From Liolophura sinensis (lineage: Eukaryota > Mollusca > Polyplacophora > Chitonida > Chitonidae), in NCBI RefSeq assembly GCF_032854445.1, contig NC_088296.1:27397064-27461063 (forward strand): a stretch of DNA of 64,000 nt. Direction: 5' to 3'. The position numbers and the translations under genes are program-made. Of this stretch, positions 1 to 64,000 are shown piece after piece. Position 1 is the first letter of the stretch; every line of letters starts with the position of its first letter. A model generated the notes under the pieces. The model ran no database searches, was not told the DNA's origin, and saw nothing but the letters and a program-made list of their open reading frames with translations.

Positions 1-164
1 CATGCAAACACTAAGCGTAAGTCAAATGAATAAAAATGCAAGCCTACTCATGTATCGTAAGAGAACATTTGGCAATCCAGCTTGGAACCGAGTCGCGGGA
101 AAAGGTATCGTAACTAATTTATCCATCCAACTGTTTTTATCGAAAAGATTAAAAAGATTAATCC

Positions 165-331
165 TCTCCGGCCGCGCATGGGAAGATCTGGCAGCAACCT
201 GCGGATGGTCGTGGGTTTCCCCCGGTCTCTGCCCGGTTTCCTCCCACCATAATACTGGCCGCCGTTGAATAAGTGAAATATTCTTGAGTAGGGCGTAAAA
301 CACCAATCAAATAAATAAATAAGTAAATAAG
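165..331 (+). mobile_element. tRNA-derived SINE, 3' body and tail
   Basis: The body starts near the ggcagcaacctgcggatggt block, continues through the cctcccaccataat block, and ends in the diagnostic gcgtaaaacaccaatc motif followed by an (aaat)n tail. The tRNA head is missing, so the copy is 5' truncated. It lies in the last intron of PK-A. It is recognised by near identity to the full-length copies at 36299 and 56958. Confidence 0.85.
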
Positions 332-665
332 TCAAAAGATTAATCTTAAATTTAACAGAACTTCTGTTGTCTGCATGAGTGAGGCAAGAATGTATTGTGC
401 TATCATAACACAATATTGTGTCACATTCAGTAGAATGTCCCGTTAGGCTAATACATGTAGAATCTTTATGTTAAATTTATAGAATTTGTGTGTTACATTT
501 AACAGGACAATCTGCAAAAGCAGAACACATTTTAGCATCACTCCAACAGCAGACTCTCAGTTAAATTTATAAAATTCTTTTTTTGAGAGTATCTATGAAT
601 GAATGACTGTAAATTTATGTATGTTAAAAATGAGTGTTATGTTCCGTATGTCCTATCCTCCACAG

Positions 666-991
666 AGAAGAGAGTTGACGACTGGACCGTGGACGTAGAC
701 CTCCGTATATACAAGGGTATACAGGCGGGAATGGACAGAGGGTTCATCAAACCCGGAAACCCCATCATCATCATCACCGGCTGGAAACCAGGTCAAGGGG
801 CCACCAACACCTTCCGGGTCATCTGTGCCCCGGAACAGCTGGACCCCAACACGGAAATGGCTCCCATCATGGGGGTACACAGTGTGCCGAGTCTGTCGTC
901 AGTTGAAGAGGAGAAGCCATCCGTGGAAGTGACGGAAGCTCCCGATGAGCCCGCGAAGACGCCGGAAAGTCCCGATGTCAAGTTCGAGTGA
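666..991 (+). CDS. PK-A: last exon of a pyruvate-kinase-like gene
   Basis: This is the terminal coding exon of a pyruvate kinase homologue, covering the C-terminal regulatory domain. It opens after an acceptor (cctccacag, 657-665) in phase 1, the same phase as the last exon of PK-B. The residues KRVDDWTVDVDLR correspond to the AEDVDLRVNFAM stretch of PKM. IIIITGWKPGQGATNTFRVI matches the conserved (V/L)TGWRPGSGFTNTMRV end of the family. After this the protein does not stop as animal PKM does but carries about 55 extra residues rich in Glu, Pro, Ser and Val, ending KFE. All upstream exons, including the catalytic residues, lie left of the window, so activity cannot be judged. There are 107 codons plus a stop. 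The family call is secure; paralogue identity is not. Confidence 0.88.
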
Positions 992-1740
992 ACACTTATG
1001 CTTGCATATGAAGCTGTTTCCAGTCATGCGTGCTAAAATCATAAGTTAATTTGCATAACATGGTGAGATGCGATGAGCAGCTGATTCGAACAGGCAGGTT
1101 TTTGTGCCGATATATAATTTCCACAAAAGTGTGCAAGTATTAATTATACTATAAACCCCTTAACCCGATAATGGTGAAACCCGACGTTGTATGTGGTTAA
1201 CGGACCTCAACTCCCAGCCAAAAAGTCATTGGTATCTGCTCATTTATGTTTTTAGGGTGGTTGAGTTCATAAAGTGCTTTTAAACCTTGATAAAGTGTGT
1301 TTATTAACAAACTTATCCAGTTGATGAAAACTGCCCTACATAACCGACCTATACAGACGGCTAGTACACTTTTGAACAAGGGTATGTTGATTAACTCAAG
1401 GAAATGAATTGCATTTGTGAGTGAAAAGTAAATCCGAGCGCTTGGACGTAAAAGTCAGCTTCACTCTGGTGAGTGTCAGAATTTTAATGGCTCCATTACT
1501 TAAATGTGTTTCGTTTTAGTTGTTTTCTTCGGACGTAAAATAACGACATATGTTAAGCTTTGCTCTTCATGGTTGTCTAAAACCTTTCCTTTTAAAATTA
1601 AGCAAAGTTGCTCCGCAGATTAATTAGCCTGTTGAGTTTTGCCGAGCATTTGCCCACTGGTTTTGGAAGGAAGTGTTTTCCTAAAATAACGATAACTCTA
1701 AGAGGTTTTTGTTTTGGAGGGAGAGGAAGTAGGGGTGGGG

Positions 1741-1746
1741 TGGTGT

Positions 1747-1777
<31 letters not shown>

Positions 1778-1778
1778 G
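1741..1778. repeat. (TG)n followed by poly-G microsatellite
   Basis: A run of about ten GT dinucleotides passes directly into about 18 G. It is simple-sequence DNA; ORFs reading through it are poly-Gly or Val/Cys artefacts. Confidence 0.95.
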
Positions 1779-2251
1779 CTATGTGGAAAAGCCAAATTGA
1801 GCTATTTGTTAAGTGTACCTTAAGATTCCTAGAATCTAGAATATTTACATTTTATATAGACGGTATATACGAACTGGGTTTGGAAATATGTCAAAAAAGC
1901 ATAGGCAATGACAAAAAAAGGGATGTAAAATCTATAATGACAAATAATAATGTTATTTTTATTGGAGCCGGTTTCTTCGGGAAATACGAGTACCTGAGTA
2001 TTGGTAGTGACTGACGTTGAGATGGTTTATGCATGTGTGCATATATTTACGTTTTTTCTTAGGTGCGCATGTGTAGTTATAATGACCGCGAAAACAAGAA
2101 AATTAAGTGTTGTTTGAAAGAAGATTGACCCATGTAGCCCTACATGGCTTTCTAGAAATTGGTAATGACTATGCCTAAATGCATGCAGAGTCACACTTCG
2201 CTGGTACTATGTGTATATGACCAGATGGTGTTGCTTGATCGATTTTTGTCA

Positions 2252-2294
2252 GCCATATTGGAGTACTGTTATAACAGGACTACTCCAATATGGC
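2252..2294. repeat. 14-bp-stem perfect hairpin
   Basis: gccatattggagta is followed, after a loop that is itself palindromic (ctgttataacag), by its exact reverse complement tactccaatatggc. It is probably the remnant of a very short inverted-repeat element. No promoter or terminator role can be inferred. Confidence 0.75.
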
Positions 2295-2366
2295 CGACTT
2301 GGCTGTTGTCCTGCTAGGTGATGTAACTACATGTATATCACGTGCAACCCTAGTCCGTGATTGCAC

Positions 2367-2441
2367 TGACCTTAGATTTGGAAGGTGGTTTGGAGTTATC
2401 TATGGCTGAACAAGATTTTGCCAAAGCTAATGTCAGAGCGG
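2367..2441. mobile_element. Deletion derivative of a TIR element
   Basis: ctgaccttagatttgg resembles the left terminus of the inverted-repeat element at 38672 (ctgacgttaggatttgg). It is followed almost at once by a 57-bp segment resembling that element's right terminus (ggctgaacaagattttgcc versus ggccgaacaaaattttgcc). The copy therefore appears to have lost its interior and kept both ends. Confidence 0.55.
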
Positions 2442-3426
2442 TCTCTCTCTCTGGATCGACCCCTACGAACTCCAACACTGACGGTCGACAATCACACTGT
2501 TTGTTTATCTTGCTGCACCATATTTCCGTTATCTGTGTATAGTACACGTGTATGTTTAGTCCACTGATGCATTCCCGCCGATTGTTTGTTAAACCAAAGC
2601 TGTGTCACTTATTATTAGTATATAATATATTAACTTATTACGAGATTTGCCTGTTGTCTTTTTAGAGTTACCTCCCCTGAAAATGTATACATGTTTTTAC
2701 GTTTATTTTATTTGAATGAGCTAGTGCCATGACATTTTAAAGCTGTTTACATTTTGTTTTGTACTGCCATATTTAAAACCCAGCCTCCTTCGATTCTTCA
2801 CATTTTCCCAGTGATGTTCTAGACGCGTTCTTTAGAACGCTATATTTCTTTCACAAATCTATTTGTTCCGTTTGAGTTGATTGATGCAATTCGCAATGTA
2901 AGCTACACCGGAAAACTCTGAAACTACTGTTTTACCCATGCGCCGTTTTAGCGCTGTACTGTTTTATCTCTGTGCCGTTATCTCTGGAGATGTACTGCTT
3001 ACTTACTTTGTTATGTTACAAATCATGCAGAATAAACATGGCTGGCCTCATGAGACTTGTCAGTAGCAGTTGAACATCAAAAGTTGCACGAAAATGTTGC
3101 TTCTCAAAAAAAAGAAGGAAGTATATTACATCTTACAAGACTGTATGATATGCTCACACAACTGGATTTGTCTTAGTTGATTGATATCGTAGGCCTACCT
3201 GCCCTCGCCACAAATACATCATGCACTGTGTATCGGACATACAGCCTGACTTAAAGCCGCGGCATAACTAGCGGGTGTTGGATTCGAACTCATCACCTCA
3301 GTCCTGGAGCGAAGGCCACAGTACGCAACAGCAAGACTCTTTATGGGCATGTGATCTGACGATCAGAGGGTATACACACGCCAGGTAATCTATGTAACTT
3401 ATATAAACCCGTTTCTTAAATAAATA

Positions 3427-3602
3427 TACCGCATTTCACCTAAAGTTTAGCATTTTTAAGCCCCACATTTAGCTTGATTTTGGTATGTTTATCTACTACA
3501 AAATCTGAAGTGTTGGCATCAAAAGTATCATTTTAAAACCTTGAAGGGTATGTGCTTCTGGAATTGCATTTGTACTTACCAAACTTTACGTAAAATACGG
3601 TA
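3427..3602. mobile_element. TA-flanked MITE-like element, 176 bp
   Basis: The left end taccgcatttcacctaaag is matched in inverted orientation by the right end ctttacgtaaaatacggta, giving about 24 bp of imperfect terminal inverted repeat with TA at each tip. This is typical of non-autonomous Tc1/mariner-like elements. There is no ORF inside. A related terminus is seen at 46484. Confidence 0.6.
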
Positions 3603-4260
3603 CCGGGCTGTAGAAAATGAAACGCCGTCAGTTATATGGGTAGAAGAAACTGAAGTGCACCGATATCCTTTCACGTGTTAAGCAAATATTTTTGCCCACC
3701 AAACAAATTCCGCGTGAAATTCATGCAAGCCAAAAGCACACTATAGAGCGAGATTTGAGAATTGCAGGTTATCAGGCCTGTGTCCCTATATCCCGCCATA
3801 CTCCTTACAGTGGATGCTCTCTACATTCGCTTTACGTTACTGCTACCACTAGCAAAATTTGTACAGAAATCTTGAACAACTTCGAGGTCACTGGGGTCAC
3901 CGTGATGAGGCACGAAGTGATCTCAGAAAACACAAAAACTCTCTCAACCTTTAGTTCCAATAATACTTCAGTTTACACACATGTATTCCTTTTATCTAAA
4001 GTATGCAGGACATGATTTTAACCAACACATGAATTAATTTTAGTGACGAATGCTGATTAAACAGTTAGGGTCAGGAAACCAGTGGTGAAACTAAGTCTAA
4101 GCAAGCCTGTGTGCGACAAAGATACAGTCTGTTTAGTGAATGTGATGGCCGTCCCGTGAAGCGAGCACAGAGCGGGACATGCGCTGTGAGGAGTATGATA
4201 TCCTGCATGGCTTAAGTGCATTTGTTTTTGAGGACAAGTGATCCCAGTGAACATCACAAG

Positions 4261-5481
4261 ACCATCAGGACAGCCATGTGGACGTTGTCTACTGTTTCAT
4301 GCCAACACGTTCCCAAAACTACAGCCAGGAACTTCACATTACAGAACTATATCTTTGTTCTGGAAGATAAGTGATTCCAATGAACGTCATCACATTACAT
4401 GAACTATAGCTTTGTTCTGGAAGACGAGTGATGTTTATCATACAAGACCATCAGGATAGCCATGTGGGCGTTGTCTCCTGTTTCATGCCATCACGTTCCC
4501 AAAACTACAGCCAGGAACTTCACATTACAGAACTATATCTTTGTTCTGGAAGATAAGTGATTCCAATGAACGTCATCACATTACATGAACTATAGCTTTG
4601 TTCTGGAAGACGAGTGATGTTTATCATACAAGACCATCAGGACAGCCATGTGGGCGTTGTCTACTGTTTCATGCCAACACGTTCCCAAAACTACAGCCAG
4701 GAACTTCACATTACAGAACTATATCTTTGTTCTGGAAGATAAGTGATTCCAATGAACGTCATCACATTACATGAACTATAGCTTTGTTCTGGAAGACGAG
4801 TGATGTTTATCATACAAGACCATCAGGATAGCCATGTGGGCGTTGTCTCCTGTTTCATGCCAGCACGTTCCCAAAACTACAGCCAGGAACTTCACATTAC
4901 AGAACTATATCTTTGTTCTGGAAGATAAGTGATTCCAATGAACGTCATCACATTACATGAACTATAGCTTTGTTCTGGAAGACGAGTGATGTTTATCATA
5001 CAAGACCATCAGGATAGCCATGTGGGCGTTGTCTCCTGTTTCATGCCATCACGTTCCCAAAACTACAGCCAGGAACTTCACATTACAGAACTATATCTTT
5101 GTTCTGGAAGATAAGTGATTCCAATGAACGTCATCACATTACATGAACTATAGCTTTGTTCTGGAAGACGAGTGATGTTTATCATACAAGACCATCAGGA
5201 CAGCCATGTGGGCGCTGTCTACTGTTTCATGCCAACACGTTCCCAAAACTACAGCCAGGAACTTCACATTACAGGACTGTAGCTTTGTTCTGGAAGACGA
5301 GTGATCCCAATGTTTATCATGTAAGACCATCAGGATAGCCATGTGGGCGTTTTCTACTGTTTCATGCCAACACGTTCCCAAAACTACAGCCAGGAACTTC
5401 ACATTACAGGACTGTAGCTTTGTTCTGGAAGACGAGTGATCCCAATGTTTATCATACAAGACCATCAGGACGGCCATGTTG
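4261..5481. repeat. 186-bp tandem array, with 135-bp variants
   Basis: The anchor accatcagga recurs at 4261, 4447, 4633, 4819, 5005 and 5191 (exact 186-bp period), then at 5326 and 5461 (135-bp period, an internally deleted unit). Inside each unit the tag gttctggaag recurs twice. Copies are nearly identical, indicating recent homogenisation. The small ORFs on both strands (5148-5477 minus is the longest) repeat with the unit and show no recognisable domain. Confidence 0.95.
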
Positions 5482-7439
5482 GAATAATGCCAACGAGTTC
5501 ACAAAACTACAACCAGCTTTCCTATCAGTGAAAGGAAATGTGCTCAAGGACCTAACATTGTATTTGTTCTGGCAATTTCAAGGACAATACATTGAAGTAC
5601 AAGGCTTCACCCTGTTCTGGCAAATTTCAAGGACAATACATTAAAGTACAAGGCTTTACCCCGATCGATACCATTCTGGTGGCTTATCTAACGGTACATT
5701 GCAAACATAATGCAAGTACATATTTAACCATGGAAAACAAAGGAAGCTTTTTTTTTTTTTTTTCACATGCAAGGTGTGGTCTCTATAACCTTTGGACAAC
5801 TGATGTTTTCAAGCATTGCCAACACCAGCAGGAACCCCATACAGTATAGAATCTTTCATCAATTCATCATTAATTCAAAAATAAACTCTTTTGCTTCACC
5901 TTTTATAAAAATTTATTGCAACAAAGAGCACAATGAAAAATAGGTGATATACAGATTCAGAGGATAAAGCAGGGGCTTTCATAAAGTGAAACATAAAAAC
6001 AAAGCCAGGAACAGTTGAAACAAAGTTCTCAAAAGTTTTCCCAAAGATCGGTCAAAGTTAATTTAACTGTACAAAGAGGACAGTTCCAGGTCTATCTCTG
6101 GCCCTGTGGAATACGACAGATCAGGTCTGAGTGCTCCTAGTCTTACATTCATGAATGTCAGACCGAACTGGATGAAAACAAGAAAATGATGACGATAAGA
6201 ACAATGTGAAGAACTAGTCTTGTCGGAGAGAGGGAAGCCGAATTCATGTACTGACCATTCTCTGTATTTCTGTGTCAGAAATTCACAGAGGCATTCTCTA
6301 CATTCTGTTGGCCATCAACCTTCTGTTCTCCACAATGTGGGACTATCCATGTATGAACTATGACCTTCGACCTCACGAGATCAACAAATTTTCTCTGATC
6401 AGTATCGAATCTCATGAAGATTCCTTTGTCAAAATTATCAAAATCTTGGATGATTAGTTTTGCACAACACTGCATTTTCCTCCTCCATCTCTTTTTGCCC
6501 CCTTCCTCTGTACTTTATAATGAAAGGTGATGGTGGGTAGGCATTTATTTCAAACTCTACTCAAGAAAAAAAAAACAGAAAAGACATACAATTCTTGTAA
6601 ACTTGTAGCATTTCTGTAACAAATATAAAATTGTAAAGCAGAATAGAACTTTAAAGTCATTAGTGATAAAACTCTACAGGTGGATATAGTTCATGTCTCT
6701 GCTCCCTTGTTCTAACAAGAGGACCACTCTGAGTTTGGGGGTGGGGTGGGAGATGGGGGATCTTTAACCCCTACCCCATAAGTCATAAATTCCCCTTGTG
6801 CTCTTTGAATACAATAACACAGAAGTGGGGGCAAAAATGGGGAAAAAAAAAAAAAAAAAAAAAAAAAACAACAACAACAGCCATAAAACAATTCAAGAAA
6901 AATAATCCAATGCAAAAGTTGGTCTCCATGGTTTAAAAGTCACTTCTGCACTTGATGAAATTTAGCTTGCAGTCAGTTTACAGTAGGCTTCCCGTGTCCG
7001 AGAGTGGATCACGTCAAGCTTTTCTGTGGAAACAGACGATGTGGATGACTCATGTGTGAATGACGGACCTATATAATACAAGAAATGGGGGATTATCCAG
7101 AATCCCTGTTACCAGGGAAACGGCCTTGAACTAAGACCTTCACCCATGACCTCGCGCTTTCTCCTGGCACTTCCTCACACTCTCCTCCTACATCTGATGG
7201 TTTTGTCGTCAAGAGAACAGGGGGCTGGCTGAAAGTCACACAAGAGACGGAGTCCAACAATTCGAGACAGTTCCGTGAAACTCCAAAACGCATCTTTCTC
7301 GAGCGACTGCCGTGTCTTGGTGCCGGCAACCAGCCAATCAAATCCCTCTATTTAGTTATGATACACATGGGCACAATGCTTTGTACAAATAGGAGTTCAG
7401 AATGATTCAACAGTTTGTGTGCGAATGTGGTCGCTATGG
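5482..7439 (-). other. ANP32 3' UTR and downstream flank
   Basis: No separate gene is seen. On the minus strand this follows the ANP32 stop codon. Candidate polyadenylation signals (tttatt on the plus strand) are at 5912-5917 and near 6544; which is used is unknown. The stretch contains poly-T (5750-5763), a poly-A/(CAA)n tract (6841-6878) and a GT-rich block near 6735. A long 3' UTR would be ordinary for this gene family. Confidence 0.4.
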
Positions 7440-16898
<9,459 letters not shown>

Positions 16899-17200
16899 AT
16901 TTGCGGTCTCTTAGTTCTTCCGTTTGGCTGGTAATAAGAGAGAAAACAGGGGAACTGGCGTCGTATAATCGTCTAACTTCTCCCTCCCCGCTCGCAGATT
17001 TCCACACAAATGCTAGAAGCCTAAGCGCGCGGGGTTGATCAATGGTATATGCAGGGGTCTTTTTATTGGTGGATTTCTCGGACCCCTCGGCCATGTGAGC
17101 AGGCTAATACATATTCATTAATTTCTACTGCATATTCATGCACTTACAGCGCCCCCGACCAATCAGCACTCGGTACCGCCCCTGACGTCATTGTTGTTGT
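16899..17200 (-). promoter_or_regulatory. ANP32: Probable ANP32 5' UTR and promoter
   Basis: This is the sequence immediately upstream of the ANP32 start codon. It is GC/CpG enriched and contains a CCAAT core in reverse orientation relative to the gene (ccaat, 17159-17163) and a perfect CRE-type palindrome tgacgtca (17183-17190). No TATA box is clear at a fixed distance. The transcription start is not determined. Confidence 0.45.
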
Positions 17201-17961
17201 GGATTCGGCCAAAAGCACGTGGCTAGAAAACCACGCTGCTTTCAGTGAATTCATAACAAAACTTACTCTAACAGCGTGTAAGCGGGTCTCTAGAAAATAG
17301 CACCCTAAACAACATAGAAGTTGTCTCGTAGTTTGCCACGGTGGCGCCTGCTTCTGGTAATCTACATTTCTTACTTTAACGCTAATTCTTTAAAAAGAAA
17401 TATCTGACAAATACAAAAAGAACATCAACGAGGGATCGTACAACTGTAGTGGGCGTAGCCTATAATACTTAACTGACTGGCATACGGCATATCCAAGGCG
17501 TGACTTTGCAAACGCTACAACAGCCTGTCAGCTTGCTCTATTTATAGAATACACAAGTGCAAATCAGTTATTTGCACAAGCTCTTCTCTACAGTTTACAC
17601 TAACAAAAGGTGCATTTTTCCATTTCCACTACAATTACCTCGAAATGTACCACGTTATATTTCTTCATATATAAATGCAAATGCCAACAGAGCAATTATG
17701 GATTTACAGTCTCAAAATGTTAAAAGGCAATCTTTAAAAAATGTTTTCAACTGAATGCGTGTCACAAGAGATTGTAATTGCTGCTCCTATAAAATGCTTA
17801 GAAGCAAATACATCATTTTTGTCCTTCCTGGGGATAATTACTGAGTATCTGTCTTACCCCAGGTAATATTTCACATGCATTTCTTGAATGTGAGTATGAA
17901 GATATTTAAGAATTCAAGGTCTACAGTTGGAGTGATTGGCCTTGGAATTAATTTCAATAAA

Positions 17962-18085
17962 TAATATTTATATTTACTTATTTACTTGATAGGTGTTTTC
18001 CACTGTACTCAAAAATATTTCCCTTATACAATGGCAGCCAGCAATATTGTGGGAGAATCCCATGATCATCCTCTGGTTGGTAATA
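17962..18085 (-). mobile_element. SINE fragment, tail and body
   Basis: tttacttgataggtgttttc, then tactcaaaaatatttccctt and a tggcagccagcaatattgtg block, is the reverse complement of the SINE 3' half. It is diverged and lacks the tRNA head. Confidence 0.75.
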
Positions 18086-18660
18086 AATAGTAAAATAAAG
18101 ACCTGTATTCATAAATAATAATCTCAATGCTAATGCTTGTGTTATCATTTTTGTGAAATAAATGGATGTTTGGAGATTTATATTATAGACTTCGTAACAA
18201 GTCAAATTCTCCATACCTCCATTGTTAAGGTCGACTGATCTAATAAATTTGACAGCTCTGTTTTTCTGTAAATTTTGGAATTTTAAAATAACACAGTATG
18301 CTATTAGTGCTTTTTTACATTAGTATCCCACATAACAAAATACATGTAGCTGATTCTCTGGGCTATTTCAAGATAATTTTTAAAAGAATTGTGAAAACAA
18401 AGAGATAAAGTGGGACATATATTAGACAGCAAAGACACAATTGTATAATTTCACAGAAATGTTAGCAAAGTCTGCTTTTCTCTTCATATTTGAATTTCAA
18501 ATTCTCACTTATATTTTTTTTTTTGTGAAGTAAGTTTTTCTCATGATGATAAATCAACTATGCATTAAATTTTGGTATTGGACAAAACTTAGAAGAACAA
18601 AGTACTGAGCATGATTTTTACGAAATATTCACAACAAAGTTCAGTTTTAAGCAATTGCAA

Positions 18661-18905
18661 TATTTATTTGATTATGTATTTATGCCCAACGCAAGAATAT
18701 TTCACTAACACGATGGCGGCCAGCGTTATGTTGGGAGGAAACCGGCCTGGAGAAACCAATCACCATCTGCAGGTTGCTGCAGACCTGCCCACGTACAGCT
18801 GGATAGTAACCCTTTCTGAGTAGGTCTTGAACACACAGACCATGCATTGGTAAGAGGCTCCTGGGTCATTGCGGCGAGGGGGCACGCTACCAACCACCTC
18901 GGCAA
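18661..18905 (-). mobile_element. Near full-length tRNA-derived SINE
   Basis: Read on the minus strand it begins gccgaggtggttggtagcg (A-box-like), then gtgtgttcaagacc (B-box-like). The common gcagcaacctgcagatggt and tcctcccaacataacg body blocks follow, then the tail. The minus ORF crossing it is spurious. Confidence 0.82.
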
Positions 18906-19423
18906 CTGAATATGATTGGTTTTCTGAATTTCTGGGGTTTTATGTTGAGTAATGTTTGAAAACCTCCTGTTGAAGTTATTGACATAGATATAGATATCAT
19001 ACATTATGAAGTTATTGACAGTACTGAAACAAGTCATCACAAAGACAGATATCATACATTATGAAATGTAATTCAGTTATTAATCTGATAATTCAAAAAT
19101 TTTAGTACACAACTTTGCACAATACATTTGAATAATGAGGACAGTTCTGCGGCTAATCCTACCTGGATTTTATGTCGTACATTGTTTGGTTGATATAGTG
19201 ACTATTTTTGGACATAGGTCACGATTAGAGGCTAGTCCTCTTTTACACAGAGATTAATATGAGATTATCATCATTTCTTTACAACTAAGTGGGGCAAATC
19301 AGGGAAGTGTAATAATTTCATGTTTTTTTGGAAAATGATGGAAATTTAATTTGATTAGCACCTATGGCTTTTGGTGCTTTTGCTCAATTGCTGTGCTGGA
19401 TAAACAAAAAGCCAAAGAGTATT

Positions 19424-19633
19424 TACCCTAAATGACCACAAATTTCGTCCATGACTAACTTGCCCATTTTTCCTGGTTCTGGGAGTTCTATCGATGTTTT
19501 GAGGTTTGCTTGGAGCATGGGATGATGTTCTACCGGAAAATTGTAAGTTTCACCACCCAAAATAATATCTTGTGACATTTATTTGTCTTTAAACATGCAC
19601 TTTTATGCGCAAAATTTTAGGTCATTTAGGGTA
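19424..19633. mobile_element. TA-flanked MITE-like element, 210 bp
   Basis: It has perfect 14-bp terminal inverted repeats, taccctaaatgacc and ggtcatttagggta, with TA at both tips as in Tc1/mariner-type insertions. Interior blocks (acaaatttcgtcc, ttttgaggtttg) recur at 46496-46565, marking a second, more diverged copy. Confidence 0.72.
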
Positions 19634-20197
19634 TTTATTTAACAATTCTTTTATCTGGCTACATTTTACGTATGGATGATGTCAGGTTTAGAGCTTGCTG
19701 AAAGTGCCATACCTCCACAGGTATTTGGAAATTCTTTCTGCAGAATTACAGTGACTTTCTATTATCATTCCTGTTTCACCTTTGCACATGTCTTCATCTT
19801 TAGTTTAACACAACAGTAGTCTACAAAATCTTGTCTAACGCTTGCTTTAGTGTGGCATTTTAGCCAGAAGGAGATTTTGGTGTGACCTTACATCACCACT
19901 GTACTGAGTCTTTGACAGACAATTAGCATGCAAGCGCGTTGAGTTTGCCTGGCAGTTGAAGGGTGCAGTTCATACCAAAATTCTCTGCCATTAGTTTCCA
20001 TAACTTTAGTGTTTCTCTCCTCAGGTAAGACGCTCTATGCTTAGAAACCAAGCCTCGTATTTCGTTAAACCGATTCTTTCGTTTCGGCAGTTCACACCAA
20101 ACCTATCTGCCATTAGTTTTCATAACCTTGGTGTTTTCTCTTACCAGGTCATTCTGTCTTGTAGGCTACAGCTCAATAAAGAATTACTGCCAGTCAA

Positions 20198-20392
20198 TTA
20201 TTGATTTATTTATTTATTTATTTGATTAGTGTTTTACGCCACACACATGAATATTTCACTTATACAAAGGCAGCCAGCATTATGGTGGGAAGAAACCGGC
20301 AAGAGCCCGGACGAAACCCACGACCATCTGCAGGTTGCTGCCAGATCTTCCCACTTACAGCCAGAGAGGAAGCCAGCATGAGCTGGACTTGA
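20198..20392 (-). mobile_element. tRNA-derived SINE, 5' truncated
   Basis: Reverse complement of the SINE: tttatttgattagtgtttta tail, body with attatggtgggaagaaaccg and accatctgcaggttgctgcc. It ends just inside the tRNA-related part (gagctggactt). Confidence 0.85.
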
Positions 20393-20708
20393 CTGCCAGT
20401 CAATCATCAACAGCTTGTCTTGTTCCATTGCTATCCTAGTCTGGAAAGTCTCGTGCGACACAGATCTGCAGCAGAGTTTAGATTTGAACACAAAACCTCT
20501 TGCGTTGAAAACTGCATTATTACACTAATGATTTAAACAACTGTCTGATGGACATTTTATGTTTTTGTAGTTTACTACCTACAAGTTGTATGGTTACAGG
20601 TATTTTTTGACTGTGGTGTTAACAAGGCTTATGTAATGCCACTATCTGAGTGCTGTCAATGTTTCACTGCCCGTGCTACATGTGTACCTAGACATCATCT
20701 AAATTCAT

Positions 20709-20985
20709 GGGGAAGACAAACTCAAGGACGACCTGCACAGAAGGTCCAAATGGCAGTGGAACGCATCGTTTTGTTCTTTGACGTTGCAGTGCGTGTGTAC
20801 TTCATATATTACACACTAATAAATTGTGACGTAATAATGGAAAGAACAAATGAGTTCGCAGTTTTGGACCGTCTTGCTTCAGGCAGGAAGGAGTTTTAGG
20901 AGTTCCCCATATAACTTTACATCACGGGTAAATATCTGATCACTTAACAGGAGGTTAGTAATTCTGATCAGACAATCCCTTTATA
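20709..20985. repeat. Dispersed repeat, copy 2 of 2
   Basis: It shares the ordered blocks of 7621-7785 (ctgcacagaaggtccaaatg, gtgtgtacttcat, attctgatcagac) and is longer than that copy. Class unknown; no terminal repeats identified. Confidence 0.5.
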
Positions 20986-22013
20986 ACTTCAAACAGCTCA
21001 ATCCTCAAAGTGCCAGACCTGGATTTGATTTCACACCCTGACTATGTAAATGGCTGGATAGAAATAATAATACATTTATGTTAATTGTTCATTTAAACTA
21101 CAACATTCCTACTGGTTTATAGTTTAATATTGGCATTGAAAATATCCTGAGTCATTCTGTTCAAAACTTCTAAATAATTCAAAATTACGTAAATATCGTA
21201 AAATTTAACAAACATCCTTGTTACCACAGAAATATGAATGCTTTGGCTAACTTGTGCATGACACTATGAAGCAACTGTGTTATTACAGGTAGATCTAAAA
21301 CATAATCCTGTATAGCTACCATCAGTATGGCTGCCATTGCCATCCAATATGGCTGCCATCATTAGGGCATGCCAAACTTCCATAATGCTTAAGCCCTACA
21401 GTGTGAAAATGATTGACTTCAATTCGATTTTATGTCAAAAATGGCCACTAATGATGCCATTCTAGCACAATTAAATCCTCCAAAACTGAGAATGGTTTTC
21501 TTTATGTTTTATTTAGAAATGTGATCCAATGACTCCATTAAGGTTTTATAAATGGAATTAGCAGACAAATCCGCATGCAATTTGATTAATTTTGATAAAT
21601 TGAAAGTTGTCGTATTTGTCTTGAGATTTGGTGGATCTTAACTTCAACGGAAGAAAAATAGGTCTAATACAACTTGCACATGAAATCTTACAATTCGCAA
21701 TTTTAAATCAATGTTTCAGTTATCAAAGTAAAGACTGCAAATATCATATTTCAAGCTAAGGACCAAAACACCACATTGTTCACAAGTAATGATTTTGTTT
21801 GGGGGCATGTCCCCAAGGTTACCAGGTCCACGCCCCCTACCCATTGTCCACCTTGGCGGTGCGAAAAGCAACAACTTAATTTTCCCGCCGTGTCTCGAGC
21901 TGGTCATGTGACCCATTGCTCACACAGTGGGACGATCCTTTGTTGAATCCGTAATCTGAGCAAAGGCAGAGTTTCATGGAAAATATGCGGTTATTTGTGA
22001 AAATATCCCTTAC

Positions 22014-22061
22014 CTGGTGCTTCCTGAGGCACTGGCTAGGGAACCCGTCTTCTCCATCCAT
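22014..22061 (-). other. Candidate short first coding exon
   Basis: On the minus strand ATG at 22061 opens MDGEDGFPSQCLRKHQ and ends exactly at CACCAG|gtaaggg, a strong donor, in phase 0. GC-richer DNA lies upstream (22080-22480). It has the look of a first exon but no partner exon is recognised. Phase 0 would be compatible with ANP32 exon 2, which is speculation. Confidence 0.2.
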
Positions 22062-24078
22062 GTATATTGTTCATTTTTGCTGAAATATGACTTTTACAGC
22101 ACGGCCAAATTGAATCTTCAGAAAATCGCGAGTAACGCAACATTTTGCCGTTAAAAAAGCTTATTTTGTCCACTGCGACACAAAAGGTACAATATTCCTT
22201 CGTAAGACGTCGGAATTTGTCGGGTTTTATAAAATTTCGGCCGCAAACTGGCTCGCCAACTAGTTTCATTCACACCCAATTTCAATATGGACGCCGTTCG
22301 CAGCATTCCACAGTTGTAGAGTGTAGAGAGCAGTGGCGGTGTAGATAGAGCATTACAGACTACCCCCCTCTAGCGAGGAAATGAAGTCCCTCGCCACTAC
22401 ACGGCCTTAGCTCAGTCTCCTTCTGCTCGCTCGCTCACTTCAACGACGGCAGTCAAACTAACGGGGTGGTTTCAGATTGTTTTGTTCTTGGGTTTGATTG
22501 TGCTTGGGTTGCGATCGGTGGATCAAGGGGGGGCAAATTGTAACTGAGACATTACATTGTGTAGGCCCAATCTACAGAGCTAGATAGGCTAGATCAGAAA
22601 CTGCCATACGTTGCTTATGTTCATGTAGCTCTTTACTTCAGTTCTCGGTGACGCTGCTAGCCGGGCTGGTGTGAGTTTGTGGGTGGGTTGGTGTTGCCAG
22701 ACCCACATTCGGCATGCCTCGTAGTGACCCCATTATGATACTGCACAAGTGCTTTACCGGCCAGCACTGACAAGTTAGGCAACGCCGAAACCAGGCCGTT
22801 TTGCCATTATGTCGGGCAGGTGAATGTGCGTGTCATCAGGATTGGTTCATCTCAGAGATGTCCATTAGTGCAGTAAAATACATGTAACACTGAGAGAATG
22901 TTTGGCAAGAATCAGGAACTGGGGCGTTTGTGTAGGGAGGTGACATCGTAGGTAGGGGATTTTAAATTGGCGTATTTTTTCTTTACCATGGAGGGCGGGT
23001 TGGGCAAACAAATTCTTTACAACTTATGCTTCTCGGCTTGAAAGTGTGCTAATTTTGCGTAGTAAAACGGTAGTGTAGATGACAATATTCTTCTAATATG
23101 GCGATAGCTGTTTGAAATGAAATAGACCATAGGGTGTTCTCCTTCCCCGATATGTTGTCAGCTTTCTTAGAGACGAGCAATGGCGGCTGGGCTAAGGTTA
23201 ATTTCAAATGTTGAGGTACACACTAAGTGTCGGCGTCAATGATGTTATTCGACAACACAAAGTGACTTAAGTAGGCCATATGGTTTGTCAAGACGGGCGT
23301 ATAGGGTGTTAACTTGCGGGTGTTTATAATGTATGGACATCAGATTGACTGCGAATCGCGAAAAGTTTTCCGGATTTCTGGACATAATAGTTATAAGCCT
23401 TACTTTAAAATTCCTTAGGCCCTATACAGAAGACACACGCACGGACATTTGCAGCTCTATAGTTCCACCGATGCGATTTTTGCGGGTGTGCACGTATCAA
23501 AAGTTGTATCACACGACGAAGTCGCAATTAATTAAGGTTACGGCTTACGGCCAGTTGTTGGAACAAATCCAACCGTATGAACGTTGAAGGCATGAATGAA
23601 TGAATGCTTGAGGTTTAACGCCGTGCGTAACAATTTTTCAGTCATATGACGAGGAGTCTTTACGTGTGTGTACATATACTGTGTCTTCTTGTGGCAGGGC
23701 GAGTCCATCCTGCTAAAGTACTGCCGCCTCTGAAGTATATCATGACCGAGACACCGGCCACAACACACTCACATTATACAGACACTGGGCCTACTGTAGA
23801 GCCATGTTTCCTCGCTACAGCCTTTCAGTATTGAGCGCCAAGCGGGGCAGCAACAAATACCGTTTTGAAAGTCCTTGGTATGACCCGACCGGGGCTTGAT
23901 GTGAATATTAAAGGCCTTAATTTATTGGTTTTGATATTTCGATATTGTTTCTGGATCTGTACGTTGTGGTACATTTGATCTGTAATGGCCACCTTGTCGA
24001 GACCTCTGTCATCGAACCCCTCGGCCGTATGTGCCAGCCATTTCTATCCCAGATTTTTGCCTATCCTTTGCATATGAA

Positions 24079-24200
24079 GTCAGTCGTGGGTTTCCCCCGG
24101 TATCCTCCCACCATCGTGCTGGCAGCTGTCGTATGTATGTGAAATATTCTTGCGTACAAGGTGAGACACCAATCAAATAAATAAATAAATAAATAAATAC
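24079..24200 (+). mobile_element. SINE 3' fragment
   Basis: gtcgtgggtttcccccggta, ctcccaccatcgtgctggca and the tail agacaccaatcaaataaata identify the family. The head is lost. Confidence 0.82.
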
Positions 24201-24306
24201 GTCAATTCTTATGAATGATCATGCAAGTTAAGACGTTGTTAATTTCCTAAAAGCTAGTCGGTTGGCAAAAAATAATTTTCACTCACCGTCAGTAATTAGG
24301 CCTGTG

Positions 24307-24392
24307 TATGTATTTATTGTTTTATTTGACTGATATTTCACGCTGTACTCAAGAATATTTCACTTATGTGACGGCGGCCGTGATGGTGGATG
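24307..24392 (-). mobile_element. SINE 3' fragment
   Basis: Reverse complement tail: tttatttgactgatatttca then tactcaagaatatttcactt and a cggcggccgtgatggtgg end. It lies 107 bp from an oppositely oriented copy. Confidence 0.75.
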
Positions 24393-25971
24393 GTCTGTAT
24401 ATTATATAGATAAAGTAAAATATTCGTAACTAAAAAAGAAATAGTCTTCATGATTTTTCTCCGTGACCGGATATTAAAACTGTAGGATCAAATCTCAGTA
24501 GGTGTTGGGTTATATCCACAAATTAATTACTGGGAGTGTTTGTAGGATACAAGAGAGAGATGAGAAAACGACCTTTGTTTTCGGCTTGAAGAAGTTAAAA
24601 TTTCGTCCTGTTGCATGTATCCCGGCGTATACACGTCTTGCGTGAAGATCGCATGTCCATTATTCCACGCACATAACATCGTTGACTGATACATACAGTG
24701 GACATGCATGTGTGGGGGGCCGGTCTTTCCAGTGGTGTTTACCTTACGTATATACTGTATATACCACAGCGCACCTGCCAGACTGACCCAGTCACGTTAA
24801 CACTTACGTTCTAAGCTATGCCACTAGGCCAACGCCTATAAACAGCTGGACACAGCAACCCAGCGTCCCATATTTGCCCTTTTCCCACCCCTCTCTTCCA
24901 AGGCGAGCTGCCCAGCACGCCCCCCACCATCCCCCACCACCACACACCGATCCACCCTTCACGGAGTCGGGCCAGGAACATACCAATTTGCCCGTGTGAG
25001 AATAGGTACGGCTATACATACAGGTGTGTGAATGGAGTTAAGACTGGGGCGACACTAGCTATAGGGCGTATATCTGTACAAACACGCGTATTTGGTACAC
25101 TGGTATACAGGTTGAGTATAATGGTAAAGGACCCAAAAATGTATACCGATAGACACCGTGCTTCTGAATTGGTAAACTATGCAATCAAATATTTACATGC
25201 ACAGTTCACAAGACAAGGGACATAACTATGGAACAGGGCGTAAATGTACACGTCAAGTAACTACATTAACACATTAGGTAAAATTCACATTAGGCCTATA
25301 TGCGACGAAGATTTACTGTAATTCTTGATTGAAAAAGTGTATAAATTTGTCTTATTTATTTACTTGTTTTTTTTGTTGTTTTGCGCTATATACTGTATAC
25401 CTGTATACTCACTCCCACATCAGCAATATAAAAACATCAATAAAATAAATAAACGATATAGCTCCTACCTGTATACTGAGGTACACCGTAAATTCCGGTA
25501 ACACGTTATGTTTATTATTGTGTCAAAGTGTTCACCATGTTGATGTGGCAATAGCATGATGCGGCGGACCATGCCGAAGACACCATGTAGACGTCATGCC
25601 ACACAGAAACTATATACTGATATTTAACACCCTTTGTTACAATCATAATTCGTAACAATATTATTAAACACCCTGTCCTACCCAAGAAGCTGATACCATG
25701 CCTTATAACCGATCCAGTCATCGTTCACTAATACCATTTCTGTTCATTAACTTGTTCACTGATGCATTTATTTATATGTTTGTTTGACGTATTTGTTGGT
25801 TTTCACCACACTGCAAACGCTGGTTGCATTTTATATGTTCATTATGGCATTAACATGTTTACCCGATCATAACTTTAGATATATCTTATATCTAAATATC
25901 GATATTAGATATTATATTAGATATAGCTTATAATTTTTTTCTAATAAACCTTAATATAATATATCTGAATG

Positions 25972-26199
25972 GTATACTGACGTCCAAAAGAAACTTTACA
26001 AATGCGGTTTTCACTTGTTTCATTTGGACAAACATGCGTCTTTGTGTTACTGTTCATGAAAATGTTTCTCCTATCTAGTTCACACCATCCTAAAACATCA
26101 CTCTTTTGAATACATATCTCTTGCATATGCAACATGTGGTTGCTTTTGTTCGGTCGTCTCTCAAAGCCTAGGTAAAGTTTCTTTTGGACGTCAGTATAC
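25972..26199. mobile_element. 228-bp element with perfect 28-bp terminal inverted repeats
   Basis: The left arm 25972-25999 (starts gtatactgacgtccaaaaga) is the exact reverse complement of the right arm 26172-26199. The interior of about 170 bp has no ORF of note. The perfect arms imply a young MITE or fold-back element. TA lies inside the gtatac tips, so a TA target is possible. Confidence 0.8.
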
Positions 26200-26468
26200 A
26201 TGCGTTCTAAACACATCCTTTATTTGGCGTTGGTCTATATGCCATATACGCTATGTCAAGGTTTTATCGTGTTAAAGTGTTTAATTCGCTGGATTAAGTG
26301 ACGTGTATAGAATACCGTCCAGGATTCAACAACTGCAATTTTGCAACACACTTCGACAGCTCCTCAGTTATTATCAGAACACAGTTTCATGGCGGGATAG
26401 TGCGTGTATTAATATATGGTGAGGTCAGGCTAACTGAAAAAACAATGTCGACTTTTTTTTTAACTTAA

Positions 26469-26995
26469 AGGAGAAGAAAATTGAAATATCAATCAAATAC
26501 CATTGAAAAGAGTATGCTTTTCCTCGCAGGTGCATGCCATTAAAAATTTTTTTAATATGTACCTCTTCTATGTACCATTTTGCCAAACAACTAGTCCTAA
26601 GGTCTTCTATGTTAGGAGGAGAATTGCCGTCGGAAACCGCCGATGTGCAGTTCGTACATTTTCGGCAGAACTCTTCTTCCCAACAGGTAGCGAATAGTAC
26701 AGTTCGTTTTCTGCTTGACGACCGGGAAACCGGAATGTTGGACGTAGTTTCCGAGTTCACACGAACAAGCCGGCAGTTTTAACGACTCCCTGAGAGGCAA
26801 CACACCCCCAGCATAAATTAAAGGGTGTTAAAGATGGAGGACCCGATCGACTCGGCGTCTATGCCAGCTTTGCCGTTTTCAGGCTTTACGTGTATGGCGA
26901 AGGAAAATGGCAAAATTATGCAGCAGGCACCACCAGATAGAAAAAAATGTGCTCTTTTCAACCTATAGTGTCATGTTTTTAGGTTTTCTTCTCCT
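26469..26995. mobile_element. TTAA-flanked inverted-repeat element (piggyBac-like MITE?)
   Basis: The tips aggagaagaaaa (26469) and ttttcttctcct (ending 26995) are perfect 12-bp inverted repeats. They are flanked on both sides by TTAA (26465-26468 and 26996-26999), the piggyBac-type target duplication. Further inward, ttgaaaagag and its complement ctcttttcaa are also inverted. The interior has only short ORFs (26425-26760 minus) with no transposase signature, so the element is non-autonomous if real. Confidence 0.6.
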
Positions 26996-26999
26996 TTAA

Positions 27000-28532
27000 T
27001 GTATAACTGCTTTTCAAGTTTTCCGATATATACCTAAATAAAGGACAAAATGTGTCAAGAAAATCAGGAACAAGCCACTTTACGGAATTACAAAAAATAA
27101 TAATAAAGATGTGCACGCCGTGAGCTCACTGCATCATGATCCAGATTAAGTGCTCTATACAAGACGAGCGCACCGGGAGCAATTTGAAAGTGGTATGGTC
27201 ATCGGTCGACTATCACAGCACAAAAGGCGAGGTTCCAGGGCAGCTTAAGCCCCAGAAACTTTGGGATGCTAGACAGCTTGAGATGCCCTGAAATCATTTT
27301 ACGGGGTTTTGATTCTTCAAATAGATCCATTTTAGTTTTATGTGCTTAATACAGTTCACAGGACATATGTATGGGCCTTCATTTTGTTTGTCGCCATTAA
27401 ATTGCACTCAACCGAAAGTCTGTTGTCTGAGTGATACGAGAATGTACTCCGTCATTATAACACAATATTTGACATTATATCCTGTTAACCTAACAGAATT
27501 TTTATGTTGAACTAAGATGGGTGATGTATTTAACAGAATAATATAATAATATGCTGCAGATTATTTTTTGAGAGTGGCTCGACTTCACATTTCATTTAAT
27601 TTATTTTTTAATTTTTTCCTCTTTTTTTTTTCACGTAAAGTGGTACGGCCATGGACATACTGCTTCCAACACCGCTATTAGCGGGGACTACATGTATGGG
27701 CCCGGGTGTAACTGTAAGCTTACATGGAAACCATGACAGCTTGTTTTGTTATTTCTCGGCATGGATGCCACTTGTTCCAATGAGCCATCGCAACGACTGT
27801 GAAGAATGCAATGGCGTTTGTCCAAGTACCATCGATGATAGAGCCCGCTTAATCTGACCATGCGAGTCGCTATGGTTACGAGCTCGCGTGGGTTGCCATA
27901 CACACGCCGTTGGCATCACCGAATCGATCAGTCCGGGGACGCGGGAATGGTGACAGCTTATTGGTTATAAACAGGCTGTAGTTTTTAGTCCTGTTTGGCT
28001 TGGAGGATACACAGACGTACGTAAGCAGTGCTCAGTTTGTAGGCCTGCGTTAAAACGTTTGGTCAGCGGACTACGGTCGCCTTTCCAATATACACCGCAG
28101 CCAGAGGGCTGCGTCGCCAGTGGTTCAGCCGCGCGAGTAAGTTATAACCTTGCTCTGGCGGCATGTCAAAGCGTCTAGATTCAAACTAGCGCGAGCCAGG
28201 GCCGTCAGTCTCACACCACGTGGTTGCCATATGGTCAACCGCCGATGAAGGGGACTACACAAAGCCAAGCAGGGGCTGCCTCCTGACACCTGACGTCACT
28301 TCCGTGAACACATCGGTTGGCGTGACCTGGCTTGACAGGAGGATCAGTCGATTCGAGCTTGACATATATCGGACTCTACGAGACCATCTCCCACCAAAAC
28401 GACGCAGTGAAAACAAGCTGGGAATGCTTCCGATTTTAATGGGGAGCAGTATGTCGATGTGTCTGTGTCTGTCAGCTTTACAGTCTTTATTAAATAAATC
28501 ATATCGGTGAAAAAGCTGTGGGCCCACGTAAT
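27000..28532. other. Intergenic stretch, no gene seen
   Basis: Short ORFs only, none with recognisable domains. The block 27640-28400 is somewhat GC-richer but shows no convincing exon chain. Confidence 0.4.
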
Positions 28533-28790
28533 GTAGGCCTGTGTACTGTCCAGCAGCAAATGTACACGAAAACGACAATACACGTCATGTAGGCCTATAT
28601 ACTGTCCAGCAGCAATTGTGTACACAAATACACGTAACGTAGGCCTATATACTGTCCAGCTGCAGTTGTGTACAAAAATACAGGTAATGTAGGCCTATAT
28701 ACTGTCTAGCAGCAATTGTGTACAAAAATACACGTAATGTAGGCCTAAATGCTGTCCAGCAGCAATTGTGTACACAACATGCGTACCACA
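28533..28790. repeat. ~50-bp tandem array
   Basis: taggcct recurs at 28534, 28590, 28640, 28690 and 28740 (56 bp, then exact 50-bp period), with shared actgtccagcagcaattgtg. The overlapping minus ORFs are artefacts. Confidence 0.93.
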
Positions 28791-28911
28791 GGCATACATT
28801 ATAATTGTAAGAAACTCGCACAGGATTGTGCACACGTCAGCTCTGTGTACCTACTCATTTAATGTGTATACAATTGCGTACCTGTGCTATATAGATGACG
28901 ATGTCATCTTG

Positions 28912-29077
28912 CTTACCCGGCCGTAGGTGGGAAGATTTGCCTGCAGCAACCTGCGGATGGTCGTGGGTTTTCCCCAGGCTCTGCCCGGTTTCCGCCCACC
29001 ATAATGCTAGCCGCTGTCGTAAAAGTGAAATACTCTTGAGTACGGCGTAAAACACCAATCAAATAAATAAATAATAG
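28912..29077 (+). mobile_element. SINE, 5' truncated
   Basis: It contains cagcaacctgcggatggtcg, ctctgcccggtttccgccca, gtacggcgtaaaacaccaat and an (aaat)n tail. The tRNA head is absent. Confidence 0.85.
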
Positions 29078-30107
29078 TTACATCGCGACCCACACAAGCA
29101 CGTATACAAAACGTTTACACATATGTTTTTTGAGATTATAATAATCGCTTCCTTCAAACATCTAGGTGGAATTATAGTGAATTCTTCACAAATATCACTC
29201 ATATAGCAGTTCTTGTTATATCCAGCTAGGGCTGCCACGGCCCCGGAAAGGCTGGATATATAAAGTACTCAGTAATAAACATTCTCAGTCATGAATTTTT
29301 GTAAAAAAAAAATAATTCATGAATCTGGACAATTTTGGAGCATCATGAAAAAGTGTCGAATATTTCGACTTTTACATATCTAGATTAGATTTGTCTGAGC
29401 TGGTTTCGAACCCGTGACGCAAAGAGATATTTGTTAGAGAATGTAGTGCGTTAATTAAGTATCCACACTTACAGTGTGTTGTAAATGTCTCCTTCATCAC
29501 GAAGAAATGTAGTAGTCCTATACAGGGATATACTCGCCATGTCAAGCCTAGGGGTAGGACGCACAAAAGGGGTCATCACGGAACTATACGTATAATCATG
29601 CATTGTGAGTGCGCACTGTGAGGACCCCAAGACAACCAGAGTTGTTTCCCTTGAATGGAGCTTGTTCATACCATTCTGTTTGAAATACTATATGTCTTCA
29701 AGGTTTTTGCACATTTACAAGATGCTTGGTCGCTCAAACATATTCTTCGTGTATAAACTTTACCTTTTTTTGGAAGCTTAAAATTAGACAACCCAACTGA
29801 TGTAGTTTTGTTTCAGAAATAAAATTAAAGGTGGTTTTAAAAATCGCACTGAAGGCCCTTCGTGTAGCTAGTGTTTTACTCTTCTCACTGCTGCCATCCC
29901 ACACAGCGTGCATGCAGCGGGCCAGTGTCGGCCCAGAGCTATGAGTTACATCGGTCCAATGTTGGTACAGTATACAGCCCCACAACGTACTTTTGCACCA
30001 TGGCCCAATGCTGGTACCGACGTCGGTTCTTGGTTGGCACAAGGCAACGGTCTAACGTCGGGCCTATGCTGACCAGTGGCACTTACTTAAAAGGGAATAC
30101 AGCGGGC

Positions 30108-30243
30108 CAATGCCGGGCTAGCGTTGTCTTTATTGCTTATAGGTAGTAGAATGCATGGGGATGTCATCAGACCAGTGCCCGGCTACGGAGATGTCATCAG
30201 ACCAGTGGCGGCTGGCGTTGTCTTTATTGCTTATAGGTAGTAT
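30108..30243. repeat. 94-bp tandem duplication
   Basis: gcgttgtctttattgcttat occurs at 30121 and 30215. Inside, atgtcatcagaccagtg occurs at 30161 and 30191 (30-bp period). The upstream stretch 29915-30110 is a decayed series of ccaatgctgg-like palindromic motifs. Confidence 0.85.
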
Positions 30244-30574
30244 AGTAGAGGTCCGCCACAGAGGTCCCCAAGAATAACTATGAATTTAATTATTAAATTC
30301 TAAAGTCTAAATATTCAATAAGATCAATCGAATATTTATAACACAGAGACCTTTTGTCATGTGCCTTTTGTAAACTGATTTATGGAAAAAATTAAGCCGA
30401 AACAGACAATGTAGATGGTAAATATGTAAGATCATAAACCTACATATTAAACGTTCGGATCAATGTATTGGGAAATTCCTGGGTAGTGGTAGTGGTATGT
30501 ACAGATCTGTCCATGACAAGTCTCCAGCCATTCAATTCACCAGCCTTCCACAACCACTGCTTGATGATATTTTC

Positions 30575-31135
30575 AGTGTCTGTGTAATGGTTAAATGATT
30601 TCCTCTGAGGGTCACGCTGGGATTTGAACTCACGTCTCTACATTTCAAGTCCTGCAGTTTTCCAATTAAGCTAAGGGTAACTCTCCTCTATAGCTACTGC
30701 TTGTAAAAGCACTTAAGAACTATACGTATTCTTATCACACAAGTGTAACGGCTGAAGGATTTCCTCTGTGTCACACAGGGATTTGAACTCAGATCTCTAC
30801 ATTTCAAGTCCTGCAGTTTTCCAATTAAGCTAAGGGTAAATCTCCTCTATAGCTAGTGCTTGTAAAAGCACTTAAGAACTATACGTATTCTTATCACACA
30901 AGTGTAACGGCTGAAGGATTTCCTCTGTGTCACACAGGGATTTGAACTCAGATCTCTACATTTCAAGTCCTGCAGTTTTCCAATTAAGCTAAGGGTAAAT
31001 CTCCTCTATAGCTAGTGCTTGTAAAAGCACTTAAGAACTATACGTATTCTTATCACACAAGTGTAACGGCTGAAGGATTTCCTCTGTGTCACACAGGGAT
31101 TTGAACTCAGATCTCCACATCTGAAGTCCAACACT
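30575..31135 (-). repeat. 159-bp tandem array of a tRNA-like unit
   Basis: gatttgaact recurs at 30621, 30780, 30939 and 31098, an exact 159-bp period. Read on the minus strand, each unit contains ttagcttaattgg (A-box-like), a foldable anticodon-arm-like block around gcaggacttgaaatg, and gagttcaaatccc (B-box). The unit thus has the layout of a tRNA gene, but the anticodon loop looks too long for a functional tRNA. It is best read as a tRNA-derived element caught up in tandem duplication. The last copy is diverged. Confidence 0.8.
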
Positions 31136-31359
31136 CTGCCAAATGTGCAAAGGGTAAATTCCCACTAGCTACTGCTGGTAAAAGGTCTTAATACCTCTTA
31201 ATATTAAACAAGTGTGACAGCTAAGGTATATACTCTAAAGGTAAGACTAAGGTTTGAGTTCAAATCTCCACATCAAATGTCCAGCACTCTACAAATTGAG
31301 CGGAAGGTAAATTCCCACAAGCTACTTTTAGTAAATCAAGCACTGGAAAAGTATTCCTG

Positions 31360-32175
31360 TTACACTGGGGTGATGGCTGATAGATTTCACTGTTACACAA
31401 GTGTAATGGCTGACGGATTTCACTGTTACACAAATGTGATGGCTGATGGATTTCCTGTTACACAAGTGTGATGGCTGACGGATTTCCCGTTACACAAGTG
31501 TGATAGCTGATGGATTTTCTGTTACACAAGTGTGATGGCTGATGGATTTCACTGTTACACAAGTGTGATGGCTGATGGATTTCACTGTTACACAAGTGTG
31601 ATGGCTGATGGATTTCCTGCTATACAAGAGTGATGGCTGATGGATTTCCTGTTAAATAAGTGTGATGGCTCATGAATTTCCTGTTACACAAGTGTGATAG
31701 CTGATGGATTTTCTGTTACACAAGTGTGATGGCTGATGGATTTCCTGTTACACAACTGTGATGGTTGACGGATTTCACTGTTACACAGGTGTGATGGCTA
31801 ATGGATTTCCTGTTACACAAGGGAGATGGCTCACGGATTTCCTGTTACACACGTGTGATGGTCGACGGATTTCCTGTTATACAAGTGTGATGGCTGATGG
31901 ATTTCCTGTTAAATAAGTGTGATGGCTCACGAATTTCCTGTTACACAAGTGTGATGGCTGATGGATTTCTTGTTACACAACTGTGATGACTGACGGATTT
32001 CACTGTTACACAAGTGTGATGGCTAATGAATTTCCTGTTACACAAGTGTGATGGCTCACGAATTTCCTGTTACACAAGTGTGATGGCTGACGGATTTCCT
32101 GTTACACAAGTGTGATTCCTGGCGGATTTCCTGTTACACACGTGTGATGGTTGATGGATTTCCTCTGTGTCACAC
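31360..32175. repeat. ~32-bp minisatellite
   Basis: About 25 copies share ttacacaagtgtgatggctg and atggatttcctg, with small indels. The unit resembles the end of the adjacent 159-bp tRNA-like unit (cacaagtgtaacggctgaag, gatttcctctgtgtcac). Both arrays therefore appear to be related, and the final copy runs back into a ctgtgtcacactggaatttg block. Confidence 0.92.
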
Positions 32176-33000
32176 TGGAATTTGAACTCCGATCCTCAAA
32201 CAGAGAGCGGAGCATGCGCTGTGAGGAACATGGCTCTCTCGGAAAGCGTTAGTTTTTACACTTTGGTAACGAAGTCATTTGTCAGCTATATAAAGATCAG
32301 TCGTGTCGTCTAGGGGGTGGGGGTTGAGGGGAAGGGAGGGCGGGTAGAATAGGTGACACAGATTGAAGTGTTGATAGGTACGGAGAAATACGGGGAGTTA
32401 CGGGTCAAGTAGAGTGTGTATGTCACACGTGTACAATCATTTCCAATTTGACACAACCATTACTGGAGGTGAAAGACCACACCTGCACATCTAGGTAGAA
32501 CAAGCGACGATTTTCTTTCTTTCTTTGATTAATGTTTAAAGGAGAAAAATAAAACCGGATGAAAGAGTGTAAATTATTTTTTCAATATTTTCTTCGATTT
32601 TTCCTTTCATGAGAAAAGGTTACTTAAAACCTTTGACACTACTGACACTAGTATTCACATTTAATTCTTGCCTAACATGTTGATAACCGCCCCGGATCCT
32701 CATCCTAACCCCACCCCCCGCCTTCCCCAAGTAGACAAAGCCACATATAGACGTGTTACCAGGCCAGTGCTGGATTTGATCCCGTGACCTCACTGTGCTG
32801 TTCTCCGTGTTAAATTCTTTGCTATAACGGTTTACACAGGATACACGACTGCAGTATAAAATCACAAACCTATATATTTCGAGTATTTACCTTTTCCCAC
32901 CCGTAGGCGTCAAAGGACCAAAGGAACGCCAATTTCCTGTGTTGATGTCAGGTATGACAGCTTATCAACTTGATAACACTCCAGAGTTAAAACTGAACAA
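32176..33000. other. Esterase upstream flank, no gene seen
   Basis: No coding exon is seen. A tRNA-like B-box (minus sense, ggatttgatcccgtgacct near 32773) marks another decayed tRNA-derived fragment. Near 32535 tttaaaggagaaaaat resembles the tip of the TTAA-flanked element at 26469. Confidence 0.4.
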
Positions 33001-33090
33001 CTCGCCCCGGAGACAGCCAGTTAGTGAAGACCCCGCGACAGGTCTGATGGTGTACGGTCACATTGTAGTATTGCTGTAAGGTACCTACAG
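33001..33090 (+). other. Possible 5' non-coding exon of the esterase gene
   Basis: The sequence ending gtacctacag is followed by a strong donor gtaagcacc (33091). A matching acceptor tttcttcatttgtttcag (ending 34168) lies 35 nt before the esterase ATG. Its 5' boundary is unknown and set arbitrarily. This is inference from paired splice signals only. Confidence 0.35.
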
Positions 33091-33395
33091 GTAAGCACCG
33101 CCTAGGTAGTTAATATCTATTTTGTACATATATCGCAAGCAGTAAAAGTACTATAAGCCTAAACTAAGTGGCCTACAACTTTATTTGAATAATGTTCATA
33201 TTTTGATAAATGTAGGGATTTTGAAAGAAGCTTTGTTCACGCTTAACATGTTTATAATAATGCTTAATATGCGGCAAAAATCACATTCCAAAGACAGCAC
33301 CTTCGCTTGAACTACCACGCGATATCCATTTTCTGTGGCTTAAAACGTTGCACAACTCCTGAATAGGCGATAGGCGGGACAGTATACAGCCATTC

Positions 33396-33640
33396 AAATA
33401 CAACAACAGGGATACAACTAGGTGAATACATCAACAGGGATACAACTAGGCAAATACAACAACAGGGATACAAATAGATGAATACAACAACAGGGATACA
33501 ACTAAGTGAATACAACAACAAGGATACAACTAGATGAATATGGCAACAGGGATACAACTAGGTGAATACAACAACAGGGATACGACTAGATGAATATAGC
33601 AACAGGAATACAACTAGATGAATACAACAACAGGCATAAA
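33396..33640. repeat. ~28-bp minisatellite
   Basis: About nine copies of a unit built on aacaacagggatacaacta and ggtgaatac. If the 5' non-coding exon is real, it lies in the esterase 5' intron. Confidence 0.92.
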
Positions 33641-34203
33641 CTGTGACATGACATGACGGATTTTTTTAGTACATTTTGGGCCATACAAGGTATTTGTCTG
33701 TAGATAAACAACTCTCTCCTGCCTGTAAATTACAGTTGTTGGAGCATTCACTAATAAGCAAGGTGCTGTAACGTACAACATCGACGTTTCTACACAGGTA
33801 TGTAAAGTGGTGCAAAGGTTGGCCTTCATGTATAAATACGTATATCGATTTAATATACCTATATCAAATTAATATAAACCAAACCAATATTATGTAAAGT
33901 TACGGCAACAATGAGTCTACCTGGCCTAATTCGATGGTCAGTCAATATTGGAAACTTATAGGTAGACATATTTTCACTGTAGTTTTTGTAGATTTTCTTT
34001 GTTTTGTTTCATTTTTCTTTGTTAAGGGCACGTAGCATTTTATTCTGTAGTAAAATACAGCCTCCTACCACCTCTTGATATAGCTGAGCCCAAATGACAC
34101 AGTCAGATTCATGTTTGTGTCATCAGTTTATTACCAGCCTTATGGTACACTTTCTTCATTTGTTTCAGGGCGTTTCTCTTGGTGTGTCTAAAAATAACCC
34201 ATT

Positions 34204-35367
34204 ATGTTTCTCGCATTGATTGGTTTCGTGCTGGTGTCAGAAGTGGGATCGGTGTTACATGCAAATGATTTGACTGTAAACACAACGACTGGTCACATCC
34301 GGGGCATCTCGGTTAGAGTAGAGAGCGTCAATCGACACTTGTTCAAGTTCCTAGGAGTGCCTTATGCCAGGCCTCCAGTGGGTTCCAGAAGGTTTATGCC
34401 GTCTGAGCCAAAGCCATGGACCCCAGAAGTCTTCAATGCGTCTGTGTACGGGCCCATTTGTCCTCAAGACCCAACATGGGTTAAGTTCATCAAGAAAATC
34501 GTCCCAGAGACCACCGTGGATGAGGACTGTTTGAGTTTGAATGTGTATGTACCAGATCTACCATCCAGGGACGACAAACCACTAGCTGTGATGATATGGT
34601 TCCACGGCGGGGCACTTATCATAGGGTCCTCTACAGTGTTCGATCCGACGGTTCTAAGCACTGTTGGAAACGTCATTGTCGTATCCGTGAACTACCGCCT
34701 GGGCGTTCTAGGTTTCCTAACCAGCGAAGAACCCAGCAATGTCGGCAATTACGGTATTTGGGATCAGCATCTGGCCATCAAATGGGTGAAAAACAACATT
34801 GCTAATTTCGGCGGCAATCCTAATGAAATCACCATCTTTGGACAGTCGTCCGGATCCATGAGCGTGTCTCTTCACACGCTGATTCCTAAAAATACCGGAC
34901 TTTTCCGACGCGCGATATCTGAGAGCGGCACTGCCTTGAACCCTGGAGCCATGATTGACCGCCCAAGGCCGTGGTTTAAACTTTTCGCGCAGAAAATCGG
35001 CTGTGACAGCGTCGAAGGTGCAAAGAGCACGGAAGAAATTCTGGCCTGTCTTCGCAGCAAGCCCTTCGAAGACATCATAAGTATACAGAGAATGGTGCGA
35101 GCTGAATCCGTCGAGTTTCTCTTCCAGCCGGCGATTGGGAAGCTGCAGTGGGCGCCGTGGGTAGACGGTGATCTCATCCCTCTACATCCGGCGACCACGA
35201 TCAAGCTGATGAGCGAAAATAATCTGAACTTCAGCGTGCCCCTGACAGACATGGACCACGTGCTCGGGGTCAACAGTCAAGAGGGCGCCCTGTTTCTCCA
35301 ACAGCAAATCGACGGCTACAAAGCCGTGAAGGGTATTAATCTAACAGCAAGCGACCTCCCAGAGAAT
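34204..35367 (+). CDS. Esterase exon 1 (signal peptide to acid residue)
   Basis: 388 codons from the first ATG, ending phase 0 at CCAGAGAAT|gtaagc. It encodes the signal peptide, the oxyanion hole, Ser215 and Glu360. Translation past the donor gives a hydrophobic tail and stop at 35439, which would be a truncated protein lacking the catalytic His if the intron were retained. Confidence 0.93.
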
Positions 35368-38300
35368 GTAAGCATACATGTCCACTTTTTCCTTTCTATG
35401 CTTGTTTTCACATTCATACTCTGTATCCTGATATACTGAATTAGGAATTGTAGATAGGTATTTGATAAGTACTCGGAAAACTACTATTATCTTTTCTAAA
35501 TGATTCTTGTAAGCATTCCCGTAGAATATGATTCATTTGCTTTAACCGCTATACGAACCGCTATATTAACTTACAGCCAACGACGAGGCGAAATCGTAGT
35601 TTTTAAATACGGATTTTCGGTTCCAAGCTGTGTCCAGTTCTTGTAGCAGCCGTTTACCGTTAGATTTCCCATGGTTAAGTTCACAATTTCCACCCAATAG
35701 GTTGGCATATATCTCCACCAGGTGGAGCGAGCTTCTTCAGATGACGTAACATGTGTAGTGTGCCCTGTAGACCAGCTATAGGGAAGTTGCATACTTCTAG
35801 GTAATGGACTTCTGATTTCACCTTAAGACAGCTGCATGTTTTATGCCTGTTTTGTGCCCCAGTCGTCTCCACAATATAAACACCTGTGCTTACATCACTC
35901 CACACAGGTATCATTTCCATTTAATCCCCTAATCCATTAATCCAATTTCTCAAACCTTTCGTCTTGCAACTTGAAAAACATGTTATATACATATGTAAGC
36001 CTTCCACTAACATCACTGGATTCCTTCCGGCGAGAGGAGGTTGTGTTAAACTTACATTTCACACGCATATGGGGCAATTTTACAAACAGAATAACAAATA
36101 AAGGTTTTGATAAATACAAAACATGCTGAAATGTTTATAAATGACAATCGCGCTGTTGGCTTCAACTTCCAGGTATCTGTCTACCGTTAACATTATATGC
36201 ACTATTTTGAAAGATTGTCATCTACTACTTGATGTTATTGATGAAACAGGTCTTTGGGTATTGTTTTACTGATTGGCGGCCTGAACTTTAATGAAGTTGG
36301 GGCCTCCGTGGCTCAGTTGGTTAGCGAGCTAGCCCAGCGTAATGACCCAGAAGCCTCTCACTAATGCGGTTTGCTGTGAGTTCAAGTCCAGCTCATGCTG
36401 GCTTCCTCTCCGTAAGTGGGAAGGTCCGCAGCAACCTGCGGATGGTCTTGGGTTTCCCCAGGGCTCTGCCCGGTTTCCTCCCACTATAATGGTGGCCGCC
36501 GTCGTATAAGTGAAATATTCTTAAAACACCAATCAAATAAATAAATAAATTAATGAAGCTAACGAATCCAGCTATTCCATTATAACGTATGTCATTGTAT
36601 CTATGGACAGGTGTACAAAGACTTCATGGCGTCAGTGGTTACGTCGGTAACCGGGAATAACCAATCGGCTTTCGAGGAGATGTATGGTGTAACCATAGAC
36701 CATGAGTATCAGAGGATTTACAAAGCCAAGTCCTCGCCGACCGACCTCAGCATCAGGTGACGCACAGATCTAGGGATTACATAGTACACCAGGGATTACA
36801 TAGCACACCAGGGATTACATAACACACCAGGTGACACACAGGCGTAGGGATTACATAGCACACCGGGGATTACATAGCACACCAGGTGACACACAGGCGA
36901 GGGATTACGTAGTACACCAGGGATTACATAGCACACCAGGTGACACACAGGCGTAGGGATTTCATAGCACACCAGTGATTACATAGCACACCAGGGATTA
37001 CATAGCACACGAATGATTACATAGCACATCAGGTCACGCACAGACGTAGGAATTACATAGCACACCAGGGAGTACATAGCACACCAGGGAGTACATAGCA
37101 CACCAGGGATTACATAGCACACTAATGATTACATAGCACACCAGGGATTACATAGCACACCAGGTGACGCACAGACGTAGGGATTACATAGCACACCAGG
37201 GAGTGCATAGCACACCAGGGATTACATAGCACACCAGGTGACACACAGACGTAGGGATTACATAGCACACCATGGAGTACATAGCGCACCAGGGATTACA
37301 TAGCACACGAGGGATCCTGATTCGTACGGTAGCCAGTATAGGTCATTTCCATTGGTTTTATGTTTAGTAAAATTTTCTGTGTTTTCCACCTGGTTAACAG
37401 AGGTTTTCACCCAAGTGAGAATTATTGGTTTTCACAAAGGCATGGAAACCAGAGAAATATGGACCGCGGTATATTTGGTTCTGGACTGCATTTTTAGCAA
37501 GCAGATCTACCAGTCTCTCGGTATGTCTGTCTATCGGCACGTCGGGCGGTTCGTTTACCTTTTGACACCATATACTTTTGACATCCTATATTTAAGCAGT
37601 CGCTATGTCGCAGCTGTTTATTTATTTATTAATTTATTTAACTGGTGTTTTACGCCGTACTTAAGAATATTTTGGTTATACGGCAGCGAACAGTATTATG
37701 GTGGGAGGGAACCAAGCAGAGCCCGGAAGAAACCTACGACCATCCGCCGGTTGTTAGCAGATCTTCGCCTTAGACTCAGTCGTCTTAGATATAGTTTCCT
37801 GGGCATGGTCTACCAAGTCACTTTTATCTTCTTTAGCTATATTGATTTCTTTCACGTTAAACTGTTGTTTGTATTATTTGACAAAATAGCGGCTTAGATA
37901 GCAATACTAGTAATACACTATATAATATAGATTTATATCCCAAAGTGAAGATGGCCTTCGATATGTACACAGTCGTTATGGTCTGTTGAAATCGTCACGC
38001 ATTTGTCAGCTTAAGTTTGGATGCTGGATTGTCACTATTAACCTGACGGGCAACGCTCTCCATGTGACACTCCAAACATTCAATGCATGCCATTAACAGT
38101 ATGAATGTTCGCATTAGTGCAGAATTCGACCAATGGTGGTATGAAGTAACGATCCTTATTGTTGTTTAATCGCCACAGGTACACGGACATCCTCTCCGAT
38201 TTGACCTTCTACATGGGGGTTGTATCCTTCGCCCGTGTCCATGCCAGCTTCCGTTCACAGGGCCCCATCACCCTCCAAACGTCCCCCAAGACGTTCTTTT

Positions 38301-39804
38301 ACCTGTTCGATCACAGAGCCAGCTGGAAGTCGCACGAGGCCTGGCGGACAGGCGCCGATCACGCCGACGACCTCGATTTTGTCTTCGGACAGCCCTTCGT
38401 CCTGGGACTCGGGTCGACCTCAGCGGAGAAAAGCCTGTCGTCTGCTATGATCACGCTGTGGACCAACTTTGCCAAAACTGGGTAAGTTTGTTGAAAAATC
38501 CCACGGTTTAATATCGAGCATGTCGTCTGCCATAAACACGCTGTGGAAAAACTTTAATCATGCTGTGAACAAATTTTACCAAAGCCGGGAGGGTTTATAT
38601 AAATGTTTCACCGTCTGAATTAACCTGTGTCTGTCGTGTTCCACGACCATGTTATGGACTCCAAGATTGCTCTGACGTTAGGATTTGGTAAAATTTTGTT
38701 CGGCCATGGATAGCCCCAAACCAACATGAGAGCACGCTTTATTTTAAAAAAAAAAACTGATGCAATTGCCGTGCCAGTGTGCCGCGGCGTTTGAGACAAA
38801 TTTGTCTGTCAAATATGTGTCCACCGCCTTAAATTTTCAGACACCTATGTTCCTTATCTTTTCGTCCGTCGATTTATCGCAAGGTGATGCTCAAACCGAA
38901 CGGCTGTACTGACAGCCCCGACATATTTGACAAGGCAGGTAACTGCATCAGGCTTTTAAAAGGAGCGCGCACTGACGTTGGTTTGGGACCATCTCTGGCC
39001 GAACAAAATTTTGCCAAACCTAACGTTACAGCGAACTAAGACTAGCTATGGAAAAAATTTGATCATGCTGTGGACAAATTTTACAAAAACTCTGTGGGTT
39101 TGTTGATAAATCTCCCTGAATGAATAAGGAATGTCGTCTGCTTTATCACGCTGTGAACAAAGTTTGCTAAGACTGGATTAATTGGGAGAAAAATCCCACG
39201 GTCTGAACAGAGTGTGCCGCCTGCCATATGAAGGGTGTGGACAAACTCTACCAAAACTGGGAGAGTTTTTAGAAAAATCCTAACATCTGTTGAAGCCTGT
39301 CATCTGCTGTGGAAAAACTATGCTCAAACTCGGTGAGTTTGTAGGAAACTTTATCGTATGAATAGAGTCAATCTTTGGATAACCTGGGTTGGTTTGTACA
39401 AACATTCTACTGTCTTCAAAATAAATTTTTTTTAGTACAATTGGAATGTTTTGGGCGAATATTTTTTCGCAAAAATTACAAAGTTAGCTAGTAGCAGTCC
39501 TTCTAGAGTAAAACACAGTGAAAACAGGCATAACTATCTACATGTAAATGAGAAATCATCTCTGGGGCAATAAATTCCGACGCTTCTTCATATTTGCAGT
39601 GACCCTAACCAGCCGTCTGCTGTCCACCTTCCCGCCAGGTGGCCACAGTTCACTCTCGACACCGAGGAATATTTGCTGCTGCGGGATGACTACACGAACA
39701 AACATCCGGTGGGCAAACAACTCCATCAGTCGCGGATTTATTTCTGGACGGACTACTTTCCCCGGTTAAGGATGGCCTCTCCCACACCATGTTCCCTGTC
39801 GTAG
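34204..39804 (+). CDS. Secreted type-B carboxylesterase / cholinesterase-family protein (whole CDS, 4 exons)
   Basis: This is an alpha/beta-hydrolase of the carboxylesterase type B family, expected to hydrolyse carboxylic esters outside the cell or in the secretory pathway. Exons 34204-35367, 36611-36756, 38179-38481 and 39600-39804 join in frame to 1818 nt, 605 aa plus stop. Residues 1-20 (MFLALIGFVLVSEVGSVLHA) form a signal peptide. Family landmarks are FLGVPYARPPVGSRRF, EDCLSLNVYVPD, the oxyanion-hole HGG at residue 134 and the nucleophile elbow FGQSSG (Ser215; GESAG in most members). The acid Glu360 sits in VNSQEGALF, and the catalytic His498 in GADHADDLDFVFG. The triad is therefore intact. 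No C-terminal membrane segment or GPI signal is evident. Length fits the family (530-620 aa). Whether it is closest to cholinesterases, neuroligin-like proteins or bile-salt lipases cannot be settled; the intact triad argues against neuroligin. Confidence 0.94.
35368..36610 (+). other. Esterase intron 1
   Basis: It contains the full-length SINE at 36299 and otherwise unique AT-rich sequence. The minus-strand ORFs inside (35571-35920) show no domain. Confidence 0.75.
36299..36552 (+). mobile_element. Full-length tRNA-derived SINE
   Basis: This is the best reference copy. The tRNA-related head has ccgtggctcagttggttagc (A-box) and gtgagttcaagtccagctc (B-box). The unrelated body has gcagcaacctgcggatggtc and ctgcccggtttcctcccact. 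The tail has gtgaaatattcttaaaacac, caatc and (aaat)n. It carries a small deletion just before the tail, where other copies read gagtacggcg. Which named molluscan or metazoan SINE family it belongs to must be settled by database comparison. Confidence 0.93.
36611..36756 (+). CDS. Esterase exon 2
   Basis: 146 nt, phase 0 in and 2 out, after acceptor ctatggacag. It encodes VYKDFMASVVTSVTGNNQSA through KSSPTDLSI plus a split Arg codon. The donor CATCAG|gtgacgcacag is unusual (gtgac rather than gtaag/gtgag), and it is repeated in the adjoining intronic array. Confidence 0.88.
36757..37315 (+). repeat. Minisatellite that includes the esterase exon 2 donor
   Basis: About 27 copies of a ~19-bp monomer (agggattacatagcacacc) begin 17 bp after the exon 2 donor. 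At intervals (about 36825, 36880, 36933, 37028, 37160, 37231) a longer unit appears that contains caccaggtgacacacagg, a near copy of the real junction catcaggtgacgcacag. The array therefore grew from the exon/intron boundary itself and scatters donor-like copies through the intron. Confidence 0.9.
37617..37772 (-). mobile_element. SINE, 5' truncated
   Basis: Reverse complement: tttatttaactggtgtttta, cgccgtacttaagaatattt, tattatggtgggagggaacc, accatccgccggttgttagc. It lies in esterase intron 2; the plus ORF over it is spurious. Confidence 0.82.
38179..38481 (+). CDS. Esterase exon 3 (catalytic His)
   Basis: 303 nt, phase 2 in and 2 out, between acceptor cgccacag and donor gtaagtttg. It encodes YTDILSDLTFYMGVVSFARV, the FFYLFDHR block and His498 in GADHADDLDFVFG, ending TLWTNFAKTG. 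Confidence 0.92.
38672..39031. mobile_element. 360-bp element with ~55-bp terminal inverted repeats
   Basis: The left arm 38672-38725 (ctgacgttaggatttggtaa onward, ending ccccaaaccaac) matches the reverse complement of the right arm 38977-39031 with few mismatches, including the shared core aaaattttgttcggcca. There is no coding capacity. It sits in esterase intron 3. Related termini lie at 2367-2441. Confidence 0.8.
39600..39804 (+). CDS. Esterase exon 4 (C-terminus and stop)
   Basis: 205 nt after acceptor tatttgcag. It encodes DPNQPSAVHLPARWPQFTLD, then RIYFWTDYFPRL and a short tail ending at TAG 39802-39804. Possible polyadenylation signals aataaa are at 39967 and 40080. Confidence 0.9.
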
Positions 39805-40388
39805 ACCAAGGACAGAGCGTTTCAATAGCCTGACCCCGGGAAGCTATTCAATACTTAAGTAAGATTTTCAAATCACCATTAAATTGTTATTTCTTACGTA
39901 ACATGTTAAAATATTGCTAGACACAGTAAATACTGGGTAAGTTAATGTAAAGCAAATTTCAGCTAAAATAAAGGAAAGCAACATACCAAGTTTAATGACG
40001 GAATTTTGATAGAGCCTAAGATCGGTATGTCATCCTGGGGTCTGGTTACAATATGTAGCCTACACATTATGTAGAGGAAAATAAAGCAACATTGGGATTA
40101 TCCTAAAAGGACTTTTAACACAGCTTTGAAAAAAAAAAACTTGGTGATATATTTGAAAAAAAAAATGTTTTCCTATCATAGGATAATTTGACACATCAAG
40201 CAACATGCCATAATCAAGAACTGTATTTCAGTAAAGTAAAATGTTCTCTTATTTAAGGTTAGAGAAAAGCGGTTGGCCTATCTGCTTTGCACCAGACATA
40301 GTTTCAATTCCGCTTTCAAAAAAACCCGTTGAGGACATCCGATACAACAAACCATTAAATTTTGTCTCTGAACACTGAGATCTTACGC

Positions 40389-40545
40389 TGTACCACACAT
40401 ACACTGAATGTGTTGCTGTACCGCACATGTACTCAATGTGTTGCTGTACCACACATGCAGCCAATGTGATGCTGTACCACACATGCACTCAATGTGTTGC
40501 TGTACCACGTATACACTCAATAAGTTACTGTACCAGAATTGCAGT
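40389..40545. repeat. ~27-bp minisatellite
   Basis: About six copies of a unit with gctgtaccacacatgcactc and aatgtgtt. Confidence 0.9.
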
Positions 40546-40756
40546 CATTGTTTTGTTGAACACCAAAAGAATCGTCTATAGTGGTATGCAGAAGTCTTAG
40601 CCATGAGCGGCTTGGCTTTCGATGGAGCGCGTCATTTTCACAAGGAATTTCCCATAACACGACCACATAGTACTTTGCTTTTTTACACGCCGTTCAAAAT
40701 ACTCGTATATCAAGATTTCTTACTTAGGCGATCAGTGACTTTGAAAGCTACACCGG

Positions 40757-40876
40757 TGTATTTATTCATTCATTTTTTTTATTGGTGTTTTACGCCGTGC
40801 TTAAGAATATTTCTCTAATACGACGACGGCCAGCATTATGGAGGGAGGAACCGGACAGACCCTTGGGCAAACCACA
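40757..40876 (-). mobile_element. SINE, 3' half
   Basis: Reverse complement: attggtgttttacgccgtgc, ttaagaatatttctctaata, cagcattatggagggaggaa. Confidence 0.8.
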
Positions 40877-41339
40877 CTATAAGACAACGGGAAAATATCA
40901 AATTCACAAAGATTGTTCATTGTTTGAACGTTTTCCATTTCTGAGCGAAAATGCAGTCAATCAAACAATAGAGTCAATCAAATGGATTCAGAGAGTCTGT
41001 TGCATGATATAAGAGAAACAAACTGCATGCTTCTACAAGACAATCGTCTGTTCTGACTGACCTCAAGCGAGAAGCTTTGTCCAGCCATGTCTGTTAATAT
41101 GGCTATTGTTTTAACATTTTTTCCTTCCAGAACAAAATTGACATACAAACTGTAACAGTTAGGTCCCATTTCTCCTACATATGGTAAGCTTTTATTACCG
41201 TGTTTTAAATATCTGTCCATTGTGGTGTAGTATTCTAAGACTTATATAGTGAACCTCTATCGCTCTGCTAATGACTTGTCCACACGGCTCTCCTACATTT
41301 ACATGGTGGGAATGGCCATACAAAACATGACTGATGATT

Positions 41340-41570
41340 TGTGTTTATTTATCTGATTGTTTTACGCCAAGACTCAATGATATTTCACTTATACGAGGGC
41401 CACCAGCATTATGGTGGGTGGAGGGAGGCCCATGGCCATCAGGAAGACCCCTGCATGCAAAACCTTCCCACCTACGAACGGAAGGGAAGCCAGTATGAGC
41501 TGGATTTGAACTCCCGCCGACGGCATTAGTGGAGCTCCTGTACTTATGCGTTACGCTGTTGATCTCTAAG
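41340..41570 (-). mobile_element. Near full-length but diverged SINE
   Basis: The minus strand carries a decayed A-box region, gggagttcaaatccagctc (B-box), the variable body (with catggtgggtggaggg) and a tail atataagtgaaatatca-like block. The body is more diverged than in other copies. Confidence 0.7.
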
Positions 41571-42655
41571 GTTGATTCACTAGTTTGCTTATCTGGCGCC
41601 ATACTCCTGAAGTTTTCTTCACTTTGTATGCGATGGTGGTCATTTTCATGGGTGGTGGAAAGCAGAGAATCAGAGGTAAACCACCGATCTTTTGCAAGAT
41701 TCTGAAGAACTTTCCCGCATCTGACGCCCAAGGAAAGTAAGACTATGCCACTTGAGTATCAAGAATTGGCATGACCGGCGGGTGCATGGTCAACTTTCAC
41801 ACAGTTTCACAAAACTTTGGTAATTTATTTTTTTATAAATTTTTCTCGTTATTAACTTAACCTTTTGGCTTGTTTACCCAGACATTATCACCCCTCCCCT
41901 TTAAAAAACCTCAAATTATATTTAAGAGTTTACCCTGACTGACTCAGATGTTTATCATGCATCTAGCCTTTGTCCATGCTCAATGGGGTGGCGTGTTGAA
42001 AATTCAACCAATGGAATGGTTTTCTTCATACATATTTTATTATCAAAGCACTTTTTATGCATACAGAGTATAATAGTAAGTTTAGATGTGCAGTTCGACA
42101 AGGTTCTGGCTGTAAGCACGATAAGACATTTGTTCATGTTATGATCTCATATTAGAAGCTTCAGTCTTGAGATCGGAACTAAAGAAATGCAGGTCTTGTA
42201 ACAGGCTTGTGTAACAGGCTTCTGTTACAATTTAGGGATTCACCCACACGATAATGATAAGACAGAACAAAAGAGTAGTGCACAACACAGTCCACCAAAA
42301 ACATGGCATGCAATAATAAAAAAAGAAAACAATAAAAAAGGTGGAAAAAACAAGCAAGAAATGACAGAGTAAGACTATCAAGCAAAACAGTTTCCTACCC
42401 CTTGGGTAAAAACAGCAAACCGTAATCAGTTACCTGGTCAACCTCATGGAATTATCAGTACTTACTATTTTTGATCCTTATTTTATTTAATGTGTTAACA
42501 GTACATATAGGCGTAATAATATGCAGTTTTAAACCCACGCCCTATACAAACTTTGAGCACGTTCATAAAATTTTTAAAAAAGTATCTTTACTACAAACTT
42601 AAACAAAGCAAAGCCAAGAAGGAAAAAATCTTTGTTCAACGATGTGGAACGCATT

Positions 42656-42807
42656 AGATCTTTAAAACCACTGAGCTAACATGTTCTGTTCAGGATCATA
42701 TTATATAGATCTTTAAAACCACTGAGCTAACATGTTCTGTTCAGGATCATATTATATAGATCTTTAAAACCACTGAGATAACATGTTCTGTTCAGGATCA
42801 TATTATA
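42656..42807. repeat. 51-bp tandem repeat, three copies
   Basis: gatctttaaaaccactgagc recurs at 42657, 42708 and 42759 with near identity. Confidence 0.95.
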
Positions 42808-43378
42808 AGTCTCAATCAGCAAAAATTCTTGTCCGCTAAGAAAAAATATAATTCAAAGGTAAATGTTTTACAGCAAAACAGGCTAATTCCTAATTAACAT
42901 ATTTTTTAACCTAATTTTGTTTCATTTAAAAAAAAAATGATGTTGATAAATCAATAAACCAGAGACTAATAATAAGACATTTACTTCAGGACTTTGTACA
43001 AATAATAAGCAACATTGATATGAGAGTTTTGTAAGACAATTTACCGCTGCACATCAGTAATAATACATGCATATTACATAAATTTGACTACTGCAAAACA
43101 AAAATCAGTAATTCCTCATTTACCTTAGATGTTTGTTACTTAAGCTTAAGCTTTGTTTGTTAACAAATAACTGTAATTCTTCACCCTTTTCGCATGCTTG
43201 CCCGGTCGAGGGGGCCTTTGCGTCACAGTTGGTTAGCGCCCGGTGTTAATTCAAGCAATTTCTGAGGACAACATTCTATGTTGATAAAATGAGGAATTTT
43301 ATCTGAGGAATTAGGCTACTGTATTAGCCACAATTTGTATATATAAATAAGACTTCCTGGTCTACGAGACAAATTACA

Positions 43379-44362
43379 TTGACCGTTTCTGACATAAATC
43401 AGAGACGTTTGTCAGACGATTTACTGGGGGATATTACCATCAACAGTTGTTACATAAATCAGAGACGTTTGTCAGACGAATTACTGGGGGATATTACCAT
43501 CAACAGTTGTTGCATAAATCAGAGACGTTTGTCAGACGAATTACTCGGGGACATTACCATCAACAGTTGCTACATAAATCAGAGACGTTTGTCAGACGAA
43601 TTACTGGGGGATATTACCATCAACAGTTGTTGCATTCGTCAGACGAATTACTGAAATTAGCATTAACACTTGATACATAAAATTAGAGAAGTTTGTCAGA
43701 CGAATTACTGGGGGATATTAGTATTAACACTTGATACATAAATCAGAGACGTTTGTCAGACGAATTACTGATATTAGCATTAACACTTGATACATAAAAT
43801 TAGAGAAGTTTGTCAGACAAATTACCGGGGGATATTAGCATTAACACTTGATACATAAATCAGAAACGTTTGTCAGACGAATTACTGGGATATATTACCA
43901 TCAACAGTTGCTACATAAATCAGAGACGTTTGTCATACGAATTATTGTGGAATATTAGCGATAACAATTGATACATAAATCCGAAATTTTTGTGAGATGA
44001 ATTACTGGGGTATATTAGCGTTAACATTTGATACATAAATCAGAGACGTTTGTCAAACGAATTACACTGGAATATTAGCATTAAGAGTTGTTACATAAAT
44101 CTTAAATTTTTGTGAGATGAATTACAGAGGAATATTAGCATTAACATTTGATACAGAAATGAGAGACGTTTGTCAGACGAACTTCACTGGGATATTAGCG
44201 TTAACATTTGATACATAAATGAGAGACGTTTGTCAGACGAATTACACTGTACTATTAGAGCTAACATTTGATACATAAATGAGAGACGTTTGTCAGACGA
44301 ACTACACTGGAATATTAGAGTTAACATTTGATACATAAATGAGAGACGTTTGTCATACAAAC
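43379..44362. repeat. 60-bp satellite-like array
   Basis: About 16 copies have a 60-bp period, each with ataaatcagagacgtttgtc and agacgaattac. Left copies (43390-43640) are almost identical while right copies differ by many substitutions, a gradient expected when one end is being homogenised. The unit length is a multiple of three, so the left end stays open for 91 codons on the plus strand; no coding role is supported. Confidence 0.94.
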
Positions 44363-47079
44363 AGTCATGTGTAACACCTGTGTGGGAGTCAAACTTCACA
44401 ATTAACAACAGTGTGGGAGTAAAACTTCACAATTAACACCTATTTCGGAGTCAAACTTCACAATTAGCACCAGTTTGGGAGTCAAACTTAACAATTAACA
44501 GTTAAGGAGTCATGAGAAAAATAGCTGGAAAATCTCCACTCTCACTGCCATTTAAATTGAGCCGCAGCCAAGTAAATCAAATGTTTTAGAACACAGACAT
44601 ACAAATAACATATTTTACGGCCAGACCACTGACCTTAATTTGCTTTCAGACGAGAACAAGGCAGTTGCTAGATATTCACATCCTGGACTGGTTTGCATCT
44701 CAAAGTGGTCTGAGGAAACATCAATTTTAGTTCGTGTTTTACTGGCAAGCTCACACTCAAAATCTAACAATGGAATAAAAATAAAATTTAAAATCAACCT
44801 TTTCATTTTGTCCCATCTTCATATATATATTTTTTTATGATTTTCAAATCACATAAACACTTTTATCATGAACAATTTCTGGGAGAGCTCACATTTCTCA
44901 CAAAGTAGATGATTTTTCAGTATTATTTTTTTTAAAGCCCTTCTCGGACCGTGAATGGCTCTGCTCATAGAACAAAAATTTTAACTGACTAAAGTGACAA
45001 TGTCATTAGTACCATGTAGAATCGATGTAGATTGCCATTCAACTATTACCACTTGACCATGTGATTTTACAAGGGCAATAATTTTACATATTACAATAAC
45101 AATCATAAAGAATATTTCCTGATTACGTTACAAGTTTTCATGTAATTGTCCTAAAGTTTGAGGTTACTTAATGAAAGACGTAACCTTACATTTCGATTTA
45201 TGTTTCATATATCAATGATAATATTAACATACACAAAAAATGCAAGTGTTTCAAGAAGACATCCCATGCAAAATGAACTGCTATGTCTCCTGCCTTTTTT
45301 CTAACATACTACGAACATCTTTACTCGTTCATAGCACAATCATTGGCCCACCTTGTTACAATGGGGACCTGTCAAACACCAGCCACCTGGACCTTGACGT
45401 AAAATGTTCCTTTCTCAGCTCATCATTATGACGTCACATTAAAGACCGCGCGACCTTACAAAATAAACCGATACATTGTAACGTTGAAGACGTTTAGCTA
45501 CAATCGATTTTTGTCGTAACGAAGCCCTTCTTCACGCCTTCCACTTGCCGAGTGTCTACAACCCCAGGAATGTCTGTTGTATATACACGTCTTGATTCTT
45601 TCACCTCGATTGTCTTTACATAGAAAAAGACTAGTCAGAAAACAGGGTACTCGGTGTGAAGAAATTGCTTGGGTGCTGACTGAGCAAAGCAAGCACAGGT
45701 ATGAAAAACAGGAGACTACTTCTGACATCACTTTGTTTTGCCATGTTATTGCACCTCTAAGCTAAATCCAGAACATTTTCTTGAAAATGTTTGCTTAAAA
45801 AAAAAGACATGAGTTGTACTCCTACCAAACAGACAAAAATCTCAGGTCTCTGAGGTTGTTTTCAAAAACATTTTTGGTTGAAATCAAATTGTAATGCTCA
45901 ATGCAGTGAGCAATTTACCATCCAAGGGTTTTCATATTGTTCCAGATACCTCTCATGACATCAAAGGGAAACAAAATTTTAATCAAATTTTAAATTTTTA
46001 CTTAACGCTGGCTGTGTGGACTCGGGTTTCTTGTCTGTGAAGAAAATGTGCAGAGAAGCTTTGCACAGTTAATTATTACTCCCTAGAGAACACTTTTACA
46101 AGTTACAGTAGACGTAGGCTATTGGGACAACCGTGGAAAGCTAGACACCAGCTAAAGGTGAACTAGAGGCAAGCTAGTGACTTGCCATGGTAGTACAAGA
46201 ACGAATCCTGTATCTCTGTGTTCCCAGAAGAAATGGTGAACTATCCCCAAAAACATGGCGTCTGTCCGTCACACAAAGGACATATGGCTTTGCATAACGT
46301 GGTTCACATTTGCAAATGATATGTAATCGTCATATAGTACTTAAATTTGGAATAAAAAAGGAAATTGAGCATTCGCTTGTACTCTGGAAAAACAAAGCTC
46401 CTAGGTCGTTCTAAGAGTGTACAGTAATTCTCCGACAAAAGAATTCAGGTGATAAACCACGCTGTCAAATGATGCAAGACCTACCGTATTTCACCTCAAA
46501 TTTCGTCCCATTCTGACTGATTCTAGGAGTTCACTGACCATAGACAAATGTTTTGAGGTTTGTTTGAAAGGTAGGATGACATCTGAACACGAAAATATAA
46601 AACTCAGCACCAAAAGTAATAATTTATGGTTCTATCTGCGTCAAAAGATCATTTTGGAGGATTTTTCAGGCCATATACATTGGTGAGTTCCTCTTGCAAA
46701 CAAAACATTCCCATTCTTACAGTACTGGGCGCTCTTAGACCCCTTCCATTTTTTTTTTTTTTTATAATATGGAATGTTTTACTACACTCAATAAATACAG
46801 GTTTATTATACACTGTTATTATTCATTTTGCGTGTAGGGTTTTTATCAAGAACCTACAACCAGGAACCTCAACAGCAAGCCGGACAGATTTTGGCACTGG
46901 AAAACAGTGGAAAAAGAGAGTAAGCCTTTGTGGCAGCAGTGGAGATCCGAATTCAAAGATGTCGCTTACAGGTTATCAAGCAAATTTATTTCTTTGCTTG
47001 TTTTACCGGCCAACAAACGGTCAAAGATTCTCTATGGGCATAATAAATACTCACCAAAGTGTTAAAATGTGCAACATTA
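44363..47079. other. Intergenic DNA / possible distal PK-B 3' region; no gene seen
   Basis: No recognisable exon is seen. 44395-44510 has a short series of gagtcaaacttcacaattaa-like repeats. 46484-46620 shares blocks with the MITE at 19424. tttatt at 46985-46990 could be the PK-B polyadenylation signal on the minus strand, which is unproven. Confidence 0.4.
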
Positions 47080-47312
47080 ATTACATTTCCGTGTATGTAA
47101 ATATCTGTCACATTTTTGTGTGTGTAGATATCTGTGTGACATTTTTGGGTGTAAATATATTTTTGTGTGTATATGTGTGACATTTGTGTGTGTGTAAATA
47201 TCTGACATTTTTGTGCGTGTAAATATCTGACATTTTTGTGTGTATCTGTGACATTTTTGTGAGTGTAGATATCTGTGTGACATTTTTGTGTGTGTAAATA
47301 TACGTGTCATAT
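47080..47312. repeat. TG-rich minisatellite
   Basis: About nine imperfect copies of a 24-32-bp unit with gacatttttgtgtgtgtaaa and tatctgt. They lie downstream of the PK-B stop, so may be in its 3' UTR. Confidence 0.88.
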
Positions 47313-47407
47313 TTTTGGATGTCAGACTTATTGGTTAGGACAAACCCGCATGAAGCCATCTTACCATTATACGCATGTTAATTTCTGCCACATCCATGTA
47401 CTTCATG

Positions 47408-47465
47408 TAGTAATGGTTGCCATGGTAGTAATGGTTGCCATGGTAGTAGTGGTTGCCATGGTAGT
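47408..47465. repeat. 18-bp tandem repeat
   Basis: Just over three copies of gtagtaatggttgccatg. Confidence 0.93.
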
Positions 47466-47990
47466 TATGTGTACGTAACACTACATGGCTGCATGCAAAG
47501 GTTCCTGTGTCAAAATGACATCATAATGTTCCAAAGGCACATGGAGACAAAACAATGATGTTTACCATCTTTGACTGTCCATACATACACGAGTGAACCT
47601 CAACTCGTAGAATGAATGTAAATCATGTAAAAATTCCAACACTATTATCAAAACCTTTACAGTAAATCTTTCACCCTACATAAACCTTTCACCTCTCAAA
47701 ATTTTAAAGGAACACCTTTGAGTTTGACATTAATTTCACCTAGAAAGTTATCTACACTAAAGATTTAAGTCAAAGCTTGTCTGAGCCTGGCTATGAGGAC
47801 ACCAACCAGGGCCACTTTCATAGCTGTTTGTTTGTTAATCTTTCCTGACTTTTCTCGTAAACCGCTTGGCTTTCTGACACTACCAACTGAACATCATTTA
47901 TGGCAAAGTGCGGCAAGAAATTTCAAATTCCGTGAAAGTGACCACAAGACTACCAACAAAAGAGCTCCATATGACAATGTCCAAAACTTC
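47466..47990 (-). other. PK-B 3' UTR
   Basis: Sequence directly after the PK-B stop codon. No gene is seen on either strand; the plus ORF 47793-48053 overlaps exon Z antisense and is not supported. Confidence 0.5.
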
Positions 47991-48247
47991 TCACAGAATG
48001 TCCGCGGATTGGACGCGGGCCATGGTAGAGGGCGCTTTCAGATGACGACTTGACATGAACGTCTGCTGTTCTATCTCCTCCATCAGGTTGATAACTCGCA
48101 CTGTGTTCGTGGATCCCGCTCCCGCTGTCCACCCCGTAACCAAGATGATGACGTCATTGGGTTTGACATATCCGCGGTCTTTGGCAATCATGACAGCGCG
48201 TGTGATTCGGTGATCAATGTCTGTCATCCAATCAGGCGAGCGTGTAA
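47991..48247 (-). CDS. PK-B exon Z (C-terminus and stop)
   Basis: It follows acceptor gttgttgttgtag in phase 1, as in PK-A. It encodes [19 protein letters not shown] and [19 protein letters not shown], then a tail [15 protein letters not shown] through SADIL not present in PKM. Confidence 0.9.
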
Positions 48248-51200
48248 CTACAACAACAACAACAGGAATGTCATTTATGTGTGACGACAACAGAAACATG
48301 ATTCTCCTATATACGTAAATGCATACAGGTGAGTGTGGATAGTAATATACTTCTTCTGACAACAGTTAATTTATCAACACACAACTACTGAATTAAGTTA
48401 TCAATTAATTCCAATGAGTCTAATTATTACGCTTCTCAAAATTTCTATATAAACATATATGTTACCATGGTAACACATGGACAGACAGACAGGCAGACAC
48501 ATTGCTGGAAAGAGAAACACACAAGCAAACAGACAGACATGTCAAGGAACAAGTCAGCCTTTTGGACACGAAAGGAAAAGTGAACTGCTGCGTTTAATTA
48601 TAGGAAAAAACTTCAATGGTTCTCCAAATGACAATTGTTTTGGTAAATTTTGAGTTGTCGTTTTGATTACTGTTTAATGCCGTACTCGAGAATTGTTCAC
48701 TTCTACAATGCCATGGGATTAGTGTTATGGGCGAAGGAAAAATATACGTCAAATAATTACCTCAGAAAAGAACTTACATAATACAATCTCCCTCTATCAC
48801 TGTACGTGTTTGCCATCAGAGGTCAAAAGTGGTAAACTTTCACACCTATCTCAGGAATTTGTGTTCAGAAAAAAGCCTCGCCAGAATCTTACCAAAAGCT
48901 GGTACATGCAGTCTACCCCCCCAGGCAATCCAGTTTCTGCCACCCATACAACTGACTACCATTGTGTAAGTAAAAACTTATGGTATTATGCAAGAGTCCA
49001 ACAATAGAAAAAAAAAACAGGAATTACAATCATGGAAGACTGGGAACACTCCACGATGTAGGTGCAGTTGCCTAGCAACCTGACTGCTCCTCGTCACCGC
49101 GACGATAACACAGGGAGGCCTGTACTGAGCCAGGAGCGCCGCAGAGCTGGTCAAACAGAAATACAGGGGATATTTTAACAATGTTCACAAACATACATCA
49201 CATGTTTTAAGGAATTTATATGTACAATTATTATCAAAATGATTTGTGTCAGTGATCATGCCAGCTTCATAGAACTGTGTAGATTATTTCCCTACACCCC
49301 ATACTTCTTCCCTACACCCCATACTTCTCCCTGAACTGTGTAGATTATTTCCCTACACCCCATACTTCTTCCCTACACCCCATACTTCTCCCTGAACTGT
49401 GTAGATTATTTCCCTACACCCCATACTTCTTCCCTACACCCCATACTTCTTCCCTACACCCCATACTTCTTCCCTACACCCCATACTTCTCCCTGAACTG
49501 TGTAGATTATTTCCCTACACCCCATACTTCTCCCTGAACTGTGTAGATTATTTCCCTACACCCCATACTTCTCCCTGAACTGTGTAGATTATTTCCCTAC
49601 ACCCCATACTTCTCCCTGAACTGTGTAGATTATTTCCCTACACCCCATACTTCTCCCTGAACTGTGTAGATTATTTCCCTACACCCCATACTTCTTCCCT
49701 ACACCCCATACTTCTCCCTGAACTGTGTAGATTATTTCCCTACACCCCATACTTCTTCCCTACACCCCATACTTCTTCCCTACACCCCATACTTCTCCCC
49801 TACACCCCATACTTCTTCCCTACACCCCATACTTCTTCCTTACACCCCATACTTCTTCCCTACACCCCATACTTCTTCCTTACACCCCATACTTCTTCTC
49901 TACACCCCATACTTCTTCCCTACACCCCATACTTCTCCCAAACTGTGCAGATTATTTTCCGTACACCCCATACTTCTCCCTGAACTGTGTAGATTATTTC
50001 CCTACACCCCATACTTCTTCCCTACACCCCATACTTCTCCCTGAAACCGTGTAGATTATTTCCCTACCCCCATACTTCTTCCCTACACCCCATACTTCTC
50101 CCTGAACTGTGTAGATTATTTCCCTACACCCCATACTTCTTCCTTACACCCCATACTTCTTCCCTACACCCCATACTTCTCCCAAACTGTGCAGATTATT
50201 TTCCGTACACCCCATACTTCTTCCGTACACCCCATACTTCTCCCAAAACTGTGTAGATTGTTTCCCTACGCCCCATACTTCTTCCTTACACCCCATACTT
50301 CTTCTCTACACCCCATACTTCTCTCAAACTGTGCAGATTATTTTCCTACACCCCATACTTCTTCCGTACACCCCATACTTCTTCCTTACACCCCATACTT
50401 CTTCTCTACACCCCATACTTCTCCCAAACTGTGTAGATTATTTTCCGTACACCCCATACTTCTTCCTTACACCCCATACTTCTTCTCTACACCCCATACT
50501 TCTCTCAAACTGTGCAGATTATTTTCCTACACCCCATACTTCTTCCGTACACCCCATACTTCTTCCTTACACCCCATACTTCTTCTCTACACCCCATACT
50601 TCTCCCAAACTGTGCAGATTATTTTCCTACACCCCATACTTCTTCCGTACACCCCATACTTCTTCTCTCCACCCCATACTTCTTCCCTACGCCCCATACT
50701 TCTCCCAAAACTGTGCAGATTATTTCCCTATAGACCACACTTCTTCCCTACACCCACTACTTCTCCAAAAACCATGTAGATTATTTCCCTACACCCCATA
50801 CTTTTCCACTACACCCCATACTTCTTCCTTACACCCCATACTTCTTCCCTACACCCCATACTTCTCCCAAACTGTACAGATTATTTTCCTACACCCCTTC
50901 CTTCTTCCCTACACCCCATACTTCTTCCCTACACTCCATACTTCTCCAAAAACCGTGTAGATTGTTTCCCTACACCCCATACTTCTCCCCTACACCCCAT
51001 ACTTTTCCCCTACACCCCATACTTCTCCCAGAACTGTGCAGATTATTTCCTTACACCCCATACTTCTTCCCTACACCCCATACTTTTCCCCTACACCCCA
51101 TACTTCTCCCAGAACTGTGCAGATTATTTCCTTACACCCCATACTTCTTCCCTACACCCCATACTTCTTCCTTACACTCCATACTTTTCCCCTACACACC

Positions 51201-54200
51201 TACACCCCGTACTTCTACTTCTCCCCTATACCCCATACTTCTACTTCTCCCCTACACCCCATACTTCTACTTCTCCCCTACACCCCGCATTTTCCCCCTA
51301 CACCCCATACTTCTACTTCTTCCCTACACCCCACACTTTTCCCCTACACCCCATACTTCTACTTCTCCCCTACACCCCATACTTTTACTCTACACCCCAT
51401 ACTTCTACTTCTCCCCTACACCTCATACTTTTCCCCTACACCCCATACTTCTACTTCTCCCTTACACCCCATACTTCTTCTTCTCCCCTACACCCCACAC
51501 TTATCCCCTACACCTCATACTTCTACTTCTCCCCTACACCCCATACTTCTACTTCTCCCCTACACCTCATACTTCTACTTCTCCCCTACACCCCATACTT
51601 CTACTTCTCCCCTACACCCCACACTTATCCCCTACACCTCATACTTCTACTTCTCCCCTACACCCCATACTTCTACTTCTCCCCTACACCCCATGCTTCT
51701 CCCCTACACCCCATGCTTCTCCCCTACACCCCATGCTTCTCCTAGAATGTTTCAAAATACTGGTCATATTGGTGACTGAAACTCACGACCTTCCGCAGGT
51801 TGCTGTCAGACCTTCCCCACGTACAGCCCATAGCGATGAATGAAAAGGTTGAAGAATTAAGGATATATTCATTGTAACCTGCAATATACAACGCAGCAAC
51901 CTGCGGATGGTCCTGGGAAGATCTGGCAGCAACCTGCGGATGGTGGTGGGTTTCCCCCGGGCTCTGCCCGGTTTCCTCCCATCATAATGCTGGCCGCCGT
52001 CGTAGAGCTGAAATATTCTTGAGTATGGCGTAAAACACCAATAAAGTAAATAAATAAATCTAACAAGGGATTATGTGAGGGAAGACAAGATCTACTGAAG
52101 ATGATGAGATATACTGACCGTCCAGTAGATGTGATAACAAATATGGCTGTGGCCTGACATCTGAATGCGGCCTCCACTGCGGCCACAGCAGTGGTGTGGG
52201 TGCTTCCGGTCGGGCCCGTGATCTCCTCCCGGAGTTCTCGGAACACTTTCTCATGGAACACCGTCGACTCCGCTTCTCTACAAATCTGAGAACAGTACAG
52301 TTTGCTTCTTAGTTTACATGCAGTCTGCCCTACCCCTGAGTATTTGTTATTTATAGACATATTGACTTAAACTTTGGTCCGGATAAAATTATACCATGTA
52401 CATGTCTACCAATAAACTTTTGTTAAAACATTAAAGATACAGTGCCAGACTTCATGCTATACTGTAACTACTCAACCTTTTCGCATTCTGAAAGCATAAT
52501 TCTGTGCAGACTGACAAAATTATACTTTTTTGTGAAGTCCTAAAATGGCTCAACCAAGTTTTGCCTCCAAAATCAAATCAAAAATTGCACTGAAAGTTGC
52601 TTTTTGATGTGTGAAAAGGTTGAGGAATTTTAGTAGTCACATTAAAGATGTGCTGAACTAAAGTGGAAACACTTACAGGTATAACATTACCTCCACAACT
52701 CTTCATCATATATTTATATATATATGTAAATATATATTATTAATATTTATATATTAGTCTTTTATCCTTTCACTGGATGTTAGAAATGACCTCCACCAGC
52801 ATCTTGTGTTAGATGTTTCACTCGATAGTCTTGCTGTCATTTGCACGTAGTTTCCACTTTGGTCAGAATGTCTATACTTGACCTTACACTTAATATAGTT
52901 TTGACAGTTTTGATTGGATGCTTCCCCATGGCTGTCTCTTTCCCCAGCATCACACAGTCCGCACCATCGAGGACAGCGTTTGCCACATCTGCAACTTCAG
53001 CGCGTGTCGGGCGAGGGTTCCTCGTCATGCTGTCCAACATCTGCGATAAATACATGAGAAAAGTTCCCTCAGATAAAACACATGTGAGAATGGTTTGAAC
53101 GCAAATAAAAAGCATGCAATAATGTTTCTTTATATAAAAGTGAAATGAATAACATGAATTTGGGAAGAATTTTTGGTGAAACAAAATATATGAGTATAGT
53201 TCACAGAGACATAAAATACATCTGAGAATAGCTCTCAGGGACATAAAATACATCCAAGAATAGTTCTCAGGGAAATAAATTACATCTGAGAACAGTTCTC
53301 AGGGCCATAAAATACATCCGAGAATAGTTCTCAGAGACATAAATACATCCGCGAATAGTTCTAAGGGAAATAAATTACATCCAAGAATAGTTCTCAGAGA
53401 CATAAAATACATCCGAGAATAGTTCTCAGAGACATAAAATACATCCAAGAATAGTTCTCAGGGACATGAAATACATCTGAGAACAGTTCTCAGAGACATA
53501 AATACATCCGAGAATAGTTCTCAGAGACATAAAATACATCTGAGAACAGTTCTCAGGGCCATAAAATACACACGAGAACAGTTCTCAGAGACATAAACTA
53601 CATATGAAATTAATTCTTAGCGAAATAAAATGAATGCAAGAATGGGTCTCAGAAGTACAAGTACATGCTAGTCCTGCTGGTATGAGAATAGACCTCATGG
53701 AAATAAGATAAATTTGAGAATAGTCTTCAGAGAAATAAACTATATGTTAGAATAGTTCTCTGAGAAATAAAACACACATGAACACATTTCTCAGACAAGT
53801 TTGATTTGATTGGCCCTTTACTCAAGAATATTTCACTCTTATGATGCCTGTCTCAGACAATTACCTGTGTCGCAATGATAGCTGGTTTCCCTGCCTTATT
53901 ACATTTGCCGATCATCATTTTCTGAGCGAGGAAGACTTTTTCCGGGGAGATGTCGATGCCTAGGTTACCCCTAGCAACCATAATTCCGTCAGAGTGTTTT
54001 AGTATGTCATCAAACCTAAAACATACAGGTGGACACATTTTAATAACACATCTTCATTTTTTTTTTTTTTTTTTTGCATCATTTTATAAAGTACATGTAC
54101 AAAATTTACTGGAAAATTTTAGTCTTGGTAGCGAGGCTACCATAGTGCTTGTCTGCAGGAGAAACATGGATGAAACTCCTCAGCTCAATACACAACGTAC

Positions 54201-57200
54201 TTAAACATTCACCTTGACAAGGATTCTAATAGCACAAAAGAGACATCAAGGTCATGAGTTTTGTGATTCACAGTAATTAACACACACACAGGGCCCCAAT
54301 AATGGAACATCCCACATGTGTCATTGTGCTTCACATGTATACAAAACAAGAACTGGACAATGTATGCAGTGCTTTATGAGATACAATCTCTATCTTGGAC
54401 ACTGTTGCTTGATGTATGATATTTATAGCTATGCCTGTACTTCACGACTTAAAGCCACAGCTTACCCAGATTACCTGACAACTCTTGCTAGCTTTATCTG
54501 CCTACAAAAACTACCTTTCCTGACAACACCCTATAGTTTCCATAGCCTACCTCCGTACACCCTTGTAGTTTCCATAGCTTACCTCCCTATGCCCTTGTAG
54601 TTTCCATAGCTTACCTCCCTATGCCCTTGTAGTCTCCATAGCTTACCTCCATACACCGTCGTAGTTTCCATAGCTTACCTCCATACACCCTCGTAGTTTC
54701 CATAGCTTATCCATAGCTTACCTCCACACACCCTCGTAGTTTCCATAGCTTACCTCCATACACCCTTGTAGTTTCCATAGCTTATCCATAGCTTACCTCC
54801 ATACACCCTCATAGTTTCCATAGCTTACCTCCATACACCGTCATAGTTTCCATTGCCTATCCATAGCTTACCTCCATACACCCTCGTAGTTTCCATAGCT
54901 TACCTCCATACACCCTTGTAGTTTCCATAGCTTATCCATAGCTTACCTCCATACACCGTCGTAGTTTCCATAGCTTATCCATAGCTTTCCTCCATACACC
55001 CTCGTAGTTTCCATAGCTTACCTCCATACACCCTTGTAGTTTCCATAGCTTATCCATAGCTTACCTCCATACACCGTCGTAGTTTCCATAGCTTATCCAT
55101 AGCTTACTTCCGTACACCCTCGTAGTTTCCATAGCTTACCTCCATACACCCTCATAGTTTCCATAGCTTACCTCCCTATGCCCTTGTAGTTTCCATAGCT
55201 TACCTCCCTATGCCCTTGTAGTCTCCATAGCTTACTTCCGTACACCCTCGTAGTTTCCATAGCTTATCCATAGCTTACCTCCATACACCGTCGTAGTTTC
55301 CATAACTTATCCATAGCTTACCTCCGTACACCCTCATAGTTTCCATAGCTTACCTTCATACACCCTCGTAGTTTCCACAGCTTATCCATAGCTTACCTCC
55401 ATACACCGTCGTAATTTCCATAGCTTATCCATAGCTTACCTCCATACACCCTCGTAGTTTCCATAGCTTACCTCCCTATGCCCTCGTAGTTTCCAAAGCT
55501 TACCTCCCTATGCCCTTGTAGTCTCCATAGCTTACCTCCGTACACCCTCGTAGTTTCCATAGCTTATCCATAGCTTACCTCCATACACCCTCATAGTTTC
55601 CATAGCTTATCCATAGCTTACCTCCATACACCCTCGTAGTTTCCATAGCTTACCTCCCTATGCCCTCGTAGTTTCCATAGCTTACCTCCATACACCCTCG
55701 TAGTTTCCCTAGCTTATCCATAGCTTACCTCCATACACCCTCATAGTTTCCATAGCTTACCCATAGCTTACAACCGTACACCCTCGTAGTTTTCATAGCT
55801 TACCTCCGTACACCCTCGTAGTTTCCATAGCTTACCTCCGTACACCCTCGTAGTTTCCACAGCTTATCCATAGCTTACCTCCATACACCCTCATAGTTTC
55901 CATAGCTTACCCATAGCTTACAACCGTACACCCTCGTAGTTTTCATAGCTTACCTCCGTACACCCTCGTAGTTTCCATAGCTTACCTCCGTACACCCTCG
56001 TAGTTTCCATAGCTTACCTCCGTACACCCTCGTAGTTTCCATAGCTTACCTCCGTACACCCTCGTAGTTTCCTTTCTTATCCATAGCTTACCTCCATACC
56101 CCTCGTAGTTTCCATAGCTTACCAATAGCCTACCACCGTACACCCTCGTAGTTTCCATGATAGCTTACCTCCGTATGCCCTCGTAGTTTCCATAGCTTAC
56201 CCATAGCTTACCAATAGCTTACCACCGTACACCCTTGTAGTTTCCATAGCTTACCTCCCTATGCCCTTGTAGTTTCCATAGCTTATCCATAGCTTACCAA
56301 TAGCTTACCACTGTACACCCTCGTAGTTTCCATGATAGCTTACCTCCGTACACCCTCGTAGTTTCCATAGCTTACCCATAGCTTACCAATAGCTTACCAC
56401 CGTACACCCTCGTAGTTTCCATAGCTTACCTCCCTATGCCCTTGTAGTTGCCATAGCTTATCCATAGCTTACCAATAGCTTATCACTGTACACCCTCGTA
56501 GTTTCCATGATAGCTTACCTCCGTACACCCTCGTAGTTTCCATAGCTTACCAATAGCTTACCACTGTACACCCTCGTAGTTTCCATGATAGCTTACCTCC
56601 GTACACCCTCGTAGTTTCCATAGCTTACCTCCGTACACCCTCGTAGTTTCCATGATAGCTTACCTCCGTACACCCTCGTAGTTTCCATAGCTTACCTCCG
56701 TACACCCTCGTAGTTTCCATAGGTTACCTCCGTACACCCTCGTAGTTTCCATAGCTTACCTCCGTACACCCTCGTAGTTTTCAATCTTGGCAATCACCTT
56801 GACATTCTGTCCCTTTGCACCGAGACGTTCGCGAATCTCGTCTATTTCCGTGGCACTCCAGATGTATGAAGCAAAGATGATGTCAATCTGCAGATACAAG
56901 TCCAGGAATTGTCTTAATCATTTTTAAATTTGTTTTTTTACATTATGGAGGGGGGCGGGGAAGGCTTCGTGGCCGAGCGGGTCAGCACACCAGAACAGTG
57001 ACCCACTAACCTCTCACCAATGTGGTTGCTCTGAGTTTAAGTCCAGATCATGCTGGGTTCCTTTCCAGCCATACGTGAAAAGGTCTGTCAGCATCCTGTG
57101 GATTGTCATGGGCAAATCCTGTTTTCCTTCCACCATGATGCTTGTTGCTTTCCTATTTAGTAAAACATTCTTGAGAATGACGTAAAACACCAATCAAATA

Positions 57201-60200
57201 AATGAAATAATTAGAAATACATCATGGCAATTAACTTCAATCTGCCAATAACCACTGCCTTACCTGACAACTTGATCTGCCTATACCAAGTAGTTTTGAA
57301 GAAAATTTTGTTGAAGAAAATTCATTATGATTAATCCTAATGTGAGAAAAAAATTATTCGTGTTTTCGCAGCGTCTCTATTATGGGGGCAATCATAGCTG
57401 GTGTCACCAAGGCCCTAAAACCTACACATTCCCTGGCCAGGTATTATTTCATACACGAACATCTCCACTAACTAATCATCTCTAAAATAACTATTACAAC
57501 CTGAACACAAAACCATCACCTGCAATGTTCTTAATAAACACAGCCATTCTGCACAAACAGATAAATCTTTAAATTGAGTTTAAAGGAAGCTTGTCTGAAA
57601 AATAGTCATCAAATAATAGCATATTTGTATTGGCACTATGCCAAAAAATGTAACCTGTTCATTGCCTACCAAACCTTGTCATTATGACCAGTAACCACAC
57701 TCCACTCTGGTCATACAGGGGGAGGTGTGTCAGCCACCTGCGCATGGTCATGGGATTCCCCTGGGTTGTCCGGTTTCCTCCCACCATAATGCTGACCTCC
57801 GTCACATAAGTGAAATAGTCTTGAGTATTGTGTAAAACACCAATCAAATAAATAAATAATATCAAAACCATACCATTGATTCTCTCTATCTCTCTCTCTC
57901 TCTGTCTTGCAAAAAAAAAACTTTCCTCCATACTTCCTCCAAAAAAGATAACAGGTGAGCAGGTAGTGGTGCCTGTCTTTCAATCGCTGGGACACAAAAG
58001 GCACAGGATTCAAAACCAGACTTGGAAAGGGAATTTGCAAATTTTCACCACTTTTTGTGGGGCCTTGGTGACAATTAACGGTCGCAAGTGTTTGTATGAA
58101 CGTTTCCCAAGTTTAAAGATCACCTGTCTTCACCTGGAGTCTTTATGTCTCTAAGCAACACGTGGGAAAATTCGTCAGTATAAAACTTGCCAGAGGTTGC
58201 TGGTTTTAGCCCTGGACACCCCAGTAATAGGGCCGCTTGGCCACAATTGCCTAAGTGAACAACTCAGGAGTATGATGATAAACAACAAAGAAATAAACAA
58301 ATATATGTATAACATATACCTGTTTTTTAGGTGGTCTATATTATGCTAATGATTTCTTTTCAAAATTCTTATTGTATGAAGAGCAGCAATTTGATGCCGG
58401 CTTTAGACTTTCTCTTTTCGTTGACTTACATTGTGATCCAAAACAAACTTAATATCTTTCTTGTCTTTTCTGGTCAGCTCTGGCTTGCCTGGTAACACAC
58501 CGGGGATGTTACAGTAATGTCTGCTTCCTATAATCCCTTCATCATCAACCTCACAGATAATAAAGTCTGAACCTGTAACAACAATAACATGCACAATCTC
58601 AGCTCTGGTTTCCATGGTAACACACCGGGGATGTTACAGTAATGTCTGCTTCCTATAATCCCTTCATCATCAACCTCACAGATAATAAAGTCTGAACCTG
58701 TAACAACAATAACATGCACAATCTCAGCTCTGGCTTGCCTGGTAACACACCGGGGATGTTACAGTAATGTCTGCTTCCTATAATCCCTTCATCATCAACC
58801 TCACAGATGATAAAGTCTGAACCTGTAACAACAATAACATGCACAATCTCAGCTCTGGTTTCCATGGTAACACACCGGGGATGTTACAGTAATGTCTGCT
58901 TCCTATAATCCCTTCATCATCAACCTCACAGATGATAAAGTCTGAACCTGTAACAACAATAACATGCACAATCTCAGCTCTGGCTTGCCTGGTAACACAC
59001 CGGGGATGTTACAGTAATGTCTGCTTCCTATAATCCCTTCATCATCAACCTCACAGATGATAAAGTCTGAACCTGTAACAACAATAACATGCACAATCTC
59101 AGCTCTGGTTTCCATGGTAACACACCGGGGATGTTACAGTAATGTCTGCTTCCTATAATCCCTTCATCATCAACCTCACAGATGATAAAGTCTGAACCTG
59201 TAACAACAATAACATGCACAATCTCAGCTCTGGTTTCCATGGTAACACACCAGGGATGTTACAGTAATGTCTATTTCCTATAATCCCCTCATCATCAACC
59301 TCACAGACGATAAAGTCTGAACCTGTAAGAACAACAACATGCACAATCTCAGCTCTGGTTTCCATGGTAACACACCAGGGATGTTTCAGTAATGTTACAG
59401 TGCTGTCAATCATTTCCTCATCGTTCACATCACATATACCTGTCTGAAGCTGTAATATAAACATTAAGAATCTTAGCTCTGGTTTCCATGGTTACACACT
59501 GAGGAAGTTACAGTAATGTTACAGTGTTGCCTATCACTTCCTCTCATACCCTCATTGTTCACCTCACATATAGCTGCCTGAAGCCGTAATATAAACATTA
59601 AGAATATCAGCTCTGGTTTCCATGGTAACAGACTGGAGAAGTTACAGCGTTGTCTATCACTACCTATCATACCCTCATTGTTCATCTCACATACAGCTGT
59701 CTAAAGCCGTAATATAAACATTAGCATCTTAGTTCTGGTTTCCAAACAAACCGTTTTTCAAGTTAACAAGCTGTCCACGACACGTAATTTTTCACATTAT
59801 AAAACACATACATGTCTCCTGCACCAAGTAATTTTTATGAACATTTCTGAAACATTTTTGGGCTAAACCTTAAAATATCAAAATAAGTCTTCGAATTTAA
59901 CACCTTCTTTTGGAGTTATATACTTTTTACAAGGAACATGATCTTTAGAGTCCAAGACAATGTGTACAGTCAGATAAACTTCTGAACAGAGTAGGAAAAA
60001 AAAATAACCTTTCAGTAGGAAAAAACATTACCTTTCTCCTTCACCACAAGTGAAGTAGTTCCATCTTCGATAAAAATGTGGCTTCCTATTTTGGTTTTCT
60101 CGATGAGCTCGATATGGTCCACAAACATGCAGTCCTGTGTCCCCTCATCCCGGAATGTCAGGTCATTGGTCAGTCGGATCATGTGACCCTTCTTCAGGTA

Positions 60201-60218
60201 AACTTCACTGCCCAGTTC
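47991..60218 (-). CDS. PK-B: divergent pyruvate-kinase-like gene, eight 3' exons
   Basis: Pyruvate kinase transfers phosphate from phosphoenolpyruvate to ADP in the last step of glycolysis. Exons S 60218-60032, T 58572-58430, U 56887-56760, V 54015-53865, W 53040-52888, X 52285-52119, Y 49146-49028 and Z 48247-47991 join with consistent phases to 1305 nt (434 codons plus stop). They run from the B domain to the C-terminus. The first ~110 residues must be encoded beyond 64000. Conserved landmarks are VIAKIEN (catalytic Lys and metal Glu), [48 protein letters not shown] and VTGW near the end. Departures are VARGNLG where the family has VARGDLG (a metal-binding Asp becomes Asn), [12 protein letters not shown] for MLSGETAKGDYP, and a ~30-residue C-terminal extension. 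It may be a paralogue with altered or no activity. Three exons carry amplified splice boundaries. Confidence 0.92.
48652..48735 (-). mobile_element. Decayed SINE tail fragment
   Basis: gattactgtttaatgccgta, ctcgagaattgttcacttct and attagtgttatgggcg are a diverged minus-strand tail and body of the SINE. It lies between PK-B exons Y and Z. Confidence 0.5.
49028..49146 (-). CDS. PK-B exon Y
   Basis: 119 nt. It encodes [20 protein letters not shown] then [12 protein letters not shown], matching the family's RYRPRAPIIAVTR and LYRGIFPV. The donor GATT|gtaatt was chosen because it alone restores frame with exon Z. Confidence 0.87.
49272..51750. repeat. 2.5-kb minisatellite in PK-B intron
   Basis: Over 100 copies of a ~20-bp monomer tacaccccatacttcttccc, interrupted at intervals by a ~23-bp alternative with gaactgtgtagattatttcc. 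From about 51200 a variant with ctacttctcccctacacccc takes over. On the transcribed strand it is G/A rich (ggggtgtag). Long plus ORFs (196-293 aa) are repeat artefacts rich in Thr, Pro, Tyr and Phe. Confidence 0.95.
51777..51829 (-). mobile_element. SINE fragment
   Basis: aaactcacgaccttccgcag then gttgctgtcagaccttcccc is a minus-strand piece of the SINE body at the edge of the minisatellite. Confidence 0.65.
51893..52059 (+). mobile_element. SINE with an internal duplication
   Basis: gcagcaacctgcggatggt occurs twice (51894 and 51929). After it come ctctgcccggtttcctccca, taatgctggccgccgtcgta and the tail gcgtaaaacaccaataaag. The doubled block suggests a small internal tandem duplication or two nested copies. 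Confidence 0.85.
52119..52285 (-). CDS. PK-B exon X
   Basis: 167 nt, phase 0 in and 2 out. It encodes [20 protein letters not shown] and [20 protein letters not shown], matching REAEAAIYH and AVEASFKCCSGAIIVLT of PKM. Confidence 0.92.
52888..53040 (-). CDS. PK-B exon W
   Basis: Exactly 51 codons, phase 0 at both ends, after acceptor tttatcgcag. It encodes [20 protein letters not shown] and [15 protein letters not shown]. The glycine-rich MLSGETAKG loop of the family is altered here. Confidence 0.93.
53215..53600. repeat. ~33-bp minisatellite in PK-B intron
   Basis: About twelve copies of a unit with gagaatagttctcagagaca and taaaatacatcc, decaying to the left and to the right (to ~53800). 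It lies between exons V and W, 180 bp from the W acceptor. Confidence 0.92.
53806..53850 (-). mobile_element. SINE tail fragment
   Basis: gatttgattggccctttact, caagaatatttcactcttat is the minus-strand tail only. Confidence 0.55.
53865..54015 (-). CDS. PK-B exon V (Asp to Asn at metal site)
   Basis: 151 nt, phase 2 in and 0 out. It encodes [20 protein letters not shown] and [20 protein letters not shown], ending ATQ. The codon at the Mg-coordinating aspartate (Asp296 in PKM numbering) reads AAC, Asn. Confidence 0.93.
54536..56759 (-). repeat. 32-bp minisatellite carrying the PK-B exon U donor
   Basis: Roughly 60 copies of a 32-bp unit, some with extra 11-21-bp inserts (ccatagctta duplicated). 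On the transcribed strand each unit reads tacgagggtgtacggag then gtaagctatggaaac. The first part is the last 17 bases of exon U (Tyr-Glu-Gly-Val-Arg-Arg) and the second its donor and the start of the intron. The unit at the exon is the coding one. In the exon U frame the first repeat gives CGG AGG TAA, so use of any later donor would introduce a stop codon. Confidence 0.95.
56760..56887 (-). CDS. PK-B exon U (catalytic Lys)
   Basis: 128 nt, phase 0 in and 2 out. It encodes [20 protein letters not shown] and [15 protein letters not shown]. The Lys and Glu of KIEN are the catalytic acid/base-region Lys and a metal ligand. The nearest donor gtaagc at 56759 is taken; dozens of copies of this same donor follow in the adjoining array. 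Confidence 0.93.
56958..57209 (+). mobile_element. Full-length tRNA-derived SINE
   Basis: Head gcttcgtggccgagcgggtc (A-box) and ctctgagtttaagtccagat (B-box). The body is diverged (gtctgtcagcatcctgtgga). The tail is tgacgtaaaacaccaatcaa. It lies between PK-B exons T and U. Confidence 0.85.
57700..57870 (+). mobile_element. SINE, 5' truncated
   Basis: ccacctgcgcatggtcatgg, gtccggtttcctcccaccat, gtgtaaaacaccaatcaaat and an (aaat)n tail. The minus ORFs across it are spurious. Confidence 0.85.
58430..58572 (-). CDS. PK-B exon T
   Basis: 143 nt, phase 1 in and 0 out. It encodes [20 protein letters not shown] and [15 protein letters not shown]. It corresponds to GADFLVTEVENGG...DIQDLKFGVEQD of PKM, but the family's KGVNLPG is replaced by CNIPG. 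Only this most downstream copy has the donor (gtaagtc); its 5' part recurs upstream in a tandem array. Confidence 0.9.
58430..59740 (-). repeat. 125-bp tandem array carrying the PK-B exon T acceptor and exon 5' part
   Basis: gtctgaacctg recurs at 58565, 58690, 58815, 58940, 59065, 59190 and 59315, an exact 125-bp period. Each copy on the transcribed strand has ttattgttgttacag followed by the exon from [11 protein letters not shown] to about PEL, then joins the next copy. Copies alternate between gctctggcttgcct and gctctggtttccat versions, a 250-bp higher-order unit. More diverged copies continue to ~59740. Only the copy at 58430-58572 has a donor. Since 125 is not a multiple of three, upstream acceptors shift frame. 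Confidence 0.94.
60032..60218 (-). CDS. PK-B exon S (B domain)
   Basis: 187 nt, phase 0 in and 1 out. It encodes [20 protein letters not shown] and [20 protein letters not shown] then TTSLVVKEK. It matches the PKM B-domain block AEVELKKGATLKITLD...KIYVDDGLISLQVK. The acceptor tttgtctgtcag nearest the unique 3' part is taken; four further copies of acceptor plus first half lie upstream. Confidence 0.9.
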
Positions 60219-60865
60219 CTGACAGACAAACACATACAATGTAGCCGTACAAACTACAGGTCTACACACAAACACACAGTCCTGTGTCCCCTCATCCCGG
60301 AATGTCAGGTCATTGGTCAGTCGGATCATGTGACCCTTCTTCAGGTAAACTTCACTGCCCAGTTCCTGACAGACAAACACATACAATGTAGACGTACAAA
60401 CTACAGGTCTACACACAAACACACAGTCCTGTGTCCCCTCATCCCGGAATGTCAGGTCATTGGTCAGTCGGATCATGTGACCCTTCTTCAGGTAAACTTC
60501 ACTGCCCAGTTCCTGACAGACAAACACATACAATGTAGACGTACAAACTACAGGTCTACACACAAACACACAGTCCTGTGTCCCCTCATCCCGGAATGTC
60601 AGGTCATTGGTCAGTCGGATCATGTGACCCTTCTTCAGGTAAACTTCACTGCCCAGTTCCTGACAGACAAACACATACAATGTAGACGTACAAACTACAG
60701 GTCTACACACAAACATGCAGTCCTGTGTCCCCTCATCCCGGAGCCTCAGGTCATTGGTCAGTCGGATCATGTGACCCTTCTTCAAGTAAACTTCACTGCC
60801 CAGTTCCTGACAGACAAACACATACAATGTAGACGTACAAACTACAGGTCTACACACGCACACAC
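60130..60865 (-). repeat. 147-bp tandem array carrying the PK-B exon S acceptor and exon 5' half
   Basis: cagtcctgtgtcccctcatc recurs at 60130, 60277, 60424, 60571 and 60718, an exact 147-bp period with only a few substitutions. Acceptor-adjacent exon starts are at 60218, 60365, 60512, 60659 and 60806. Each copy encodes [20 protein letters not shown] and the following DEGTQDC, then runs into intron-derived sequence (CRPVVCTSTLYVFVCQ) that stays open. Since 147 = 3 x 49, all five copies share one frame (minus ORF 60908-60012). Confidence 0.95.
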
Positions 60866-60974
60866 ACTGATTTACAAGCACAAACACTGATTTATTTACG
60901 TATTTCACTGTTGATTAATGTCATTCTCAAGGAGTTTTTACTTATGTGATGCTGGTCTGTGTGTATGAACAGGA

Positions 60975-63782
60975 GAGAGACAAGGGGGAAAAGAAGGTGA
61001 GAGACCAGGCGAGGGACAAGGTGAGATGCAAGGCGTGAGACAAGGTGAGCTGCAAGGCAAGGGACAATGAGTGAGACAAGGTGACATCCAAGGTGTGAGA
61101 CAAGGTGAGTTGTATGCGAGGGACAAGGCCAGAGACAAGGCGAGCTGCAAGGTGAGGGACAAGGCATGAGACAAGGCGAGCTGCAAGGTGAGGGACAAGC
61201 CGTGAGACAAGGCGAGCTGCAAGGTGAGGGACAAGCCGTGAGACAAGGCGAGCTGCAAGGTGAGGGACAAGGCGAGCGCAAGGTGAGGGAGAAGGCGAGC
61301 TGCAAGGTGAGGGACAAGCCATGAGACAAGGTGAGCTGCAAGGCGAGGGACAAAGCGTGAGACAAGGCGAGCTGCAAGGCGTGAGACAAGGCCAGATTCA
61401 AGGTGAGGGACAAGGCCAGAGACAAGGCGAGCTGCAAGGTGAGGGACAAGGCGTGAGACAAGGCGAGCTGCAAGGTGAGGGACAAGGCGAGCTGCAAGGT
61501 GAGGGACAAGGCGTGAGACAAGGCGAGCTGCAAGGCGAGGGACAAGGGGAGCTGCAAGGTGAGGGACAAGGCATGGGACAAGGCGAGCTGCAAGGCGAGG
61601 GACAAGGCGAGCTGCAAGGTGAGGGACAAGGTGCGAGACAAGGCGAGCTGCAAAGTGAGGGACAAGGCGTGAGACAAGGCGAGCTGCAAGGTGAGGGACA
61701 AGGCGAGCTGCAAGGTGAGGGACAAGGCGTGAGACAAGGCGAGCTGCAAGGCGAGGGACAAGGGGAGCTGCAAGGTGAGGGACAAGGCATGGGACAAGGC
61801 GAGCTGCAAGGCGAGGGACAAGGCGAGCTGCAAGGTGAGGGACAAGGTGCGAGACAAGGCGAGCTGCAAAGTGAGGGACAAGGCGTGAGACAAGGCGAGC
61901 TGCAAGGCGAGGGACAGGCCAGATTCAAGGTGAAGGACAAGGCGTGAGACAAGGCGAGCTGCAAGGTGAGGGACAAGGGGAGCTGCAAAGTGAGGGACAA
62001 GGCGAAGGACAAGGCTAGCTGCAAGGTGAGGGACAAGGCGTGAGACAAGGCCAGATTCAAGGTGAGGGACAAGCCGTGAGACAAGGCGAGCTGCAAGGTG
62101 AGGGACAAGGCGAGCTGCAAGGTGTGGAACAAGGCCAGTGACAAGGCGAGCTGCAAGGTGAGGGACAAGGTGTGAGACAAGGCCAGATGCAAGGCGAGGG
62201 ACAAGGTGAGCTGCAAGGTGAGGGACAAGGCGAGCTGCAAGATGAGGGACAAGGCGTGAGACAAGGCGAGCTGCAAGGTGAGGGACAAGGCGTGAGACAA
62301 GGCGAGCTGCAAGGTGAGGGACAAGGCGAGCTGCAAGGTGAGGGACAAGGCGTGAGACAAGGCGAGCTGCAAGGCGAGGGACAAGGGGAGCTGCAAGGTG
62401 AGGGACAAGGCGTGAGACAAGGCGAGCTGCAAGGCGAGGGACAAGGCGAGCTGCAAGGTGAGGGACAAGGCGCGAGACAAGGCGAGCTGCAAAGTGAGGG
62501 ACAAGGCGTGAGACAAGGCGAGCTGCAAGGCGAGGGACAAGCCGTGAGACAAGGCCAGTTTCAAGGCGAGGGACAAGGCGAGCTGCAAGCTGAGGGACAA
62601 GGCCAGAGACAAGGCGAGCTGCAAGGCGAGGGACAGGCCGTGAGACAAGGCCAGATTCAAGGCGAGGGACAAGGTGTGAGACAAGACGAGCTGCAATGTG
62701 AGGGACAAGGCGTGAGACAAGGTGAGCTGCAAGGTGAGGGACAAGGCGAGCTGCAAGCCGTGAGACAAGGCAAGATTCAAGGTGAGGGACAAGGTAAGGG
62801 ACAAGGCGAGCTGCAAGGTGAGGGACAAGGCGAGCTGCAAGGTGAGGGACAAGGCGTGAGACAAGGCGAGCTGCAAGGTGAGGGACAGGCTGTGAGACAA
62901 GGCCAGATTCAAGGCGAGGGACAAGGTGTGAGACAAGACAAGCTGCAATGTGAGGGACAAGGCGTGAGACAAGGCGAGCTGCAAGGTGAGGGACAAGGCG
63001 TGAGACAAGGCCAGATTCAAGGCGAGGGACAAGGTGTGAGACAAGACGAGCTGCAATGTGAGGGACAAGGCGTGAGACAAGGCGAGCTGCAAGGTGAGGG
63101 ACAAGGCGAGCTGCAAGGTGTGGAACAAGGCATGAGACAAGGCGAGCTGCAAGGTGATGGACAAGGCGAGCTGCAAGGTGAGGGACAAGGCGTGAGACAA
63201 GGCGAGCTGCAAGGTGAGGGACAAGGCGTGAGACAAGGCGAACTGCAAGGTGAGGGACAAGGCGTGAGACAAGGCAAGCTGCAAGGCGAGGGACAAGCCG
63301 TGAGACAAGGCCAGATTCAAGGCGAGGGACAAGGTGTGAGACAAGACGAGCTGCAAGGTGAGGGACAAGGCGTGAGACAAGGCGAGCTGCAAGGTGTGGG
63401 ACAAGGCGAGCTGCAAGGCGTGAGACAAGGCGAACTGCAAGGTGAGGGACAAGGCATGAGACAAGGCAAGCTGCAAGGCGAGGGACAAGCCGTGAGACAA
63501 GGCCAGAATCAAGGTGAGGGACAAGGCTTGAGACAAGGCGAGCTGCAAGGTGAGGGACAAGGCCAGAGACAAGGCGAGCTGCAAGGCGAGGGACAAGCCG
63601 TGAGACAAGGCCAGATGCAAGGTGAGATACTCTTTAATAGCTGGTTTGTTAAGCCTGCAGGTGATGATTTGCAACAGAAGATTTGCAACAGAGACAAGGC
63701 GAGCTGCAAGGTGAGGGACAAGGCGTGAGACAAGGCAAGCTGCAAGGCCAGGGACAAGCCGTGAGACAAGGCCAGATGCACG
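60975..63782. repeat. 2.8-kb array of 12-bp monomers
   Basis: Three 12-bp monomer types (gagctgcaaggt, gagggacaaggc, gtgagacaaggc) alternate, often as a 36-bp higher-order unit. On the plus strand it reads GELQ-GEGQ-GVRQ, on the minus LQLALS/HALSLT. Because 12 is a multiple of three, frames stay open for 208, 518 and (minus) 839 codons without any recognisable domain or flanking gene structure, so these are not called as genes. The array lies upstream of exon S, presumably in a PK-B intron. Confidence 0.95.
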
Positions 63783-64000
63783 GCGAGATACTCTTATATA
63801 GCTGGTTGATGATTTGCAACAGAAGATTTCTTGGTTTCTCAGATACCAAAACCAGCCTACTGAGCTTCGCCTGGTACACAATGGGTACAAGCCATTATCC
63901 AATGTGGTACAAAACACATAAGGCTAGGTCAACAATATCTGCCGCAAACAAGCAGTAGAGATGTAACGCCTGCTTAACCTGTTACAAAATGAACACAGAC
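63783..64000. other. Right edge, presumed PK-B intron
   Basis: No exon is recognised. gatactcttatatagctggt with gatttgcaacagaagattt repeats the interruption at 63628-63690, so the edge of the array was itself duplicated. Confidence 0.45.

Follow-up and report, generated by a model that had tools for sequence, protein, structure and literature searches.

The window analysed in this study (64,000 bases; C2:27397064-27461063) belongs to a chiton genome assembly of 609,464,459 bases in 632 contigs; positions are those of the window unless contig C2 is named. A pyruvate kinase gene, PK-B, lies there on the minus strand, and three of its exons, S, T and U, carry tandem arrays that span an exon edge. 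Exon positions were derived from homology combined with a splice-site score, and the exon edges are predictions from these two sources.

Exon S (60032..60218, minus strand) was placed by a splice-edge call and a match to PF00224 (60030-60212), with its acceptor edge at 60218. An array of 147-bp units in 5.1 copies crosses this edge (60120..60866, minus strand; TRF, motifs and copy alignment). The array has 97% matches and contains five identical acceptor motifs, the first at the real edge and the others giving decoy exon starts at 60365, 60512, 60659 and 60806 (minus strand). Three of the four decoys are identical, and a 300-codon frame (60012-60914) is open across all copies. The acceptor edge of exon T (58430..58572, minus strand), at 58572, is crossed by an array of 125-bp units in about 10 copies (58474..59744, minus strand; TRF). 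It comprises the real edge, five decoys with one to four exonic differences, one decoy with nine, and, at the far end (approximately 59350-59744), about three older, diverged copies. The young copies, the real edge included, are two variants in alternation, one of them the exon's own, and thus form 250-bp dimers. At exon U (56760..56887, minus strand) the donor edge, 56760, is crossed by an array with a 32-bp unit of 20 exonic and 12 intronic bases (54526..56785, minus strand; TRF). This array has 60 copies, the real one included, and also contains longer unit variants; GTAAG is present in 54 of the 59 decoys.

In each of the three arrays the unit combines exonic with intronic bases, and the real edge is the copy joined to the exon body; both types of edge are hit, the acceptor at S and T and the donor at U. 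The TRF scores (1417 for S, 1706 for T and 1821 for U) place the arrays beyond chance matches. Homogenisation among copies is seen in the identical S decoys and in the 250-bp dimers of T. The initial annotation had described five copies of 147 bp at S, seven or more of 125 bp at T and about 60 of 32 bp at U, with units straddling the exon/intron junction, one copy serving as the real edge, and dozens of decoy splice sites. Copy anatomy and exon placement bear out this description, U alone supplying 59 decoys, 57 of them with an intact GT.

Neither edge is straddled at exon V (53865..54015) or exon W (52888..53040), and an array near exon W (53192-53653) lies within the intron and spans no exon edge. 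Exon X (52119..52285) has its acceptor at 52285 or 52277, and the last homologous coding exon, Z, lies at 48090..48247 (all four on the minus strand). A large array with a 12-bp base unit (60971..63627, minus strand; TRF) occupies the intron upstream of exon S, which is bounded by the end of exon 2 at 64155 and the start of exon S at 60218; it stops short of any exon edge. Tandem repeats make up 64% of the PK-B span. Elsewhere in the window, a single 413-codon frame (34198-35436) was judged by eye to be carboxylesterase- or cholinesterase-like.

A neighbouring gene, PK-A, lies on the plus strand; some 56 kb separate the first candidate for its last exon from the last exon of PK-B. It also has two edge-straddling arrays, one of 23 bp at the donor of the second exon mapped in it and one of 104 bp at the acceptor of exon W. 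For exons 1, 2, S, V and W, as called, the two genes agree in length, and the U donor is common to both; the calls for PK-A exon T and for the exon U acceptor of PK-A are unreliable. Of the 118-kb PK region, 24% consists of tandem repeats. Downstream of PK-A, the plus strand has two successive last exons of PK type (window 666-838 and C2:27388806-27388978), possibly as alternative C-terminal exons or as a partial third copy.

The arrays had been described as surrounding the catalytic region of the gene. This label calls for caution: exon V of PK-B (53865-54015) reads ARGNLGID, with N for D, where PK-A and the aligned solved pyruvate kinases have ARGDLG. The motifs RLNLAHG and DITGPGIRLG in the first mapped PK-B exons (1 and 2; locus L005) also differ from PK-A. 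The altered residues presumably fall at functionally relevant positions of pyruvate kinase, and PK-B may be, as judged from its sequence, a weakened or inactive enzyme.

Frequency of straddled exon edges

Exon edges were sampled in other genes of the same genome. The first sample comprised 145 exon matches of the CCT, myosin-head and ALDH families (148,062 bases), in which 144 acceptors and 139 donors (283 edges) were called and candidate arrays were read by eye. The kinesin sample comprised 17 contiguous spans (90,150 bases) with 72 of the 132 kinesin matches, and 67 donors and 70 acceptors (137 edges) were called. Edges were called with a simple in-house splice-site score weighted by metazoan values, and these denominators are possibly off by a few. 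Eight consecutive matches to the haemocyanin model PF14830, which we take to be mollusc-specific, were also observed in the genome.

Arrays that straddled the edge, with exonic sequence repeated, were found at 12 of the 283 edges of the first sample: 10 of the 139 donors (L012, L031, L038, L047, L071, L078, L079, L103, L104 and L105) and two acceptors (L028 and L035). In the kinesin sample they were found at 3 of 137 edges: a single donor among 67, and two acceptors among 70, both of which were accepted with little margin (L109 has 7 exonic bases, and L111 is an old array with 76% matches). Pooled, 15 of 420 edges are straddled (3.6%; 95% interval 2.0-5.8%), or about one edge in 28, with 11 of 206 donors and 4 of 214 acceptors. 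Edge-straddling arrays thus occur in unrelated genes on other contigs; the initial annotation had suggested a locus-specific or a genome-wide mechanism, and the similar arrays in PK-A and in CCT, myosin, ALDH and kinesin genes show that the phenomenon is not confined to PK-B.

Several candidates were rejected as mirages (the edge-crossing minisatellites compared below). The array at L083 begins 5 bp inside the exon, but the exonic bases are not repeated; at L089 the array stops within the intron and the HMM match had run into it; at L080 a 333-bp array, as read by eye, begins about 8 bp past the donor, and a second array overshoots the acceptor by no more than a few bases. Locus L098 was rejected as a splice-edge case: a 79-bp array (L098 234-470) covers the stop codon and the 3' end of the last ALDH coding exon, which is the same phenomenon at the coding end rather than at a splice edge. 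The false donor of L098 remains in the denominator of 139 donors.

Tandem repeats cover 11.4% of the bases of the first sample and 13.4% of those of the kinesin sample. None of the 71 arrays in the first sample lies wholly within called exons (about 9 expected at the intronic rate), and in the kinesin sample 1 of 36 does, a 27-bp one. The median unit of partly coding arrays is 72.5 bp, rejected candidates included, against 26 bp for intronic arrays. Across loci L008-L105, arrays cover 9% of bases directly after donors and 13-16% beyond 280 bases from acceptors, but 4% of the last 40 intronic bases beside acceptors, a pattern that would fit protection of the branch point and the pyrimidine tract.

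The presence of similar arrays in unrelated genes speaks against the suspicion that the assembler inflated the copy numbers. Concatemer artefacts do exist in this assembly: on contig C99, COX1 recurs about every 15.5 kb (seven matches, of which one is partial), a head-to-tail mitochondrial contig that is probably an assembly artefact. The copies of the edge arrays, on the other hand, show private variants and an order of age. The Liolophura japonica assembly was built from HiFi reads (mean 8,347 bp, 14X; PMC11068029), and reads of this mean length exceed each array and should span it. We therefore regard inflation by the assembler as extremely improbable.

Straddled edges against a founder null

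The chance expectation was derived from intron-only arrays, as the share of pre-expansion intronic sequence that lies under founder units. This is the fair null, since in the sequence as it stood before the array grew each exon edge occupies a single point. A null based on coverage, under which an intronic point more than 200 bases from an edge lies in an array in 11-16% of cases and edges would look depleted, was set aside for the same reason.

Random founding duplications would straddle approximately 1.7% (kinesin) to 1.8% (first sample, uncorrected) of edges, which gives 5.2 expected straddled edges in the first sample, 2.3 in the kinesin sample and 7.5 in total. Cutting contiguous DNA into 1,100-base pieces raises the founder rate by about 1.3-1.4 times and does not lower it, and the window-corrected total is 6.1. 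The observed 15 exceed both values (P 0.01 uncorrected, P 0.002 corrected). Ordinary intronic minisatellites had been held to have no reason to include coding sequence; chance founders already supply 1.7-1.8% against the 3.6% observed, and the need for a special reason is not supported. The comparison of exon edges with introns that had been proposed, carried out on 420 edges, thus yielded an excess of about two-fold, all of it at donors: 11 donors are straddled against 3.7 expected uncorrected (P 0.001) or 3.0 corrected (P 0.0003), while the 4 straddled acceptors among 214 show no excess over the approximately 3.1 expected.

This donor excess is a feature of the first sample, where 10 of 139 donors are straddled and the split into donors and acceptors was examined after the count; in the kinesin sample it is absent, 1 of 67 donors being about the chance number. 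The difference between donors and acceptors has P 0.07 overall and the heterogeneity between samples P 0.11, and we treat the donor excess as a lead. If real, it could mean that tandem duplication starts preferentially at splice donors, perhaps owing to co-transcriptional R-loops or to slip-prone, GC-rich exonic sequence, and the longer units of partly coding arrays would agree with this, although a length bias alone would act likewise. The post hoc split, the P values above and the kinesin donors argue against such a preference, as does the PK locus itself, with two acceptors and one donor in PK-B and one of each in PK-A. We consider a preference for donors unlikely. Of the junction-targeting duplication mechanism suggested at the outset there remains at most a hint from donors in one of two samples.

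In PK-A and PK-B together, straddled edges number 5 out of about 37, against 1.0-1.5 expected (P 0.004-0.02), the 37 being a hand count of 19 edges in PK-B and 18 in PK-A, with one PK-A exon unlocated. For PK-B alone the figures are 3 of 19 against 0.5-1.1 (P 0.02-0.09). The locus, however, is where the phenomenon was discovered and was chosen for being striking. Three consecutive straddled exons in a given gene of 10 exons have a chance of about 0.003, at 3.6% per edge and assuming independence, and such genes are therefore expected somewhere among the 28,010 protein-coding genes annotated in the Liolophura japonica genome (PMC11068029). The run of three, which had been called hard to explain by chance, is accordingly unusual for the gene but not for the genome.

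Decoy splice sites and the origin of the arrays

The splice dinucleotide (GT or AG) is retained in 198 of 222 decoys, where about 167 would be expected from the divergence elsewhere in the 24-base context. For units with a short exonic part this figure is an underestimate, and copies mismatched at more than 8 of the 24 bases were left out of the counts, which favours intact decoys; the comparison is for these reasons no evidence of selective keeping. Of the 222 decoys, 131 score above the real site or no more than 0.5 below it, and few or no decoys as strong as the real site are found at L103, L105, L106 and PK-A exon 2. The decoys are not purged. In most arrays the real site cannot be told from a decoy by its sequence, and how far a site lies from the exon body therefore probably decides.

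Intact decoys as strong as the real site could also be in use, with regulated alternative 3' or 5' splicing inside the arrays producing longer or NMD-targeted isoforms. In agreement with this, the four exon S decoys would each add 49 stop-free, in-frame codons, and across the U decoys (54570-56779) divergence from the real copy is 1.2% in the intronic GTAAGCT, against 9.0% in the 20 exonic bases. The uniformity of GTAAGCT may, on the other hand, reflect a few mutations copied many times among copies that share ancestry. Other features speak against use. The best-scoring unit length is divisible by three in 7 of 20 cases, near chance, and the reading frame is therefore not visibly selected. Reading past the real exon U donor gives AGG TAA in frame, so that use of any U decoy would truncate the product; the 125-bp exon T decoys would shift the frame, and the exonic parts of six of them differ no less than the intronic parts (3.9% against 2.1%). 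Amphioxus arrays of the same kind seem, according to their authors, not to disturb regular splicing (PMC3087553). Regulated use of the decoys appears very improbable.

The reading that we favour, and hold to be likely, is that the arrays are mirage-type minisatellites: a duplication crossed an exon edge by chance, was tolerated, and then grew like any minisatellite. A duplication of tens to hundreds of bases, through replication slippage or microhomology, would first cross one exon edge. Founding microhomology is suggested at S by the sequence itself, where exon ATGTTTGTGGACC faces intron CGTGTGTAGACC. By the anatomy of the arrays, the duplicated block would come to lie on the intron side and a complete edge would stay joined to the exon. 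With this intact edge in place, the encoded protein would stay the same and the array would escape removal by selection, whereas duplications wholly inside an exon, nearly absent from the samples, would be removed. The array would then grow and homogenise in blocks that take in the real edge, as exon T shows, with young copies near the exon and old copies far from it, and as the other arrays presumably did. Splicing would pick the real edge by its position beside the exon body, since most decoys match the real site in sequence quality.

Repeat coverage of 24% in the PK region and of 11-13% in the samples implies that founding events are common. Tolerance together with this high tandem-repeat load explains most of the pattern, and intact, strong decoys fit tolerated passengers. 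Chance and tolerance may be incomplete as an account, given 15 straddled edges where 6.1-7.5 are expected, and the contrast between GTAAGCT and exonic bases in U is not predicted by simple neutral drift, although the copies are not independent. A bolder version, in which donors would be founding hot spots, thousands of genes would carry decoy arrays with the edge chosen by position, and some decoys would be kept by use (as GTAAGCT in U), giving a tunable unproductive splicing set by array length, strikes us as decidedly unlikely.

Tolerated mirage-type arrays would matter in several respects. A phenomenon known from a handful of amphioxus genes proves frequent in a mollusc, at the rate given above for the genes sampled. 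Genes of this kind are natural experiments on splice-site choice, with dozens of near-identical sites from which one has to be picked. For annotators they are a warning that exon edges may be wrongly called where a genome is rich in minisatellites, and they supply material from which exons could be extended and introns gained.

Comparison with known systems

In the open-access literature searched, no report of such arrays in a mollusc was found, and no precedent for an estimate of their frequency per exon edge. The original description of mirages in amphioxus is reportedly that of Canestro et al. (2002). By the features examined, the S, T and U arrays belong with these already known 'mirage' minisatellites, which in amphioxus (Branchiostoma) have been described in Adh3 and in the globin genes BflGb6 and BflGb9 (PMC3087553).

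In both animals, as far as the amphioxus account goes, the units cross an exon-intron boundary on the acceptor or the donor side, the copies include the authentic edge itself, many copies keep the AG or GT, and the copies evolve in concert (PMC3087553). Unit sizes overlap with those of the chiton, at 10-72 bp in Adh3 and 150-160 bp in BflGb6, while copy number is higher in the chiton, with the 60 copies of U against 6 and 3 in two BflGb6 haplotypes (PMC3087553). The amphioxus mirages are backed by RNA and haplotype data (PMC3087553), whereas the chiton arrays are known from one assembly. The chiton arrays differ further in belonging to another phylum, in affecting three exons of one gene, and in having an estimated frequency per edge.

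Human genes in segmental duplications have variable internal tandem repeats at exon-intron boundaries, likewise built of minisatellite units, but these alter transcripts and are discussed as forming novel introns (PMC2812944), whereas in the chiton an intron that was already there holds the copies and the exon seems to have stayed as it was. The Rogers model of intron gain, in which a proto-splice site (AG/GT) is duplicated in tandem, likewise duplicates splice signals (cited in PMC3087553). Unlike in that model, no new intron is seen when the reliably called exons of PK-A and PK-B are compared.
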